Assembly: GCA_017634595.1 (NCBI GenBank)
Contig: JAGBNC010000024.1
Span: 42,952-106,951, forward strand
Direction: 5' to 3'
From: Bacteroidales bacterium
GTDB lineage: Bacteria; Bacteroidota; Bacteroidia; Bacteroidales; UBA932
Length of the DNA: 64,000 nt
A program made the translations under genes and the position numbers. The notes under the pieces were generated by a model that saw nothing but the letters and a program-made list of their open reading frames with translations, was not told the DNA's origin and ran no database searches. Of this stretch, positions 1 to 64,000 are shown piece after piece (the first letter of the stretch is position 1; the number at the start of each line of letters is the position of its first letter).

Positions 1-2
1 AG

Positions 3-260
3 AACCGTTCAATAGTATGGTGGACCACTACCTCACAGGATGCATGCCCCGGTTTCAAGGACCACATGAGGAAGCTTCCTTCCGATTGCTTCGGCAAAGA
101 GAAAGTGATACTTCGTATGCAGGTTGCAGACAAGGTCACTGACAAAGCTCCTGCGACCGGCGCTTCCACCTATCTCACCAACCTTGGTATCGAGCAGGCT
201 TCCCTTACCGACAAGGCTACCGGCATACGTATTGGTACCATAACAGTCCGCTATAATTGA
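3..260 (+). CDS. C-terminal end of a DUF5689-type surface lipoprotein (partial, runs off left edge)
   Basis: An open frame enters from the left edge and stops at TGA 258-260, giving the last 85 residues of a longer protein. Its tail (a Trp/Thr-rich strand, a FGKEKVILRMQVAD stretch, and an ending in TITVRYN) resembles the tail of the next gene, which ends in EYFAIRYNK after a GKPNVYVRLAPVND stretch. It is therefore probably a tandem paralogue of that lipoprotein. The next start codon follows after 2 nt, so the two genes are very likely cotranscribed. N-terminal domains are not visible, and the family assignment rests only on similarity to the neighbour. Confidence 0.7.
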   Translation, partial: NRSIVWWTTTSQDACPGFKDHMRKLPSDCFGKEKVILRMQVADKVTDKAPATGASTYLTNLGIEQASLTDKATGIRIGTITVRYN

Positions 261-262
261 CG

Positions 263-2710
263 ATGAATATGAAGAACATTATACCTCAAAGTCTTGCGTT
301 AATCTCCGTACTGGCCCTTACTGTGGCTTGCCGTTATGATGACGCGACTCCGGTCAACCTGGTAGAACTGGGTGCGACCCAGAAAGAGTATATCATAGAT
401 GAGGATGGTGGTTCCGTTAAAATTGCTGTATATTCCAACGGTGCATACCATATCGACTCTCTTGATGAATCGCCTTGGCTCTCCCTCGACCGCACCTCGG
501 GGGAGGGTGACGATTCCCTCAAAGTTACTGCTACGATGAACGAGGAGTTCAAGCGTATGAGCCGTATCGTTCTTTGCAGCAATGTAGATTCAAGGCGCGA
601 CACCATCTCCATCAAGCAGAAAGGAGCGTTGACAGCCGCCCTTACCAAAGAGAACACTTCCATTGTACTCCCCGGCGCCGGCGGCACAGTCACGGAAAGC
701 GTGAGCACCAATGTTCCGTTCTCTTACATGAATGTGGACATTGAATATCCTGAAGGGGCGCCTTCAGGATGGGTGAGCAGCGTTAATATCGACGACACTC
801 CCCTTACAGACGGCAGTCATGCCCTGAGCATCTCCGCAGATGCCAACCCCGATGCCACAGTGCCCCGCACCGCCACCATCAACCTCTCATATACAGACGG
901 TTGGGGTGACAATGTATCCGTACTGCTGAACCTTGTCCAGCGTAATGCCAAAGAGGGCATAGGCGTGGAGGTATCTTTCGCCGACCTCATGGGCACATAC
1001 GCCACCGGCAAGCCCATCGAGGACTACATCATCATCGATGGATTCGTGGTTAGCAATCCCGAATCCGGCAACTCCGGCGAGAACGAGCAGATAACCACGT
1101 CCAGCATCGATTATACTGGCAGCCAGCGCACCATCTACCTTGAAGCTCCCGATGGAAACAGCGGCGTGATGATCCTGCTCGCTGATGCCTCCGACAACAT
1201 CTTCAAGCAGTTTGATCGTGTGCAGATACTGCTCCACGGAGCAACTGCCGACCTCCATGAACAGCCTGACAGGGTAAGCCTGAAGAACGTCACCAAGAAC
1301 ATGGTCGTATCTCAGGTTGCGGGCACCAAGAGTTCCATTCCTGTAAAAGAAAAGTACATCAATGAGTTGACAGATGCAGATCTGTACACCTATGTCACTC
1401 TGAAGGATGTTGAATTCCCTGTGCGCAAGGGCTCCATTACTCCTGTCAACGAAGGCTATGCCATTGGCACCGGAGCTCACCGTCTGTCCAAATACCCCCT
1501 GATGGTTCGTGACATCAACGCCAACCATATCTACATGTACACCAACACCGTATGCTTGTACCGCAACGACGGCACCCGCCTGCCCTACGGTTCAGGCAAG
1601 ATCAGCGGTGTCATTGTGCACGAGCGCTTCCCCCGCTTCGAGTGGCGTGAAGGAGCCGATCCCGGCGAGATGGAAGACGATGTAACGCTGGGCAACATCG
1701 GCCGTTACCAGATTCGCCACCAGTGCAAGGAGGACATCTGGAGCCAGATGAACGACAGCGTGGAAGACAGCTTCTCCGCTCTTCTCACTGAGTACCGTTA
1801 CTGGTATCCCGATATGACCAACGAAGTATGTCGTCCCACCTATGGCGAGAACGGCTGGATGACCCACACCTACCAGCGCAAATATACAGGCTCGGAGCTT
1901 AAAGAGTACACTCAGAAGACTTACATGCAGCACATGTGGGGTGCAGGTACTTACGAGTATCTCGGTCCTATGGGCAACCTGGCCACCAGGATGTTCGGCC
2001 TCAACTGGGGCAATATCAACGGATTAGGCATAGTGATCGATCCTACCAAAGAGCATTTTGACACTGAGCATGCCGCCCTGGCCAACCTCTTGAGCTACAA
2101 TCCCGACGGCACTCTTGAATGGTGCGGTCCCAATGCCAAGAGCACCGATGCTGTGGGCACCACAATGGGAGGCGGAGGCATCAACAACCAGTCTTCCAGC
2201 ATGTATGGCAAGAGCAATGTGTACGGCGGCTGCTTTACCGGCTGGGCCAGTCACTACTGGTGGGACTATGACGAATCACGCCCTTACGCATGGATGTTCA
2301 ATTTCTCCACTGAAGGCATCTCCACCAGTCACATCTCGATGCAGATTTCAGTTCTCAACACCCAGCAGAACTGGTACGCACCGCGCTTCTGGAAAGCAGA
2401 GTGGTCCGAGGTGGACAGCATGGACGCCAAGGACGATTCCAAGTGGCACCTCATCGGAGAGTACACCATTCCGGACGTGTCTGTTTGGGCAAACACGCTG
2501 TACTCTTCAATCGTAGCTTACAAGACCATTGACTTTGAGCTTCCGCTCGAAATCCTCGGCAAGCCTAATGTGTACGTCCGTCTCGCGCCCGTGAACGATG
2601 TATGCAGCAACGGCGCCGACTACGCCAATGACATCATTATCAATCAGCCGGCAGGCGACGCCGCTCATGCCAGCGCAATTGAGTACTTTGCAATCAGATA
2701 CAATAAATAG
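263..2710 (+). CDS. BACON/DUF5689-domain surface lipoprotein
   Basis: An 815-residue predicted lipoprotein. The signal peptide ends in LALTVAC with Cys23 as the lipidation site. Residues about 45-120 form a BACON-type Ig-like repeat (PWLSLDRTSGEGDDSLKV, later DTISIKQKG), with a second similar repeat to about 230. Residues about 235-480 look like DUF5689, an OB-like domain found in Bacteroidota surface proteins (EVSFADLMGTYATGKPIEDY and IDGFVVSNPESG stretches). The last 330 residues are Trp/Tyr-rich and of unknown fold. ATG 263 is preferred to the upstream TTG at 257, which overlaps the previous stop codon; ATG 269 is an alternative. Such proteins are usually cell-surface binding proteins; no catalytic motif is visible. 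It sits in a run with its truncated paralogue and the FISUMP-like lipoprotein. Confidence 0.8.
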   Translation: MNMKNIIPQSLALISVLALTVACRYDDATPVNLVELGATQKEYIIDEDGGSVKIAVYSNGAYHIDSLDESPWLSLDRTSGEGDDSLKVTATMNEEFKRMSRIVLCSNVDSRRDTISIKQKGALTAALTKENTSIVLPGAGGTVTESVSTNVPFSYMNVDIEYPEGAPSGWVSSVNIDDTPLTDGSHALSISADANPDATVPRTATINLSYTDGWGDNVSVLLNLVQRNAKEGIGVEVSFADLMGTYATGKPIEDYIIIDGFVVSNPESGNSGENEQITTSSIDYTGSQRTIYLEAPDGNSGVMILLADASDNIFKQFDRVQILLHGATADLHEQPDRVSLKNVTKNMVVSQVAGTKSSIPVKEKYINELTDADLYTYVTLKDVEFPVRKGSITPVNEGYAIGTGAHRLSKYPLMVRDINANHIYMYTNTVCLYRNDGTRLPYGSGKISGVIVHERFPRFEWREGADPGEMEDDVTLGNIGRYQIRHQCKEDIWSQMNDSVEDSFSALLTEYRYWYPDMTNEVCRPTYGENGWMTHTYQRKYTGSELKEYTQKTYMQHMWGAGTYEYLGPMGNLATRMFGLNWGNINGLGIVIDPTKEHFDTEHAALANLLSYNPDGTLEWCGPNAKSTDAVGTTMGGGGINNQSSSMYGKSNVYGGCFTGWASHYWWDYDESRPYAWMFNFSTEGISTSHISMQISVLNTQQNWYAPRFWKAEWSEVDSMDAKDDSKWHLIGEYTIPDVSVWANTLYSSIVAYKTIDFELPLEILGKPNVYVRLAPVNDVCSNGADYANDIIINQPAGDAAHASAIEYFAIRYNK

Positions 2711-2718
2711 TCCAACAA

Positions 2719-2847
2719 ATGAAAAAATCAGCCAAACACTACGAAGCCCCGGCTATCGACAGCTGGAAGCTGGGACTTGAAGGCCTTTTGTGCCAGAGCC
2801 AGTTGGAGGACCTCATCATGGACGACAGTGAGGGTATTGACTTTTAA
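2719..2847 (+). CDS. small ORF, 42 residues, single Cys, acidic tail
   Basis: A short frame starting 8 nt after the previous stop and ending 15 nt before the next start: M-K-K-S-A-K-H-Y-E-A-P-A-I-D, then a GLEGLLCQS motif and an acidic end (MDDSEGIDF). There is no signal peptide or membrane segment. The basic start, Tyr-Glu-x-Pro box, GLLCQS box and acidic tail resemble very short ORFs I recall beside fimbrillin- and FISUMP-type lipoproteins in Bacteroidales; that resemblance is from memory. It fills the gap between two + strand lipoprotein genes almost exactly and is probably translated from the same mRNA. The function is unknown; the fixed layout could fit a secreted or processed peptide, but no processing enzyme is seen nearby. 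Confidence 0.6.
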   Translation: MKKSAKHYEAPAIDSWKLGLEGLLCQSQLEDLIMDDSEGIDF

Positions 2848-2851
2848 GCAG

Positions 2852-2857
2852 GAGGAA
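2852..2857 (+). promoter_or_regulatory. ribosome binding site, AGGAGG
   Basis: A perfect Shine-Dalgarno hexamer lies just upstream of ATG 2863. Strong SD sequences are uncommon in Bacteroidota, so this one supports the chosen start and suggests high translation of the FISUMP-like lipoprotein. Confidence 0.6.
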
Positions 2858-2862
2858 CAGCC

Positions 2863-4854
2863 ATGAAAAAGAATTTGTTTTTTGCAGCATTCGTGCTAGC
2901 AGCGGTTTTCTCCGCCTGCCAGGTCAAAGAGAGCATTGAGACTCCAGCCTCTGGGCCCAAAATGATTGAAGTTCGTGCCGTAATTGCAGACGGCGAACTG
3001 ACCAAGACTACCCTTGACGAGGGTTCACCTTCGTTCCATTGGAGCGAAACCGACAAGATTGTGGCCTGGAACGGTACTGAAGCAACCAAGGATTGCGCTA
3101 TTACCAGTCTTGACGACAACGGAGTAGCCACATTCGAGGTACCGGAAGGCACACAGTGGGTTATTTATCCGTCACGCGATCTGACCGTCGCAAGCGGAGT
3201 TGCGACATGGACTCGCTCGACCAACCAGTATTTCTCCGAGGATGGAAGCGAGCTTATCGGCGACGGGTCCAACCCCATGTTCGGCAAACTTGAGGGAGGT
3301 ATTCTCAAGTTCACCAATATGTGCGGTTATATCCAGTTCCAGCTCACCGGTGGCAAGACACTTCACAAGTTCAGCTTCAAGACCAACAACGTGACCACTC
3401 CTGCCATAACAGGCAAGGCGGACATTAATGTAAGCGAGGAAAAACCTGTGCTGACTTACCCTGTATTGTTCAGTGTCGCAGCCAGCGGTGTTGCTAAATA
3501 CGGCTACATCAATCTCTCGGGCCGCGATATTGCACTTGGATCAGAGCCTGTGAGCATTTTCGTTGTAGTACCTCCGGCAACCTACGAAGGCAGCGAGATC
3601 GTGCTTGAGTTTACCGACGGTACTTCAGCTGCGGTTATTGCTTCCAACGAGATCAAGGTGGATCGCAACAAAGTCACCAAGGTCAAGCCCATCAATGTGG
3701 ACTCCCTTTTCCCTGAGACCACCGTGGCCCTTGACGAAGGCGGCCGTTCCAACTGCTACATGGTAATCGCCGGCAACGAGCCTCAGTATTACAGCTTCAC
3801 TGCCCAGAAGATCGTGTCGGGAGATACCTTCGAAGGAGCAAAGGTAGCAAGCACGGTATGGGCCGAGTCCAAGACCATGCTCAACAACTTCACCTTCGAC
3901 GCCAACACCAACAAGGTGACATTCAAATACTGCGGCGGCGGACAGGAGGGCAATGCCGTGATAGGTATTGACCAGAACAATCTTGGAACTGCAGCCGCCC
4001 TGCTTTGGAACTACCATATCTGGGTCACCGACCAGCCCGACAACGTCCTGATCGACGAGACCGACATGCCGGCTCCTATCCTTGACCGTAATGTGGGTGC
4101 TACCTGGGCCCCTAAGAATGAAGCCGAAGTGCTTGCCATGACTGAAGCCCAGTGGCTTGAGACTGTGGGCACTTACTACCAGTATGGCAATCATATTCCC
4201 TATCCCCGCCTTGCCAGAGCCGCAAATTCCGCTGCAAACTGGGATAATATCAAGGTAGGCGTGTTCTATGGTTTCAGCAACTATTGCCAGCGCTTCGCCA
4301 ACAGCGGTTCCAGCAAAGCGACGCTCGCTGAGCAAGAAAGCTACCCCAACTACCAATATCATAAAAGCACAGGTGTCAAGTTCGGGTCAGGTAATGAGAC
4401 CGTGTGGACTCAGGTCGTCCTCAGGGGCGGCCCTACAGGTGAGGGGGAAAACATTTGGGAGACCAAAAACGGCGGTTCTGCCAAGTCAACTGATTACGAT
4501 CCTTGCCCTCAGGGATACTGTTTCATATCGGCTACGCATACCTATCAGGCCACTCTGAACAACGAATGCAGTACTCATAAGATAGGAGACAAGTTCTTCG
4601 GCAAGTACAACAGCGATGCCAGCGAGCATTTCTTATACTTCCCTGCTGCCGGTTACCTTGGCAATTCCAAGAACTCTCTCGTCAACAGCCGTGTCGTGTA
4701 CTGGGGCTACTTTGTAGATAAGGCGACCGACATGGGACACATCTTCCGCAGGGCTTTCATGAACGAAGGTAACAACTCGTTCAAGAACGACAACCAGCCC
4801 TTCAGCTCGCAGGCGCACAACATGCGTTGCGCACTGCTGGCGACCGGGGAATAA
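2863..4854 (+). CDS. fimbrillin-like lipoprotein with C-terminal FISUMP-like domain
   Basis: A 663-residue lipoprotein. The signal peptide ends AAVFSAC with Cys19 as the acylation site. Residues about 35-280 look like a fimbrillin/Mfa-type beta-sandwich (a KTTLDEGSPSFHWSETDKI start, then AWNG, then a WVIYPS strand), as in adhesin-like surface proteins. Residues about 400-660 resemble the FISUMP (Fibrobacter major paralogous) domain: APILDRNVGATWAP, YYQYGNHIPYP and YDPCPQGYCFIS are its typical landmarks. A structural or binding role on the cell surface is likely; nothing points to an enzyme. It closes the + strand lipoprotein run and is followed by a bidirectional hairpin. It has a strong SD site. 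Confidence 0.8.
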   Translation: MKKNLFFAAFVLAAVFSACQVKESIETPASGPKMIEVRAVIADGELTKTTLDEGSPSFHWSETDKIVAWNGTEATKDCAITSLDDNGVATFEVPEGTQWVIYPSRDLTVASGVATWTRSTNQYFSEDGSELIGDGSNPMFGKLEGGILKFTNMCGYIQFQLTGGKTLHKFSFKTNNVTTPAITGKADINVSEEKPVLTYPVLFSVAASGVAKYGYINLSGRDIALGSEPVSIFVVVPPATYEGSEIVLEFTDGTSAAVIASNEIKVDRNKVTKVKPINVDSLFPETTVALDEGGRSNCYMVIAGNEPQYYSFTAQKIVSGDTFEGAKVASTVWAESKTMLNNFTFDANTNKVTFKYCGGGQEGNAVIGIDQNNLGTAAALLWNYHIWVTDQPDNVLIDETDMPAPILDRNVGATWAPKNEAEVLAMTEAQWLETVGTYYQYGNHIPYPRLARAANSAANWDNIKVGVFYGFSNYCQRFANSGSSKATLAEQESYPNYQYHKSTGVKFGSGNETVWTQVVLRGGPTGEGENIWETKNGGSAKSTDYDPCPQGYCFISATHTYQATLNNECSTHKIGDKFFGKYNSDASEHFLYFPAAGYLGNSKNSLVNSRVVYWGYFVDKATDMGHIFRRAFMNEGNNSFKNDNQPFSSQAHNMRCALLATGE

Positions 4855-4872
4855 TACTGATCCCATTATAAT

Positions 4873-4910
4873 AAATAGAGGGTTACGTCAGTTGATGTAA
4901 CCCTCTATTT
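4873..4910. terminator. bidirectional rho-independent terminator
   Basis: A perfect 14-bp stem (AAATAGAGGGTTAC / GTAACCCTCTATTT) with a 10-nt loop lies between two convergent genes. It is flanked by A-rich sequence on the left and T-rich sequence on the right, so it can end transcription from both sides. Confidence 0.85.
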
Positions 4911-7900
4911 TTATAACAGGTCGAAATCGACAATGATTGGACGATGATCGGAAGGCATCCTGAATGTATCCACGTAAGGGCTCTTATCTCCCCGGTAGTT
5001 CCACTGGTCGGCCAGAATAAAGGCATTGACAACCTTGTCCATAAGGACAGGAGATACATAGACATAGTCTATGCGGCTAGTGCCGAAAGTGCTTGCCATG
5101 AAGTTATCAGGAGCAGGATACAGTTCAATGATAACATCCTTCATGTCCGTGTTATTCAGAATCACATCCTGGGTCAGGAACGCAGTGTTGGTAGCCGCGT
5201 AGCCATAGGTACCGTTATCCTGGCGGGAACGGGAATTCATGTCACCGAGCAGCACCCATTCCTCGGAAGCATAGCTGGAATTGTTGATGGTCTTGTCAAC
5301 AATATACTGCATCTCAAACTGACGATAGTAGTCACCTTCATGTGCGGCGGAGCTGGCCGCCTGATCAGCCGAAGACACGCCGAATCCGTATGACTGAGGC
5401 CACATGTGGCAAGTCACGAAGCGCAGATTGTGCCCATTCACAACGACTTGCTGTATTGCTGCACCGTGGGCCACAGGCTTACCTGAAGTTGATGTATTGG
5501 TGATCTTAAGCAAGGTAGAGATAGGATACTTCGAAGTTATCTCTTGAGGATAATTGTCCCTCCAGCCGCCAAGGGCAGCGTAGTTATGCCCATAACGTTT
5601 GGCCAATGCCGGCCAGTTACTCGGCAAATAGCGGTCGGATGACGGAGCGCCAGTGCTGGTGTTGTTCTTGTAGATCGATGCAGCCTCACACCACACGCAC
5701 ACGTCAGGATCATATTTCTTCACGAACTCTACAAAATTATTGTAGTTATTGGGCTGATCGTACCACATGCCGTTCTGGATATTCCAGTACATAAGCCGCA
5801 AGTTGCCTTTGCGGGAACTGCCCGGGACGGAACGCAACATGATATCATCGATCCAGAAGCCATGTACGCCATATGACGAACTCGCTGTACGCAGGTCCAG
5901 CAGGGTTGCATCGGTGGCATTTGCAATACTAAGTTCCGCAGTGTGCCAATCCTTGGCTTCCGCATCCGAAGCAGGGATGCTTACTATGCTCCTGCTATAC
6001 TTGGCCTCGCAGTAATTGGACTTGTAAACCTTGGACAGGTGGTCAACATCAGCTCCGTCAATCTTGCAGCCGGTGATATATCCGGCATTGAGCAACTGCA
6101 CCAGCAGGCCGGAATCGTTGAAGCCAGGCTGCAGGCAGAACTTGAAGGTCAGCACCATGTCAGTAACGCTGTCGATGCTCCTCATGAACGGAGTCCGCAG
6201 TATGCCCCTGTATTTGTTGCCGGTGCCGACTGAAAGATAACCCGGACGCTCCTGACAACGGCACATGTAAGTCCAATCTGCGATATTGCGGCTGGCCACG
6301 TAAGAGTCGCTGACAGCGTGAGTGTCTCCGACAATGGTATTGTCAGTGGCACTGGTCTGGATGAAACCAATGCCGGGATTGCTATATGCAACGGAGACCG
6401 CTGCATCTTCATACCCGGTCCTATCCAGGCCTGCTGAAGAGTTGATAGCGGCATCGTCGGGAGCATAGGCGGCAGAATTCTCTCCGGACATGATATCTCC
6501 GCCCCACACAAAGCAGTCGAAGCCCTCGTAAAACAGAAGGTCGCTGTCGGGAGACCAAGTGAGCGGGGCATTTACAACCTCGCCCGGCTTGACTGAAACG
6601 GCAGCCAAGGTCCGGCGCATCATTTTGTGCGAGGCATCGCACACGGTTATTTCAAGCCCGCCGGCATAAGTCCCTGGCCTGATGAACACAGGGATAGAGA
6701 CTTCATTCGAATTCAACTTAACGAATCCGCCTCTGTCCGTGCAGTTCACTACGGCCCAGTCCAGCCCTCCTGCGGGAGTGCAGCCGCTCAAGTCTTCTCC
6801 TCCGGCGGCCCTTACTTTGACCGAACTTATTGACGCATCTCCGTTCAACTTGACATTCACCATAGACAGGCAGTCGGAGAAGCTAAGGACATTGCCCATC
6901 CCGGGGCTCCAGGTCAAAGAGCGCGGATAGGACAGGTAGGCTTCCTTGGTGGTATTCCAGAACTGGGAATACGGCACCATTATGTCGTCGAAGGCATCAG
7001 GGCCGAACCATTTGCCGGCCCCGGGGCCATAAAGTACGGCATCGTATTTCCAGTCAGCCGACTCGGGGACTTCGATATAATAACGCCCGTCCGTGTCGGT
7101 CAGTATGTTGCAATCGCTGCCGTTGACATTGACTGTGAACGTACCAAGATCAGCCTCAGGAAGGTTAAGGACCTGGGCTATCGAGCTTTCCGCAGTCACA
7201 TAGAAGCGCACTTTGCCCTCCGAAGGGGTCAACGAATTCAGACCGTCCAGCACTCCGAACGTGGCTCTTTTGATGGTGCGGGAGCGAGAGGAGACCAGTT
7301 TAGAATCAGGAACGCCGCCGCTGTGAGTGAGAGTGATGCTGAGGCCTTCGGGTAAAGACACCGGGAACATCAATGCATAGTAATTCTTGCCTGCCACGAA
7401 GCCGCCGTCTGGGGCGGTCAGGACTATCTCGTCCTGCCCATCAACGACAGACTGCAATTCGGGCACACCGCTCTGCATGGACACAGTGGCCTTTCCGGCA
7501 AGGAGTTCACCACCGCAGCCCCTGATAATCACAGAACTTACGCCTTCCTCTGCAAGCGAAAACTTTATTCCGCCGGCAACATTGCGGAAAGTCATAGTAT
7601 GGCCCTCGGCAATTGCCACAGTGGGGGCAAGATCAGTATCGAAAGTCCCCTTTACTGCCCTTTGGCGTCCTGGAAGATATACAGTAAAAATACCATCGGA
7701 GGACACGGCCGCGGCTTCATTTGCCGGATAGATACCATAGTAAGTATCGGCCTGAGCCGCCTCGCCCTTGAATACCGCCACGGGACCCGGCTCAGACTCC
7801 TGACTTACAAACTCAGACCCAGCGGATCCGGGCCCGGCAAACACTGATATTTTATCACCGACAAGCCACCAAACGCTCTTGCCGTCGGGCTGAATGGCGG

Positions 7901-8045
7901 TTTTGGAACCTGGCGCAGAACTCTCCCGCTCAGCTGTAAATGTCATTTCCCTGACTGCCAGAGTGTCGGAAACGGTCTCTTTGCCGCAAGCTGCCAACAC
8001 CAGAGCAGACAGCGCAAATAAGCATTTGGTAGTAAATCGGTTCAT
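4911..8045 (-). CDS. large lipoprotein with N-terminal fimbrillin-like region and C-terminal endonuclease/exonuclease/phosphatase domain
   Basis: A 1044-residue lipoprotein (lipobox VLAAC, Cys20). Residues about 25-330 are fimbrillin/Mfa-like (KTAIQPDGKSVWWLVGDKI, then a TYYGIYPAN strand). The middle (about 330-740) is beta-rich and resembles a jelly-roll or carbohydrate-binding region. Residues about 750-1044 form an EEP (DNase I-like) domain: YWNIQNG, a WCEA metal-binding Glu, CHMWPQS, LLGDMNSRS, SRIDYVYVS and PSDHRPI are all present in order, so metal and catalytic residues look intact. It may be a surface nuclease or phosphodiesterase; the substrate is not predictable. The start is placed at the ATG giving the signal peptide, 1 nt past the helicase stop; the longer frame upstream lies inside the helicase gene. 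Confidence 0.85.
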   Translation of the reverse strand: MNRFTTKCLFALSALVLAACGKETVSDTLAVREMTFTAERESSAPGSKTAIQPDGKSVWWLVGDKISVFAGPGSAGSEFVSQESEPGPVAVFKGEAAQADTYYGIYPANEAAAVSSDGIFTVYLPGRQRAVKGTFDTDLAPTVAIAEGHTMTFRNVAGGIKFSLAEEGVSSVIIRGCGGELLAGKATVSMQSGVPELQSVVDGQDEIVLTAPDGGFVAGKNYYALMFPVSLPEGLSITLTHSGGVPDSKLVSSRSRTIKRATFGVLDGLNSLTPSEGKVRFYVTAESSIAQVLNLPEADLGTFTVNVNGSDCNILTDTDGRYYIEVPESADWKYDAVLYGPGAGKWFGPDAFDDIMVPYSQFWNTTKEAYLSYPRSLTWSPGMGNVLSFSDCLSMVNVKLNGDASISSVKVRAAGGEDLSGCTPAGGLDWAVVNCTDRGGFVKLNSNEVSIPVFIRPGTYAGGLEITVCDASHKMMRRTLAAVSVKPGEVVNAPLTWSPDSDLLFYEGFDCFVWGGDIMSGENSAAYAPDDAAINSSAGLDRTGYEDAAVSVAYSNPGIGFIQTSATDNTIVGDTHAVSDSYVASRNIADWTYMCRCQERPGYLSVGTGNKYRGILRTPFMRSIDSVTDMVLTFKFCLQPGFNDSGLLVQLLNAGYITGCKIDGADVDHLSKVYKSNYCEAKYSRSIVSIPASDAEAKDWHTAELSIANATDATLLDLRTASSSYGVHGFWIDDIMLRSVPGSSRKGNLRLMYWNIQNGMWYDQPNNYNNFVEFVKKYDPDVCVWCEAASIYKNNTSTGAPSSDRYLPSNWPALAKRYGHNYAALGGWRDNYPQEITSKYPISTLLKITNTSTSGKPVAHGAAIQQVVVNGHNLRFVTCHMWPQSYGFGVSSADQAASSAAHEGDYYRQFEMQYIVDKTINNSSYASEEWVLLGDMNSRSRQDNGTYGYAATNTAFLTQDVILNNTDMKDVIIELYPAPDNFMASTFGTSRIDYVYVSPVLMDKVVNAFILADQWNYRGDKSPYVDTFRMPSDHRPIIVDFDLL

Positions 8046-8046
8046 A

Positions 8047-10350
8047 TCATTTTGAGCCTTCCGGGCGCATTTTAGCATATTTAAGTAAGAGGAGCTTCTC
8101 TCCGAGTTCATCGAAGCGCACGCGAGCTTTGAGCTCCGGTACTTTACCGGTGATCTCCAGAATCTCACCCGCACCGAAGCGATTGTGTTCAATACGTTCT
8201 CCAACGTAGAAATCCGTCATAGGTGAAGGGATGAAGTTGGGGTCGGGAGCAGCAGGGGCAGAGGGCACCTGAATGGGTTTCTTCGCAGGCGACGGGCCCC
8301 TCCCGTTCACATAGCCGCGACTTACGCCGCTGAACCCGCCGAAGCCCACAGGATCGTCCTCGACTGGCCTCTCGAGATAGCGGCTGTCTATATCCCGCAG
8401 GAAACGCGAAGGCGAGTTGGACTCGTGCCGGCCGTTGCGCATGCGGGTGCCGGCGTAAGAGAGCGTAACTGCCTTTCCGGCACGTGTAATAGCCACGTAG
8501 AACAGGCGCCGCTCCTCCTCCAAATCCTTCTGACTCAGCATCATTGACTGGCTCGGGAACAGATTTTCCTCCATGCCGGTCACAAATACATAAGGGAACT
8601 CAAGGCCCTTGGCTGAATGCACAGTCATGAGGGCAACCTTATTGTTGGTATCCTCATCTTCGCTTAAGTCCACATTGCTTAGCAGGGACACGTTCTCAAG
8701 AAAATCGTCCAGCGTGAAAGTATCTTCAGCGCCTTCCGCCTCGTCGCGCCTTTCTTCTTCAAAGGAGGCCACGGAGTTGACCAGCTCCTCAACATTGGCG
8801 AAACGAGCCATGCCTTCGATGGACGTATCTGCCTGATAAAAAGCATACAGGCCGCTCTTGTCGGCAATCTGACGGGCCAGGTCGAAAGCGCCGAGCGTCT
8901 TGACCGACTGGTTAAGCGAATCGATCATGGCGCAGAAAGCGCGTACCTTCTGGACAGCGGCACTGCGAAGTCCATAGGCCTCCAGGTCATCGGCAAAAGC
9001 GGCGCGGAAAAGCGTAGTCCCGTGTGCAAGCGCCGCGGCCTCAAGAGCCTTGACGGACGTATCCCCTATGGCACGGGCCGGTTTGTTGACCACACGCTTG
9101 AAGGACTCGTCGTCCATAGGATTGACAACGAGCTTGAAGTAGGCCATCATGTCCTTTACTTCAGCCCTCTCGAAGAAGGAATTGCCGGAGTACACAATGT
9201 AAGGGATATTGCGTCTCCTCAACTGCTCTTCGAGGGCGCGGGACTGGGAGTTTGTACGGTAAAGAATAGCAAAGTCCTGATATGCCGCCCCGTCGCCACG
9301 CATGCGCTTCTGGATGGCTGACACGATCTCCACCGCCTCGTCCTGCTCCGTAAACGCCTGTATCAGATGCAGTTTCTCACCCGGAGCCCCTTCAGCGAAA
9401 CACTTTTTGGGGATGCGTCCGGAATTGTGTTCTATGACAGAATTAGCTGCGTCCACAATCGTGGGAGTGCTGCGGTAGTTCCTCTCCAGGCGGAAAATCT
9501 TGCTCTCGGGATAGTCTTTACGGAAGTTGAGTATATTCTGAATCTGAGCACCGCGGAATGCATAGATGGACTGGGAATCATCCCCCACCACGCAGATATT
9601 GTGATGCCCTGAAGATAGCTTCTTGATGATGATATACTGGGCAAGATTGGTATCCTGATACTCATCCACCATGATGTAGGAGAAGCGCGCGGCGATGCTG
9701 GCTAGGGCTTCTTTATTGTCCCTCAGCAAGATGTTCATATTGACCAGAATATCGTCAAAATCCATCACGCCCGACTGCTTCAGGCGCTGCTGATAACGAT
9801 CGTAAATATCTATGATCCTCGGCTTTTTGGAGTGAGTATCTGCCATGAGGGCATTACGGTCGGCCCTGTAGGCCGATACCGTCACCAGATGGTTCTTGGC
9901 ACTGGATATTCTCGACTGCACGTCCCGGGGCTTGTACACGGCATCGTCAAGGTTAAGCTCTTTGATGACAGCCTTGACCGCCGACACAGAATCGCCCTGG
10001 TCGTATATTGTGAATTCCTTGGGATAACCAAGGCTTTCCGCATAGTCTCTGAGGAAACGGATGAACACCGAGTGGAAAGTGCCCATAACAACCCTGCGGG
10101 CCTTGTATTGGCCAACCATCAGCGCAATCCTCTCCTTCATCTCGCCTGCCGCTTTCTTGGTAAAGGTAAGAGCCAGGATACGCGAAGGATCTACCCCCTC
10201 GGCCAGAAGATATGCCACACGGCTTGTAAGCACACGGGTTTTCCCGGAACCGGCTCCCGCCACAATCAATACAGGACCATCAACACACTGAACTGCCTTT
10301 CTCTGCTCATCATTCAGCCCGTCCAGAATAGCTCGCACATTGTTCTCCAT
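8047..10350 (-). CDS. pcrA: ATP-dependent DNA helicase, UvrD/PcrA family
   Basis: A 767-residue superfamily 1A helicase, a 3'-5' translocase used in repair and in clearing replication blocks. Walker A (GAGSGKTRVL) is near residue 32. Motif Ia, the DEYQDTN Walker B box, GDDSQSIYAFRGA (motif III), NYRS (motif IV), TVHSAKGLEF (motif V) and VAITRA (motif VI) follow in order. The C-terminal 60 residues carry the Tudor-like RNA polymerase-binding region usual for PcrA/UvrD (VGERIEHNRFGAGEILEI). The ATG at 10350 gives the usual start (ENNVRAILDGLNDEQRKAV); upstream in-frame codons lie in or before the promoter. The EEP lipoprotein starts 1 nt after its stop, so the two may share an mRNA. Confidence 0.95.
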   Translation of the reverse strand: MENNVRAILDGLNDEQRKAVQCVDGPVLIVAGAGSGKTRVLTSRVAYLLAEGVDPSRILALTFTKKAAGEMKERIALMVGQYKARRVVMGTFHSVFIRFLRDYAESLGYPKEFTIYDQGDSVSAVKAVIKELNLDDAVYKPRDVQSRISSAKNHLVTVSAYRADRNALMADTHSKKPRIIDIYDRYQQRLKQSGVMDFDDILVNMNILLRDNKEALASIAARFSYIMVDEYQDTNLAQYIIIKKLSSGHHNICVVGDDSQSIYAFRGAQIQNILNFRKDYPESKIFRLERNYRSTPTIVDAANSVIEHNSGRIPKKCFAEGAPGEKLHLIQAFTEQDEAVEIVSAIQKRMRGDGAAYQDFAILYRTNSQSRALEEQLRRRNIPYIVYSGNSFFERAEVKDMMAYFKLVVNPMDDESFKRVVNKPARAIGDTSVKALEAAALAHGTTLFRAAFADDLEAYGLRSAAVQKVRAFCAMIDSLNQSVKTLGAFDLARQIADKSGLYAFYQADTSIEGMARFANVEELVNSVASFEEERRDEAEGAEDTFTLDDFLENVSLLSNVDLSEDEDTNNKVALMTVHSAKGLEFPYVFVTGMEENLFPSQSMMLSQKDLEEERRLFYVAITRAGKAVTLSYAGTRMRNGRHESNSPSRFLRDIDSRYLERPVEDDPVGFGGFSGVSRGYVNGRGPSPAKKPIQVPSAPAAPDPNFIPSPMTDFYVGERIEHNRFGAGEILEITGKVPELKARVRFDELGEKLLLLKYAKMRPEGSK

Positions 10351-10357
10351 AATGATG

Positions 10358-10365
10358 CGAAAATA
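10358..10365 (-). promoter_or_regulatory. -7 promoter element TATTTTCG of pcrA
   Basis: A match to the Bacteroidota -7 box TAnnTTTG/TTCG on the minus strand. Its last base is only 7 nt from the start codon, which implies a leader of a few nucleotides at most. Confidence 0.5.
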
Positions 10366-10378
10366 CAAAAAAAAGTGG

Positions 10379-10386
10379 TATCTTCG
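10379..10386 (+). promoter_or_regulatory. -7 promoter element TATCTTCG of the nqr operon
   Basis: A TAnnTTCG match 37 nt before nqrA in the divergent pcrA/nqrA gap. It is the only good candidate promoter for the six-gene operon. Confidence 0.55.
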
Positions 10387-10423
10387 CACCGCATTTACGT
10401 AAATTATTATAACCATCTATAAA

Positions 10424-11752
10424 ATGTCAAAAAACATCGTTTTGAAGAAGGGTCTGGACATTCCGATCAACGGCTGTGCGACCCTCAATGTCAGCAAATC
10501 GATGGTTCCGGCACTGCTTGCCGTCCAACCCGACGGCATCAAGGGACTTCTCCCCAGACTGCTGGTTAAAGAAGGAGACCGCGTTCTGTGCGGCTCCCCC
10601 GTCATTGCCGACAAGAAAAACCCGGACATTTTACTCACCTCACCCGCAAGCGGAACAGTCAAGGAAGTAGTGAGAGGCGAGAAGCGCAAGCTTCTTGCCG
10701 TTCTCATCCAGACCGATGCGGAGCAGGAGTATGCCCGGATTGATACTACCGACGTTAAATCTGCGCTCCTGCAGAGTGGACTGTGGACGATGCTTACCCA
10801 AAGGCCTTACGGCGTGCTTGCAGACCCTGCAATTACCCCCAAGGCCATTTTTGTTTCAGCATTCCACACTGCGCCCCTCGCCGCCGACCTGGAGTTCACC
10901 CTCGGTTCCGAGGTGAAAGCCATACAGAAAGGCATCGACGCCCTGGCCACCCTCGCTCCCGTACATGTGTCGCTTAACGCCGCCGTCAAGGACAGCGCTT
11001 TCGCCTCCCTGAGCGGCTGCACCCTCCACTGCTTTGAGGGGAAGCATCCCGCCGGGAACGTCGGAGTGCAAATCAGCCACATCAGTCCCATCCTCAAGGG
11101 TGAGACCGTATGGACTGTTTCTCTCAACGGGCTTGCCGCAATAGGCCGTCTCTTCCTCGAAGGGCGCCTGAACCTGCGCCGCAAAGTTGCAGTCTGCGGA
11201 CCTGCCGCTCTCCAGCCTTCATACGTGGAGACTCTTCCCGGCACTCCCATCAAGGATTTCGCTCCTTTCTACGGAAACGGAGCAGAAGAGGTGCGCATCA
11301 TAAGCGGAGACGTGCTCAGCGGACTCAATGTAGGCGCTGCAGGCTATCTGGGACGCGATGACGACCAGATCACCATTATCCGCGAAGGCCACGAAAAAGA
11401 GCTGCTCGGCTGGATTCGTCCCATACGCTACAAGCAGTTCAGCAACGACCATAGCTACTTCAGCTGGCTCATGCCCGGCCGCAAGTACAATATGGACACC
11501 AACCTCCACGGAGGTCCGCGCCCGTTCCTTATGAACGACAATTATTATTCAAAGGTTCTTCCCATGGACATCTACCCTGTGTTCCTTGCCAAGGCTTGCC
11601 TTGCCGGCGACATTGAGAAGATGGAGAAATTCGGCATCTACGAAGTTCTCCCCGAGGATCTTGCCCTGTGCGAGTTCGTAGATCCAAGCAAGAACTATAT
11701 TCAGGACATCATTGCAAAGGGCATAGACCTGATGCTTAAAGAAATGGCTTAA
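10424..11752 (+). CDS. nqrA: Na+-translocating NADH:quinone reductase subunit A
   Basis: A 442-residue peripheral subunit of Na+-NQR, the sodium-pumping respiratory complex that oxidises NADH and reduces quinone. The N-terminal biotinyl-like/hybrid barrel region (GLDIPINGCA, VKEGDRVLCGSPV, SPASGTVKEVVRGEKRKL) and the later QPYG-like box (TQRPYGVLADP) are typical NqrA landmarks. Length is normal for the family. It is first in the operon A-B-C-D-E-F, with 5 nt to nqrB. NqrA lacks membrane spans and takes part in quinone binding. Confidence 0.96.
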   Translation: MSKNIVLKKGLDIPINGCATLNVSKSMVPALLAVQPDGIKGLLPRLLVKEGDRVLCGSPVIADKKNPDILLTSPASGTVKEVVRGEKRKLLAVLIQTDAEQEYARIDTTDVKSALLQSGLWTMLTQRPYGVLADPAITPKAIFVSAFHTAPLAADLEFTLGSEVKAIQKGIDALATLAPVHVSLNAAVKDSAFASLSGCTLHCFEGKHPAGNVGVQISHISPILKGETVWTVSLNGLAAIGRLFLEGRLNLRRKVAVCGPAALQPSYVETLPGTPIKDFAPFYGNGAEEVRIISGDVLSGLNVGAAGYLGRDDDQITIIREGHEKELLGWIRPIRYKQFSNDHSYFSWLMPGRKYNMDTNLHGGPRPFLMNDNYYSKVLPMDIYPVFLAKACLAGDIEKMEKFGIYEVLPEDLALCEFVDPSKNYIQDIIAKGIDLMLKEMA

Positions 11753-11757
11753 AAGAT

Positions 11758-12876
11758 ATGAACAAGATATTTGAAAAAGGCGGCAAGCTCTACTGGCTTC
11801 ACAGCACCGTCGATGCTTTTGAGACATTCCTCCATGTCCCCGGCACAGTAACCCTCAAAGGGTCACACGTACGCGATGCTATCGATCTCAAGCGCCTGCT
11901 TATACTCGTAGTCATCGCCGCCGCTCCCGCCGCCCTGTTCGGCATGTGGAACGTAGGCTACCAGCACGGACTTGCAATGGGCCAGACCGGAGTTCACATT
12001 CTGGAATATTTCTGGTTCGGCTTCCTCAAAGTGCTTCCCCTCTACCTCGTATCCTACATTGTAGGTCTGGGTATTGAATTCGCTTCCAGCCAGATACGTG
12101 GCGAGGAAGTCAGCGAGGGATACCTCGTGAGCGGATTCTTTATTCCCCTTATTGTCCCCGTTGACATCCCCCTCTGGATGCTCGCACTGGCCGTGGCCTT
12201 TGCCGTCATCTTTGGCAAAGAGGTCTTCGGAGGCACCGGAATGAATATTTGGAACCCTGCACTCCTAACACGTGCATTCCTGTTCTTCTCCTATCCTAAC
12301 TATATGTCCGGATCCGAGTGCTGGATAGCATTCAAGAAAGGCGAGACCGCAGTAGCTGACGCATTTACAGGCGCCACTCCCCTCGCCCTCGACGGTGCTT
12401 CAGCCCAGTATGGCACAGGATTCTGGGACCTGTTCATCGGAACTGTTCCCGGTTCGGTAGGTGAAACTTCCGTCATCGCTATCCTGCTCGGCGCATGCCT
12501 GCTCCTCTGGACCGGCATCGCAAGCTGGAAGATCATGTGCGGCAGCGTTATTGGTGCTCTGCTTGTCGGCTGGATCGGACAGATTGCCGGCGTGACCGAC
12601 ATCCCCTGCTACATGCAACTCCTGTACGGCGGATTTGCATTCGGTACCGTATTCATGGCCACCGACCCTGTCACTTCCTGCCAGACCGAGACCGGCAAAT
12701 GGATCTACGGCCTCCTCATCGGTATGCTTTGCATCACGGTACGTCTCTTCAACCCTGGCTACGCCGAGGGTATGATGCTCGCTATCCTGCTGATGAACAC
12801 ATTTGCACCGCTCATCGACCACTGCGTTACGAGCGTACACATCTCCCGCAGGGCCAAGAAACTTAAAGTCGCATAA
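11758..12876 (+). CDS. nqrB: Na+-translocating NADH:quinone reductase subunit B
   Basis: A 372-residue polytopic membrane subunit that forms the Na+ channel of the complex and carries one covalent FMN and riboflavin. Hydrophobic helices run from about residue 45 to the end. The flavinylation box DAFTGATPL places the covalent FMN on Thr207, matching the S/T-G-A-T motif of the family. A cytoplasmic N-terminal tail and the FGGTGMNIWNPAL loop are also typical. It lies between nqrA (5 nt) and nqrC (3 nt) and is translated as part of the operon. Confidence 0.96.
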   Translation: MNKIFEKGGKLYWLHSTVDAFETFLHVPGTVTLKGSHVRDAIDLKRLLILVVIAAAPAALFGMWNVGYQHGLAMGQTGVHILEYFWFGFLKVLPLYLVSYIVGLGIEFASSQIRGEEVSEGYLVSGFFIPLIVPVDIPLWMLALAVAFAVIFGKEVFGGTGMNIWNPALLTRAFLFFSYPNYMSGSECWIAFKKGETAVADAFTGATPLALDGASAQYGTGFWDLFIGTVPGSVGETSVIAILLGACLLLWTGIASWKIMCGSVIGALLVGWIGQIAGVTDIPCYMQLLYGGFAFGTVFMATDPVTSCQTETGKWIYGLLIGMLCITVRLFNPGYAEGMMLAILLMNTFAPLIDHCVTSVHISRRAKKLKVA

Positions 12877-12879
12877 GCT

Positions 12880-13632
12880 ATGAACACAAATAGTAACGCA
12901 TATACAGTCATCTACACGACGGTCATCGTCGTGATCGTAGCTGCGCTTCTTGCTTTCGTAGCAGCCAAACTCGGCCCCGCACAGGAAGCCAATACCAAAG
13001 CGGAGACACTCCGCCAGATGATGTCCGCGGCTCAGATCAAGCCCACGGACGAGCTCTATTCTACCAAGAACGCCGGCATTCTCCAGCTCTACGCTGACAA
13101 CATCGAGGAAGCCTATACCATAGGACTCGACGGCCAGAAGAACGGCACTCTTTCCACTACCAAGGACAAGATTGAACTTATAGACAAACTCAAACCGCAG
13201 AACAAGGCCATCAAGGCCGGCTCCGGTGCAACTCTTCCCGTGTACGTGTTCAAGAGCGGAGTTATTGTAGTTCCCATCTACGGCGCCGGACTCTGGGGCC
13301 CGATCTGGGGATACATCGCATTCAATCCTGACTGCCGCACAATAGCCGGAGCATACTTCGACCACGAGTCCGAGACCCCCGGTCTGGGAGCCAAGATAAA
13401 GGACGAGGCATGGTTCCGCGAGAAATTTGCAGGCAAGACCGTTGAATTCAGCTCCGAGACTCCGTTCAACCTGTCAAAGAATGCCGAAGCCACCGGTGCA
13501 AGCAATGCAGTTGACGCCATAACCGGCGCCACCATGACTTCCAAAGGCCTGGGCGAGGCTCTCAACGTATGGTTCAAGGCCTACGAGAAGCACCTCGGCG
13601 AGGCACAAACAACTAATGCAGAGGAGGAATAA
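12880..13632 (+). CDS. nqrC: Na+-translocating NADH:quinone reductase subunit C
   Basis: A 250-residue subunit with one N-terminal membrane helix (about residues 11-29) and a periplasmic FMN-binding domain. The flavinylation motif DAITGATMTSKG puts the covalent FMN on Thr218. GPIWGYIAF and the HESETPGLGAKI box are further family marks. Its FMN passes electrons between the iron-sulphur sites and NqrB. Flavin attachment requires an ApbE-type flavin transferase, which is not encoded in this window. Confidence 0.96.
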   Translation: MNTNSNAYTVIYTTVIVVIVAALLAFVAAKLGPAQEANTKAETLRQMMSAAQIKPTDELYSTKNAGILQLYADNIEEAYTIGLDGQKNGTLSTTKDKIELIDKLKPQNKAIKAGSGATLPVYVFKSGVIVVPIYGAGLWGPIWGYIAFNPDCRTIAGAYFDHESETPGLGAKIKDEAWFREKFAGKTVEFSSETPFNLSKNAEATGASNAVDAITGATMTSKGLGEALNVWFKAYEKHLGEAQTTNAEEE

Positions 13633-13634
13633 TT

Positions 13635-14246
13635 ATGGACAAGAAACTTAAAGAAACCATCCTCAACCCGATTCTGAAGGGCAACCCTATCACCGTCCTG
13701 GTGCTCGGTATCTGCTCTTCCCTCGCCGTGACCGTGCAGCTCAAGGGAGCAATAGTCATGGCTCTATCGGTCATTATAGTTACCGGACTGTCAAGCCTTG
13801 TGTGCTCACTGCTCCGCAACACTATCCCCAACCGTGTGCGAATCATCGTTCAGCTGGTAGTCGTAGCATTGATGGTGATCCTGGTGGACCAGATATTGAA
13901 AGCAGGAGAAGGCACCTACGCCATTGACAAGCAGCTTTCAGTATATATCGGCCTTATCATCACCAACTGTATCGTCATGGGACGCATTGAGGCTTTCGCC
14001 CTCGGCAACAAGCCCATCCCTTCCCTGCTTGACGGTCTGGCCAACGGTGTGGGCTACGGCCTCATCCTCGTGATCGTGGCGTTCTTCCGTGAGCTTCTCG
14101 GCAGCGGCACCCTCTTCGGATTCCAGGTCCTGCCCGCCGGCTATATCCCCAACAACCTTGTCATTCTGCCTCCTTTCGCCCTCATCCTCCTGGGATGCAT
14201 AATCTGGGTACACAGGGCAATTGACAAAGACCTTCAGGAAAATTAA
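13635..14246 (+). CDS. nqrD: Na+-translocating NADH:quinone reductase subunit D
   Basis: A 203-residue membrane subunit with six predicted helices. Cys27 (LGICSSL) and Cys112 (ITNCIVMG) occupy the half-membrane repeat positions that, together with matching cysteines of NqrE, hold the intramembrane iron-sulphur centre. Start ATG 13635 is 2 nt after nqrC; a GAGGAGGAATAATT ribosome-binding region overlaps the nqrC end. NqrD and NqrE are homologous and arranged in inverted topology. Confidence 0.96.
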   Translation: MDKKLKETILNPILKGNPITVLVLGICSSLAVTVQLKGAIVMALSVIIVTGLSSLVCSLLRNTIPNRVRIIVQLVVVALMVILVDQILKAGEGTYAIDKQLSVYIGLIITNCIVMGRIEAFALGNKPIPSLLDGLANGVGYGLILVIVAFFRELLGSGTLFGFQVLPAGYIPNNLVILPPFALILLGCIIWVHRAIDKDLQEN

Positions 14247-14258
14247 ACAGCGAGCCAT

Positions 14259-14873
14259 ATGGAATACATCAGCTTATTCGTAAAGTCAATCTTTGTTGAC
14301 AATATGATCTTCGCATACTTCCTGGGTATGTGCTCATACCTGGCAGTATCGAAGAACGTGAAGACAGCCAATGGCCTGGGCCTCGCTGTTATATTCGTAC
14401 TTCTTTTCACCCTGCCCATCAACTGGTTGCTCAACACCTTCGTGCTGCAGCCCGGCGCCCTCAAGTGGCTCGGCCCCCAGTTCGCAAACGTGGATCTGAG
14501 CTTCCTCAGTTTCATCATCTTCATTGCCGTCATCGCCGCATTCGTGCAATTGGTGGAAATGATTGTTGAGAAGTACCTTCCTTCATTGTACTCATCCCTC
14601 GGAATCTACCTGCCGCTTATTGCTGTCAACTGCGCTATTCTGGGCGGTTCGCTGTTCATGCAGCAGAGAGATTTCACCGGCTTCGGCGAGAGCGTCGTGT
14701 ATGCACTTGGTTCCGGCATAGGCTGGTACCTCGCGATCGTAGCGCTTGCCGCAATCCGCGAGAAGATGGCCTACGGCAATGTCCCCAAGCCTCTTAAGGG
14801 CATAGGCATCACATTCATCACCGTAGGTCTCATGGGCATGGCATTTATGATCTTTATGGGAATTCAAATCTAA
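14259..14873 (+). CDS. nqrE: Na+-translocating NADH:quinone reductase subunit E
   Basis: A 204-residue six-helix membrane subunit, homologous to NqrD. Cys25 (LGMCSYL) and Cys125 (AVNCAILGG) are the expected iron-sulphur ligands. The N-terminus ([20 protein letters not shown]) is characteristic of NqrE rather than RnfA, and the neighbouring covalent-flavin NqrB/C and the NqrF gene order confirm NQR instead of RNF. Confidence 0.96.
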
Positions 14874-14879
14874 GCGACT

Positions 14880-16154
14880 ATGACACAGACAATTATTGCA
14901 TCCATTGCGGTCATCGTCATAGTGACGCTGATCCTTGTAGCCCTTCTGCTTTTCGTGAAGGACAAGATTACCCCCAAGGGTACAGTCAAGATCGATATCA
15001 ACAACGGAAAGAAAGAACTTAATGTGACTCCCGGCGGCAATCTGATGGCTACGCTGGCAGGCGAGAAGATCTTCCTTCCCTCAGCCTGCGGCGGCAAGGC
15101 CAACTGCGGCCAGTGCAAAGTGCAGGTATTCGAAGGCGGCGGAGAGATTCTCCCTACCGAGACCGGTTTCTTCAACCGCAAGCAGATCAAGGACGGCTGG
15201 CGTCTGGGCTGCCAGGTTAAGGTGAAAGACAACCTTAAGATTCAGGTAGCTGAGAGCGCTCTGTCGGTCAAGAAGCTGGAGTGCGAGGTTATCTCCAACA
15301 AGAATGTGGCTACATTCATCAAGGAATTCACCGTTAAACTTCCTGAGGGAGAGCATCTTGAGTTCAAGAGCGGCGAGTATATCCAGATAGACATCCCTGC
15401 TTACCATGTGTATTTCAAGGATATAGAAGTCGAGCCCGAGTACCGTGCCGACTGGGAGAAGTATGGATTCTTCAATCTTGAGTCTGTCAATCCCGAGGCT
15501 ACCGTACGTGCCTACTCCATGGCTTCCTATCCTGGAGAGAAGGGCATTATCAAGTTGAACGTGCGTATCGCTACTCCTCCGTTCGACCGCAGCGTTCCAA
15601 GGGAACTTGGTCCCAAGCTGCTGCCTGTGAACCCCGGTATCGCTTCTTCTTACGTGTTTACGCGCAAGCCTGGCGACAAGGTGATGATCAGCGGCCCGTT
15701 CGGCGAGTTCCTGCTGCCTAAGGATGATCCTGAGGACATGGAATACATCTTCGTTGGAGGTGGTGCCGGTATGGCTCCTCTGCGCAGTCACATTATGCAG
15801 CTCTTCAAGACTATGCATACTACGCGCAAGGTCCATTTCTTCTATGGTGCACGTGCTCTTGTGGAGGCCTTCTATCTTGAAGATTTCGCCGAGATTGAGA
15901 GGGAATTCCCTAACTTCAAGTTCCATCTTGCACTCGACCGTCCAGACCCGGCCGCCGACGCAGCAGGAGTCAAGTACACTGCCGGTTTTGTGCATAACGT
16001 GATGAACGAGACATATCTGAAAGACCATGAGGCTCCCGAGGATATCAAGTACTTTATGTGCGGTCCTCCTATGATGGTGTCTTCAGTTAATCAGCTTCTC
16101 GATTCGCTTGGAGTTGCCCCTGAGAATATTCTCTACGACAACTTCGGCGCATAA
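14880..16154 (+). CDS. nqrF: Na+-translocating NADH:quinone reductase subunit F
   Basis: The 424-residue NADH-oxidising subunit. One N-terminal helix (residues about 4-26) anchors it; a plant-type ferredoxin domain follows with ligands Cys70, Cys76, Cys79 (ACGGKANCGQC) and Cys111 (LGCQV), the spacing seen in characterised NqrF. The rest is a ferredoxin-reductase-like module: FAD box RAYSMASYP, NAD(P) box FVGGGAGMAPLRSH, and CGPPMM near the C-terminus, ending NFGA. It is the electron entry point from NADH. It closes the operon; the stop codon overlaps the left arm of the long palindrome. Confidence 0.97.
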   Translation: MTQTIIASIAVIVIVTLILVALLLFVKDKITPKGTVKIDINNGKKELNVTPGGNLMATLAGEKIFLPSACGGKANCGQCKVQVFEGGGEILPTETGFFNRKQIKDGWRLGCQVKVKDNLKIQVAESALSVKKLECEVISNKNVATFIKEFTVKLPEGEHLEFKSGEYIQIDIPAYHVYFKDIEVEPEYRADWEKYGFFNLESVNPEATVRAYSMASYPGEKGIIKLNVRIATPPFDRSVPRELGPKLLPVNPGIASSYVFTRKPGDKVMISGPFGEFLLPKDDPEDMEYIFVGGGAGMAPLRSHIMQLFKTMHTTRKVHFFYGARALVEAFYLEDFAEIEREFPNFKFHLALDRPDPAADAAGVKYTAGFVHNVMNETYLKDHEAPEDIKYFMCGPPMMVSSVNQLLDSLGVAPENILYDNFGA

Positions 16155-16277
16155 AAAGAATCAGTTGCTATAGGCCCCCGGGACGTCGCTGCGCGACCCT
16201 TCCCGCAAGCGGGCCCCTCCCTCTTCCGGTGCCGAGGGTGGCACGGTCCCGGGGGCCTATAGCAACTGATTCTTTTT
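16153..16277. repeat. 125-bp palindromic element with perfect 32-bp arms; probable nqr terminator
   Basis: The left arm (16153-16184, starting AAAAAGAATCAGTTGC) and the right arm (16246-16277, ending GCAACTGATTCTTTTT) are perfectly complementary over 32 bp. The 61-nt centre contains two further perfect hairpins: GTCGC/GCGAC at 16185-16197 and CCCGC/GCGGG at 16202-16213. The T-run after the right arm suits a terminator for nqrF on +, but the stem is far longer than terminators need and the loop is structured. It shares an AGTTGCT core with the palindrome at 19580-19651. Confidence 0.85.
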
Positions 16278-16312
16278 TTATTTACATTTGTCCAGTCCCA
16301 AAGTAACACAAC

Positions 16313-17410
16313 ATGCGAATCTGCTGTATGATAGCATCACTGCGTATGGGAGGTGCCGAAAGGCAGCTCGCCGGGCTTGCCGTACTCCTGAAGCAGGCCG
16401 GGCATGACGTTGAAGTGCTGACATACAGAGACGGAGACTTTTATGCCGGAGAGCTTGCAGATGCCGGCGTGAGCCGTGCACAGATTCAGCAAAAGGGGGG
16501 CGATTTAAGCTTGATACGCGCAACCGCATACCACCTGCGAGCCAAGCATACGGAGCTGCTCATTTCTTTTCTGGCCGGGACCAACGTCAAAGCCTGCCTT
16601 GTTAAGCGGCAATATCCTGAATTGCAGCTGATTGTATCCGAGAGAAACTGCAACACATCCTTCCTGCCGCACGACCGCCTGCGCTTTTTCCTTTATAAGC
16701 TCTATGCGCAAAAGGTAGTCAGCAACAGCTACGCACAAACGGAGTTTATACGCGCCCACGCACCTGCCTTGCAGGGGAGGCTCTATACAATCCCGAACTT
16801 TGCTGACCTTGAAAGGTTCAGCCCCGGACCAAGCAGAGAGGCACAGTCCGACGGGCTTTTCAGAATAGCATGTACCGCACGTCTGGCTCCCAGAAAAAAC
16901 GCACTGGGACTTATTAAGGCCGCGGCACTCTGTCCCGGAATACGCATTGACTGGTACGGAGCCGCAGCGAAAGACGCTTACTTTACCAGATGCACGAAAG
17001 CCATTCTGACTCTCGGTCTGGAGCGGCGTTTCTTCATACACGAGGGAAGCAGCGCACCTGAGTCTGTCTACCGCGAAGCCGACGCCTTCTGCCTTCCAAG
17101 CTTTTACGAAGGCACCTCAAATTCACTTGCAGAAGCACTTGCCAGCGGACTTCCTGCCGCTTGCAGCAAAGTGAGCGACAATCCCCGTTACGTACAGGAA
17201 GGCAGGAACGGATACTTGTTCAATCCCTCTGATGTAAACTCTATTGCCTTTGCCCTGCGGCGCCTGGCTTCCATGAAGCCGGAGGCACTGCTCAAGGCTG
17301 GACAAGCAAGCCGCGCGATAGCTCTCTCGTCATTCTCCCAAGAGAACTTTCTTAGCCGCTATGAGGAGCTGATTTGTGGTCCGGCAGAGGGTAAAAAGGG
17401 CAATTCTTAA
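16313..17410 (+). CDS. glycosyltransferase family 4 protein
   Basis: A 365-residue GT-B fold enzyme that transfers a sugar from a nucleotide-sugar donor, probably in surface glycan synthesis. The N-terminus has the family's glycine-rich acceptor loop (ASLRMGGAERQLAGLA). The C-terminal donor domain includes IACTARLAPRKNALGLIKA and the E-x7-E box PSFYEGTSNSLAEALASGLP. The donor and acceptor sugars cannot be inferred. The ORF starts 35 nt after the palindrome, so it probably has its own promoter. The next gene, a lipoprotein, lies 76 nt downstream. Confidence 0.88.
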   Translation: MRICCMIASLRMGGAERQLAGLAVLLKQAGHDVEVLTYRDGDFYAGELADAGVSRAQIQQKGGDLSLIRATAYHLRAKHTELLISFLAGTNVKACLVKRQYPELQLIVSERNCNTSFLPHDRLRFFLYKLYAQKVVSNSYAQTEFIRAHAPALQGRLYTIPNFADLERFSPGPSREAQSDGLFRIACTARLAPRKNALGLIKAAALCPGIRIDWYGAAAKDAYFTRCTKAILTLGLERRFFIHEGSSAPESVYREADAFCLPSFYEGTSNSLAEALASGLPAACSKVSDNPRYVQEGRNGYLFNPSDVNSIAFALRRLASMKPEALLKAGQASRAIALSSFSQENFLSRYEELICGPAEGKKGNS

Positions 17411-17471
17411 AAAATCAGCAATATTTCATTTACGATTTTTTTGATTCCATTGAGCTTTGAAAAAGCAGCCT

Positions 17472-17479
17472 TAGCTTTG
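17472..17479 (+). promoter_or_regulatory. -7 promoter element TAGCTTTG
   Basis: A full TAnnTTTG match whose last base is 7 nt before ATG 17487; it predicts a very short or absent leader. Confidence 0.5.
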
Positions 17480-17486
17480 CGGCACT

Positions 17487-18431
17487 ATGAAAGCGAAATG
17501 GAATCAAACAGGCCGGGCGATATTCCCCTTCTCATCTTACCGGCGACCGTCGGGGAGCCCTCTGCTCCACCTAATACTCTTGTTCAGCTTGCTTATACCA
17601 ATGCCGGCCTGTTTGTTCCTTTCGTGCGACAAGGATACGGGACGGGAAGATGTAGAGCTTGTGGAACTGCAGGTTGACAGCTGCCACGTGTGCATCAAAT
17701 TCGCCGTGCACGATATGATAGCAGACACAGCAAGTCAGGTAAGGAGCTTGGATCTTCTAATATACAAGGCCGACGGGATAAAGGAGCTCAGGGACAAGCG
17801 TCATTACGACTTCCTGCCCGACAGCATCTTGATTTACGGGCCTCGCGAGGACCTTGTAGCAGTGGCAATAGCGAATTACCCTCAGGAACTGTTCTCTTGC
17901 CCTCCCGAGCGCTTCGAAGAAGCTGAAGGGTTAATCTGCGACTTCGAGTCTGATTCGCCTGGAAGGCCGCTGATGAGTGCAAGCTGCAACATTGAGCAAG
18001 GAGAAGGGGCATCGCTCATGCTCATTCCCCTTATGAGCAAAGTCAAGCTTGGACAGATCTCCAATAATCAGAAGAAATATGTGCGGCTTGAGGATCCCCG
18101 AATATACCTGGAGAACGTAAACGCCAGTGCTGAAATCCTGCGTCTGGGTGGATTCAGGCCTGCGGAGCTGCTGCAAGCCCCGGTCCGAGCTCCCCTTCCC
18201 TACGACATAGGTATTTTCACCCAGAGTCCCGGCACTGAACTGTTCTGCTATCCCAACGATTCTGCAGAGGCTACAATAGGCACTCCATCGACGGTGTTGG
18301 TACTGGAATGTGAGATCAAGGGAGAGACCTGCCGATTCAGCACTTCCCTGCCGGCAATACGACGCAACACCGTGACCTACGTCGATATAAGCGTGAACGG
18401 CCCGGGCGACTTTGAGAGCAAGGTATATTAA
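17487..18431 (+). CDS. fimbrillin/Mfa2-like lipoprotein (tentative)
   Basis: A 314-residue predicted lipoprotein. The N-terminus is long and basic (RPSGSPLLHLILLFSLL), then ACLFLSC, so Cys47 (or Cys42) could be acylated. After the signal it has two beta-rich halves: a VCIKFAVHD strand, SLDLLIYKADG, LVAVAIANYP, later MSASCNIEQGEG and IPLMSKVKLGQI. This two-domain layout fits the FimB/Mfa2 fimbrial anchor-like families common in Bacteroidales, but the match is by pattern only. It has its own promoter and ends 3 nt before the end of the convergent glycosyltransferase. A later start at Met39 would leave almost no signal peptide. Confidence 0.55.
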   Translation: MKAKWNQTGRAIFPFSSYRRPSGSPLLHLILLFSLLIPMPACLFLSCDKDTGREDVELVELQVDSCHVCIKFAVHDMIADTASQVRSLDLLIYKADGIKELRDKRHYDFLPDSILIYGPREDLVAVAIANYPQELFSCPPERFEEAEGLICDFESDSPGRPLMSASCNIEQGEGASLMLIPLMSKVKLGQISNNQKKYVRLEDPRIYLENVNASAEILRLGGFRPAELLQAPVRAPLPYDIGIFTQSPGTELFCYPNDSAEATIGTPSTVLVLECEIKGETCRFSTSLPAIRRNTVTYVDISVNGPGDFESKVY

Positions 18432-18434
18432 GAG

Positions 18435-19274
18435 TTAGACTATCTTTCCGAAACGTTCCGGCACCAGGACGCGGATCTTCATATTGAGCATGGCCGGCTT
18501 GTTCCAAGTGTAAGGCAGGCGTATCCAGGACTGGAGCTTGCGAGCCTTGACTGTCCACTCATCCCAATCCTTGAAGGGAATCGACGGCAACGAATCAATA
18601 AGACGGCGGCGCTTGCTCAGATGCCTGTGCCATCCGCGGGATGCAAGGTCTTTATCCTGCATCTTCTGAGCTATGATGGAGGGATCGGCGCAGCCAAAAT
18701 GAAAGAGATAGAGCCCCTTGCAAATATGGAAATCCCCCCTGCGCGTACGGTGAAAACCGCTTCCCCAACGGACCGGAGCGCACAAAACGGAGCTCTTGGT
18801 ATATCGGGTTGACAAAAGGGCGGCCCTGCGCTGGGACAATAGCGGCATGCTCCGGTCGAATACGGAGTCTCTGCCGGGATCGAAAATTATGTCGCAACCA
18901 AGCCCTGAGAGAGAATTGTGTCCCTTGATATTCTGGGCTGAAAGAAACTCCGGAAGGCTCTGATGCAGCACGGGATCAACTACAAGGAATTCATCAACAT
19001 CAGTGCCGATGATCATGTCGTAAGATTCCAGGAGCTGAGAGGCACGCGCAGAAAGAATATTGATACGTTCTTTGTCCGATACCCTTACATTGCCATCGAC
19101 TCTGGGTATCACTTGCACGTTACAAGATTGCGCACAGGCAGGCACCGATTGGTCTTCACCGTCGAAGTATATGAAAAGGTTCTCTTTCCCGAGCAGTTGT
19201 CCGTAGTATTCTACCCATCTGCTCAGAAAGAAATCATCTTTTCTGACCATTGTCAGCGCTGCAATCTTTCTCAT
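18435..19274 (-). CDS. glycosyltransferase, GT2/GT92-like (Glyco_tranf_2_4 type)
   Basis: A 279-residue soluble protein starting RKIAALTMVRKDDFFLSRW, the usual opening of the family in which MVRxE/DxxFLxxWxxYY precedes the nucleotide-sugar site. The metal-binding DxD box appears as IIGTDVDEFLVV near residue 100. A late FHFGCAD stretch and basic C-terminus match the family. It probably adds a sugar to a lipopolysaccharide or capsule precursor. ATG 19274 was chosen because the upstream frame overlaps the promoter. A TATCTTTG box lies 14 nt upstream. Confidence 0.75.
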   Translation of the reverse strand: MRKIAALTMVRKDDFFLSRWVEYYGQLLGKENLFIYFDGEDQSVPACAQSCNVQVIPRVDGNVRVSDKERINILSARASQLLESYDMIIGTDVDEFLVVDPVLHQSLPEFLSAQNIKGHNSLSGLGCDIIFDPGRDSVFDRSMPLLSQRRAALLSTRYTKSSVLCAPVRWGSGFHRTRRGDFHICKGLYLFHFGCADPSIIAQKMQDKDLASRGWHRHLSKRRRLIDSLPSIPFKDWDEWTVKARKLQSWIRLPYTWNKPAMLNMKIRVLVPERFGKIV

Positions 19275-19288
19275 TTGTAAATATCTTT

Positions 19289-19296
19289 CAAAGATA
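19289..19296 (-). promoter_or_regulatory. -7 promoter element TATCTTTG within a 15-bp palindrome
   Basis: A consensus -7 element on the minus strand, ahead of the glycosyltransferase. It forms half of the near-perfect palindrome TATCTTTcAAAGATA at 19282-19296, which could also serve as an operator. Confidence 0.5.
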
Positions 19297-19355
19297 AGAC
19301 TAAATGAGACAATTTCCAAATTGCAAAAAGTTTTTGGAAATAAATAAATCTTGAC

Positions 19356-19363
19356 TATCTTTG
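19356..19363 (+). promoter_or_regulatory. -7 promoter element TATCTTTG of tRNA-Val
   Basis: A consensus -7 element 13 nt before the mature tRNA, with a TTTTTGG -33-like box about 18 bp upstream (19331-19337). It is one of the clearest promoters in the window. Confidence 0.75.
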
Positions 19364-19376
19364 CAGTCCTTTGCAA

Positions 19377-19454
19377 GGGAGATTAGCTCAGCTGGTTCAG
19401 AGCACCTGCCTTACAAGCAGGGGGTCACTGGTTCGAGTCCAGTATCTCCCACCA
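19377..19454 (+). tRNA. tRNA-Val (anticodon TAC)
   Basis: The acceptor stem GGGAGAT/ATCTCCC, D arm with AGCTCAGCTGGTTCAGAGC, anticodon stem CCTGC/GCAGG around loop CTTACAA, and T arm with GGTTCGAGTCC give a complete cloverleaf. The loop reads anticodon TAC, so valine. The 3' ACCA is encoded. A hairpin terminator follows 21 nt downstream. Confidence 0.97.
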
Positions 19455-19475
19455 CAAAAAACTGACCTGACATGG

Positions 19476-19507
19476 ACCCCGAAAGTTAGACAACAAGCTT
19501 TCGGGGT
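19476..19507 (+). terminator. rho-independent terminator after tRNA-Val
   Basis: A 10-bp stem ACCCCGAAAG/CTTTCGGGGT with a 12-nt loop, followed by a T-rich tail (TTTGTTATTT). It lies directly after the tRNA on the same strand. Confidence 0.85.
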
Positions 19508-19579
19508 TTTGTTATTTAGAAACCCAACACACTAGATCCGTTATGTAGACCAAAACAGTTTCCTAGTGATCTAAGTTTT

Positions 19580-19651
19580 AAAACTAAGTTGCTGTGCTCA
19601 GGGGCCCTTTTCCCATGCTTTACGGGCCCCTGAGCACAGCAACTTAGTTTT
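19580..19651. repeat. 72-bp perfect palindrome (28-bp arms); probable terminator of the kinase-like gene
   Basis: The left arm 19580-19607 (starting AAAACTAAGTTGCTG, ending GGGGCCC) is fully complementary to 19624-19651, with a 16-nt loop. It ends 6 nt past the stop of the minus-strand kinase-like gene, and the A-run on the left gives a T-run in that direction. The arm shares AGTTGCT, and a following G/C block, with the palindrome at 16153-16277. Confidence 0.85.
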
Positions 19652-19657
19652 TATACA

Positions 19658-20308
19658 TTATTTAGCACCAATACAGGTGAGAATGATATCTACAGCCTGA
19701 TCTTCGGTAAGATTGTCAACATTCAGGGTAAGATCGTAATTGCGGGCATCGTAGCGACTCGTATCGGTGTAACGCTTGACGAAGTTGTCCCGCATCTTAT
19801 CCACCTGGTCCACAATTATCTCGGCGGTGGCCATGTTGACCTGCTGCCTGTCCATAACCCTGGCTATACGCTTATCGCGGGAGGCGGTAATAAAGACATC
19901 GAATTTGTTAGGGCAATCCTTAAGCACGAAGAATCCTGAACGTCCTGCTATTACGCAGGAAGACTCTGAGGCCAGCTGATTCAGGATAACTTTCTCCTCC
20001 TTGAAAATATCATCCGTAGTGACGTCGGAAGGCAGTTTATCAAGGTAAGAACTAGCCGGGTCGTTAAGGAGCGCCGGATTGGGTGACGGAGAGAGTTTGC
20101 TGAACAGATCGGCCAGCCAGCTCTTCTTTTCTCCCTTAAGCTTCTCGATCTCGTAGGAAGTCAGATTGAATTTCTCCCTGAGAGCGTTAAGCAGTTCTTT
20201 ATCGCAATAGCGTACACCAAGCTTATCGGCAAGCTTTTTCCCTATAGTACGACCACCGGAGCCGACTTCACGGCTAAGCGTAATAACAAATTGCTCTTTA
20301 ATATTCAT
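19658..20308 (-). CDS. cytidylate kinase-like family protein
   Basis: A 216-residue P-loop protein of the cytidylate_kin2 type. The N-terminus FVITLSREVGSGGRTIGKKLA is the phosphate-binding loop (G-S-G-G-R-T in place of GxxxxGKS), followed by YCDKELL. SSCVIAGRSGFFVL and the arginine-rich lid DKRIARVM are family landmarks. Members are common in Bacteroidota and Firmicutes, and their true substrate is not settled; classical Cmk proteins have a different loop. A TATCTTTA promoter box lies about 21 nt upstream (20330-20337). It is bounded by the long palindrome. Confidence 0.8.
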   Translation of the reverse strand: MNIKEQFVITLSREVGSGGRTIGKKLADKLGVRYCDKELLNALREKFNLTSYEIEKLKGEKKSWLADLFSKLSPSPNPALLNDPASSYLDKLPSDVTTDDIFKEEKVILNQLASESSCVIAGRSGFFVLKDCPNKFDVFITASRDKRIARVMDRQQVNMATAEIIVDQVDKMRDNFVKRYTDTSRYDARNYDLTLNVDNLTEDQAVDIILTCIGAK

Positions 20309-20368
20309 AAGAAAACGGTTTTGCAGCCCTAAAGATAATACTTTTTTCTTTGTTTAACACCATAAAAC

Positions 20369-20402
20369 ACCGGAAGGCCGGCCATATGGCCAGCCTTCCG
20401 GT
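20369..20402 (-). terminator. near-perfect palindromic terminator after rpmH
   Basis: ACCGGAAGGC/GCCTTCCGGT arms are extended inward by GGCCATATGGCC with one mismatch, giving an almost continuous hairpin. In the minus direction it is followed by GTGTTTTA. It lies 17 nt beyond the rpmH stop. Confidence 0.65.
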
Positions 20403-20419
20403 ACGTGTCAACTGTGTGA

Positions 20420-20572
20420 CTAGTACCTGTCTTCGGAAGAAACGGTGAGTTTCTTTCTGCCGTGACGACGGCGTGCCGCAAGGACGCGACGGCCGTTAGG
20501 AGTGCTCATGCGCTCGCGGAAGCCATGCTTGTTGACTCTCTTGCGGTTGGAGGGTTGGAATGTACGTTTCAT
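20420..20572 (-). CDS. rpmH: 50S ribosomal protein L34
   Basis: A 50-residue, highly basic protein: [18 protein letters not shown] then an [20 protein letters not shown] core, which is the universal L34 signature. The C-terminus [11 protein letters not shown] is somewhat longer than in Proteobacteria, as is usual in Bacteroidota. It is the last gene of a minus-strand run after rsmG (15 nt gap). rpmH often lies near dnaA/rnpA at the origin; here it stands with rsmG and polA instead. Confidence 0.97.
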
Positions 20573-20587
20573 ATCTTTATTCTTTAA

Positions 20588-21217
20588 TTAATCAGATTTG
20601 GGAGGGCAAAGGTAAGATTTTCCTATTTCAATTACAAATTTTTCTTTAAAATATTCATCATTAAGCCAATCTTCGATGCTCCAGACCCTCACCCGGCCGG
20701 GGTCCACGCCCCAGCGGCGGGTCAAATCAGAGATCTCGCCGAGCACATTTCCACCTTTGAGACAAAGAATGCTGTGATCGAAATGCCCCTTTACCCATGG
20801 ATAGAGATCCTCAAGCGAGGCCACGGCCCTGGTAACCACCCAGCCGAAGTTGCGCCCGAGAGATTCAGCCCTCGCATTGACGCACTGCACGTTACTGAGC
20901 CCAAGCCCTTCTGCCACGGCCTGTGCTACCCGGATCTTCTTTCCAATAGAATCACAGAGTGTAAAATGGGCATCAGGGTACTCCAGCGCCAGCGGAATAC
21001 CCGGGAAGCCACCTCCCGTCCCTAGATCCAGCACCTCCTCTCCGTCCAGCACGCCTTCAGGATAATGGAGTTCGAGGTACCGGGCAATTGAGAGCGAATG
21101 CAGGATATGATGCTTGTAGAGATTGTCTATATCTTTACGCGACACCACATTAATGCGTTCGTTCCACTCCCGGTACAGCTCCAGGGCAAGAGCAAAATCC
21201 GTTTCGCTTGTTCTCAT
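20588..21217 (-). CDS. rsmG: 16S rRNA (guanine(527)-N7)-methyltransferase RsmG
   Basis: A 209-residue SAM-dependent methyltransferase that modifies G527 of 16S rRNA. The family motifs are seen in order: EWNERINVVSRKDIDNLYKHHILHSLSI, the SAM-binding VLDLGTGGGFPGIPLA, TLCDSIGKKI, NARAE and VVTRAVASLEDLYPW. Length is normal. The ATG overlaps the TGA of the upstream sigma/GH36 frame by 4 nt (ATGA), so translation is probably coupled. Confidence 0.96.
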   Translation of the reverse strand: MRTSETDFALALELYREWNERINVVSRKDIDNLYKHHILHSLSIARYLELHYPEGVLDGEEVLDLGTGGGFPGIPLALEYPDAHFTLCDSIGKKIRVAQAVAEGLGLSNVQCVNARAESLGRNFGWVVTRAVASLEDLYPWVKGHFDHSILCLKGGNVLGEISDLTRRWGVDPGRVRVWSIEDWLNDEYFKEKFVIEIGKSYLCPPKSD

Positions 21218-23970
21218 TGGCGTTCAAGCAGCAGCACAGTGCTCTGATAGGGCTTGTTGAGGCTGAGGTTGAGACCGAAATTCATAAGGTAGTCACCGCC
21301 GAACTCCATGCCGTCACCCCAGAAAGACTTGCGCACGGGCGCAATCTCGCTTACCTTGTAGCGCGCCGCCGGATCGAGGCCTCCGGCCCTGAACTTCGGC
21401 ACGAATCCCCTGCCGTTGTACTGCAGGCAGAAAGCAAAGAGCACAGCCTTGGACTTGTCCTTGCTGGCATACATAAGAGCGTAATGATCTCCATCGTAAG
21501 GAGATGATATACGGTACAGGTCACCGTCGAACACAATGTCACGGAACTGTTTGTACTCAGTAAGGTAGCCCTTGATATAAGTCTTTTCCTCATCGGTGAG
21601 CTGCTTGGGCTGGATCTCCATACCAAGACGCGCCGAGGCGGCCATATCGCAGCGGAACTTGAGAGGAATGACACGTCCGGTCTGGTGGTTGGGACTTGCA
21701 GAGATATGCGATCCAAGTATTTGGGCGGGATATATCAAGCTGGCTCCGTATTGTATGAACGCACGGCAGTGGGCATCTGTATTGTCGCTGGCCCACACTT
21801 CATTGGCCCAGTTGAGCACGCCGTAATCCATCCTGCCGCCACCTGACGAGCAGGACTGCAGGAACACTTTAGGATATTTGGCTCGGATACGGTCCAGGAC
21901 ACTGTAATACCCCTTGACATAATCGACCCAGAAATTGGACTGGTTGCTCTCGTAGTTGGAGCCCACATTGTACACATGGCGGTTGCAGTCCCACTTGATA
22001 TAATCAATGTCACCGAGCTGCATGGTCCGGTCGAACACGCCGAACACGAAATCCTGCACCTTGGGGTTGCTAAGGTCGAGCAGCAGCTGGTTGCGGGCCG
22101 GGTAAGCCTCACGGCCTTTTTCGTTTACCACCCAATCGGGATGCTTGAGGTACAGATTGGACTTAGGATTCACCATCTCCGGTTCAATCCATATACCGAA
22201 CTTAAGGCCCTTTGAATGAGCATAATCGGCAAGATAGCCTATTCCCTCAGGAATCTTCTTGACATTGAGTTCCCAGTCGCCAAGTCCAGCCTTGTCATTA
22301 TCGCGGGCGAACTCGCCGTTACCGAACCAGCCGTCATCAAGTACGAACATTTCGAGCCCCATGGAAGCGGCGTCGTCAATCATGTCGGTGAGGGTCTTTG
22401 TGTCGAATGCGAAGTATGCACCCTCCCAGCTGTTGAGCAGCATCGGGCAGTGCATTGAAGCATCGTACATGCCGTAACGGCGGGCCCAGTCATGCAAGTT
22501 GCGGCTGGCCTGGCCGGCACCGGATGTGCTATAGGTAAATACCGCCTCGGGGGTGATGAATGAAGCGCCACCTGCAAGGGTGTATTCGGCTCCGGTGGGA
22601 TGGATACCGGACAAGATGTACATGCGGCCGGCCTCGTCCATCTGGAAGTTAATCTTGTAATTGCCGCTCCAGCGCAGGGCGCCGGCAATCACTTCACCGT
22701 GAGTCTCGTCCAGGGTATCCGAATCAAGGCTCAGCAGGAAAGATGGATTGGAACGCTGGGTGGCTCGGGCGCCGTCGCGGCACTCTATCACCTTGGCTCC
22801 GTGGGTAAGACGCTCAGTTTCAATGCAGTTCTCATTGGCCCACGCACCATTGAAATGGGTGAGAGTATATTTCGGAGCCCACAGCGGAATACTGGCGGAG
22901 TAGAAATTGCGCAGCACTACGCTCTTCTTGGCATCGTTGGTTATCTCGGAATGCATAAGGATGACGTCCTCTTCCCAGTAAGCATCAAACACCAGGCACA
23001 CCCGCAGCGGCTGCTTCGAATCACGGAGATTGACCTTGGTCCGCACCAGGTCGGGAGAAAGTGTCTCCTGCTCCCAGCTCTCATAGATCAGCTCGGTATT
23101 GAGTCCGCCGTCGGGATAGGTGACGGCAAGGGCGGGCTCGAACACAAACTTGCCTCCGGCAGTCGGATACATAGGGATATCCCCTACCGAATGAGAATCG
23201 GCATAGGCCGAGTACTTGGTAAAGTCGGCGGCATTTGATACGGACGGACCGTAATGCCTGTAGTTCAGCGGGCCTCCCACCTTACCCACCATCACAATGG
23301 AGGTCCCGGCAGTATTGACGGAAATGTAGTGATAATCCGCAGCAAGGGTCTGGAGCGAAAGCCCCAGCATGGCAAAAACGATGATAATCAGGTTCTTCAT
23401 TTTGTCGAGCATTTGTTTTGCGCGTCTGATCCGGGTTCTGACTGTATTCAGTTCGAGTCCCGTCTCTTCAGCTATTTCTTTATATTGCATTCCTTCGATA
23501 AGGCGCTTGCGCGCTATGTCACGGTACAGTTCGGGGAGACCGTCGACCATAGATTCCGTCTCTTCCCGGGCCTCGGTCTTGATGATCTCATCCAGAGCGT
23601 CCTCTTCCACTCCGCTCATGGCATCAACAGCATTGAGCGTACGCGGATCGTCGTCAAATGAGACGTATCCCCTCTGGCGCCTCTTTTCCTGGTCGATGAC
23701 ATCGAGCGCGGTATTATGCGCGATGCGCACGAGCCACACCTCGAATGAGCCCAGTTCAGGATTGAAACTGCTGATCTGACGGAAGGCTTTCTCAAATGTC
23801 TTTGAACACACATCTTCTATGTAGAAGTGATCAAGCTGCGTCATGGTTTTGCGCAGGTACGAGCGTACGGAGGATATATTGGCATCCCAGAGAGCCGTAA
23901 ACGCCGTGCCGTCGCCTGAAATCGCCCTTCCGACCAGTTCATCAATGTGCTTCGAGCCAGTTTGCGCCAT
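21214..23970 (-). CDS. ECF sigma factor fused in frame to signal-peptide-bearing GH36 alpha-galactosidase
   Basis: One uninterrupted 918-codon frame. Residues 1-190 are a complete ECF sigma factor: region 2 (ALWDANISSVRSYLRK, EDVCSKTFEKAF, EVWLVRIAHNTALDVI) and region 4 (LPELYRDIARKRLIEGMQY, KEIAEETGLELNTVRTRIRR). Codon 191 is an ATG that opens a normal signal peptide (MKNLIIIVFAMLGLSLQTLA) and a full-length 728-residue GH36 enzyme: FVLDDGWFGN, FGIWIEPEMVNP, the nucleophile in IKWDCNRHV (Asp471 of the GH36 part) and the acid/base box WASDNTDA. No stop separates them. Either two genes have lost the stop between them and the enzyme starts at 23400, or a membrane-tethered sigma-enzyme is made. 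The start overlaps polA by 29 nt and the end overlaps rsmG by 4 nt. Confidence 0.85.
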   Translation of the reverse strand: MAQTGSKHIDELVGRAISGDGTAFTALWDANISSVRSYLRKTMTQLDHFYIEDVCSKTFEKAFRQISSFNPELGSFEVWLVRIAHNTALDVIDQEKRRQRGYVSFDDDPRTLNAVDAMSGVEEDALDEIIKTEAREETESMVDGLPELYRDIARKRLIEGMQYKEIAEETGLELNTVRTRIRRAKQMLDKMKNLIIIVFAMLGLSLQTLAADYHYISVNTAGTSIVMVGKVGGPLNYRHYGPSVSNAADFTKYSAYADSHSVGDIPMYPTAGGKFVFEPALAVTYPDGGLNTELIYESWEQETLSPDLVRTKVNLRDSKQPLRVCLVFDAYWEEDVILMHSEITNDAKKSVVLRNFYSASIPLWAPKYTLTHFNGAWANENCIETERLTHGAKVIECRDGARATQRSNPSFLLSLDSDTLDETHGEVIAGALRWSGNYKINFQMDEAGRMYILSGIHPTGAEYTLAGGASFITPEAVFTYSTSGAGQASRNLHDWARRYGMYDASMHCPMLLNSWEGAYFAFDTKTLTDMIDDAASMGLEMFVLDDGWFGNGEFARDNDKAGLGDWELNVKKIPEGIGYLADYAHSKGLKFGIWIEPEMVNPKSNLYLKHPDWVVNEKGREAYPARNQLLLDLSNPKVQDFVFGVFDRTMQLGDIDYIKWDCNRHVYNVGSNYESNQSNFWVDYVKGYYSVLDRIRAKYPKVFLQSCSSGGGRMDYGVLNWANEVWASDNTDAHCRAFIQYGASLIYPAQILGSHISASPNHQTGRVIPLKFRCDMAASARLGMEIQPKQLTDEEKTYIKGYLTEYKQFRDIVFDGDLYRISSPYDGDHYALMYASKDKSKAVLFAFCLQYNGRGFVPKFRAGGLDPAARYKVSEIAPVRKSFWGDGMEFGGDYLMNFGLNLSLNKPYQSTVLLLERQ

Positions 23971-26566
23971 AATTGCATTCAACAGTAAGTGGAACGTTAA
24001 GTTTAATTATGCCCTGCATGGAATCGGTAACCAGCGGGCGTACAGTCTCTATCTCCTGCGACGGCACCTCCAGCAGGAGTTCGTCATGAATCTGCAGCAC
24101 CATCTTTGATTTCAGGCCACGGGCGCGCAATTCCTTGTCCACCTCTATCATGGCCAGCTTGATGATGTCGGCACTGGTACCTTGAATCGGGGCGTTGACG
24201 GCATTGCGTTCAGCAAATGAGCGGACGGTGCCATTGCCGCTGGTGATGTCGGGGACATAACGGCGCCGGCCGAAAAGTGTCTGGACATATCCGTCACGGC
24301 GTGCGGCAGCGAGCGTAGCATCTATCCACGCACGTATGCTGGGGAAAGAATTGAAATAGTCTTCGATGAGTTTAGCGGCCTCGGAACGTGAGCAGCCCAG
24401 GTTCTGGCTAAGGCCGAAAGCGGAGATGCCGTACATGATGCCGAAGTTGGCAGTCTTGGCTATGCGGCGCTGGTCGGAGCTCACCTCGGCCACCGGTATC
24501 TGAAATATCTTGGCTGCAGTGGCTGAGTGTACGTCTATACCTTCGCGGAAGGCCGAGCAAAGGTGCTCGTCACCGCTCAGATGGGCCATGATGCGGAGTT
24601 CGATCTGGGAGTAGTCGGCGCTCATTATCACTGAAGATCTGTCCTGAGGTACGAATGCCTTGCGTATCTCACGTCCCTGCTCTGTACGAATGGGGATATT
24701 TTGCAGGTTCGGGTTGGAGCTCGAAAGCCTTCCTGTCGATGTAAGTGCCTGGTTGAATGTGGTATGTACGCGCCCGTCGCGCTCGCTTACATAGGATGGG
24801 AAAGGCTCTATATACGTCCCGAGGAGCTTGCGCAGGCCACGGTAGTCCAGTATTGCTTCTACGATGGGGCTGCGGTCGCTGAGCTCCTGCAGGGTCTTTT
24901 CGTCGGTGGGCCAGTTACCTTTCTTGGGCTTTCGAGCCTTGGGATCAAGCTTGAGCTTTTCGAACAGCACCTCTCCTACCTGTTTGGGTGAATTGATATT
25001 CAGCGATGGTTCGCCGGCAAGCTGCCTTACCTGCTGCTCACGCTGGGCGGCCTGCACACGAAGGCTGTCAGCATAGCTGCGAAGTGCGTTAAGATCGACT
25101 TTGACGCCGGCCAGTTCCATGCGCGCGAGTACTTTGAGCAGCGGTTCTTCGATGCTGTCGTAGAGTTCGCGAAGACGCTGGTCCGTGTGGTCCATTTCAG
25201 CATAGAGGGCGTCGGCCAATGGTATGAGCAAGGCGGTCTCGAGATTGTGGTCGGAGCCTTCGGGAGCCTCGTCGAACAGGCTTCCCTGGGCTGAGCCGCT
25301 GTCTGCAGTCAGGTCGATGCCAAGGTAAGCCGATGCGAGGGCGTCGAGTTTGTGGCTGCTTTCGGGGTTCAGGAGGTAGTGCAGGAGTTCTATGTCATCG
25401 AGGCGTCCCACGAGGGGCAGGCCAAGAAGATCGAGCTCTTTAATCTGTGACTTAAGGCCTATGCCGACTTTGCTTATGGAAGGGTCCCCGAGAAGTGCTT
25501 TGAACTGCCCGGGATCGCCGGAGGCAACGCCATGGGAATCAGCGACGAAGAGTGTCCCGTCGCATAGATGGACTGCTACCCTGCTGTCGGTCACAGCCCC
25601 GGAGGATACCTTTTGCGTATTGGCGGACAGATTTGGCTTCGAATCCTGTCCGTCAGAGACATTTTCGCCCACTTTGGACAGCTTTTGGGGTGAAAGCTGT
25701 CCGATTTTGCGTACAAGACGGATAAGGGACGGGAATTCGTAGAGTTTGAACAGGGCCTCCACGTCGGGTGTCCAGGCCAAGTCGAGCACCATGTCATCAG
25801 CAGTGGTCTCCAGGGGAATGTCGGTTTTGATGGTGACAAGCTCGCGGGATAGGGCGATATGGTCGCGTGCTGCCTCGAAAAGTCCCTTCTGGCGCGGGGT
25901 AAGCTCATCCAAGTGCTCATAGACAGCATCAACGGAGCCGTATTTCAAGAGCAGCTTGGAAGCCCCAACGGGACCTACGCCCTGCACTCCAGGCACATTG
26001 TCTGAGCTGTCTCCGCATATTGTGAGTATGTCTATTACCTGTGACGGGCGCTCGATACCCCATTTCTCGCATATCTCCGCCTCTCCGAGTATCTCATTGT
26101 CGGTGCCGGATTTACCGGGACGGTATTGGTACACATGCGGAGCGACCAGCTGGCCGTAGTCCTTGTCCGGTGTCACCATATACACATCAAAGCCTTCGGC
26201 GGCGCTGCGCAGCGCCATTGAGCCTATCACGTCGTCGGCTTCGAAGCCTTTGATCATGAGCACAGGTATATCCAGGGCCTTGACTATGGCGGTCAGGGGC
26301 TCCAGGGCGTCGATGACAAGCTGAGGTGTCTCGCTGCGGTTGGCTTTATACTCCGGATACAGGGTATTGCGGAAGGTGCCCCCCGGCGGGTCGAAGCTCA
26401 CCGCGATGTGGGTGGGCTTTTCCCTGTCTATCAGTTCCAGCAGGTACTTAGTGAATCCGAAGAGTATGGATGTATCCACCCCCTTGGAATTGACCATGGG
26501 GCGCCCTAGAAAGGCATAATACATCTTGAATATAAGAGCGTGGCCGTCTATTAGAAAAAGTTTCAT
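23942..26566 (-). CDS. polA: DNA polymerase I
   Basis: An 874-residue family A polymerase. Residues 1-290 are the 5'-3' exonuclease (FLIDGHALIFKMYYAF, FEADDVIGSMA, TPDKDYGQLV, GDSSDNVPGVQGVGPVGA). After a hydrophilic linker comes a 3'-5' exonuclease-like domain in which the usual first motif (DTE) is not visible; the matching stretch reads VAVHLCDGTLFVADSHG, so proofreading is probably lost. The polymerase domain is intact: SADYSQIELRIMAHLS (motif A), RRIAKTANFGIMYG (motif B) and LQIHDELLLE (motif C). ATG 26566 is the family start; the longer frame reads through the promoter into the opposite gene. It heads the string polA, sigma/GH36, rsmG, rpmH. Confidence 0.95.
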   Translation of the reverse strand: MKLFLIDGHALIFKMYYAFLGRPMVNSKGVDTSILFGFTKYLLELIDREKPTHIAVSFDPPGGTFRNTLYPEYKANRSETPQLVIDALEPLTAIVKALDIPVLMIKGFEADDVIGSMALRSAAEGFDVYMVTPDKDYGQLVAPHVYQYRPGKSGTDNEILGEAEICEKWGIERPSQVIDILTICGDSSDNVPGVQGVGPVGASKLLLKYGSVDAVYEHLDELTPRQKGLFEAARDHIALSRELVTIKTDIPLETTADDMVLDLAWTPDVEALFKLYEFPSLIRLVRKIGQLSPQKLSKVGENVSDGQDSKPNLSANTQKVSSGAVTDSRVAVHLCDGTLFVADSHGVASGDPGQFKALLGDPSISKVGIGLKSQIKELDLLGLPLVGRLDDIELLHYLLNPESSHKLDALASAYLGIDLTADSGSAQGSLFDEAPEGSDHNLETALLIPLADALYAEMDHTDQRLRELYDSIEEPLLKVLARMELAGVKVDLNALRSYADSLRVQAAQREQQVRQLAGEPSLNINSPKQVGEVLFEKLKLDPKARKPKKGNWPTDEKTLQELSDRSPIVEAILDYRGLRKLLGTYIEPFPSYVSERDGRVHTTFNQALTSTGRLSSSNPNLQNIPIRTEQGREIRKAFVPQDRSSVIMSADYSQIELRIMAHLSGDEHLCSAFREGIDVHSATAAKIFQIPVAEVSSDQRRIAKTANFGIMYGISAFGLSQNLGCSRSEAAKLIEDYFNSFPSIRAWIDATLAAARRDGYVQTLFGRRRYVPDITSGNGTVRSFAERNAVNAPIQGTSADIIKLAMIEVDKELRARGLKSKMVLQIHDELLLEVPSQEIETVRPLVTDSMQGIIKLNVPLTVECNYGANWLEAH

Positions 26567-26575
26567 ATTGAAACA

Positions 26576-26583
26576 CAAAAATA
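26576..26583 (-). promoter_or_regulatory. -7 promoter element TATTTTTG of polA
   Basis: A TAnnTTTG match ending 9 nt before the polA start codon, again leaving room for only a very short leader. Confidence 0.55.
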
Positions 26584-26617
26584 CATTTATTTTCGAAAAA
26601 GTTTCATCTTTCTTTTC

Positions 26618-26625
26618 TATATTTG
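26618..26625 (+). promoter_or_regulatory. -7 promoter element TATATTTG of the phosphodiesterase gene
   Basis: A consensus TAnnTTTG box 19 nt before ATG 26645 in the divergent gap with polA. Confidence 0.6.
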
Positions 26626-26644
26626 TGTAAATGCTAATTTCAAA

Positions 26645-27487
26645 ATGAAAAGGACAATCATTACCCTTATCGCGCTCTGCCTCGCTGCAGGCGCATTCGC
26701 CCAGACTCAGACAATACGTGCTTTTTCCCACCGCGGAGGACGCCTCGAAAGGGACGAGAATACGGCCCAGGCGTTTCAGGACAGCTGGGATGCCGGCTAC
26801 ACCGGCTTTGAGACCGACATTCGCCGCACCAAGGACGGAGTGCTGTACTTGACCCACGACCACACACTCGAGCGCACCACCAATGGCACCGGCATATTCG
26901 AGCAGAAGACCTCCGCCGAGATTGAACAGCTCCGCACCAAGCAAGGCAACAAGCTGATGAAATTCGACGAATTCATCGAGTTCCTTCAGGACAAAGACAA
27001 TCTGTACGTAGAATTCGAGCTCAAGACCAAGCCTGTGGAACTCTATCCTCAGGAGCTGGTCGAAGAAGTGGCTGAAAGGGTGTACCAGGCGGCCAAGAGC
27101 ATACGCACCAAGAACTCTGTGCTCCGCTTCACTTCATCAGATATCCGCGGCCTGCGCTACCTCAAAAAAGCGCATCCCGATATGATTTCCAAGGGTCCCA
27201 AGTCCGAGCTGCTCATCATCTTCAACAGCGGCGTAACCGACGAGACCATAGAGACATGCAAGCGCGAGGACATCTGGGTCATGGGGTGCAAGACCGAAGG
27301 CACTACCCGCGGCATGGTCAAGAAAGCTCACAAGGAGGGCATGATTGTCAGTCTGTGGCCCACTCACAAGATCGAAGACTTCATGTTGGCCGCTTACCTC
27401 GGCTCCGACGCCATGTGCACGGACATTCCTTTCACCATGAAGCCGTGGCTCGAGCGCAACGCCCCGTGGCTGAATGTTATCTACTAA
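26645..27487 (+). CDS. secreted glycerophosphodiester phosphodiesterase family protein
   Basis: A 280-residue protein with a signal peptide (MKRTIITLIALCLAAGAFA). The GDPD TIM-barrel signature is complete: SHRGGRLERDENTAQAF (catalytic His, then Glu/Asn), GFETDIRRTKDGVLYLTHD (metal-binding Glu-x-Asp and second His) and YVEFELKTK. It should hydrolyse glycerophosphodiesters to glycerol-3-phosphate and an alcohol in the periplasm. tadA follows after 3 nt, so both are probably on one mRNA. Confidence 0.92.
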   Translation: MKRTIITLIALCLAAGAFAQTQTIRAFSHRGGRLERDENTAQAFQDSWDAGYTGFETDIRRTKDGVLYLTHDHTLERTTNGTGIFEQKTSAEIEQLRTKQGNKLMKFDEFIEFLQDKDNLYVEFELKTKPVELYPQELVEEVAERVYQAAKSIRTKNSVLRFTSSDIRGLRYLKKAHPDMISKGPKSELLIIFNSGVTDETIETCKREDIWVMGCKTEGTTRGMVKKAHKEGMIVSLWPTHKIEDFMLAAYLGSDAMCTDIPFTMKPWLERNAPWLNVIY

Positions 27488-27490
27488 ATA

Positions 27491-27925
27491 ATGAATCAGG
27501 ACGAGCAATTCATGCGCGAGGCGCTTCGCGAGGCCGAAGCGGCGCTCCGCGAGGGTGAAGTGCCGATTGGCGCGGTGGTTGTGGCCAAGGGCCGCATCAT
27601 AGGGCGCGGCCACAACATGACCGAACGCCTGCACGACCCGAGCGCCCACGCAGAGATGATCGCCCTGACCGCCGCGACCGAAGCCCTTGGGGGCAAGTAT
27701 CTGCAGGACTGCACATTGTATGTCACCGTGGAGCCATGCCCCATGTGCGCAGCCGCCCACTGCTGGGCTCAGACTTCGCGCATTGTCTATGGCGCATCCG
27801 ACCCCAAGCGCGGATACAGTCTATATAAACCAAACTTGCTGCATCCCAAGGCTGAGGTCCTTTCGGGTGTCCTCGTCGATGAATGCAGCAAGCTTATGGT
27901 TGACTTCTTCAAAGAGAAGCGTTAG
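27491..27925 (+). CDS. tadA: tRNA-specific adenosine deaminase
   Basis: A 144-residue zinc deaminase that converts A34 to inosine in tRNA-Arg(ACG). The zinc and catalytic motifs are HAEMIAL (His and proton-shuttle Glu) and PCPMCAAAH. The N-terminus FMREALREAEAALREGEVPIGAV is typical of TadA; the deaminase core followed by DPKRGYS fits TadA better than a guanine or cytosine deaminase. It sits 3 nt after the phosphodiesterase and ends 2 nt before the end of the convergent KbaZ-like gene. Confidence 0.92.
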   Translation: MNQDEQFMREALREAEAALREGEVPIGAVVVAKGRIIGRGHNMTERLHDPSAHAEMIALTAATEALGGKYLQDCTLYVTVEPCPMCAAAHCWAQTSRIVYGASDPKRGYSLYKPNLLHPKAEVLSGVLVDECSKLMVDFFKEKR

Positions 27926-27927
27926 AG

Positions 27928-29196
27928 CTACTTGGCTACGGCGTAATTGTAATCGTCACATACTACCCTTACGGCGTCCTTGACCAGCGCACGCGGTTCA
28001 AGAGGAAGCCTGCCGTCACGCACTTCCACGTACTGAACAGGCATGTACTGATGCAGGAGTCCCATAGGAATATCTACCCCTCTGAGATTGGCGAACAGCT
28101 TATCCATCGCGGCCTCAATGCGCGGATCCGGCATGTAGTAGCGGCTGCGGTCCGAATAGCTGTACGCCCTCTTGATGGCCTGCTCCTTCGGAGTCCCGTG
28201 GTAGTACTTCTGCCAATTCTTGGGATTCTCAAGCATCACCTGCTCCAGCACATCGATGTAATGAGAGCGCGCTGAATCGTCGTCGATAAGTTCCGACTCA
28301 ATGTGGCACAGGGCGAACAAGGCCTCACGTGCAGCGAAAGTCAGCGCCGGTCCCACCTTGAGTATCCCGATGCCGTCTTCGACCATCTCCCTCAGACACT
28401 TAGGACTCTGGTAGTCTGTCGAATGTCCTTCGAACATCAGCTCAGGGAAATCCTTAAGCTTGGCGCAGAGAGCTGCAGCATCGGAGCGGCGGTAGAAGTG
28501 CACGTCGGCATCACCGAACTCCACGCCCGGCTGCACCACGACGGCTATAACATAGCGCCACAGATCAGACAAACCATACTCGGCGAATACCTGCTTATAC
28601 GCACTTACGGTAGCGGCAAAGGCTTCGGGATCAGTCACCTGCATCTCTTCCTTGTCCTGAGCGCCGCCGGGAATGGGGACCTCGCTACCGATGATGAATA
28701 CAGGATGTACTGCATCGGGATTCTGCTTATGAAGCTCCTGCCAGGCGCTTTCGGCCACCTTCAGCAGCTCAGCGCCACGGCGGGCGATAGTAAAGTCGCT
28801 CAGGGGCTCGTCACGGCTGTCATCGGCCACACGCATGCTCGTATCAAGATGAATCTTGGTGTATCCTGCTGCGGCATACTGACGCACCATCTCCTTGGCA
28901 TTTTCCATTGCCTCGGCCTCAGGCTGGTTCTGGAACGGCTGGGGGCCCAGGTGGTCGCCTGCGAGGATTATCTTGCTGCGGTCGAAGCCGATGCGGTCGG
29001 CAATACGCCACACATAGTCACGATAATCGGCGGGCTTCATACCGGTGTATCCACCGAACTGGTTGACCTGATTGCTGGTAGCCTCTATCAGCACCTGGCC
29101 GGGGAAACGTTTGGCCTGCTCAAGCACGCCTTCTATTGCAAGTTCGTTTGCCGTACAGTAAGACGGCATGCCACGAGGTATTACTTGATTTCCCAT
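27928..29196 (-). CDS. KbaZ/GatZ-like protein (tagatose-bisphosphate aldolase non-catalytic subunit family)
   Basis: A 422-residue TIM-barrel-type protein of the KbaZ/GatZ family. Landmarks are LIEATSNQVNQFGGYTGMKP, ILAGDHLGPQPFQNQP, IHLDTSMRVADD, FIIGSEVPIPGG and FEGHSTDYQ. Classical members assist the catalytic KbaY/GatY aldolase, but no aldolase subunit is encoded here; other branches of this family are sugar or sugar-phosphate epimerases, so the reaction is open. The start overlaps the end of the glycerol-1-phosphate dehydrogenase gene by 16 nt, which suggests translational coupling and a shared pathway. Confidence 0.85.
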   Translation of the reverse strand: MGNQVIPRGMPSYCTANELAIEGVLEQAKRFPGQVLIEATSNQVNQFGGYTGMKPADYRDYVWRIADRIGFDRSKIILAGDHLGPQPFQNQPEAEAMENAKEMVRQYAAAGYTKIHLDTSMRVADDSRDEPLSDFTIARRGAELLKVAESAWQELHKQNPDAVHPVFIIGSEVPIPGGAQDKEEMQVTDPEAFAATVSAYKQVFAEYGLSDLWRYVIAVVVQPGVEFGDADVHFYRRSDAAALCAKLKDFPELMFEGHSTDYQSPKCLREMVEDGIGILKVGPALTFAAREALFALCHIESELIDDDSARSHYIDVLEQVMLENPKNWQKYYHGTPKEQAIKRAYSYSDRSRYYMPDPRIEAAMDKLFANLRGVDIPMGLLHQYMPVQYVEVRDGRLPLEPRALVKDAVRVVCDDYNYAVAK

Positions 29197-30530
29197 ACTC
29201 CGCCCTTTCCGAATACTTTGTCCATAAGTTCATCGTAGAAGCAGCCACGCTTTGCGAGGTCGAGCAGATTGATACGCCAGCGCATAAGCTGCACGTAATC
29301 AGTAATCTTGCGAAGATCGGCACGAGTGACACCTATCTCCTCGGGAGTCGTAGGGGCGCCGGCGCGGCGGAACATGTCGCGCATCTTTTCGAACGGCCAC
29401 ACCTGGGCCTGGAGTTTCTTCTTGAACTCGGGCCAGGTATCCTTCACCTTCTGAAGTTGAGCCCGGACCTCTTCCTTTGGCTGCCATTTCTTAGTGATCT
29501 CTTCATATCCGAGAGTCGGCACAGGGAAGTCAGCGTAGATACGCTTGGCTCTCTCCTGCTCCTCTTCCAGGCTTGGCCAAGCCTCAACGCACTTGTCAAC
29601 GTCGAGTTTGCTCAGATCCATCTCGAAGAGAGCATCGAAGAATGCGCACAAGGTCAGTTCACCTATCGCCACCTGGAATCCGTGGCTCACGGGACGGCCG
29701 TTGTTGGTATGGTGGGTCATATCCCAATAGTGTCCGTAGAGGTGCTCCGCGCAAGATGCTGGACGGCTCGAACCGGCAACTTCCATTCCGATTCCGGCAA
29801 GTGTTAGGCCGAGGAAAAGCTTCTCAACCGACTCAGGCTTACCGACTTTGATACCATCGGGATCGTCAAGCATCTCCTTGAGCGAATCCTGGGTGACATG
29901 CCAGCTGGCGGGATCGATAGGCTCTGTACCAAACAGGTCGGCAATCATCCACTCAGCGCCGGAAGTCACCTTGGCGGCCAGGTCGGCATATCCGGCGGCG
30001 GTAAGGAACCAAGGGGCGGAAGCCAGGACCTTGGAGTCGGCTACTATCACCAGAGGTGCGTTTGACTTTATGTTTATCTTGGCGCCACGCTCGTCGTTGA
30101 CGATTGCGGATGATGAGGTATATCCATCGACAGAAGCAGTAGTAGCCACGCAGATATACTGGCGGTCGTGACGGAAAGAGCCGAGCTTTGCAAGATCATT
30201 GATAACTCCTGCGCCCACGGCGACGAAAATACCGTCGGGTTCGCTTTCCATGACTTTATCCACCTGCTCGACATACTTCCAGTCGGGATGGAAACGATCG
30301 TCGGTAATGAGGAATGTAGTTGCGGGGACACCGGCCTTGGCCAGCTCGTAGAACACACGCTCGCCTGCTACCTTCCATGTAATCTTATCGGCAAAGACTA
30401 TTGCCTTCTTTCCCGGGAAGAATTTGTTGAACAGACCAGGAACCCTGTCCAGGATGTCCTCGCCGAATTCAAGGGCCTTGGTGGCCACTGAAACCTCAAG
30501 GGCTTGCTTGATAACTTTTTGTGTATCCAT
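29181..30530 (-). CDS. sn-glycerol-1-phosphate dehydrogenase (AraM/EgsA family)
   Basis: A 449-residue iron/zinc-dependent alcohol dehydrogenase fold. It has a nucleotide-binding region (DGIFVAVGAGVINDLAKL), TTASVDGYTSSSA, and metal ligands in AAGYADLAAK, CAEHLYGHYWDM and PVSHGFQVAIGE. These match the AraM/EgsA group, which reduces dihydroxyacetone phosphate to sn-glycerol-1-phosphate with NAD(P)H. G1P is the archaeal-type lipid backbone but is also made by some bacteria. ATG 30530 gives the family start; the C-terminal 120 residues are longer than in the archaeal enzyme. The KbaZ-like gene overlaps its end. Confidence 0.85.
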   Translation of the reverse strand: MDTQKVIKQALEVSVATKALEFGEDILDRVPGLFNKFFPGKKAIVFADKITWKVAGERVFYELAKAGVPATTFLITDDRFHPDWKYVEQVDKVMESEPDGIFVAVGAGVINDLAKLGSFRHDRQYICVATTASVDGYTSSSAIVNDERGAKINIKSNAPLVIVADSKVLASAPWFLTAAGYADLAAKVTSGAEWMIADLFGTEPIDPASWHVTQDSLKEMLDDPDGIKVGKPESVEKLFLGLTLAGIGMEVAGSSRPASCAEHLYGHYWDMTHHTNNGRPVSHGFQVAIGELTLCAFFDALFEMDLSKLDVDKCVEAWPSLEEEQERAKRIYADFPVPTLGYEEITKKWQPKEEVRAQLQKVKDTWPEFKKKLQAQVWPFEKMRDMFRRAGAPTTPEEIGVTRADLRKITDYVQLMRWRINLLDLAKRGCFYDELMDKVFGKGGVWEIK

Positions 30531-30598
30531 ATGATTTAGATAAGTAGTTTTCCAAACCTTAAAATTAGCAATTTTTCTCATTTTATGCAAAAATATCG

Positions 30599-30606
30599 TA
30601 TCTTTG
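30599..30606 (+). promoter_or_regulatory. -7 promoter element TATCTTTG of tRNA-Gln
   Basis: A consensus -7 box 10 nt before the mature 5' end of the tRNA. Confidence 0.7.
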
Positions 30607-30616
30607 CACCCGGAAT

Positions 30617-30687
30617 TGAGGTATGGTGTAATGGTAGCACTACAGATTTTGGTTCTGTCTGCCCAGGTTCGAATCCTGGTACCTCAA
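30617..30687 (+). tRNA. tRNA-Gln (anticodon TTG)
   Basis: The acceptor stem TGAGGTA/TACCTCA, a short D arm (GGTGTAATGGTAGCAC), anticodon stem ACAGA/TCTGT with loop TTTTGGT, and T arm CCAGGTTCGAATCCTGG form a cloverleaf. The anticodon TTG means glutamine. CCA is not encoded. It ends only 8 nt before the ATG of the metallo-hydrolase. Confidence 0.96.
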
Positions 30688-30695
30688 CAATAATC

Positions 30696-31586
30696 ATGGA
30701 CAGAAGGACATTCATCGGCATTGGCGCAGCAAGTGCGCTGGCAGCTGCCGGAACCACCCTCGAAGGCAAAGTTCCCACGGCCATCAAGGACCTCGCAAAA
30801 GACAACTCACTCAAAATCAAATTCCTGGGCACAGGAGCCGCAAGCGGGCGCAAGAATGGCAAAGGACGCCGCCACAGCAGCATACTGGTAGATAACAGTT
30901 TCCTCATCGACCTTACGGACAACTCTCTGGACATGATACCTGAAGGGCTTCATCCCGGTACCATTTTCTACACACACTCACATCCCGACCATTTCCAGCC
31001 GTCAGCGGCGCTCAAGGCCGGCGTGCAGAAAGTGTATCTGAGCCACAGCTGGTATGACGTGGCCGCAAAAGCCTACAAAGAAGCATCCAAGGAGCTTGGG
31101 GTCAAGATGCCGGAGATAGTGCCCACTTATTTCGGGCAGGAAGTGCAGGTGGGCGAGGTCACCGTCACGCCCCTGATTGCCAACCATCCCACGTCCAACG
31201 TAATGGAGGAATCGCAGATATATCTGCTCTCCAAGGGTGGCGTGCGGCTGCTCTACGCCACTGATACGGCAGGCATACCGGGTCGCTCGGCCCGCCGCAT
31301 CGGAATCGACGCTCATCGCGAAGGATACGGTATCACCGCACTTATTATGGAGGCCACGATGGCCGATCCTGACGATTTCCGTCTGTACTGCCATTCCAGC
31401 ACCGCCACTGTAGCCAATACAGTTAGGGTCCTGCTGAAAACAGACCGGCTGCACATGCCCGCAGGTCAGAAAGTCTATATTACCCACATGGCGGGCAGCC
31501 TCCACACGGCGGCGGAGCTATCTTCCCTTCCCGATCCTATCGTGGCTGCGGAAGACGGACTAGAAGTTATTTTCCGGGAGCCATAG
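30696..31586 (+). CDS. MBL-fold metallo-hydrolase with twin-arginine signal
   Basis: A 296-residue protein. The N-terminus MDRRTFIGIGAASALAAAG is a twin-arginine-type export signal. The metallo-beta-lactamase core follows: IKFLGTGAASGR, the metal-binding FYTHSHPDHFQP, an ANHPTSN loop, and TDTAG/ITHMAG late ligands. The fold resembles the PhnP/lactonase-like class; the substrate is unknown. ATG 30696 was chosen because any earlier start would lie in the tRNA. With no promoter or terminator in the 8-nt gap, it is probably read from the tRNA-Gln promoter. Its 3' end overlaps the convergent glycosyltransferase by 20 nt. Confidence 0.8.
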   Translation: MDRRTFIGIGAASALAAAGTTLEGKVPTAIKDLAKDNSLKIKFLGTGAASGRKNGKGRRHSSILVDNSFLIDLTDNSLDMIPEGLHPGTIFYTHSHPDHFQPSAALKAGVQKVYLSHSWYDVAAKAYKEASKELGVKMPEIVPTYFGQEVQVGEVTVTPLIANHPTSNVMEESQIYLLSKGGVRLLYATDTAGIPGRSARRIGIDAHREGYGITALIMEATMADPDDFRLYCHSSTATVANTVRVLLKTDRLHMPAGQKVYITHMAGSLHTAAELSSLPDPIVAAEDGLEVIFREP

Positions 31587-32736
31587 CGGCACGCCCGGCC
31601 GCTGCAGAACGATACATTTCTATCAATTCGTCAATAGACTTATGAATGTCGTAAGCCTCCATTGACTCGGCATAGCGGCGCCCCATAGCCAATCTTTCAT
31701 CTGGATGCTCTATCCAGTAGTCAAGGCGTTCTGCGAGAGCTTTAGCATCGCCCGCGGGGAAAAGGCTGCGCGAATCCAATGCAAACTGCGCTGTAGCAGT
31801 CAGTTCTCCCTGTGCAATGACAGGCACCACCCCCTGCTGGAGCGCCTCAAGAGCCGAAAGGCCTTCGACCTCCACATTAGCGCAGTGCACATAGATATCG
31901 GAAGCAGCGGCTAGTTCGCGAAGCTGGTCCCGGTCGCGGAACTTGAACTCCGGGGCATATTTCACAACTCCGTCGCTGTACAATTTTGCCGCCTGCCGCT
32001 GCATCTTTTCGGCTTCAGGACCACGGCCGGCAAAGAACAGGCGGATACGGTCGGCATGCCGCGAATAACGGATTGCTTTGATAAGCGTGTACTGATCTTT
32101 TTCGACTGCAAGACGTCCTATGCATACTACGTTTACAGGAGCATTGTCCGGCTTAGGCTCAGCGCTGCGTATGCATTTGTCTGGAATTATGCCGTTGGAA
32201 ATCTCACGCAGCTCCGACTTAAAATGGAAACGCTTTAGCCTGTCCACCACATGCTTAGTCGGGCATTGTATATGCGAGCAGTTGTTGAACACATAGTCCC
32301 GCCAGAGGCGCAAGGTAGTGTTGTTAAGGAACTTCCATCCGCCCAGATGGACTGAGGAAAACATATTCTCGGGGTGCAGATGATAAGTAGCAGTACAAGG
32401 GACGCCCATCTGACGCGCGATCCGTCCTGCCACCATCTCTATAACGAACGGTTCCTCAAGATGCACCAGGTCCGCCCATGCCACAGCCTCGCGGATGATC
32501 TTCTTGTCTGCACCGGCAAAACAATAACCATGGGCCGTGATAATGGGGTTGAACACAGGGATTTTAATTACATTTAATATATAATCGGGCTGCGGAGAGT
32601 CCTGTTCGAGGTTGGGTCCGGACAACACTCGCACCTCCTGCCCGGCCTCGCGCAAATACTGCACAGTGCGGCGTGCGGAGGCAGAAAGCCCGTTCCCGGA
32701 GGCATAAAAATTATTTACAACGAAAAGTATCTTCAT
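31567..32736 (-). CDS. glycosyltransferase family 4 protein
   Basis: A 389-residue GT-B enzyme. The N-terminal domain has VVNNFYASGNGLSASARRTV, LVHLEEPFVIEM and ATYHLHPENMF (the last as in diacylglycerol/phosphatidylinositol glycosyltransferases). The donor domain has VCIGRLAVEKDQYTLIKA, FFAGRGPE and the E-x7-E region VEVEGLSALEALQQGVVPV. A lipid acceptor is possible given the upstream acyltransferase, but this is inference. ATG 32736 is used; GTG 32739 is an alternative. It is last in the acyltransferase-esterase-PCMD-GT run. Confidence 0.88.
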   Translation of the reverse strand: MKILFVVNNFYASGNGLSASARRTVQYLREAGQEVRVLSGPNLEQDSPQPDYILNVIKIPVFNPIITAHGYCFAGADKKIIREAVAWADLVHLEEPFVIEMVAGRIARQMGVPCTATYHLHPENMFSSVHLGGWKFLNNTTLRLWRDYVFNNCSHIQCPTKHVVDRLKRFHFKSELREISNGIIPDKCIRSAEPKPDNAPVNVVCIGRLAVEKDQYTLIKAIRYSRHADRIRLFFAGRGPEAEKMQRQAAKLYSDGVVKYAPEFKFRDRDQLRELAAASDIYVHCANVEVEGLSALEALQQGVVPVIAQGELTATAQFALDSRSLFPAGDAKALAERLDYWIEHPDERLAMGRRYAESMEAYDIHKSIDELIEMYRSAAAGRAAMAPGK

Positions 32737-32738
32737 CA

Positions 32739-33494
32739 CTAATAATTCAACTGAAATTCATCCACATACAGCACACTCTTGCTGCTTCCGGTAAAGCTCT
32801 CGCCGTGGACGCTGGATGAAATAGAAATCAGTATGTACTTTGGCTGCCTGTCGTTATAATACTCAATAGGCATATCAAAATGGACGTAGCCTGAGGTTCC
32901 TTTTTTCAACGTAAGGCGCCCCTTCCCTATCAAGTGCGGATCTTCGCTGGATCCGGTATCGTCGTCATTCCCAACCGTAAGATGAAAGGGAGAATCCCAA
33001 TCGGTAAGGGTCACTTCTATACTGCCGCTGTCGGCCGCCCCCTTCATATTTTTATAAGGCGCTCTGACACAATCAATTACACCTGGAAGGTAGTGATAAT
33101 AACCGGAAAGACTGCGGGGCCGCCCGTGGAAGGGAGTCCCAAGATACATGTCAGCCGAGGAAAACTTGACTACTTTCACGAAACGGCCAGTGTACAAATT
33201 GCCTGCGCAGAATGTGCCTGCGACCTTTTTGCTGGACAGTTTGGCGGCCGCTTTCCCTTCGCCCCGTACTGCCACATGATCATACTCCGGTATGGTTCCG
33301 TTTATTCCGAGTATGCTGAGGCCGTGGTTGGCCGTATCCCAGACCCTTGTAGATGAATCGGCTTTGAGAGGATAGGGGTTCCACGAGCCGCGGCTCTTGC
33401 TCCAAGTATCAAAGCTAAGGTTATATAACTGAGGCTGCGCAGCCATGCCGCACCATATTGCCAAAGATGCAAAACATAATGCTAATCTCTTCAT
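32739..33494 (-). CDS. exported PCMD-domain protein
   Basis: A 251-residue protein with a signal peptide (LALCFASLAIWCGMAAQ). The mature part opens YNLSFDTWSKSRGSWNPYP and has WDTAN, the SGYYHYLPG and VTLTDWDSPF strands, and ends VLYVDEFQLNY. This is the pattern of the PCMD (putative carbohydrate metabolism) domain, a beta-sandwich found in Bacteroidales surface and glycan loci. No enzyme activity is established. The start overlaps the esterase stop by 4 nt (ATGA) and its stop meets the start of the glycosyltransferase gene. Confidence 0.75.
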   Translation of the reverse strand: MKRLALCFASLAIWCGMAAQPQLYNLSFDTWSKSRGSWNPYPLKADSSTRVWDTANHGLSILGINGTIPEYDHVAVRGEGKAAAKLSSKKVAGTFCAGNLYTGRFVKVVKFSSADMYLGTPFHGRPRSLSGYYHYLPGVIDCVRAPYKNMKGAADSGSIEVTLTDWDSPFHLTVGNDDDTGSSEDPHLIGKGRLTLKKGTSGYVHFDMPIEYYNDRQPKYILISISSSVHGESFTGSSKSVLYVDEFQLNY

Positions 33495-34372
33495 TTAAAA
33501 ACACTTGTATAAAAATCAGCCAGATATGACCGCCAATTGGACCACCGATGTCCACCTTCCGTCACTATCAGATTATGATCAAAGCCGCGCCTTGACATAC
33601 GGCGGTCGAAATGGCTGATATGATGGATAAAGAAATCTTTTTTGCCTATGTAAATGTTGTACTTGGCCGGAGGAGTCTCAAACTGTCGCTCCAGTTTAGG
33701 CCACAATCTTCCATACACGTCGCGATGTCCCCACGCCGCAAAAGTGGGCTTTGTATATGGGGAGAAAAGGGCTACGTAGTCAAAACAGCCGGGACTGTTG
33801 GCCGAAAGATGCAGAGCCTGAAGGCCGCCGCTGGACATGCCTGCAATAGCTCTCGCCGACTTGTCCTCGACCGTACGGTAGAGGCTGTCCACACGCTCAA
33901 CTACATCCTGCATAAAATACCTTTCCGTCTCCCCGCTAACCAGCCAGAACGCCCTGAAGGCAGGAAGCGCATGCCCGTTCATGTAGTCTTTGTCGCTGTA
34001 ATAGTTGTTGGTATTGGGCAATACAAGAATAAAGTCTTCGGCAAGGTCTCTTTCCCTGAGGGAATCAAGCAGGCGGAAAGCATCGCCCCTCTCTATCCAT
34101 GACACTTCATTGCCTCGGGCCCCGTGGAGAAGGTACAGGACAGGATAACTGCGAAGGCTATCGGCATAGTATTCCGGCGGAAGATATACCACCATGCGTC
34201 TTTCGCTCAAACGGGGCTCGCTGCTGGGATAGCTCACCACCTCGACTATTCCGTCACAGCCCTCGATAGACTCGATGGCATGGCTTTCCGGGCCAGCTGC
34301 AAAGCGGGCAGTCGAACATGAAACGGCAAGCAGAAACACTACCGCAGAGCACAGAAAACGACATACTTTCAT
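33491..34372 (-). CDS. esterase-family (EstD/esterase D-like) lipoprotein
   Basis: A 293-residue alpha/beta hydrolase of the PF00756 type. The signal peptide ends FLLAVSC with Cys19 acylated. Core motifs are RMVVYLPPEYY, YPVLYLLHGARGNE (oxyanion loop), LPNTNNYY, the nucleophile elbow IAGMSSGGLQAL and the late catalytic His in EGGHRWSNW. Such enzymes remove acetyl, feruloyl or other acyl groups; the surface anchor suggests action on external glycans. A -7 box sits 9 nt before the ATG. The PCMD gene overlaps its end by 4 nt. Confidence 0.88.
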   Translation of the reverse strand: MKVCRFLCSAVVFLLAVSCSTARFAAGPESHAIESIEGCDGIVEVVSYPSSEPRLSERRMVVYLPPEYYADSLRSYPVLYLLHGARGNEVSWIERGDAFRLLDSLRERDLAEDFILVLPNTNNYYSDKDYMNGHALPAFRAFWLVSGETERYFMQDVVERVDSLYRTVEDKSARAIAGMSSGGLQALHLSANSPGCFDYVALFSPYTKPTFAAWGHRDVYGRLWPKLERQFETPPAKYNIYIGKKDFFIHHISHFDRRMSRRGFDHNLIVTEGGHRWSNWRSYLADFYTSVFK

Positions 34373-34381
34373 TTGGAGCGA

Positions 34382-34389
34382 CAAAGATA
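34382..34389 (-). promoter_or_regulatory. -7 promoter element TATCTTTG of the esterase operon
   Basis: A consensus -7 box 9 nt before the start codon of the esterase lipoprotein. Confidence 0.6.
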
Positions 34390-34429
34390 CGCGAAAAAAA
34401 CGACACATCTGTCACTATATGTAAGGATT

Positions 34430-35461
34430 TTACGGACGGGTAAAACGCCTGCGCCTATTGAAAAGATTGAGCCAGTCGTAGAAAAAGCTGTATGAGAGCA
34501 TAAATGCAAGCAAGAGTAAAACCGCCGCCCACCACGGCAGGAACATGAAGCCCAGCACTCCCCATACCGTCAGCATCACGGGAGTCCCTATCAGACGCAG
34601 CATGTAACGTATTGAGTTGCTGAAAGTTTTGTCAGACAGTCTGAAACGGCAGATGTACTCCGCAATGCTCCACATCGGAAGAGTCAGAAGCGCAGCAATC
34701 AAGAAAAACGGGAAGCTAAGCACGGCCAGAGGCAGTACCCACCACTCCGACTTGACATACGGCCTGAGCGAATCGAGCCTGTGTTGATATAGTTCATCGT
34801 CAGGGATGCACAAAAACAGCTTCGAAAGCTCGGAACTCAACTGTCCGCTAAGCCCCAGAAGCAAGTCGGACTTGCGGGCCCCTGGGTTGGCGTCAAGATA
34901 AGCATTTACGTCAATAGGTTCGCCGAAATGGATCCTGCAGCGGGGTCTGTAATGGAAAAAGTCGCTGTAATCCAACCCGACGGGCACAATACAGGTGGGG
35001 CCTGACGCCGCACTCAGCGCCGCGATGCGTACTATCCCCTTGCGTATCGGGAGCAAGGAATACATGGGCCTGTGGCGGCCCTCAGGAAACATGCAGAATG
35101 GGACATGGTGGTTCAGGACCTCGCAGATTTCTGGTATAACCTCCAGATTCTGAGCTACTGCCCGCACGCCGTCCCTTTTTCTGGCTATAGGTAGAATACG
35201 AAGGAAACGGAGTATGCGTGCAGCCACCGGGCTTCGGAATATATCTGCCCTGGCTCCGAAAACGCTGGGTGCCCTGCGGCACTGAAGCACCACCAGGGCA
35301 TCCATCAACGTGTTGCAATGATTAGGAGCCACAATGACAGCGCGTCCGTCGTCGGGCAGCTTCCCCTCTACCTCAATGCTCCTGAAACTCAGACGGGTGC
35401 ACCAGTCCACATAAGGACGCAAAAAGTCGTATAGCCTATCTTTTCCCCAGATTTTGGACAT
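34430..35461 (-). CDS. 1-acyl-sn-glycerol-3-phosphate acyltransferase-like (PlsC domain) membrane protein
   Basis: A 343-residue protein. The PlsC acyltransferase motifs are NHCNTLMD (NHxxxxD), the FGARADIF region, FPEGRHRP (motif III) and PVGLDY (motif IV). The last 100 residues hold two or three membrane helices (WWVLPLAVLSFPFFLIAALL and WWAAVLLLLAFMLSY), longer than minimal PlsC. It should acylate lysophosphatidate or a related lipid at the inner membrane. ATG 35461 follows a TATTTTTG box (35484-35491) by 22 nt; the in-frame ATG at 35482 would lie next to the box and is less likely. Confidence 0.82.
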   Translation of the reverse strand: MSKIWGKDRLYDFLRPYVDWCTRLSFRSIEVEGKLPDDGRAVIVAPNHCNTLMDALVVLQCRRAPSVFGARADIFRSPVAARILRFLRILPIARKRDGVRAVAQNLEVIPEICEVLNHHVPFCMFPEGRHRPMYSLLPIRKGIVRIAALSAASGPTCIVPVGLDYSDFFHYRPRCRIHFGEPIDVNAYLDANPGARKSDLLLGLSGQLSSELSKLFLCIPDDELYQHRLDSLRPYVKSEWWVLPLAVLSFPFFLIAALLTLPMWSIAEYICRFRLSDKTFSNSIRYMLRLIGTPVMLTVWGVLGFMFLPWWAAVLLLLAFMLSYSFFYDWLNLFNRRRRFTRP

Positions 35462-35502
35462 CGCATCATATTGGATTAGCATCCAAAAATACGAATTTTT
35501 AT

Positions 35503-35510
35503 TATATTCG
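35503..35510 (+). promoter_or_regulatory. -7 promoter element TATATTCG
   Basis: A TAnnTTCG match 8 nt before ATG 35519. Confidence 0.5.
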
Positions 35511-35518
35511 CAGTCATT

Positions 35519-36208
35519 ATGAAAGCTATCTCATTCGTGGCAGCTCTGGCCGCTTTGTTGCTGACTGTAGGCGCGGCCGCTCAGCCTAAAACCTATTTCT
35601 GCACCCGTAATGGAGTGACCCTGCGTTACGAGCGCTTCGATCCTGATTCCGTCAAGCACTGGTGGACCCAGACAACACACATTGACAAAATACAGAAACG
35701 GCAGGACGGCTGCTACGATATTGTGTTTACATCCAGCATCAAATCAGACAAGGTCAAGTCACAGGTAAAGGGAGGTGTCAGTTCAACGGCCGTGGTGCAT
35801 CCCGACGGCACCGTTGACATCAATATATCGGATGCGGTGTCCATTGCCGCCAAGCAACGTTTTTCGCTTTTCGACTTCAAACCGAAAGGCGGCATTTCCT
35901 CGATGAAGAGTACCATAAAGCCCGGTGACAAGCTGGAGGAAATCCACGGCGGAGTGGACTGGGCGGGGATCAAGTTGTCCATGGATTACACCGACCGCAC
36001 AGTAATCAGGCGCGAAACCATCACCGTCCCTGCCGGAACCTTCGACTGCGTGGTCGTGAAAGAGCACAAACTGGAAAAAGCTCCTCTGTACAAAAGGGAC
36101 CGCATCACCCTCACATGGTACGCATACGGAATTGGGCTGGTCAGGCACGACACCTTTTTCCTCGACGGCCGCCAGGAATGCTCCGAGAAACTTTATGCTA
36201 TTGAATAA
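35519..36208 (+). CDS. exported TapB/DUF3108-like protein
   Basis: A 229-residue protein with a signal peptide (FVAALAALLLTVGAAAQ). The mature region starts YFCTRNGVTLRYERFD; later come an ITVPAGTFDCVVVKE strand and YAYGIGLVRHDTF. This is the layout of the DUF3108/TapB-like beta-barrel family in Bacteroidota, whose role is poorly known and possibly linked to the envelope. It is a single-gene unit with its own promoter and ends 23 nt before the end of the convergent radical SAM gene. Confidence 0.7.
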   Translation: MKAISFVAALAALLLTVGAAAQPKTYFCTRNGVTLRYERFDPDSVKHWWTQTTHIDKIQKRQDGCYDIVFTSSIKSDKVKSQVKGGVSSTAVVHPDGTVDINISDAVSIAAKQRFSLFDFKPKGGISSMKSTIKPGDKLEEIHGGVDWAGIKLSMDYTDRTVIRRETITVPAGTFDCVVVKEHKLEKAPLYKRDRITLTWYAYGIGLVRHDTFFLDGRQECSEKLYAIE

Positions 36209-36231
36209 CAGCAGCTACAGCAATAAAGGAA

Positions 36232-38064
36232 TTACTTTTTCCTGAAGAACTGAGACTTCTGGGCACGCTTGCGTTCGGGATCCCTTTCTACGAACACGGG
36301 CTTCATGGTGCGGGGGTCGATGCCGCTGTAGAACATGACGCTGGACGTGGTCATCGGCGTGGGCATGAAATCCTGTACCTGGTCCATCCATATTCCTTTC
36401 AGTGCTGGATGATGAGCCAGTTCCTGCATATCTTTGAGGGTGCAGCCGGGATGGGACGAGATGAAATACGGTACAAGTTCTACATGTGTACCGGCTTTAC
36501 GGTTTATGGTGTCAAACTCCTTCCGGAGCCTCTCGAAAAGGCGGAACGAAGGCTTGGCCATGTAGCCGAGCACCTTGTCGGAGGTGTGTTCAGGAGCCAC
36601 TTTCATGCGTCCTGAGGTATGCCTGAGGACGACAGTCTCCAAGTACGGACGGGAGCTTGAATTCACATAGCCGTCTTCGTTCAGGAACAGGTCGTACCGT
36701 ATGCCGCTTCCTATGTAAGAATGCCTTACTCCTTTTACGGCGTCTATACGTTCGTAAAGCCTCAGGAGACGCTCGTGGGAACGGTCCAGGTTGACGCATG
36801 GCGCCGGGTAGAGGCATGATTTGCGGCGGCATTTTTCGCAGCGTGACAAGTCTGTTCCGTGCATGCCGTACATATTGGCCGTAGGGGCGCCTATATCGGA
36901 TATGTTGCCGTGGAATTCGGGCATTGCGGCTAGTTTGCGGACCTCTTTGAGTATGCCTTCTTCGCTTCTGCTTTGGATGAATTTGCCTTGGTGGGCAGCG
37001 ATTGTGCAGAAGTTACAGCCTCCGAAACAGCCCCTGTGCGTTATGATACTGTCTTTGATCATGTCGTAGGCGGGGATGCGTTTGCCTTTGTAACGGGGGT
37101 GCGGTAGTTTGGTGAAGGGAAGGTCCCAGTAGGAGTCCATCTCTGCAGTGGTGGATGGTTCGCAGGTGGGGTTGACTTGTATGTAGCCGTTGCCAACGGG
37201 CTCTATGAGTATGGGGGGATGGAGCATGTTGGCGTATATTTCTATGTGATGGAAGTTTTCGGCGAAGGCTTGTTTGCTTTTGCAGCACTCTTCGTAGGAA
37301 TGCAGTACAAAATGTGATACGGTGCCTCCGGCGGCATCTGCCGGCACTCGCTCCTGTTCGTAAGGGCCAAAGTCGCTCGCGCCGGCAGATGCCGCTCTCA
37401 CAGCCCCCTTCCCCTGGGTGACGGCAAGAAGCTTTTTACCCTGACGGTAGAAAGCTAACTGCGGCAGACTTTCCATCTGCCGGCGGCTCCACCCTTTCTC
37501 GATAGCGCGGGTAAGCTCCAGCATAGGCTTCTCCCCCATACCGTAGCAAAGCCAGTCGGCACCGCTGTCCACGAGAATGGACGGCATGAGGCGATCGTCC
37601 CAGTAGTCGTAGTGCGTCAGGCGCCGCAGTGAAGCTTCCACCCCGCCGATGACCACAGGGACATCAGGCCACAACTGCTTAAGTATCTTCGTATAAACCG
37701 TTACTGCCCTATCGGGCCTCTGTCCGAAGCGCCCTTCCGGCGTATAGGCATCATCGTGACGCAGGCGCTTTGCAGCCGTATAATGGTTAACCATGGAATC
37801 CATGGCCCCTGCATTCACGGCAAAGTACAGCCTAGGGGCCCCCAGCTTGCGGAAATCGCGAAGGTCGTCACGCCAGTTGGGCTGAGGCACAACGGCAACT
37901 CTGTAACCGGCCTTCTGCAACCAGCGGCTGATGCATGCAGTCCCGAAACTCGGATGGTCCACAAAGGCGTCCCCGGTAAAAAAGATGACGTCGATGTAGT
38001 CCCATCCGAGCTGCTGGACCTCCTTGACGGAGGTCGGGAACATATATGCTTGTGCGTCTGTCAC
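36232..38064 (-). CDS. YgiQ family radical SAM protein
   Basis: A 610-residue enzyme. The N-terminal B12-binding-like/UPF0313 region (FPTSVKEVQQLGWDYIDVIF, DHPSFGTA) is typical. The radical SAM cluster motif is RGCFGGCNFCTIA (Cys-x3-Cys-x2-Cys), followed by QGKFIQSRS. A C-terminal AYLGKKP-like region and basic tail complete it. Its reaction is unknown. It contains an odd low-complexity stretch at about residues 225-250 (AVRAASAGASDFGPYEQ) coded by an inverted-repeat segment at 37331-37395. It overlaps argS by 4 nt. Confidence 0.9.
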   Translation of the reverse strand: MTDAQAYMFPTSVKEVQQLGWDYIDVIFFTGDAFVDHPSFGTACISRWLQKAGYRVAVVPQPNWRDDLRDFRKLGAPRLYFAVNAGAMDSMVNHYTAAKRLRHDDAYTPEGRFGQRPDRAVTVYTKILKQLWPDVPVVIGGVEASLRRLTHYDYWDDRLMPSILVDSGADWLCYGMGEKPMLELTRAIEKGWSRRQMESLPQLAFYRQGKKLLAVTQGKGAVRAASAGASDFGPYEQERVPADAAGGTVSHFVLHSYEECCKSKQAFAENFHHIEIYANMLHPPILIEPVGNGYIQVNPTCEPSTTAEMDSYWDLPFTKLPHPRYKGKRIPAYDMIKDSIITHRGCFGGCNFCTIAAHQGKFIQSRSEEGILKEVRKLAAMPEFHGNISDIGAPTANMYGMHGTDLSRCEKCRRKSCLYPAPCVNLDRSHERLLRLYERIDAVKGVRHSYIGSGIRYDLFLNEDGYVNSSSRPYLETVVLRHTSGRMKVAPEHTSDKVLGYMAKPSFRLFERLRKEFDTINRKAGTHVELVPYFISSHPGCTLKDMQELAHHPALKGIWMDQVQDFMPTPMTTSSVMFYSGIDPRTMKPVFVERDPERKRAQKSQFFRKK

Positions 38065-39791
38065 ATCCGTTCAGGAAGCTCCACTCCAAGTATACCCATG
38101 GCCTTGCGCAGCACCGAAGCTATGGTGTCTATCAAGGCAAGCCTCATGCTCAGCAGCACTGCGTCCGGTTCCTTGAGCACCGGAGTATCATGATAATACT
38201 GATTGAATTCCTTGGCCAGATCGTAGGCGAAATTGGCTATGATAGCCGGTGAATAGGCAGCAGCCGCTTCTCCGACTTTCTGCGGATAGGTGGCTATCAG
38301 CTTCACAAGCCTTATCTCCTTGGGACTCAGCACGGCATCGGCTGCCACTCCTGCCCTGGCACCGGCCTCTGCCGCCTTGCGCAATATGCTGCAGATACGG
38401 GCGTGGGTGTATTGGATGAAGGGGCCTGTATTGCCGTTGAAGTCGATGGACTCCTTGGGATTGAAGAGCATCTTCTTCTTGGGATCCACCTTGAGTATAA
38501 AGTACTTGAGAGCGCCAAGGCCTATCATATGATAGAGCTTTTCCTTTTCTTCTTCCGGCACGCCTTCGAGCTTGCCTGACTCCTCGCTGGTGGCCTTGGC
38601 TTCCTGATACATTTTCTCTATCAGGTCGTCCGCATCGACCACGGTGCCCTCGCGGCTCTTCATCTTGCCCTCGGGGAGCTCCACCATGCCGTAGCTGAGG
38701 TGGAAAATCTGGTCGGCCCAGTCGAAACCGAGTTTTTTGAGCACCAGTTTGAGGACCTGGAAATGGTAATTCTGCTCATCTCCAACCACATATACGTGGG
38801 AATCGAGCTTATATTCAGAGAAACGGCGTTCCGCTGTACCGAGGTCCTGAGTCATATAGACGGAGGTGCCGTCGGAGCGAAGCAGGAGCTTGCGGTCCAG
38901 CCCGTCGGCAGTAAGATCACACCACACCGAGCCGTCGGGATCTTTAACGAACACGCCCATGTCCAGCCCTTTCTGCACCAGTTCTTTGCCCAGCAGATAA
39001 GTATCGTGCTCATAGTAAGTACGGTCGAATGTGATGCCCAGGGCCTTGTATGTTTGCTCGAATCCGTCGAACACCCATCCGTTCATCTTGGCCCAGAGGT
39101 CGCGTACGTGCTTGTCGCCTTCTTCCCACTTGATGAGCATCTTGTGCACATCGTCTATTACTTCGGGATGCTCCTTCTCCATCTTGGCGTATGCCACGTA
39201 GCAGTCGCCCACAAGATGGTCCCCCTTTATGCCGGTACTCTCAGGAGTGGCCCCATTGAAGAGTTTCTCCCAGGCGTACATGCTCTTGCAGATATGTACG
39301 CCACGGTCGTTGACAAGGGTAGATTTTATGACATCATCTCCTGCAGCTTTAAGCAGGTTGGACACTCCGGCACCCAGCAGGTTGTTGCGTATGTGCCCGA
39401 GATGCAGGGGCTTGTTGGTATTGGGAGATGAGAACTCGACCATCACCCTCCGTCCTGTAGAAGGGAGGATGCCGAAGTTCTTGTCTGCTATAACTTCTTC
39501 GAGGGACTCGCGCCACCAGATGTTGCTCAAGCTAAGGTTAAGGAAGCCCTGGACAGCATTGAAAGAACTAATCTCAGGGCAATTGGCTACGAGCCACTCG
39601 CCTATAGCCTGCGCGGTGGCGGCAGGGGCCTGACGCGACATCCTCAACAGAGGGAACACCACCAGGGTGTAGTCGCCTTCGAAGTCCTTGCGCGTGACCT
39701 GGACTTGCATCGCGCCTTCTTCCACATCGGCGCCGTAGAGCGCCTTCACTGCCAGCACAGCCTTGGCTGCGATAAATTGTTCAGTAGTCAT
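38061..39791 (-). CDS. argS: arginine--tRNA ligase
   Basis: A 576-residue class I synthetase that charges tRNA-Arg. The N-terminal Add-1 domain is followed by the HIGH-type motif in NTNKPLHLGHIRNNLLG, then YVVGDEQNYHFQVL and the KMSKS-like loop KMKSREGTVVDADD. The C-terminal anticodon-binding helices end VELPERM. Length is normal. The start codon shares one base with the rpoD stop, and the stop overlaps the ygiQ start. Confidence 0.96.
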   Translation of the reverse strand: MTTEQFIAAKAVLAVKALYGADVEEGAMQVQVTRKDFEGDYTLVVFPLLRMSRQAPAATAQAIGEWLVANCPEISSFNAVQGFLNLSLSNIWWRESLEEVIADKNFGILPSTGRRVMVEFSSPNTNKPLHLGHIRNNLLGAGVSNLLKAAGDDVIKSTLVNDRGVHICKSMYAWEKLFNGATPESTGIKGDHLVGDCYVAYAKMEKEHPEVIDDVHKMLIKWEEGDKHVRDLWAKMNGWVFDGFEQTYKALGITFDRTYYEHDTYLLGKELVQKGLDMGVFVKDPDGSVWCDLTADGLDRKLLLRSDGTSVYMTQDLGTAERRFSEYKLDSHVYVVGDEQNYHFQVLKLVLKKLGFDWADQIFHLSYGMVELPEGKMKSREGTVVDADDLIEKMYQEAKATSEESGKLEGVPEEEKEKLYHMIGLGALKYFILKVDPKKKMLFNPKESIDFNGNTGPFIQYTHARICSILRKAAEAGARAGVAADAVLSPKEIRLVKLIATYPQKVGEAAAAYSPAIIANFAYDLAKEFNQYYHDTPVLKEPDAVLLSMRLALIDTIASVLRKAMGILGVELPERM

Positions 39792-40651
39792 CAGCCCAGA
39801 TAGGATTTGAGAAGTTTACTTGCAGATGGTTTCTTGAGTTTGCGTATTGCTTTCTCCTTGATCTGACGGACGCGTTCGCGAGTAAGGTCAAGCCTTTCGC
39901 CTATTTCTTCGAGAGTCATCTCCTGGCAGCCTATGCCAAAGAAACTCTTGATAATCTCGCGCTCACGCGGGGTAAGAATCTGGAGGGCACGTTCGATCTC
40001 AGTGCTCAGGGACTCGTTGGTCAAGCCCTTGTCGGCGCTCGGAGAGTCATCGTTGGGAAGAACGTCCAGCAGGGAGTTGTCCTCTCCTTCCACGAAAGGG
40101 TCGTCCACGCTTACATGACGGCCGGAAACACGCAGTGTATCAGCAATCTTGTCCTTTGGCACGTCTATCATTTCAGAAAGCTCCTCAGCGGACGGCTGAC
40201 GCTCGTTCTCCTGTTCGAATTTGCCCAGGGCCTTGTTGATCTTGTTCAAGGAGCCTACCTGATTAAGAGGGAGGCGGACTATACGGCTCTGCTCGGCAAG
40301 CGCCTGGAGTATGCTCTGGCGTATCCACCAAACAGCGTAAGAGATGAATTTGAAGCCTCGTGTCTCATCGAATTTCTCGGCGGCCTTGATGAGGCCGAGA
40401 TTGCCTTCGTTGATAAGGTCGGGAAGGCTGAGGCCTTGATTCTGGTACTGTTTTGCTACCGATACCACGAAGCGCAGGTTGGCGCGGGTAAGCTTCTCGA
40501 GCGCAGCCTGATCGCCTTTACGGATACGCTGGGCGAGCTCCACTTCCTCCTCGGGGCTGACAAGTTCCTCGCGACCGATTTCCTGGAGGTATTTGTCAAG
40601 GGAGGCGCTTTCGCGGTTGGTAATTGATTTGGTGATTTTTAGTTGTCGCAT
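39791..40651 (-). CDS. rpoD: primary RNA polymerase sigma factor RpoD (short Bacteroidota form)
   Basis: A 286-residue sigma-70 lacking region 1.1 and the non-conserved spacer, as is usual in this phylum. Region 1.2 [20 protein letters not shown], region 2 ([40 protein letters not shown]), region 3 and region 4.2 ([20 protein letters not shown]) are all present. It should recognise the TAnnTTTG promoters found across the window. The upstream gap holds two AAAGTTTCA repeats 20 bp apart. Confidence 0.96.
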
Positions 40652-40690
40652 TCTTTTGACTTTTGTACCATAAATACGGAATAAATATCA

Positions 40691-40726
40691 GAAAGTTTCA
40701 CCGACTTTAAAAAAGTTTCAGCCGAC
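40691..40726. repeat. two direct repeats AAAGTTTCA(G)CCGAC upstream of rpoD
   Basis: GAAAGTTTCACCGAC at 40691-40705 and AAAAGTTTCAGCCGAC at 40711-40726 repeat with exactly 20-bp spacing, so they lie on the same face of the helix. This could be a regulator site for rpoD; no known operator is recognised. Confidence 0.4.
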
Positions 40727-40732
40727 AAGCAA

Positions 40733-40766
40733 CTGCCAGGCCGCCCACGTCGGGGCAGTCTGGCAG
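40733..40766 (-). terminator. imperfect hairpin between degP and rpoD (possible terminator)
   Basis: CTGCCAG (40733-40739) pairs with CTGGCAG (40760-40766), with alternative inner pairing (ACTGCC/GGCAGT). In the minus direction a TTTTTT run appears only about 13 nt later, so terminator function is uncertain. Confidence 0.35.
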
Positions 40767-40797
40767 CATAAAACATTGTGGACGGTCACGATTTGCG

Positions 40798-42216
40798 TTA
40801 TTCGTCTTTTCCGAAGGCGAAATAGCCCTGACGGCCGGTGGAGGTAACACCTTCGATCACAATGCTGCGGCGAGCCTTCTTGGCAATGTCGATAACATCC
40901 TGAGGCTTATTGACTTTCTGATCGTTGACGAACTGGATCACGAACCCGTCTTCGCCACCGGCCTGTGCGAGCTTACCGCTGCCGGCAGACACGATCTCGA
41001 CACCCTTGTCGGTCTGGCCTATACGGGCTCCGTAGAACGCCACGGTACCATCTTCACCCACGGTCCCGGTCGCTTCGACAGTACCCTGGAACTGGACTTC
41101 CAGATCTTTCTGGCGGCCGTCACGGATGACAGTCAGCATGGCCTTGTCGCCAGGATGGAAGTTATTCACGATGACCTGGAGGTCGGAGGGAGACTTAACT
41201 ACTGTGGAATCGACTTTCACAAGCACGTCACCCTTCTTGACACCTGCCTTATCGGCAGCGCTGCCCTTGGACACCTCGTTGATGTACACACCGTCAAGCG
41301 AAGGCAGATTCTCATCCTTTGCAATCTTGTCCGTGACGGGAGTCATGCTGACGCCGAGTTTAGCTCTCTTGACTGAGCCGAAGTCAATGAGGTCGCTGAC
41401 GATCTTGCTCACGATATTGGAAGGCACGGCAAATGAGTAGCCGGTATAAGATCCAGTGGTAGAGATGATTGCGGTATTGATACCCACAAGCTCTCCGCTC
41501 TTGTTGACGAGTGCGCCGCCGGAGTTGCCCGGGTTGACGGCGGCATCGGTCTGGATAAACGATTCAATCTTGAATTCGCCATTGTAGTTAGGCATGGAAC
41601 GCCCCTTTGCGCTCACGATTCCTGCGGTAATGGTGGAACGGAGCTCCTCGCCGAGAGGAGAGCCAATAGCCAGCACCCATTCGCCGAGACGAAGCTTGTC
41701 GGAATCGGCGAACTGAAGAGTCGGCAGACCGGCCGCATCTATCTTGATCAGAGCCACATCGGTGGCGGGATCAGTGCCGATCACGGTGGCAGGATAAGTC
41801 TTGTTGTTATTGAGAGTGACCTCTATCTTGGTAGCATTCTGCACTACGTGGTTGTTGGTAACGATGTAACCGTCAGGCCTGATAATAACGCCCGAACCGC
41901 TTCCCTGGCGCTCCTGCTCACGAGTCTGGGGCTGACCCTCATCGCCGAAGAAGAAACGGAAGAACGGGTCGATCATCTGATACTGCTGTTGATACTTTAC
42001 GGTCACTTTGACGTAAACCACAGCCTCGACAGCATGTTCAGCTGCATATGTAAAATCGGGATAATCCGACACTGACAAATTGACAGTGCTGGGGGTCCGC
42101 CCCTCCGAAGTGTACATCACACTTTGCTGCTGCGGTGTAGCAGCTTTAACTATTCCAAAGGCTGTCAGTCCGCTTAGCACGACCGACGCCACAACTGTAA
42201 AGAAACCTTTTGCCAT
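40798..42216 (-). CDS. degP: periplasmic serine protease/chaperone, DegP/HtrA (Do) family
   Basis: A 472-residue exported protease. It has a signal anchor (FFTVVASVVLSGLTAFG) and a trypsin-like domain with catalytic His in VTNNHVVQ, Asp in DPATDVALIKI and Ser in NPGNSGGALV. Two PDZ domains follow (about residues 270-360 and 385-470), the first with a clear VYINEVSKGSAADKAGVKKGD ligand loop. It degrades or refolds damaged envelope proteins. ATG 42216 gives the signal peptide; the frame further upstream is non-coding. The gap to rpoD is 146 bp. Confidence 0.93.
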   Translation of the reverse strand: MAKGFFTVVASVVLSGLTAFGIVKAATPQQQSVMYTSEGRTPSTVNLSVSDYPDFTYAAEHAVEAVVYVKVTVKYQQQYQMIDPFFRFFFGDEGQPQTREQERQGSGSGVIIRPDGYIVTNNHVVQNATKIEVTLNNNKTYPATVIGTDPATDVALIKIDAAGLPTLQFADSDKLRLGEWVLAIGSPLGEELRSTITAGIVSAKGRSMPNYNGEFKIESFIQTDAAVNPGNSGGALVNKSGELVGINTAIISTTGSYTGYSFAVPSNIVSKIVSDLIDFGSVKRAKLGVSMTPVTDKIAKDENLPSLDGVYINEVSKGSAADKAGVKKGDVLVKVDSTVVKSPSDLQVIVNNFHPGDKAMLTVIRDGRQKDLEVQFQGTVEATGTVGEDGTVAFYGARIGQTDKGVEIVSAGSGKLAQAGGEDGFVIQFVNDQKVNKPQDVIDIAKKARRSIVIEGVTSTGRQGYFAFGKDE

Positions 42217-42277
42217 ATAAATGAACTTTAATATCTCCAAAAAGTCAAAAGCTGTGCCAAATATCACGATAATTTAC

Positions 42278-42285
42278 TATTTTTG
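42278..42285 (+). promoter_or_regulatory. -7 promoter element TATTTTTG of dnaN
   Basis: A consensus box 25 nt before ATG 42311. It lies 1 nt from the alternative ATG 42287, which therefore cannot be the start. Confidence 0.6.
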
Positions 42286-42310
42286 CATGAATAATAACAA
42301 AAATAAAAAT

Positions 42311-43429
42311 ATGGAATTCATAGTTTCTAGCGCAGAACTACTCAAGGGTGTACTGAATGTCTCCAAGGCAATACCTGCCAAGACATCCCTCCCCATCTTG
42401 GAAAACTTCCTCTTTGTACTCGGAGACGGCCGTCTGGACATTACCGCTTCCGACCAAGAGCTCACGCTGCGCACATCAGTGCCCGTGGATGTGAAAGACC
42501 CGGGGCAGATAGCAGTACCCGCCCGTCAGCTCACCGACCTCCTCAAGGCACTCCCCGATCAGCCTCTTACCATCAAAGTCAAGTCGGAAGGCTCATTCGA
42601 GTGCGTGTGGAACAACGGTAACTCCACTCTCCCCTTCTTCCCCGCTTCGGACTATCCCGCTATCAAGGGCGTTGGAGAGGACGCCGAGACCGTGACCTTC
42701 CCCGCAAAGTCTCTGGCCGACGGCATCAGCGGCACCATCTACGCCACAGCCGACGACGAGATGAGACCGGCTATGAACGGTATTTTCTTTGACATCGACA
42801 CTGCGAGCACCACCTTGGTAGCATCTGATTCCCACAAGCTTATCTGCTATACTACCAACGATGTAAAGGCTGAGCAGAAGTCGTCTTTCATACTGCACAA
42901 AAAGCCTGCTGCAGTGCTCCGTTCCATACTTGAGCGCGGAGAGGAGGACGTAGAAGTTAAGTTCGACGCCTCCAACGTGCTGTTCACTTACGGCCCCACC
43001 ACCATGGTGTGCCGCCTCATCGTAGGCAAATACCCCAAGTACAGGGACGTTATCCCGCAGAACAATTCCAACGTACTGAGAATTGACAGGGTACAGCTGC
43101 TCAACACCGTGCGCCGCGTATCGGTGTGCGCCAACAAGGCTTCCAACCATGTCAAGTTCACCCTCAGCTCCGGTCAGCTGGAGATCACGGCCCAGGACCT
43201 GGGCTTCGCCCTTGCCGCATATGAGAAACTGGAGTGCGACTACGCAGGCGAGGATCTCGCTATTGGATTCAAATCCTCCTTCCTGGTGGATATCCTGAGC
43301 AACATGAGTTGCGAGAACTTGGTAATGAAATTCATGGACGCCCGCAGGGCCGCCCTTATCATCCCCTCAGAGGAAGAAGAATCCAGCGAAAAGATTTGCG
43401 GCATCCTTATGCCGATCATGATTTCCTAA
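42311..43429 (+). CDS. dnaN: DNA polymerase III sliding clamp (beta subunit)
   Basis: A 372-residue clamp protein that holds polymerase on DNA. Three clamp domains are seen: SAELLKGVLNVSKAIPAKTSLPILENF, the middle MRPAMNGIFFDIDTASTTLVASDSHKL and the C-terminal third ending ICGILMPIMIS, where the usual PMRL motif is PIM. ATG 42311 is chosen because the promoter box excludes the earlier ATG. It is followed after 4 nt by an exonuclease gene rather than the recF/gyrB neighbours common elsewhere. Confidence 0.95.
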   Translation: MEFIVSSAELLKGVLNVSKAIPAKTSLPILENFLFVLGDGRLDITASDQELTLRTSVPVDVKDPGQIAVPARQLTDLLKALPDQPLTIKVKSEGSFECVWNNGNSTLPFFPASDYPAIKGVGEDAETVTFPAKSLADGISGTIYATADDEMRPAMNGIFFDIDTASTTLVASDSHKLICYTTNDVKAEQKSSFILHKKPAAVLRSILERGEEDVEVKFDASNVLFTYGPTTMVCRLIVGKYPKYRDVIPQNNSNVLRIDRVQLLNTVRRVSVCANKASNHVKFTLSSGQLEITAQDLGFALAAYEKLECDYAGEDLAIGFKSSFLVDILSNMSCENLVMKFMDARRAALIIPSEEEESSEKICGILMPIMIS

Positions 43430-43433
43430 GACA

Positions 43434-44267
43434 ATGGAACTTAATCTTCAGAAGCCCCTTCTTTTCTTCGACATAGAGAGTACGGGCTTGGATATTCCTG
43501 TAAACTCTATAATAGAGTTGAGTTTTGTCAAGGTCTTCCCCGGAGGCGAAGAGCGCATAAAGACTTGGAAGATAAAGCCTTGGGACTATGTAAACAAGTG
43601 TCAGCGCCACATCGAGCCGGCTGCCTCGGCAGTCAACGGAGTGACGGATGACATGCTGACAGAATGTCCCACTTTCTACGAACTTGCCGAGGAAATAGCG
43701 TCCTGGATCAAGGGCAGCGACCTTGCCGGTTTCAATTCTTGGAAGTTCGACCTTCCCATGCTTGCCGAAGAATTTGAGCGCGCCTCGCTTGCGGGCAAGA
43801 AACTGGACGTGGACCTGCATGCCCCCCGAATGGTTGACGTGCAGAACATCTTCCATGCAATGGAGCCTCGCAACCTCAAGGCCGCCTACCGCTTCTACTG
43901 CGGCGGAGAGGACTTCGAGAACGCCCATACGGCAGAAGCCGACACGGTGGCTACTTACAAGGTACTCAAAGCACAGCTCGACCGCTATCCCGACCAGCTG
44001 CACAACGACGTTGAGCAGTTGTCTTCTTTCGTAAGCCGCAAAGCCATAGATTTCTCTGCCCATCTGGTATATAACGATGCCGGAGAGGCCGTAATCAACT
44101 TCGGGAAGCACAGGGGCAAGACCGCGCGCATGGTGTATATGACAGAGCCCTCATACTTCGCATGGATTCAGCAGGGCAGCTTCACATTGGACACCAAACG
44201 TCAATTCGAGAAATTGGAAGAACAGTTCAAGCTCGAGAGGCTTGCTGAAAAATTCAAACGTAACTAA
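43434..44267 (+). CDS. DnaQ-like 3'-5' exonuclease with ExoX C-terminal-like domain
   Basis: A 277-residue DEDDh nuclease. Exo I is LFFDIESTGLD, Exo II LAGFNSWKFDLPML and Exo III HTAEADTVAT, with all acidic and His residues in place. The C-terminal 60 residues contain INFGKHRGKTARMVY and EPSYFAWIQQGSF, a module seen at the end of exodeoxyribonuclease X and related proteins. It may provide proofreading or repair trimming. Its placement right after dnaN (4 nt) and overlapping nhaA by 1 nt (TAATG) indicates one operon. Confidence 0.88.
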   Translation: MELNLQKPLLFFDIESTGLDIPVNSIIELSFVKVFPGGEERIKTWKIKPWDYVNKCQRHIEPAASAVNGVTDDMLTECPTFYELAEEIASWIKGSDLAGFNSWKFDLPMLAEEFERASLAGKKLDVDLHAPRMVDVQNIFHAMEPRNLKAAYRFYCGGEDFENAHTAEADTVATYKVLKAQLDRYPDQLHNDVEQLSSFVSRKAIDFSAHLVYNDAGEAVINFGKHRGKTARMVYMTEPSYFAWIQQGSFTLDTKRQFEKLEEQFKLERLAEKFKRN

Positions 44268-45676
44268 TGGCACTTATCCCTATTTACACCTGGAACAAAA
44301 GCCTGCTGGCAATCAATAAACGCAGCAAAAAACTGTCGCGCCAGCCTTGGTTCCAGGGGGTTCTTCTCCTGGCTTGCGTGGTCATAGCCATGCTGCTTGC
44401 CAATCTCCCCTTTACCAAAGACTTATATCATTCAGTACTGGATACCGAGATACAGGTCCACATGGCCAGTCCCGACAGGTCTGTGGATTTCATGTTCCCG
44501 CAGGACCTTACTGTAGAGAAATTCATCAACGACATACTGATGGTGATTTTCTTCTTCACCGTGGGTCTGGAGATCAAGCGCGAAGTCTCACACGGAGAAC
44601 TATCCTCGGTTAAAAAGGCCGTGCTGCCCATCATCGCAGCGTTCGGCGGGGTGATAGCGCCGGCGCTTATATTCACCATCATCAACCACGGCAGCGCCGC
44701 TGCCAGCGGATGGGGCATACCTACTGCCACCGATATTGCATTTGCCGTGTGCATATTGTCAGTGCTCACGGACAAGGTGCCAGTGTCCCTGAAGGTTTTC
44801 CTGACGGCTCTGGCCATAGCCGATGACTTGATTGCGATTCTTGTGGTCGCTCTGTTTTACGGAGGGAAGATTAACCTGGTGCTGCTTGCAATAGCCCTGG
44901 GGGTCATCCTGTTTACCCTGCTGCTCCGCAAGATGGGCGAGAAGCATATGTTCCCGTATGTATTCTTTTCGGTGGTCGTATGGGCTCTGTTCTACTACAG
45001 TGGCATCCACGCCACCATGTCCGGAGTCGTGATGGCATTCATCATCCCCTCAAAGGCCCGCTTCAACAAGGCACAGTACCAGCACAAACGCGACAGCTAC
45101 ATCGCCAAAATAAACAACTACGAAGGCATTGACGACGAGCCCTTCCCCAATGGCCCGCAGAGACACTGCCTGCGCAAGCTCCAGGGCATAGCACACGGTA
45201 CCATGGACATGAGCTACCGCGTAGAACACGCCCTGTCGCCTTGGGTCAACTTCCTTATCATGCCGATATTTGCACTTGCCAATGCCGGTGTGGAAATCAA
45301 GGATCCAGCCATGTTCAACATGTTCAATTTTGACCCGGCACTGGGCAGCGTATCCATGGGTATCTTCCTCGGGCTGCTTCTCGGAAAGCCGCTGGGCATC
45401 ACTCTCTTCAGCTGGATAGCCATCAAGCTTAAAGTTGGAGAAATGCCTAAGAACGCCAACTGGAAGATGTTCTTCGCCGTGGCTTGCCTCGGTGGTATAG
45501 GCTTTACCATGAGTATATTTGTAGATACACTGTCATTCAGCGACCAAGCCCCCGAAATAACGGCTCATCTGCGTGACGCAGGCAAGATTGCCGTCCTCAT
45601 GGGCTCCGTCTGCGCCGGTATTCTCGGCTCCATCCTCATCAACATTAACTCCCGGCTCCAGAAACGAAGCGCCTAA
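44267..45676 (+). CDS. nhaA: Na+/H+ antiporter NhaA
   Basis: A 469-residue antiporter with 12 predicted helices. NhaA landmarks are FFFTVGLEIKREVSHGEL (helix II-III), ATDIAFAVCILSVL (helix IV), the ion-binding LTALAIADDLIAIL pair of aspartates, and GKPLGI near the end. A long acidic loop (about residues 270-300) is typical of the Bacteroidota form. It exchanges periplasmic H+ for cytoplasmic Na+, and works together with the Na+ gradient built by NQR. A terminator follows. Confidence 0.94.
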   Translation: MALIPIYTWNKSLLAINKRSKKLSRQPWFQGVLLLACVVIAMLLANLPFTKDLYHSVLDTEIQVHMASPDRSVDFMFPQDLTVEKFINDILMVIFFFTVGLEIKREVSHGELSSVKKAVLPIIAAFGGVIAPALIFTIINHGSAAASGWGIPTATDIAFAVCILSVLTDKVPVSLKVFLTALAIADDLIAILVVALFYGGKINLVLLAIALGVILFTLLLRKMGEKHMFPYVFFSVVVWALFYYSGIHATMSGVVMAFIIPSKARFNKAQYQHKRDSYIAKINNYEGIDDEPFPNGPQRHCLRKLQGIAHGTMDMSYRVEHALSPWVNFLIMPIFALANAGVEIKDPAMFNMFNFDPALGSVSMGIFLGLLLGKPLGITLFSWIAIKLKVGEMPKNANWKMFFAVACLGGIGFTMSIFVDTLSFSDQAPEITAHLRDAGKIAVLMGSVCAGILGSILININSRLQKRSA

Positions 45677-45708
45677 GGTTTCCAATTAGGTACATGAAGT
45701 ATTGAAAC

Positions 45709-45745
45709 AATAAGGGGATGACTGATAGCCAGCCATCCCCTTATT
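45709..45745. terminator. bidirectional rho-independent terminator
   Basis: A 12-bp perfect stem AATAAGGGGATG/CATCCCCTTATT with a 13-nt loop, A-rich on the left and T-rich on the right, between convergent nhaA and the GLUG lipoprotein. Confidence 0.8.
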
Positions 45746-45766
45746 CAATTATTATGCAGTAGCTTA

Positions 45767-47476
45767 TCAGTTGCCGAAGCTAACTCCTGAAATATCCAGA
45801 AGCTCGCCTGCGCCAACTACCAGCGAGGCAAAGTTCTCGGCTGTGACAGCTGTCACTTCTCCGCCCTTGGCAATCTGACCGGCCACCTTGCCGGTAACCG
45901 CAGTCTCAAGTTCGGCTACATTGCCGAAGGCTATACCCAGCTTGCATGACGCACCGCCCTCTACTGAGCTCTTCGAAGTAACCGTGAAGTTGGTAAAGGT
46001 GGATGCCTTGCTGCACCTCATGCCAAGTATTCCACCCACTGCGCCGCTGCCGGCGGAGTAAACGCGTCCGTTGTTGGTGCAGCCGTCACACACTATCTTG
46101 GCAGACACCTCGCTATATCCGAGGATACCGCCGATGTGGTTGTTGCCCGTGGTGGAAGTGGCCGTAATCTCGCCGTTGTTGGTACAGTTCTTATACTCAA
46201 AGGTAAAGATTCCGTCATCGGATTTGGACCGTCCGGCATGTCCTGCAATACCGCCGCAGCGGGACCTTGTATTGGTATCGCTTACATTGCACTGGATGTT
46301 TCCATTGTTGACACAGTTGTCGTAGAGGACCTTGCTGCCGTCGGAAGGAGTACCGAAGTAACCGGTGATACCACCCACATAAGACCATGAAGAGGCAGTG
46401 TAGTTACCTTCGTTCCAGATCACAGGGCCATTGTTGGTGCAGTCCTTGAAAGTCACGTTCACGAGATTATTGACATAACCTACAATACCTCCCATTCGGG
46501 GAGTACCCGCACCTTCGTAGGTGACCTGGCCTGAGTTGGTGCATGATGACACTACTCCTTCTCCTTCAAGGTGACCGATGATTCCTCCCAACTGGGATGC
46601 GTTGGAAGCACCCTTCTCGGGGATGATCATCTCCACACGGCCCTTATTGCTGCAGTTGGTGAGGTTAACGCCGGCAGAAGTGAAACCGACTATGCCGCCG
46701 ATATGGTGGGTACACTTGGTAGTGGCTACAATGTCAATGCTGCTCTCGCAGTTCTCGAAAGAAGCACCGGTCGATGCCATTCCGGCCACGCCGCCGATAT
46801 GGTATGTACCGGAGCCGGCCTCGGCTGAATGGGTAATGGATCCGGCGACCTTGAGATCCTTGACGGCACCGGCTACTGTGCGGAATACACCGACATTGGC
46901 AAATTCGGGGTCTGTATCAGACTGAGTCTCAGCAGTAGTGAAATCCAGCGTGATAGTATGATTCTTACCGTCGAAGTTACACAGCAGATGCTCTGCCGGA
47001 GCCTTGATGGTAATGTCAGCCTCCAGAGTGACTGTCTCCCCGGCTTCATATTCGGAAGTAGAGAATGCAGCAAAATCCTCGGCACTCTTGATCTGGGTCA
47101 CCTTCACGGGTGCGGGAGGAGTGGGAGGCACGTCGGGCCCCTTGGCTGCCTCCTGCTTGACGCTCAGGGAACGGCGTCTTGCCGGAGAGTTGAAATAGAT
47201 TACATCTTCACGGGCGGAAGCGGCCTCGTTCTTAGCCACGGTCACGATGATGGTGGCATTGCCTTTACCGGACTCATGCGAAACTGTGATCCAGTCCGCC
47301 TTGTTTACAACAGCCCACTCAGCACTGCATACCAGATCCACGGTCGAAGTTGATCCGTCGGCCGGGGCAGTAATCTCCTCCTGCGACAGAGTAAGGTCGG
47401 AGAAGGCGGGATCCTGCTTGTTGCAGGCCATCAGGGCAAGAGCCGCAGCAGCGGCCATTATGATATACTTTTTCAT
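45767..47476 (-). CDS. BACON lipoprotein with GLUG-like repeats
   Basis: A 569-residue lipoprotein (lipobox ALALMAC, Cys18). Residues about 28-115 form a BACON repeat (AEWAVVNKADWITVSHESGKG). From about 190 to 500 there is a beta-helix-like series with GGVAGMAS, HIGGIVGFTS, LGGIIGHLEGE, MGGIVGYVNN, VGGITGYFG, CGGIAGHAG and HIGGILGYSE, each followed by NCxNxG-type turns. These GLUG-like repeats suggest a long surface adhesin or glycan-binding fibre. It follows susD by 18 nt and is probably the third component of the SusC/D operon. Confidence 0.8.
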   Translation of the reverse strand: MKKYIIMAAAAALALMACNKQDPAFSDLTLSQEEITAPADGSTSTVDLVCSAEWAVVNKADWITVSHESGKGNATIIVTVAKNEAASAREDVIYFNSPARRRSLSVKQEAAKGPDVPPTPPAPVKVTQIKSAEDFAAFSTSEYEAGETVTLEADITIKAPAEHLLCNFDGKNHTITLDFTTAETQSDTDPEFANVGVFRTVAGAVKDLKVAGSITHSAEAGSGTYHIGGVAGMASTGASFENCESSIDIVATTKCTHHIGGIVGFTSAGVNLTNCSNKGRVEMIIPEKGASNASQLGGIIGHLEGEGVVSSCTNSGQVTYEGAGTPRMGGIVGYVNNLVNVTFKDCTNNGPVIWNEGNYTASSWSYVGGITGYFGTPSDGSKVLYDNCVNNGNIQCNVSDTNTRSRCGGIAGHAGRSKSDDGIFTFEYKNCTNNGEITATSTTGNNHIGGILGYSEVSAKIVCDGCTNNGRVYSAGSGAVGGILGMRCSKASTFTNFTVTSKSSVEGGASCKLGIAFGNVAELETAVTGKVAGQIAKGGEVTAVTAENFASLVVGAGELLDISGVSFGN

Positions 47477-47494
47477 ATAATAATCAGTTAATTA

Positions 47495-49321
47495 TTACCA
47501 ACCTGCATTCTGATCAAGATTGTCGTTCATAGTAACACTTGAAGCGGGTACCGGGTAGAGGTATTTCTTCTCACTCCAGTTGTATTGGGCACGGTTTGCC
47601 TGATAAGGCAGGATATATCCGTGGTCGCCCTCGGAGAGCCTGTGGTCGGTACCCGACAGAGTAGAGCCGTTATAATTGATAGTAAGCACATTGATTCCGG
47701 CCTTCTCGGTGAGCTTGGCAGACACCATGCTGTCGGCAACGCCGTCTCCGTCAAGGTCGAGTTCGGTCTCAATGGCGGGGATCCACATTCCGGTCTTCTG
47801 CTTAACGAGAAGTTCGCCCATGTGCCAGCGGCGGATATCCTGCTGACGAAGGTTCTCCATGGTAAACTCGATACCGCGTTCCCTGCGGATTTCCAAGATC
47901 TTAGGATCGGTAACTCCTGGGAAATACGCCGCCATGTAAGGATCGGCCGTGACAGGATAGATGCTCTTGACGCCGGCCCTTTCACGGACGAGTTTTACTG
48001 AAGCGTTCCATACTTCCTCGGTGCACTGGCCAAGCTCAGCTTTGGCCTCGGCGTAGGACAAAAGGACTTCAGCATAACGCATAAGCGGCACGTCGGTATA
48101 AGTAGCGGAGTTGATTTCATCAAGGTCAACACGGTCGTAGAGCCACTTGATAGGCTGATATCCGGTCTTGGAATATACCAGGTCGGGAGCATAATGTACT
48201 TTGCCGCCGTTACGTGTGAAACCGGGAGTACGCATGGTCTGGGCCAGGCGCAGGTCGCGGCCGGTGCACTCTTCCTTGAAGGTAGCCTTGTAATAATCGG
48301 TTCCGCTGTACTTGGATGTGAAAGGAGTACCGTCAAGCATCAGGTAGGTCATCACAAAGTCACGGTTGAAAGCGTACTGAGCATGCTGGGCATTGAGCAT
48401 GTAGTCGTTGATCGAATACTTGGTGTTGTTGACCTGATAGGTAGCGTCGTAGTCGCGGGCCCAAATGAATTCCTTGGTAAGGTTGGCGCAACCGTCCTCG
48501 TTAGTGAACAGGTCGCGGTACTGGGTACTGCGCTTGGCAGGATTGTCAATCAGGCCGTAGATGCCGGAGTTCATGATCTCTTCGCATGCCTTGACGCACT
48601 CGTTGAGATACATGTTGCCCTCTTCCTTCTCGGCGGCAGTCCAGGGCTTGCCTGTGGAATGGTCTATATCATGATACTTGCGGTAAGTTCCCTCGAACAG
48701 GCAGAAGCGGGCCTTGTATGCAAGCGCCACATATTTGTTTACATATGTAGAACGGGTACGGTACTGAGCGTCGCCAGAGCAGTGCTCGCACGCGTAATTA
48801 AGGTCCTCGAGGATCTTGGAGCATACGAAAGAGCGGGAATCACGGGCCTTGTACAGATCATCTTTGTTCTTGGGATCTATCACGTGGTCGTAATAAGGAC
48901 ATGCGCCTATCTGCTGCACCTTTCCGATATAGAACATGGCACGGAAGAAATGGCCTACGCCCTCGTAGTGGTCGTGGATTGCCTTATCCACCTGGGCCTC
49001 GCCCATGTGCTCGAGATAATAATTGACAGAACGCAGGAAACTCCAGCTCCAGCTGGTCATGTCGCCCACATCGTACTTATCAGTGTAGAAGTTATACAGG
49101 CCGTCCCAGCCGTGGGTATCGGTATAACGGTCGCCGTTGACGAAATCGATAATGGCAGGCACCCAGCTGCGGGTCAGCGTGTTGGTATAGATCACAAGAG
49201 ACGTCTCGTCTTTGAAGAAATACTCGCTCTCTATGGAGTTGGGGTTCTCTCTTGTCAGAAAGTCGTTGCAGGATACAGCCAGCAGACAGACGGAAAGCAA
49301 TGCAATTGAATACTTTTTCAT
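47495..49321 (-). CDS. RagB/SusD family nutrient-binding lipoprotein
   Basis: A 608-residue SusD-like lipoprotein (lipobox LLAVSC, Cys18). Landmarks are an early LTRENPNSIESEYFF, the TPR-like helices (EDLNYACEHCSGDAQYRTRSTYVNKYVALA), an MRYAEVLLSYAEAKAELG box and ILEIRRERGIEFTMENLR. It forms the lid over the SusC channel and hands over an oligomer, but the substrate is unknown. It lies 16 nt after susC. No glycoside hydrolase is encoded beside it. Confidence 0.95.
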   Translation of the reverse strand: MKKYSIALLSVCLLAVSCNDFLTRENPNSIESEYFFKDETSLVIYTNTLTRSWVPAIIDFVNGDRYTDTHGWDGLYNFYTDKYDVGDMTSWSWSFLRSVNYYLEHMGEAQVDKAIHDHYEGVGHFFRAMFYIGKVQQIGACPYYDHVIDPKNKDDLYKARDSRSFVCSKILEDLNYACEHCSGDAQYRTRSTYVNKYVALAYKARFCLFEGTYRKYHDIDHSTGKPWTAAEKEEGNMYLNECVKACEEIMNSGIYGLIDNPAKRSTQYRDLFTNEDGCANLTKEFIWARDYDATYQVNNTKYSINDYMLNAQHAQYAFNRDFVMTYLMLDGTPFTSKYSGTDYYKATFKEECTGRDLRLAQTMRTPGFTRNGGKVHYAPDLVYSKTGYQPIKWLYDRVDLDEINSATYTDVPLMRYAEVLLSYAEAKAELGQCTEEVWNASVKLVRERAGVKSIYPVTADPYMAAYFPGVTDPKILEIRRERGIEFTMENLRQQDIRRWHMGELLVKQKTGMWIPAIETELDLDGDGVADSMVSAKLTEKAGINVLTINYNGSTLSGTDHRLSEGDHGYILPYQANRAQYNWSEKKYLYPVPASSVTMNDNLDQNAGW

Positions 49322-49337
49322 TGTTCTATCCTCCTGA

Positions 49338-52300
49338 TTAGAATGTTACGTTTACACCCACTGCCACTGACATAAAGGTCGGATAGGCAGTTCCGTTGAG
49401 GGTATTTGAAGAGAAGTCGGCATCACCTCCGTCGATTCCTTCAGGATCGAGGTTGGGTGCCCATTTGTGGAGAGGAGTGAAGGTCAGCAGGTTCTCACCG
49501 TTGAGGAACACCTTCAGGCCCTGGAGGCCGAGGGTGTGGCAGACCTTGTCGTTGAATGTGTAGCTGAGTTCCACGTTCTTGAGGCGCAGATATGCAGCGT
49601 TCTGCATATAGCGGGTATTAGGAGTGGAGAGCACCGTCTTCTTGTCGGTACTGTTGGTCTGGTAAGTGGTAGGACGCGGCCAGTATGCCGTATCCCAGTT
49701 GGTACAATTGCCATCGGCATCGAACTGGGCCACATTAGGGCTGTCCAGCCTGTGGATGGTTGGAGTAAAATAGAAGAACGGACGTGCGTACCTTCCCCAG
49801 AAGTAACCAGAGTCATAGCCGGGATACCAGTCTCTCTTGCCTACGCCCTGGAAGAACAGGTTGAGACCAATTCCGTTCCAGGAAGCATTGAAGTTGAGGC
49901 CGAAACGGTATCTGGGAAGGCTGTTGCCTATGATGCTCAAGTCTCCATGATTCTCAAGAGTGAGGTCCCTGTAATCGATCTCGCCGTCAAGGTCGAGGTC
50001 GGCAAACTTGACCTGTCCGGGATATACGGCATTATTGACTGTCTGCTTGAAATTCTGGGTCGCGGAATTGGCGATATCATCCCAGTCCTTGTACAGTCCT
50101 ACCACAGTATAGCCCCACATCTCACCGAGCTCCATGCCTTCGTAGTAGTCAGGCTGGCCCATGCCGGTGATAAGGTCTGCAATTTTTCCGAACTTCTTAC
50201 CGTCGTTACCGTTGAACTTGGTCACGAACGAGCGGCTGTCCCAGAGAGAGCCTTTGACGCTGTAGCTGAACGGCTTGCCGCCAAGATTGAACTGATCTCT
50301 CCACTGGAGAGAGAGTTCCCATCCGTCGGTGCGCAGCTCTGCGTTGTTGCCCTTAGGCACAGATGCGCCGAACACGCCGGGAAGGGTCTCGCCGGCAGTG
50401 TACATATTGGTAGTGTTGCGGCGGTAGATATCGAAAGTGGCTGACAGACGGTTATTTAGAATGTCGAAGTCGACTCCGAGATCGTAGGTAGTAGCGGTCT
50501 CCCAGGTGAGCGATGCTGGCACCGTACTTGCCGTACTGGTGACGATGGGCAGGTCTCCTCCGAGCGTGATGTCGGTAGCCTTGGAAAGGGTCATTTGTGA
50601 TGTGTACTTGTAAGGAGCCACGCTTCCGTTACCCATAGATCCGGCGGAAACGCGGATCTTGAGGTTGTCAAGGAAAGAGCGCGACCAGCTCATCCAAGGC
50701 TCGTCACTTACCCTCCAGCCGAATGAGAACGAAGGGAAGAAGCCCCAGCGGCTGTAGGTCGGGAATTTGGAAGATCCGTCATAACGTCCGCTCAGCTCAA
50801 AGAGATAGCGGCTGAGCAGGTTGTAATTGACACGGTAGAAAGCGCCCATGTAAGCCCATTCGTTTCCGGCCTGAGTAATGGTAGCCTCACCATCCATGAG
50901 GGCGAAGGAAGGCTTATCGGTGGTGAAACCCAGACGCTTTGCATTCAGGGTAGAGTATTTACTCCATTCTACATTATATCCCAACAGGGCCGTAAGAGAA
51001 TGCTTCTTGCCAAGCTTAGGAGTCCAAGTTGCATAAGCGTTGGCGCTCTGGTAGAGAGTATGATAATCTATCTTCTGAAGCAGTTCACCTGCGGTGGGGC
51101 TTTCGGCCACGAACACGCCGGGGTACTTGGAATAATTCACCTGCCTCTGCACCACCATGTTCTGACGTTCGGTGATATTGAACGAATAGTCGGCCTGAAA
51201 CTTAAGCACATCCTTGAAGATATCCACATCGAGAGAGGTCTTGTTCCTCAGGTACAGATAGTCGTCGGTACGGTAGTTCTTCCCTTCAGCATAAGCTGCA
51301 TAGCCGGTACCTACAGCGGCCGGAGTCCAGGATCCGTCGGGATTCTTGAGACCGACCATAGGATTGGCCCAGTGCTCCATGATACGCATGACGCTCTGCC
51401 CGGCCTGCTGGCGCGGCAGATAGTTCTTGTCAATGGATATGCTCATGTTGTCGGAGAGCTTGAGCCAGGGACGGATCTTCAGAGTGCCCTTTGCACGGAC
51501 ATTGTACTTCTTGAAGTCTTCGTTACCCACTTTGAAAACGCCCTGCGAATCATAGAAACGGCCTGAGATATAATAATTTGCATTTTCATTACCTCCGGAC
51601 ACCGACAGGTTATGCTCTGTGGAGTAGTGGAAGTCACGGTAGAAAGCCCCGAGCCAGTCGAAGTTGTCGTAGTAGGCATATCCAAAGCCTGACACATCGT
51701 AGTTCTCTTCAACCTTGGGGAGACTCGGGTCAAGCTTGCGGCGGGCTATCTCATCATATATGGCCTGTGAATAAGGAGCCTTGTTGTCGAGGTGGTTCAG
51801 ACGGGACTTGGAGCCGTTGTAATATCCATCATAGACAGCAATCCATATATCCAGCCACTCGTTGGAATCATGAATGTCGTCGGGAATAACGGTCCTGCGG
51901 TTCACCACAAAAGAGCCGCTATAGTTGACAACGGGTCTGCCCTTGGAAGCGCTCTTGGTAGTGATGAGGATCACGCCGAAGGCCCCCCTGGCACCATATA
52001 CAGCGGTGGACGATGCATCCTTGAGCACAGACACGCTCTCGACATCCTGAGGGTTGACCATGGAAAGGCTTCCTTCCACACCGTCAATCAGGACGAGTGA
52101 AGAGCCGCCGGCTCCGATGGAACCGGTGCCACGGACGTTGTAAGATCCTGCGTGAGAAGGCTTTGAATCGTTGAACGTAATGTTCAGACCGGCAATCTCG
52201 CCCTGCAGGGCGCGGCTGAGGTTGGAAGATGCACGGTTGGCTATAACCTCAGTTCCCACAGCATCTACCGCTCCCACAAGGTCGCGCTTCTTCATGGTGG

Positions 52301-52628
52301 CATAGCCTACCACTACGACATCGTCCAGAAGCTCCTTGTCTTCTTTAAAATTAATGTTGATCACACTCCTGCCGCCAACAGGGACTTCCTGAGTCTCAAA
52401 TCCCAGACAGGAGAAAACCAATGTGGCATCAGAAGGTGCCTGCAGATACCAGGAGCCGTCAGCTCCCGTCATTGTGCCGTTGGTAGTGCCTTTGACATAG
52501 ACACCGGCCCCCTCAACGGGAGCGCCGCTGCCATCAAGCACCTTACCGCTCAGACGGTTCTGGGCACTAAGCTGCACACCCGCCAAGACAAGCAAGGCGG
52601 ACAGAATCATGACAATTCGTTTTAACAT
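49338..52628 (-). CDS. SusC/RagA family TonB-linked outer membrane protein
   Basis: A 1096-residue TonB-dependent transporter. After a signal peptide (ILSALLVLAGVQLSAQ) comes the carboxypeptidase-regulatory-like domain (RLSGKVLDGSGAPVEGAGVYVKG), the TonB box/plug region (DDVVVVGYATMKKRDLVGAV, VRGTGSIGAGGSSLVLIDGV) and a 22-strand barrel ending in MSVAVGVNVTF. It imports polymers through the outer membrane with SusD. A TATCTTTA promoter box and three 12-bp tandem repeats lie upstream; tRNA-Thr lies beyond. Confidence 0.95.
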   Translation of the reverse strand: MLKRIVMILSALLVLAGVQLSAQNRLSGKVLDGSGAPVEGAGVYVKGTTNGTMTGADGSWYLQAPSDATLVFSCLGFETQEVPVGGRSVININFKEDKELLDDVVVVGYATMKKRDLVGAVDAVGTEVIANRASSNLSRALQGEIAGLNITFNDSKPSHAGSYNVRGTGSIGAGGSSLVLIDGVEGSLSMVNPQDVESVSVLKDASSTAVYGARGAFGVILITTKSASKGRPVVNYSGSFVVNRRTVIPDDIHDSNEWLDIWIAVYDGYYNGSKSRLNHLDNKAPYSQAIYDEIARRKLDPSLPKVEENYDVSGFGYAYYDNFDWLGAFYRDFHYSTEHNLSVSGGNENANYYISGRFYDSQGVFKVGNEDFKKYNVRAKGTLKIRPWLKLSDNMSISIDKNYLPRQQAGQSVMRIMEHWANPMVGLKNPDGSWTPAAVGTGYAAYAEGKNYRTDDYLYLRNKTSLDVDIFKDVLKFQADYSFNITERQNMVVQRQVNYSKYPGVFVAESPTAGELLQKIDYHTLYQSANAYATWTPKLGKKHSLTALLGYNVEWSKYSTLNAKRLGFTTDKPSFALMDGEATITQAGNEWAYMGAFYRVNYNLLSRYLFELSGRYDGSSKFPTYSRWGFFPSFSFGWRVSDEPWMSWSRSFLDNLKIRVSAGSMGNGSVAPYKYTSQMTLSKATDITLGGDLPIVTSTASTVPASLTWETATTYDLGVDFDILNNRLSATFDIYRRNTTNMYTAGETLPGVFGASVPKGNNAELRTDGWELSLQWRDQFNLGGKPFSYSVKGSLWDSRSFVTKFNGNDGKKFGKIADLITGMGQPDYYEGMELGEMWGYTVVGLYKDWDDIANSATQNFKQTVNNAVYPGQVKFADLDLDGEIDYRDLTLENHGDLSIIGNSLPRYRFGLNFNASWNGIGLNLFFQGVGKRDWYPGYDSGYFWGRYARPFFYFTPTIHRLDSPNVAQFDADGNCTNWDTAYWPRPTTYQTNSTDKKTVLSTPNTRYMQNAAYLRLKNVELSYTFNDKVCHTLGLQGLKVFLNGENLLTFTPLHKWAPNLDPEGIDGGDADFSSNTLNGTAYPTFMSVAVGVNVTF

Positions 52629-52643
52629 AAGTTATTTGAATAA

Positions 52644-52679
52644 GTTATCGTTTGTGTTATCGTTTGTGTTATCGTTTGT
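52644..52679. repeat. three perfect 12-bp tandem repeats upstream of susC
   Basis: GTTATCGTTTGT occurs three times head to tail without error. In the minus direction it reads as three ACAAACGATAAC units, placed between the probable susC promoter and the start codon, so it should sit in the mRNA leader. Confidence 0.9.
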
Positions 52680-52684
52680 GGGGT

Positions 52685-52692
52685 TAAAGATA
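52685..52692 (-). promoter_or_regulatory. -7-like promoter element TATCTTTA of susC
   Basis: A near-consensus -7 box on the minus strand, about 56 nt upstream of the susC ATG; it implies a leader of about 50 nt that holds the 12-bp repeats. Confidence 0.45.
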
Positions 52693-52748
52693 CTCTTTTT
52701 TCGGCGAAAACACAAAAAGAGGCTGCCAAGAACGGCAACCTCACACCC

Positions 52749-52824
52749 TGGAGCCACTCATCAGGCTCGAACTGACGACCTGCGCGTTACGAATGCGCTG
52801 CTCTACCGACTGAGCTAAAGTGGC
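52749..52824 (-). tRNA. tRNA-Thr (anticodon CGT)
   Basis: Read on the minus strand, the acceptor stem GCCACTT/GAGTGGC, D arm TAGCTCAGTCGGTAGAGCA, anticodon loop TTCGTAA and T arm with GTTCGAGCC fold into a cloverleaf; CCA is encoded. The anticodon CGT means threonine. The anticodon stem has an A-C mismatch next to the loop. A TATATTTG box lies at 52835-52842. Confidence 0.95.
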
Positions 52825-52834
52825 ATTAGGACTG

Positions 52835-52842
52835 CAAATATA
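52835..52842 (-). promoter_or_regulatory. -7 promoter element TATATTTG of tRNA-Thr
   Basis: A consensus -7 box 10 nt upstream of the mature tRNA 5' end and just past the sirtuin stop codon. Confidence 0.65.
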
Positions 52843-52850
52843 ATGACTTT

Positions 52851-53573
52851 TCAGAGATTCTGCAAAAATTCTTCCCTCAAGCGCGTGAGCCCTTTTGTAG
52901 CGACTTCATTGATGAAGGTAACCCCGGGAATATGGCCGCCGAGCTTATCGTCGGGATCGATGAGGAATATCTTGCAGCCTTCCGGCGCATAGTGATACAG
53001 GCTTGCGGCAGGATATACCTGAAGCGAGGTCCCGACTATGACCAGTATGTCCGCCACGCTCACCAAACGTGCCGCGGTCTCCAGGTTCGGTACTGCCTCG
53101 CCGAACCATACGATATGCGGGCGGAGCTGACGATTGCGCGGGCCGCCAGTCTCGCCTAATTCAACAGGCCTGTAGCCAATATCCTGGACATATTTAAGGG
53201 AATATCCATCATAGTCGGTATAACAATCCTCCGGGCGGACCTTGGTCAGCTCTCCGTGCAGGTGGAGCACGCGCGTGCTGCCGGCACGTTCATGGAGGTT
53301 GTCCACATTCTGCGTGACGACACACACATCATAGTCATTCTCAAGGCCGCTTACTATGCGGTGCGCCTCGTTAGGCTCGACCGTAGGGAGCTGCGCCCTG
53401 CGCTCATTGTAGAACTTCAGGACCTTGGCCGGATTTCTCCTCCAGCCCTCAGGAGTACATATTTCTTCTACCGGGACATTGTCCCATAAGCCGTTACCTC
53501 CTCTGAACGTGGAGATTCCACTTTCGGCGCTGATGCCGGAGCCGCTCAGCACCACAAGATTTTTTTTCTTCAT
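52851..53573 (-). CDS. cobB: Sir2 family NAD-dependent protein deacylase
   Basis: A 240-residue sirtuin. The NAD-binding motif SGSGISAESGISTFRGG, TQNVDNLHERAG and the catalytic His in VLHLHGEL are clear. The usual four-Cys zinc cluster is not evident; the stretch in its place has RPEDCYTDYDG and RNRQLRPHIVWFGE, as in the zinc-less class III bacterial sirtuins. GTSLQVYPAASLYHY and LIDPDD follow. It removes acetyl or succinyl groups from lysines. ATG 53573 is the family start and a TATCTTTG box lies just upstream. Confidence 0.9.
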   Translation of the reverse strand: MKKKNLVVLSGSGISAESGISTFRGGNGLWDNVPVEEICTPEGWRRNPAKVLKFYNERRAQLPTVEPNEAHRIVSGLENDYDVCVVTQNVDNLHERAGSTRVLHLHGELTKVRPEDCYTDYDGYSLKYVQDIGYRPVELGETGGPRNRQLRPHIVWFGEAVPNLETAARLVSVADILVIVGTSLQVYPAASLYHYAPEGCKIFLIDPDDKLGGHIPGVTFINEVATKGLTRLREEFLQNL

Positions 53574-53579
53574 AATGTT

Positions 53580-53587
53580 CAAAGATA
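53580..53587 (-). promoter_or_regulatory. -7 promoter element TATCTTTG of the sirtuin gene
   Basis: A consensus -7 box with only 6 nt between it and the ATG, the shortest spacing in the window. Confidence 0.6.
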
Positions 53588-53654
53588 AAAACAAATTTTT
53601 GTTTGATTGAAATATTTGGCTTATTATTGCACCCGATTAAGCTACAATAAGGAA

Positions 53655-54041
53655 ATGAACGCAGACAGCAAGCACAGACACGTAATAAGCCAGGAGAATC
53701 TCCCGGCTGACATTGCCGCTTTGTTCAACGATAAATATCCCAAGGGATTCAGCGACCTGCTGCCCGATCTGATCAAGTATTCTCCAGGGGTCAACCCCCG
53801 CACCGGCAAGACCATTGAACCGTTCTATGCCGTTACTATCGAGACCGATACCGATGTGTATCTGGTCAAGATAAAGGTGGATATCGACAACCCGGAAGAC
53901 GTGGAGCGCTGGCTTGAAGGCGAAGAGGAAGCCGAGGCCGAAGAGGTTGCGGGCACCAACGGCGCACCCGAAGGCGACACTCCGCTGCCGGACGACAACA
54001 TTTCCCAGTACGGCGGGGATGACGACTCCTCAGACGCATAA
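53655..54041 (+). CDS. conserved-looking acidic protein of unknown function
   Basis: A 128-residue protein without a signal peptide or membrane segment. It has a folded-looking N-terminal half (ENLPADIAALFNDKYPKGF, PFYAVTIETDTDVYLVKIKVD) and an acidic tail (EGEEEAEAEE, DDDSSDA). An AAGGA ribosome-binding sequence precedes ATG 53655. The ClC gene starts inside its last 23 nt, so translation may be coupled. I do not recognise the family; a small cytoplasmic partner of the channel is possible but unproven. Confidence 0.7.
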   Translation: MNADSKHRHVISQENLPADIAALFNDKYPKGFSDLLPDLIKYSPGVNPRTGKTIEPFYAVTIETDTDVYLVKIKVDIDNPEDVERWLEGEEEAEAEEVAGTNGAPEGDTPLPDDNISQYGGDDDSSDA

Positions 54042-55779
54042 GAGAGCTTCGTCACATCTGCCAGAGCGGAGCATCCTGCTTCTGCTCAGTTTATTGGTGG
54101 GCATATGTTCCGGGCTTGCCGCGGTGCTGCTCACGACTTGCATTGACGGGATCAAGCATCTGCTTGACAACTCTTTACGCCTCAACTACAACATTCAGAA
54201 CCTGATTCTTCCGGGCGCAGGCATGCTTATCAGCCTGTTGCTGCTGCGTTATGTAATAAAAGACAACATCAGCCACGGAGTAACCAAGGTGCTGCTGGCA
54301 GTCAGCCGGGGCGAATCGAAGATCAAGCCGCACAATATTTGGTCTTCCATGCTCACCTCCTCCATTACCATAGGATTCGGTGGTTCGGTGGGTGCCGAGG
54401 CTCCTATAGTCTATACCGGAGCAGCCATAGGAAGCAACGTGGGCCGCAAATTCGGGCTTTCGTACAGGAACATCACCATACTGCTCGGCTGCGGCGCAGC
54501 AGGAGCCATATCCGGTATATTCAAGGCGCCACTCGCCGGAGTGTTGTTTACGATGGAGATTCTGCTTTTCAATATCTCCCTATCTTCAATGCTGCCGCTG
54601 CTGGTTTCCACCATCTCGGCCACTGTCGTATCGTACATCTTCCGTGGGCAGACCCCTATGTTCGCCTGCACGCTGACGCCTTTCGCCATGGGCAACATCC
54701 CTTTCTACATAATGATGGGCGTCGTCCTGGGGTTCGGATCACTCTACTTCACCAACACCACCCTGTGGCTTGAAGACAAGATAGCCAAGGTAAGCAACCA
54801 GTATCTTAAGTGGTTTATATGCGCAACGGCTCTGGGTCTTACCATTTTCTTGTTTCCGCAGCTGTACGGCGAGGGTTACGGCGTGCTCTCCGACCTGCTC
54901 AACGGACGTGAAGTCGAAGTGGAAGGCACTTCCATATTGTCCTTCATGATGAAGTCCGGCTGGGGTATCGTATTGTTCTTTACCCTGGTGTTCTTCATAA
55001 AGGTGCTGGCCATGACCGCCACCAACTCGGGAGGAGGCAACGGCGGTACTTTCGGTCCTACACTGTTCTGCGGAGCCATCGCCGGGTTCGTGGTGGCAAA
55101 GTGCTTCAACCTTCTCGGAGCGGGAGTACCGGAGCAGAACTTCGTGCTCGTGGGCATGGCCGCAATGATGGCGGGCGTCATGCAGGCGCCGATGACGGCC
55201 ATCTTCCTTATTGCCGAGATTTCGGGAGGCTACGAGCTGCTGATTCCGCTGATTCTTACTTCTACCGTATCGTACGGCACCGTGCGCCTGTTCCAGAAGT
55301 ATTCTATCTACAGCAAACGCATCGCCCAGAGCGGCGACCTGCTCACGCACGACAACGATCAGGCAGTGCTGACGCTGCTCCGCACCTCCGATTTGATACG
55401 CGACAAATACCCCAGGCTCGAGACCGAGCAGAGTCTGCGTGACGTGGTAGCGGCCGTAAAAGACAGCACCGCGGCTGTTATTGCCGTTGTCGATAAAGAT
55501 GGCCGGTTCCAAGGACTCATCGACATAGGAAACGTACGTAAATATCTGCTGCGCACAGACTTGTACGACAAGTTAAAAGTCACGGCCATCATGGAAGTCT
55601 CCCCTGCCCTCATCATGAAGGGCGAGAAGATGGACAGCGTCATGCGCAAGTTCGACACCACCGGAGCATGGCGTCTGCCGGTGGTGGACAATGATTCCAA
55701 ATATCTTGGATTCATCTCCCGCTCGCGTCTTCTCACCGCCTACCGCAACGAGCTGAAGGAAATCTCCAACGAAGATTAA
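54019..55779 (+). CDS. ClC-type chloride channel/transporter with CBS domains
   Basis: A 586-residue ClC family protein. The membrane part has the ion-path motifs GGSVGAEAPIV (gating Glu retained, in place of GREGP) and GGGNGGTFGP (GxFxP), plus GCGAAGAISGIFKAPLAG. The C-terminal 130 residues contain a pair of CBS motifs (SLRDVVAAVKDSTAAVIAVV and MRKFDTTGAWRLPVVDN), which may sense adenine nucleotides. The external Glu suggests an H+/Cl- exchanger. The start overlaps the acidic protein gene by 23 nt. It converges with tex and overlaps it by 4 nt. Confidence 0.92.
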   Translation: MTTPQTHKRASSHLPERSILLLLSLLVGICSGLAAVLLTTCIDGIKHLLDNSLRLNYNIQNLILPGAGMLISLLLLRYVIKDNISHGVTKVLLAVSRGESKIKPHNIWSSMLTSSITIGFGGSVGAEAPIVYTGAAIGSNVGRKFGLSYRNITILLGCGAAGAISGIFKAPLAGVLFTMEILLFNISLSSMLPLLVSTISATVVSYIFRGQTPMFACTLTPFAMGNIPFYIMMGVVLGFGSLYFTNTTLWLEDKIAKVSNQYLKWFICATALGLTIFLFPQLYGEGYGVLSDLLNGREVEVEGTSILSFMMKSGWGIVLFFTLVFFIKVLAMTATNSGGGNGGTFGPTLFCGAIAGFVVAKCFNLLGAGVPEQNFVLVGMAAMMAGVMQAPMTAIFLIAEISGGYELLIPLILTSTVSYGTVRLFQKYSIYSKRIAQSGDLLTHDNDQAVLTLLRTSDLIRDKYPRLETEQSLRDVVAAVKDSTAAVIAVVDKDGRFQGLIDIGNVRKYLLRTDLYDKLKVTAIMEVSPALIMKGEKMDSVMRKFDTTGAWRLPVVDNDSKYLGFISRSRLLTAYRNELKEISNED

Positions 55780-57944
55780 GATCCCTGCTGAATAAGCTTG
55801 AGACTTATACGCCGGCGACCGGTATCCACATCCAGCACACGCACACGCACATGTTGGTGCAGTTTTACTACGCGGGATGGATCTATGCCGCGCGGTCCCA
55901 TCTGCGACACGTGCACAAGGCCGTTTTCGTGAAGACCTATGTCCACGAATGCACCGAAGGCAGTAATATTGGTGACGATGCCGGGAAGTTCCATACCGGT
56001 TTTGAGATCCTCAAGTTCGTGTATATCCTCGGCAAAAGCAAACTCTTCGGCCATCGCACGCGGGTCCAGGCCCGGTTTGACAAGCTCTTTGAGAATATCG
56101 TTCACGGTCGGGAGGCCCACGTCTCCGCTCACGTAATCTTCGGCTTTGATCCTGGAGCACAGAGCGGCGTTGCCCACAAGTTCCTTAGTGCTGACACCGA
56201 GGGAAGCAGCCATCGCATCGACGATATGATATGACTCAGGATGCACTGCAGAAGCGTCCAGAGGATTCTCCGCATCGCGGATACGCAGGAAGCCTGCGCA
56301 CTGCTGGAACGCCTTAGGCCCCAGACGGGGCACCTTGAGGAGGTCACGGCGGCTGCGGAACGCTCCGTTCTGCGTCCTCCATTCGACTATATTACGAGCC
56401 AGTACCGGCCCAATGCCGGCCACGTACGACAGCAGGTAGGGCGACGCGGTATTGAGGTTGACGCCGACACTGTTGACGCAAGATTCTACAGTATTGTCGA
56501 GCTTCTCTTTAAGCAGGGCCTGGTCCACATCGTGCTGGTACTGGCCGATTCCGAGGTTCTTGGGATCGATCTTGACAAGCTCTGACAGCGGATCCATAAG
56601 CCTGCGCCCGATGCTCACCGCACCACGCACCGTCACGTCCTGATCGGGGAACTCCTCGCGGGCGATTTCTGAGGCGCTGTATATAGAGGCCCCGTCCTCG
56701 CTCACTGTCCAGACCTTGCAGCCCTCGGGCAACTGCACCTTACGGAAAAACTCTTCGGTGTCGCGGGACGCCGTGCCGTTGCCTATTGCCACGGCCTGTA
56801 TCTTATATTTGTCCAGCATCCCCTGAACGGCAATGAGTGCCTTGACTTTCTCGTTCTGGGGAGGATGCGGGAAGATGATGGTATGATACAGTAGTCTCCC
56901 CTGCTCGTCGAGGCATGCAATCTTGCAGCCGTTCCGGAAACCGGGATCCACAGCCATAGTGCGTTTCTCCCCCACCGGGGCCTGCAGCAGCAGCTGACGC
57001 AAATTCTCGCCGAACACTTTGATCGACTCCACATCGGCCTTCTGCTTCGCTTCCCGTATTACTTCGCCGCTTATGGACGGCTCAAGCAAACGCTTGAACG
57101 AGTCCGCTACGGCTTCCTTGATCTGATCGGCAAGGGCTCCTCCGGGGTACCCCTGCGACTGACAGAAATCATAGTAGATCTTGTTGCCGCATTTTTCGGC
57201 ATCGGTATCCAGCCCGACGGACAGAAAGCCCTCGTTCTCGGCTCGAAGGATTGCGAGCAGATTGTGGGAAGGCATACGGTCCAGCGGCATCTTGAAATCG
57301 AAATACGTGCGGTACTTGTCCGCTTCAGGATTGTCTTTAGCGGCTTTAGTGATCTTCGACTCAAGCCTGCGGGCACGGAAGATAGTTCTCAGGTCCTGAC
57401 GTATGACAGGCGTCTCAGAGAGCCGCTCGGCAATGATATCGCGGGCGCCGGCAAGGGCAGAATCGGCATCCTCCGCTCCGGCTTTTCCTTTCAGTGAAGC
57501 CGAGCCTTTGACGAACGCCACGGCGCTCTGATAGGGGTCGCGTGTCTTGAGGTTCCACATAAGGTCGGCAAGAGGCCCAAGGCCAAGTTCCTTGGCCACG
57601 GTGGCCTTGGTGCGGCGCTTGGGGCGCCAGGGCAGATAGATATCTTCAAGCTCGGCCGCATCTACGCAGGCCTCTATCTTGCCGCGCAGTTCGTCAGTGA
57701 GAGCCCCTGCCTCGCCTATAGTAGAGAGGATGGTCTCCTTGCGCTTTTCCATCTGGTCGAAGACATCTGCCCAGTGCTTGACTTCCGCCACGGTGGCATC
57801 GTCCATACCACCGGTCTTCTCCTTGCGGTACCGGCTGATGAACGGGATGGTGTCGCCGTCTGCAAACATGTCCACGCAGTTCTCTATCTGCCAGACCTTT
57901 GCACCGACACGGGCGGCAATTTGCTTTAAGTAAATCTCTTTCAT
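55776..57944 (-). CDS. tex: Tex family RNA-binding protein
   Basis: A 722-residue protein. An N-terminal helical region (DTIPFISRYRKEKTGGMDDA), a YqgF-like RNase H domain (AVDPGFRNGCKIACLDEQG), helix-hairpin-helix motifs (YVAGIGPVLARNIVEWR) and a C-terminal S1 domain (LPGIVTNITAFGAFVDIGLHENGLVHVSQM) appear in order, the full Tex architecture. Tex acts on RNA and transcription-associated processes. It is preceded by the GT2 gene with a 20-nt gap and may share its mRNA. Confidence 0.95.
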   Translation of the reverse strand: MKEIYLKQIAARVGAKVWQIENCVDMFADGDTIPFISRYRKEKTGGMDDATVAEVKHWADVFDQMEKRKETILSTIGEAGALTDELRGKIEACVDAAELEDIYLPWRPKRRTKATVAKELGLGPLADLMWNLKTRDPYQSAVAFVKGSASLKGKAGAEDADSALAGARDIIAERLSETPVIRQDLRTIFRARRLESKITKAAKDNPEADKYRTYFDFKMPLDRMPSHNLLAILRAENEGFLSVGLDTDAEKCGNKIYYDFCQSQGYPGGALADQIKEAVADSFKRLLEPSISGEVIREAKQKADVESIKVFGENLRQLLLQAPVGEKRTMAVDPGFRNGCKIACLDEQGRLLYHTIIFPHPPQNEKVKALIAVQGMLDKYKIQAVAIGNGTASRDTEEFFRKVQLPEGCKVWTVSEDGASIYSASEIAREEFPDQDVTVRGAVSIGRRLMDPLSELVKIDPKNLGIGQYQHDVDQALLKEKLDNTVESCVNSVGVNLNTASPYLLSYVAGIGPVLARNIVEWRTQNGAFRSRRDLLKVPRLGPKAFQQCAGFLRIRDAENPLDASAVHPESYHIVDAMAASLGVSTKELVGNAALCSRIKAEDYVSGDVGLPTVNDILKELVKPGLDPRAMAEEFAFAEDIHELEDLKTGMELPGIVTNITAFGAFVDIGLHENGLVHVSQMGPRGIDPSRVVKLHQHVRVRVLDVDTGRRRISLKLIQQGS

Positions 57945-57964
57945 GTGTCTTTACCGGCACGAAA

Positions 57965-58678
57965 TCAGCGGTGAAACTTGCGGAAGCGAAGCTTAATGAC
58001 TCCCCAGAAAGCCTCTCCGAAGATACTGCCCGACATCTTCGAGGTCCCTTCCTTGCGGTTTACGAAGATGACGGGGACTTCGGCTATACGGAAGCCCATT
58101 TTGTAGGCAGTATATTTCATTTCTATCTGGAAACCGTAGCCTTTCATCTGCACGGCATCCAAATCTATGGTTTCCAGCACCTTGCGGCTATAGCACACAA
58201 AGCCTGCCGTGCTATCGTAGATCTTGAAGCCGAGTACAGTACGCACGTAAACGGACGCAAAATAAGATATGAGAATGCGGCCGATGGGCCAGTTGACGAC
58301 ACTCACACCATTGCTGTAACGGGAGCCTATCGACATATCGGCACCGTTACTGCAAGCGTCCAGAAGTCTGGGAAGGTCGGACGGTGCATGGGAAAAATCG
58401 GCATCCATTTCGAAGATGTAGTCGTAACCGTGCTCCAGGGCAAATTTAAATCCTGTGAGATAGGCGGTACCAAGGCCCAGCTTACCGCTGCGCTCAATAA
58501 TGTGCAGGCGGCCGTCAAACTCGGCCTGGAGCCCCTTGACCACAGCGGCAGTGCCGTCCGGAGAGCCATCGTCGATAATCAAGATTTCAAAACCTTCAGG
58601 AAGCGCAAACACTGCCCGGATGATCTTCTCTGCATTCTCGACCTCGTTGTAGGTCGGTATTATAACCAGATTCTTCAT
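57965..58678 (-). CDS. polyprenol-phosphate mannosyltransferase-like GT2
   Basis: A 237-residue enzyme of the Dpm1 type. It has VIIPTYNEVENAEKIIRAV, the nucleotide-sugar site LIIDDGSPDGTA, the DxD motif FEMDADFSHAP, GSRYSNG and the EVPVIFVNRKEGTSKM loop. It should move a sugar from a nucleotide donor to a polyprenyl phosphate carrier for envelope glycan or protein O-glycan synthesis. Only the soluble catalytic domain is present. A TATATTTG box lies 7 nt before the ATG. Confidence 0.9.
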   Translation of the reverse strand: MKNLVIIPTYNEVENAEKIIRAVFALPEGFEILIIDDGSPDGTAAVVKGLQAEFDGRLHIIERSGKLGLGTAYLTGFKFALEHGYDYIFEMDADFSHAPSDLPRLLDACSNGADMSIGSRYSNGVSVVNWPIGRILISYFASVYVRTVLGFKIYDSTAGFVCYSRKVLETIDLDAVQMKGYGFQIEMKYTAYKMGFRIAEVPVIFVNRKEGTSKMSGSIFGEAFWGVIKLRFRKFHR

Positions 58679-58685
58679 AAGTTCA

Positions 58686-58693
58686 CAAATATA
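58686..58693 (-). promoter_or_regulatory. -7 promoter element TATATTTG of the GT2 gene
   Basis: A consensus -7 box with 7 nt to the start codon. Confidence 0.55.
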
Positions 58694-58796
58694 TAAAATA
58701 TCCGTGATATTTACGTATCGCCGCTCCCGAACTGTTTCAGATACCCAGCACAGGATCTAACCTGACCTCCTGCCACCCTTTTTACCCGTCACCACG

Positions 58797-58890
58797 CTCC
58801 TAAGGGTACTTCGGACTGTACCCTTGGGAACATTCTGAGGCCTTTTCGTTGCCAAGGGTACGTAGAACTGTACCCTTGGGGACGGTCAGG
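58797..58890 (+). repeat. upstream REP pair: two REP-like hairpins
   Basis: The first hairpin is AAGGGTAC/GTACCCTT (58802-58825) and the second CCAAGGGTAC/GTACCCTTGG (58852-58879), each with an 8-nt loop, joined by a 26-nt spacer. The unit begins CTCCTAAGGG and ends GGGGACGGTCAGGGG. A copy differing at only about seven positions lies at 59885-59978 in the same orientation. Confidence 0.9.
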
Positions 58891-58965
58891 GGAAAGAATC
58901 CGGTGTTCTTGTTGATAATTAGCCAGTTTTTCAGTAAGTTTGATGGATATAAACTTAATTGTATT

Positions 58966-59829
58966 ATGACTATGAAATTCTTTCTTATTACTTCCGATCA
59001 TTTCTCCGATCGCTTATGGTTCAGAGATGATGAAGACTTCCGCGTAGCGATGAACTATGTCGCAATCGTATCTTTTACTCTAGGCATCAACGTATTGGCC
59101 TTTATCCTGATGTCCAATCATGTTCACTTCGTTGTTGAATGCACCCACGAAGAAGCAAAGGTTTTTGCAGACAGGTTTAAGATGTTGTATGGAAAGTACT
59201 ATGCCAGGAAATATTGTTCTGCCGAATACCTGAGACGCACAGGCATAGACATCAGAGACGTGCGTCTGGAAGATGAGTCCCTGAAACGGGCTATAGCATA
59301 TGTCAACATGAACAGCGTAGCAGCTAACATTTGTGCTTATCCGAATATGTACCCTTGGGGGACGGGAGATACATTCTTCAATTCCAATAATACCAGCTCT
59401 GCCCTGCTTGGGGACATGAGTTACAGAGCACAGAATAGGATAATCAAAAGTAAGGTCAAATTGCCATCCCACTTCAGCCTTTCCAACTCTGGTTATATTC
59501 TGCCAAGCTCTTATGTCCCTGTCAAGTTCGTAGAATCTGTTTTCAATTCTGCATCAAGTTACAGATACTTTCTTAACAACTCCTCAAAAGCACGAGCGCA
59601 CCTCGAGACACGGGCTTCACCATCATTCAGGGACCAAAATATCGTCGCTGCTTCAGTGGATTTATGCCGCTCACTTTTTCGCGTCGATGGGGTAGAAGAT
59701 CTAACAACGAGTCAAACCGCAGAGCTGTTGCGGCAGCTGAAATACCGGTTCAACTCCGACATCAACCAACTTGCCAGAGTGATAGGATTATCTTATGCCA
59801 AAGTAGCAGAGTTGATTGACTTGTATTAA
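58966..59829 (+). CDS. REP-associated tyrosine transposase (RAYT, IS200/IS605 Y1-HUH superfamily)
   Basis: A 287-residue Y1-HUH endonuclease. The HUH motif is ILMSNHVHFVVE (His52 and His54), and the catalytic Tyr is probably Tyr78 or Tyr79 in MLYGKYYARKY. YVNMNSVAANIC and MYPWGTG correspond to the conserved NPVRA and YPWSS regions of the family. The last 45 residues look like a helix-turn-helix (NSDINQLARVIGLSYAKVAEL), as in Bacteroidota members. It is not a full insertion sequence: the gene sits between two REP pairs, the hallmark of RAYT loci. Base composition is more AT-rich than the neighbours, which fits acquisition. ATG 58972 is an alternative start. Confidence 0.85.
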   Translation: MTMKFFLITSDHFSDRLWFRDDEDFRVAMNYVAIVSFTLGINVLAFILMSNHVHFVVECTHEEAKVFADRFKMLYGKYYARKYCSAEYLRRTGIDIRDVRLEDESLKRAIAYVNMNSVAANICAYPNMYPWGTGDTFFNSNNTSSALLGDMSYRAQNRIIKSKVKLPSHFSLSNSGYILPSSYVPVKFVESVFNSASSYRYFLNNSSKARAHLETRASPSFRDQNIVAASVDLCRSLFRVDGVEDLTTSQTAELLRQLKYRFNSDINQLARVIGLSYAKVAELIDLY

Positions 59830-59884
59830 ACGCAGACATGCACTAAATCTGCCTTGGCATAATCGTTTTCCTCTCCCTCAGCCG

Positions 59885-59978
59885 CTCCTAAGGGTACTTT
59901 GGACTGTACCCTTGGGAACATTCTGAGGTTTTTTCGTTGCCATGGGTACGTAGGGCTGTACCCTTGGGGACGGTCGGG
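59885..59978 (+). repeat. downstream REP pair: two REP-like hairpins
   Basis: The hairpins are AAGGGTAC/GTACCCTT (59890-59913) and CCATGGGTAC/GTACCCTTGG (59940-59967), with the same 8-nt loops and 26-nt spacer as the upstream pair. The unit lies between the RAYT stop and the end of ettA on the opposite strand, and may double as the ettA terminator. Confidence 0.9.
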
Positions 59979-59991
59979 GGAAGGAGTGGCG

Positions 59992-61668
59992 TTACTCCAT
60001 GAGTTTCTTGTACTTGAAGCGCTTGGGTTCTTCGGAGCCCAGGCGTTTCTTCTTGTTCTCTTCGTATTCGGAGTAGCTGCCCTCGAAGAAGTACACCTGG
60101 GAGTCGCCTTCAAAGGCCAGGATGTGGGTGGCGATACGGTCAAGGAACCAGCGGTCGTGGCTGACCACTACGGCGCAACCGGCAAATCCGTCCAGACCGT
60201 CTTCCAGGGCTCGTATCGTATTAACATCCACGTCGTTGGTAGGCTCATCGAGCAGCAGCACGTTGCCTTCATCTTTAAGTGTCAGCGCAAGATGCAGGCG
60301 GTTGCGTTCGCCTCCGGAAAGCACTCCGCAAAGCTTTTCCTGGTCGGCGCCGCTGAAATTGAAACGGCTCACCCAGCTGCGGGCGTTGATGTCGCGTCCG
60401 CCCATGCGTATCCATTCGGAATTACCGGCAATCGTCTCGTACACTGTAAGGTCCGGATCGATGCTCTTGTGCTGCTGGTCAACGTAGGAAAGCTTCACCG
60501 TGTCGCCAATCTCAATGGTGCCGGAGTCAGGCTCCTCGATACCCATTATCAGGCGGAACAATGTGGTTTTACCAGCACCATTCGGCCCAATCACGCCCAC
60601 AATACCGGCCGGCGGCAGCTCGAAGCTCAGATGCTCGAAAAGAAGCTTGTCACCATAGGCCTTGCTTACATCATTGAAACTGATGACCTTATTGCCAAGG
60701 TGCGGGCCGTTGGGGATGTATATTTCCAGATTGGCCTCCTTTTCTTTTGTATCTGCCGAGGCAAGCTTCTCGTAGGCTCCCAGACGGGCCTTCTGCTTGG
60801 CCTGACGGGCGCGGGGCGCCATACGGACCCACTCGAGCTCACGTTCGAGAGTCTTGCGCCGTCGGCTTTCCTGCTTCTCCTCCATAGCCAGGCGCTTGCT
60901 CTTCTGCTCCAGCCAGCCGGAATAGTTGCCCTTCCACGGGATCCCCTCGCCGCGGTCAAGTTCAAGTATCCATCCGGCCACATTGTCAAGAAAATAGCGG
61001 TCGTGGGTAACTGCGATGACCGTACCCTTATATTGCTGCAGATGAGCTTCCAGCCATTGTATGCTCTCGGTATCCAAGTGGTTGGTGGGCTCGTCGAGCA
61101 GCAGCACGTCGGGCTCCCTGAGCAGCAGGCGGCACAGGGCCACCCGGCGCCTCTCGCCTCCGGAAAGGGTTGCGACCCTGGCATCGGGCGGAGGGCACTG
61201 AAGGGCGTCCATCGCCCGTTCCAGTTTGGAATCAATCTCCCAACCGTTATGATGCTCAATGAGTTCTGTGAGTTCTCCCTGACGCTCGATAAGAGCATTC
61301 ATCTCATCGTCCGACATGGGTTCGGCAAATTTCATCCCTATCTCATTGTACTCCGCGAGCATATCCACAACCTCCTGCACGCCCTCCTGCACAACTTCCA
61401 GGACGGTCTTGTCCGGGTCCATCTGAGGCTCCTGCTCAAGATAGCCGACGCTGTATCCAGGTGCCCAGACGACCTCTCCGCGAGTAGGCTTCTCCACCCC
61501 GGCTATGATCTTTAGCACAGTTGATTTACCTGCGCCGTTGAGACCTATGATACCGATCTTGGCCCCATAGTAAAAGCCAAGGTAGATATCCTTGAGTATA
61601 ACCTTGTTGTTGTGGGGGAGAATCTTGCTCACCCCGTTCATTGAGAAAATAATCTTTTCGTCTGCCAT
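59992..61668 (-). CDS. ettA: energy-dependent translational throttle protein EttA (ABC-F)
   Basis: A 558-residue ABC-F ATPase that binds the ribosomal E site and gates translation by ATP/ADP level. There are two ABC cassettes, with Walker A GLNGAGKSTVL and GPNGAGKTTLF, signature LSGGERRR and LSGGERNR, and Walker B LLLDEPTNHLD and LLLDEPTNDVD. The arm insertion and the linker helix (ESRRRKTLERELEWVRMAPRARQAKQKARL) identify EttA rather than Uup or Abc-F resistance proteins. It follows infB by 40 nt. Confidence 0.95.
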   Translation of the reverse strand: MADEKIIFSMNGVSKILPHNNKVILKDIYLGFYYGAKIGIIGLNGAGKSTVLKIIAGVEKPTRGEVVWAPGYSVGYLEQEPQMDPDKTVLEVVQEGVQEVVDMLAEYNEIGMKFAEPMSDDEMNALIERQGELTELIEHHNGWEIDSKLERAMDALQCPPPDARVATLSGGERRRVALCRLLLREPDVLLLDEPTNHLDTESIQWLEAHLQQYKGTVIAVTHDRYFLDNVAGWILELDRGEGIPWKGNYSGWLEQKSKRLAMEEKQESRRRKTLERELEWVRMAPRARQAKQKARLGAYEKLASADTKEKEANLEIYIPNGPHLGNKVISFNDVSKAYGDKLLFEHLSFELPPAGIVGVIGPNGAGKTTLFRLIMGIEEPDSGTIEIGDTVKLSYVDQQHKSIDPDLTVYETIAGNSEWIRMGGRDINARSWVSRFNFSGADQEKLCGVLSGGERNRLHLALTLKDEGNVLLLDEPTNDVDVNTIRALEDGLDGFAGCAVVVSHDRWFLDRIATHILAFEGDSQVYFFEGSYSEYEENKKKRLGSEEPKRFKYKKLME

Positions 61669-61708
61669 AGAGAATACAGCCTCTTAAAGCATGAACTCAG
61701 GCTATTGC

Positions 61709-64000
61709 CTATAGCGTACGTTTGATTTCAACGATCTGGAAGGCCTCGATGACGTCGCCCTCTTTGATATCGTTGTAGCCGGCTATGCTCATACCGCACT
61801 CCTTACCGGCAAGGACTTCCTTGACGGAGTCTTTGCCGATCTGGAGAGAGCCGAGATCTCCGGTGTAGATCACGATACCGTCTCGGATCAAGCGGACCTT
61901 GGACTTCTGTATCATCTTGCCGTCACGCACAATACATCCGGCAATTGTACCGACCTTGGAAATCTTGAATGTCTGCTTGACCTCGGCAGTAGAAATGACC
62001 TCTTCCTTCTTCTCGGGCTCAAGCATACCCTCGATACCGTCCTTGACATCGTTGATACAGTCGTAGATAACGGAATAGAGACGTATTTCGATGCCCTCGC
62101 GGTCAGCACTCTTGCGAGCCTCGACGGAAGGACGCACCTGGAAGCCGATGATAACGGCATCGGAGGCCTCAGCCAGCAGGACATCGGACTCGGAGATGGC
62201 ACCCACAGCCTTGTGGATGACATTCACGCGAACCTCTTCGGTGCTGAGCTTGATGAGCGAATCGGACAGAGCCTCAACCGAACCGTCCACATCGCCCTTG
62301 ACGATGACGTTAAGTTCCTTGAAGTTGCCTATGGCAATACGGCGGCCGATCTCTTCGAGAGTCATATGTTTCTGGGTCTTGATGCCCTGGATACGTATGA
62401 GCTGCTCACGCTTGGCTGCAATACTCTTGGCTTCTTTCTCGTCGGTGAGCACATTGAACTTCTCGCCTGCTGCCGGAGCGCCGCTCAAACCGAGCACGGA
62501 CACTGGCGTAGAGGGCCCTGCCTCCTGCACCTTCTGACCACGCTCGTTGAACATGCTCTTGATGCGTCCGTAGAAACTTCCGCACAGCACCACATCACCC
62601 TGATGAAGGGTTCCGTCCTGCACAAGCACGGTGGCAAGGTAGCCGCGGCCTTTGTCGAGGGACGACTCAATGACCGCACCGCTGGCGAGCTTGCTGGGGT
62701 TGGCCTTGAGCTCAAGCAGGTCAGTCTCGAGAAGCACCTTCTCAAGAAGCTTGTCAACGTTGATACCCTTCTTGGCAGAAATCTCCTGACACTGGTACTT
62801 GCCGCCCCAGTCTTCCACCAGGATATTCATCTCAGAAAGCTGGCGGCGGATCTTGTCGGGATCGGCGCCAGGTTTATCTATCTTATTGATAGCAAACACC
62901 ATGGGCACGTTGGCTGCCTGGGCGTGATTGATAGCCTCAACGGTCTGGGGCATCACGGCGTCGTCGGCGGCGATGATGATGATGGCAAGGTCGGTCATCT
63001 GGGCACCACGGGCACGCATGGCGGTGAAGGCCTCGTGACCAGGGGTGTCAAGGAAAGTGATCTTGCGGCCGTCCTCAAGCTTCACGCTGTATGCGCCGAT
63101 GTGCTGGGTTATTCCACCAGCTTCACCTGCAATGACATTGGTCTTGCGGATATAGTCAAGAAGCGAAGTCTTACCGTGGTCAACATGGCCCATAACGGTA
63201 ATGATAGGCTCGCGTGGCTTCAGGTCCTCGGGACGGTCGGGCTGCTCGTTGGAGTTTATCTCGCTGGTAAGCTCAGCCGTCACGAACTCTACCTTGTAGC
63301 CGAATTCTTCAGCCACAAGCACCAAAGTCTCGGCATCGAGCCTCTGGTTGATAGACACCATCAGGCCGAGGCTCATGCAAGCGCCGATAACCTTGACCAC
63401 AGGCGTATTGTTCATCAGAGTAGCAAGGTCGTTGACTGTCACGAACTCGGTGACTTTCAGCACTTTCTTCTCGGCGGCAAGCTCCATCTGCTCTTCCTGG
63501 CTGCGCTGTGCGGCGGCTTCCCTCTTCTCCTTGCGGTACTTGGCTCCGAAGTTGTTCTTCTTGCCCTCATTCATACGGGCGTAAGTCTCCTTGACCTGCT
63601 TCTGTATCTCCTTCTGCATCTCCTCCTGCTGAGCCTCGGTAAGGACTGGCTTGAGGCGGTCGCGATCGCGGTCGCGCTTGCGCTTGCCCTGGCCGGGTGC
63701 CGGCTGGGAAGATCCGTTGTTCTTGGGTTTGTCTTTCTTGCCCGCGTTGCGGTCAATATTGGCGCCGGCCTTGGCCACGTCAACTTTCTGGGCGCCTTTA
63801 CCTATGCGCTCGCGCTTGACCGGTTTGCGGTCAAATTGGCTGAGGTCCACTTTGCCGACCACCTTGAAAGGCGAAGTCGAAACGGGTGCGGGCTCCGGTT
63901 CGGGAGCGGGTGCGGGCTCCGGCTCGGGTGCGGGTGCGGGCTCCGGCTCGGGTGCAGGCGCGGGCTCCGGTTCGGGTGCAGGCGCGGGCTCCGGTTCGGG
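61709..64000 (-). CDS. infB: translation initiation factor IF-2 (partial, 5' end beyond window)
   Basis: The visible 764 codons contain the N-terminal basic linker ([12 protein letters not shown]), the GTPase domain with [25 protein letters not shown] and [10 protein letters not shown], and the C-terminal domains that bind fMet-tRNA, ending [13 protein letters not shown]-2 brings initiator tRNA to the 30S subunit. A GTG at 63862 is not the start: the frame stays open to the right edge and codes a Pro/Glu/Ala repeat, the usual variable N-terminus. ettA follows. Confidence 0.95.
63884..64000 (-). repeat. 24-bp tandem repeat coding EPEPAPAP in infB
   Basis: Four full 24-bp units (63902-63997) plus partial ends, differing at a few positions (GGCTCCGGCTCGGG against GGCTCCGGTTCGGG and small changes). 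Each codes eight residues. The array continues past the right edge. Confidence 0.9.

Follow-up and report, generated by a model that had tools for sequence, protein, structure and literature searches.

A conserved reading frame joining an ECF sigma factor to a predicted secreted GH36 alpha-galactosidase in uncultured Bacteroidales

In the window (the whole 64,000-nucleotide stretch of DNA that was analysed), an ECF sigma domain, a signal peptide and a GH36 enzyme are encoded in a single frame on the minus strand. This frame runs from ATG 23970 to TGA 21216-21214 through 918 codons with zero internal stops, just as a sequence-only reading of the window had described it. A frame of this length with two full domains is not due to chance, and the same frame is common to 13 distinct genomes. 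The fusion is unusual, and it is conserved across at least 13 distinct genomes in a group of uncultured Bacteroidales. We favor, at about even confidence, a reading in which one frame would give two products: the stand-alone enzyme, and a sigma factor that keeps a signal-peptide tail and could be tethered to the inner membrane. The features concerned are as follows.

21214..23970, minus strand: fused ORF, ECF sigma - signal peptide - GH36, 918 aa plus stop
23942..26572 (start approximate), minus strand: polA, upstream neighbor, name assigned by eye
23942..23970, minus strand: 29-nt overlap of the polA 3' end with the sigma start, from ORF coordinates
23401..23970, minus strand: ECF sigma domain, codons 1-190 (Pfam; region 2 at codons 28-97, region 4 at codons 136-188)
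23401..23420, minus strand: putative internal translation start region, A-rich and weakly structured, 5' of ATG 23400
23392..23400, minus strand: MKN codons, present in the sigma tail of GH36-less relatives too and here opening the GH36 signal peptide
23341..23400, minus strand: predicted signal peptide, residues 191-210, with a signal peptidase I-type motif judged by eye
21217..23340, minus strand: predicted mature GH36 enzyme (D661 at 21990-21988, D729 at 21786-21784)
21214..21217, minus strand: ATGA, fused-frame stop overlapping the rsmG start by 4 nt, in 13/13 fused sequences
20588..21217, minus strand: rsmG, downstream neighbor, name assigned by eye

A Pfam scan bears out the proposal that both a sigma factor with regions 2 and 4 and a full GH36 enzyme are present. 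Above cut-off, Sigma70_r2 (28-97) and Sigma70_r4_2 (136-188) mark an ECF sigma factor, and the GH36 N-terminal (235-466), Melibiase (470-814) and GH36 C-terminal (830-915) matches supply all three GH36 domains. D661 (in KWD) and D729 (in SDN), which we take to be the catalytic aspartates, align with the solved enzyme 2xn0 and are invariant in all 13 fused sequences; with these motif aspartates intact, the GH36 part is a predicted alpha-galactosidase. The region 4 match ends two residues before ATG 23400, and the Pfam scan of the fused ORF found no anti-sigma domain between the sigma factor and the signal sequence. Within each of the 11 fused genomes that were searched, several of them incomplete, no strong GH36 match other than the fused one was found; this and the kept aspartates mean that an ordinary digestive role can explain retention of the enzyme.

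The full-length, stop-free fused frame was found in 11 of 400 genomes of the genus, its own included, and a second search added two, giving 13 distinct fused sequences (22 fused entries, namely the window's own, L061-L071 and L140-L149, minus 9 duplicates). Protein identity across the fused frames of the 13 genomes was 74-90%, and the junction length was constant in all fused sequences aligned. The median dN/dS among them was 0.087 for the sigma part and 0.102 for GH36; purifying selection on the sigma domain is strong. Silent sites are near saturation, as judged from the fourfold sites, 0.53-0.65 of which differ from the frame in this stretch, and from a median pairwise dS of 1.44.

Several marks of a start site surround ATG 23400. 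A is present at -3, -12 and -13 in 13/13 fused sequences, and A at these positions is reported to aid initiation in Flavobacterium (PMC6847099). The -13 A is missing in 5/5 insert-less sister genomes and was found in 6/29 unfused sigma genes. The mean A fraction before the ATG was 0.53. The 70-nt minimum free energy (MFE) there lay at the 90.1-100th percentile among each ORF's own windows and averaged -6.3, whereas real starts (n = 97) averaged -10.6 and internal ATGs (n = 600) -17.5; the unfused sister G027 is equally open at this place (-6.3, equal to the fused mean), and a stretch coding for a signal peptide may be weakly structured for reasons of its own. Scored by start context, the site ranked at the 75th-98th percentile against internal ATGs and low, at the 0-11th, against real starts, which does not support a start there. 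Position -6 is G in 13/13 fused sequences, whereas A at -6 is also described as a positive determinant of initiation in Flavobacterium (PMC6847099), and an ATG occurs at -12 in 11/13, contrary to the reported depletion of AUG near Bacteroidota starts. Taken together, the start-site marks make it likely that the enzyme is also made alone, and a stand-alone product is probably initiated at ATG 23400. A programmed frameshift ending the sigma factor at the +1 TGA of ATGA at this site was considered and dropped, this TGA being forced by Met-Lys and the preceding codon being AAA, AAG or AAT.

The signal sequence following this ATG looks ordinary and cleavable. A small-residue cleavage motif, judged by eye, occurs in 13/13 fused sequences (here with Thr at -3 and Ala at -1), and the hydrophobic core is 12-13 residues long in 12/13, a length resembling that in signal peptides of unfused GH36 enzymes. 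The sequence-only reading was thus right to see a normal signal peptide, while its suggestion that this would serve as a membrane anchor fits poorly with the motif and the core length.

These features can be combined into the two-product reading. A ribosome that starts at the sigma ATG finds the frame open until GH36 is complete; barring frameshifting or drop-off, the sigma factor would therefore exist only as a sigma-signal peptide-GH36 protein. Ribosomes would probably also initiate at the internal ATG 23400 and so produce stand-alone enzyme. Assuming that a signal sequence is exported even when it lies behind a 190-residue domain, the one in the long product would direct GH36 into the periplasm, and cleavage there by signal peptidase I would detach the enzyme. 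The sigma factor would then keep a hydrophobic tail of ~20 residues in the N-in orientation, a type of stub that RseP-type proteases presumably remove. The genome has one match to an M50/RseP-type protease, and E. coli RseP is reported to clear remnant signal peptides and to cleave type II membrane proteins (PMC8144685). The sigma factor would in this way be held at the membrane briefly or under certain conditions, and its release as a regulator would follow export and the clearing of its tail. The further proposal of a one-piece enzymatic transcription factor, whose activity is set by the export, cutting or substrate occupancy of its own alpha-galactosidase and which the export signal of that enzyme would hold at the inner membrane, appears rather improbable.

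Comparison with relatives indicates how the frame came about. In the nearest GH36-less relatives the sigma gene ends beside rsmG in DKMKNAE (G349), DKMKNEQ (G303) or similar, each followed by a stop, and the GH36 insert lies between the sigma factor's own MKN and its last codon plus stop; the Met at 23400 is the sigma factor's own Met in these relatives. The ATGA overlap with rsmG is likewise present at the end of shorter sigma genes in some relatives (G027, G011). The comparison establishes this geometry, and from it we infer the direction of change: a secreted GH36 gene would have entered the closing codons of a polA-linked ECF sigma gene, in frame and at least once in this group. The sigma tree covered 29 unfused genes, three of which (L028-L030) are only 37-39% identical; the GH36 tree set 38 unfused sequences beside the 13 fused ones, taken from 52 selected loci with duplicates dropped. 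The insertion suggests a route by which one gene insertion can turn a regulator's tail into a signal-peptide start in a single step.

Such an insertion might also carry no regulatory meaning, the polA-sigma-rsmG operon having captured an enzyme with its own internal start and the sigma factor tolerating any tail, which we regard as possible though somewhat unlikely. The insert is patchy and, being absent from 5/18 clade members, dispensable; ends like ATGAARAAY are common to both sequences, so that in-frame joining may need no selection; and the sole strong GH36 match in each of 11 fused genomes and the start-site marks also fit. Against this, the sigma factor is strongly conserved, and carrying an exported appendage of 728 residues would hardly be neutral for it. 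Moreover, at junction codons 185, 186 and 190 a single change would create a stop in most species, yet none of the three is a stop. T was seen in 106/149 C-rich and 11/16 A-rich fourfold columns, frequencies that put the chance of none of the three having turned stop under neutrality at ~0.03, a post hoc estimate from three codons. Silent changes were most depleted at codons 3-9, in the polA overlap (observed/expected 0.06), and showed no general depletion at codons 184-190 (0.96, rank 331 of 911); K and Q wobble bases at codons 184-190 were depleted (39/20000 draws as low), a contrast picked after seeing the data.

Less probable again is a one-piece glycan sensor, as the sequence-only reading had suggested, in which the uncut signal would be an anchor, the periplasmic GH36 would sense alpha-galactosides and proteolysis would free the sigma factor. 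Supporting this possibility, the frame is continuous in 13/13 with both halves under purifying selection, precedents are reported for one-piece sigma factors (ECF52 SCO4117 and IutY) and for a GH10 domain on an anti-sigma factor (RsgI6), and in four other ECF sigma frames of the genus the sigma part is followed by a hydrophobic helix plus a barrel-like domain. The cleavage motif, the ordinary core length, the lack of an anti-sigma match by Pfam, the intact motif aspartates of a GH36 that is the sole strong match in each of the 11 genomes, and the internal start marks all argue against it. Among four long sigma frames in the genus, L188 and L189 are real one-piece sigma proteins with a barrel-like end, and L187 and L190 are spurious; nine more sigma loci comprise two of the one-piece type (L207, L208) and seven ordinary separate sigma frames. 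L191-L194, four GH36 matches with long stop-to-stop frames, are not second fusions but ordinary genes that have an open stretch ahead of them.

The sequence-only reading had also offered lost separation of two genes as its plain alternative, with a search for a stop near the junction in relatives as the check; all 13 insert-bearing genomes are open there. Its suggestion, made for that alternative, that the enzyme starts at ATG 23400 probably holds in part, for an additional product, and recent mutation is refuted. An ordinary gene pair with a lost stop was rejected, as no relative with separate, adjacent sigma and GH36 genes appeared among the matches listed for 73 genomes (a set picked for having two matches in the genus search, from which at least one more such genome, G101, was left out). 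By a count by eye among the matches listed, both matches were present in at least 54 of the 73, always on different contigs, a pattern that a break in the assembly between two neighboring genes could also produce. Assembly or sequencing error, or a recently lost stop codon, is ruled out almost to certainty by the 13 distinct genomes that carry the frame, the 11 named ones bearing names from several different assembly projects.

If the sigma factor truly retains a signal-peptide tail, as in the two-product reading, release of a transcription factor would be tied to protein export and signal-peptide clearance. In the accounts cited here, known one-piece sigma factors with extracellular parts carry a fused anti-sigma part; in the present frame a whole hydrolase and its signal peptide are attached.

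ECF52 sigma factors have a similar layout. SCO4117 of Streptomyces coelicolor is described as a sigma factor, membrane segment and extracytoplasmic carbohydrate-related domain in one chain, with proteolytic release proposed (PMC5826349). ECF52 proteins, in that account reported from Actinobacteria only, have a zinc-finger domain, a proline-rich region and a carbohydrate-binding domain (PMC5826349), whereas the fused frame has no zinc-finger or anti-sigma part after the sigma domain, a cleavable-looking signal peptide, and GH36 catalytic domains with intact motifs in place of a carbohydrate-binding domain. IutY (ECF243) of Pseudomonas putida likewise is a sigma factor with a C-terminal membrane-bound part, freed by Prc and RseP, but its fused part is described as an anti-sigma factor in a cell-surface signaling system (PMC8999054); the Pfam scan of the fused ORF matched neither FecR nor any other anti-sigma domain. 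In the SigI/RsgI6 system of Clostridium thermocellum, an extracellular glycoside hydrolase-family domain is also tied to a sigma pathway, as a GH10 domain of very low activity on a separate anti-sigma protein (PMC4711584); in the fused frame the GH36 part shares one chain with the sigma factor, its motif aspartates are intact, and the Pfam list contains no RsgI N-terminal domain. With secreted GH36 alpha-galactosidases of the 2xn0 family the frame shares three GH36 domains, both motif aspartates and an ordinary-looking signal peptide, and differs from them in placing the enzyme in frame behind a sigma factor, whose own Met coincides with the enzyme's start codon.

The fused frame is open on the minus strand for 918 codons from ATG 23970 to TGA 21214, and Pfam finds sigma regions 2 and 4 within codons 28-188, followed by the full set of three GH36 domains within codons 235-915. 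The single sigma-GH36 frame proposed by the sequence-only reading is real. The closest solved structure is alpha-galactosidase 2xn0 (E 8e-120). The aspartates aligning with its KWD and SDN motifs, which we take to be the catalytic residues of alpha-galactosidase, are unchanged in all 13 distinct fused sequences left after duplicates were dropped. The frame overlaps polA by 29 nt at its 5' end and rsmG by ATGA at its 3' end. Elsewhere in the window, another open frame (61709-64000, minus strand) has a long Pro-Glu/Pro-Ala repeat at its end by the window edge.

The full-length frame was present in 11 of 400 genus genomes searched (own included), with stops in none; in a family search of 199 genomes the own genome was the sole carrier. 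Genome contigs were also scanned, and of the 79 loci recovered 11 are full length. The 12 other fused sequences are 74-90% identical to the window protein, and junction length is constant across all 13. Those carriers that have names belong to uncultured Bacteroidales or Bacteroidia, and the omasum or rumen of water buffalo or yak appears in the titles of three. Divergence from the window sequence at fourfold sites is 0.53-0.65 and the median dS over pairs of fused sequences is 1.44, so the shared frame is old. A stop near codons 185-195, sought in relatives, lies close by in the unfused genes and is absent from all 13 fused ones. Overall, the fused frame is real, old and unusual.

The sigma stop of the 29 unfused genes lies at most about a dozen codons from the junction site. 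The fused-species sigma ends in DKMKN (in one, DNMKN) and continues into GH36; the tails of its five nearest unfused relatives, members of the same clade and here called sisters, are DKMKNAE* (G349), DKMKNEQ* (G303), DKMKSEQ* (G514 and G027) and DKMAI* (G011). The insert therefore interrupts sigma at its final few codons, and sigma and GH36 have the Met at 23400 in common; an ATG occupies this codon-191 position in 15 of the 29 unfused genes. Microhomology of ATGAARAAY with the GH36 gene start could account for the in-frame insertion. The final codon of the fused frame is CAA (Gln) in 11 of 13, and the stop then overlaps rsmG. An ATGA overlap also follows sigma in 11 of the 29 unfused genes. 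The wider locus was read in 18 unfused genus members: the gene right after sigma is rsmG in 12, and rsmG was not found near sigma in five; in the other, G045, two ORFs intervene, the first (L178 8880-10361, plus strand; 493 aa) being transporter-like by eye and sharing an ATGA overlap with sigma. In two loci (L218 and L219, from G383 and G548) rsmG lies ~3 kb beyond the sigma stop, which is followed by what we presume to be an mnmG-like start.

All 13 fused GH36 sequences group together in a single clade (support 1.0; FastTree, 51 sequences), and the sigma and polA trees each unite the 13 fused and five unfused species in a clade (100/100). On the best sigma tree and on the best polA tree alike, four changes are required to explain the fused state, of which well-supported branches force three and one, respectively; this means either a single gain and then several losses, or multiple gains via exchange. 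The identity mismatch at locus L141 (sigma 74%, GH36 89% identical to the window) points to exchange. This fused gene of G481 (also L186 7835-10591, minus strand) is a mosaic, suggesting recombination between the sigma and GH36 halves. At least 54 of the 73 genomes compared have both sigma and GH36 matches, always on different contigs among the matches listed (counted by eye). In the 11 fused genomes searched, several of them incomplete, the fused copy is the sole strong Melibiase match, with one or more weak partial matches in five; unfused G027 and G011 have a strong match elsewhere in the genome.

GH36 is likely also started internally, at ATG 23400. In Flavobacterium, initiation is reported to be promoted by A at -3, -6, -12 and -13 and by low structure (PMC6847099). 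All 13 fused sequences have A at -3, -12 and -13, and G at -6. Position -13, the third base of codon 186, belongs to CAA/ATA in the fused sequences versus CAG/ATG in the sisters, and only 6 of the 29 unfused genes have an A there; K185 is AAA in 13 of 13 versus 3 of 27 Lys codons across the unfused genes, although 2 of 4 in the sisters. The mean A fraction from -20 to -1 is 0.53 at the fused junction, against 0.30 at 97 real starts and 0.23 at 1227 internal ATGs (selected by the rule of the context-score test). Mean MFE from -35 to +35 is -6.3 kcal/mol, against -10.6 at the real starts and -17.5 at the 600 internal ATGs folded, and junction openness reaches the 90.1-100th percentile within each fused ORF. 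The same codon averages -12.4 and 0.38 in the 29 unfused genes, and -10.7 and 0.41 in the sisters (G027 alone, -6.3). Two results speak against an internal start. The context score of ATG 23400 is high among internal ATGs (75th-98th percentile) yet falls at only the 0-11th percentile when ranked with real starts. Silent change over codons 184-190 shows no overall depletion (observed/expected 0.96), though the same test clearly detects the polA overlap; low values are confined to the three K/Q codons, a post hoc choice (39 of 20000 draws).

Sigma has a median dN/dS of 0.087, mature GH36 one of 0.102 and the signal peptide one of 0.151, the last after removal of 30 of its 78 pairs for saturation; all are rough values given the large silent distances. 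The sigma/polA distance ratio is 0.82 over 78 fused pairs versus 1.07 over 153 unfused pairs, which are more distant; at polA distances <0.2 it is 0.79 versus 0.62, and at 0.2-0.3, 0.84 versus 0.93 (four unfused pairs each), leaving room for mild relaxation. Codons 185, 186 and 190 are a single change from a stop in most species. Among fourfold columns, a T turns up in some species at 106 of the 149 that are C-rich and at 11 of the 16 that are A-rich; on this basis the chance of no stop at those three codons without selection is ~0.03 (our own post hoc arithmetic on three codons). Upstream, at codons 162-164 (23479-23487, minus strand), Gln162 is CAA in 12 of 13 and Lys164 AAA in 10 of 13, a stronger preference than in unfused genes.

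Because the frame is continuous, sigma would be produced solely with GH36 attached. Read by eye, residues 191-210 have a hydrophobic core of 12-13 residues in 12 of 13 sequences (an 18-residue run in the other), and beyond it all 13 have a small -3 residue (A or G; T in the window) and A or S at -1, resembling unfused GH36 leaders. Cleavage there by signal peptidase I would yield mature GH36 and a sigma carrying a ~20-residue tail, by which we infer that sigma may be tethered. In E. coli, remnant signal peptides are among the type II membrane proteins with a small periplasmic portion that RseP is reported to cut (PMC8144685, which cites Saito 2011). A single M50 match is present in the own genome. 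Of the one-piece glycan sensor suggested earlier, the open frame stands, and glycan sensing by the fused protein is speculation compatible with the data.

Titles and abstracts in a literature search described neither a sigma-hydrolase fusion nor a barrel-fused sigma in Bacteroidota. Four other one-piece ECF sigma frames of the same genus (G024 twice, G278, G054) lead through a hydrophobic helix to an outer-membrane beta-barrel-like C-terminal domain, whose Pfam matches are weak overall:

L188 858-2549, minus strand, one-piece sigma-barrel frame
L189 958-2535, minus strand, one-piece sigma-barrel frame, the sole barrel match above cut-off
L207 684-2387, plus strand, one-piece sigma-barrel frame, weak barrel match
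L208 740-2440, minus strand, one-piece sigma-barrel frame, weak barrel match

In L189, L207 and L208 the helix begins within 10 residues of the region 4 match, and in G003 and G008 the homologous parts are separate adjacent frames. As described, ECF52 SCO4117 (PMC5826349) and IutY (PMC8999054) are one-piece sigmas with a membrane part, and in RsgI6 (PMC4711584) a GH10 domain sits on an anti-sigma; all three layouts differ from that of the fused frame.
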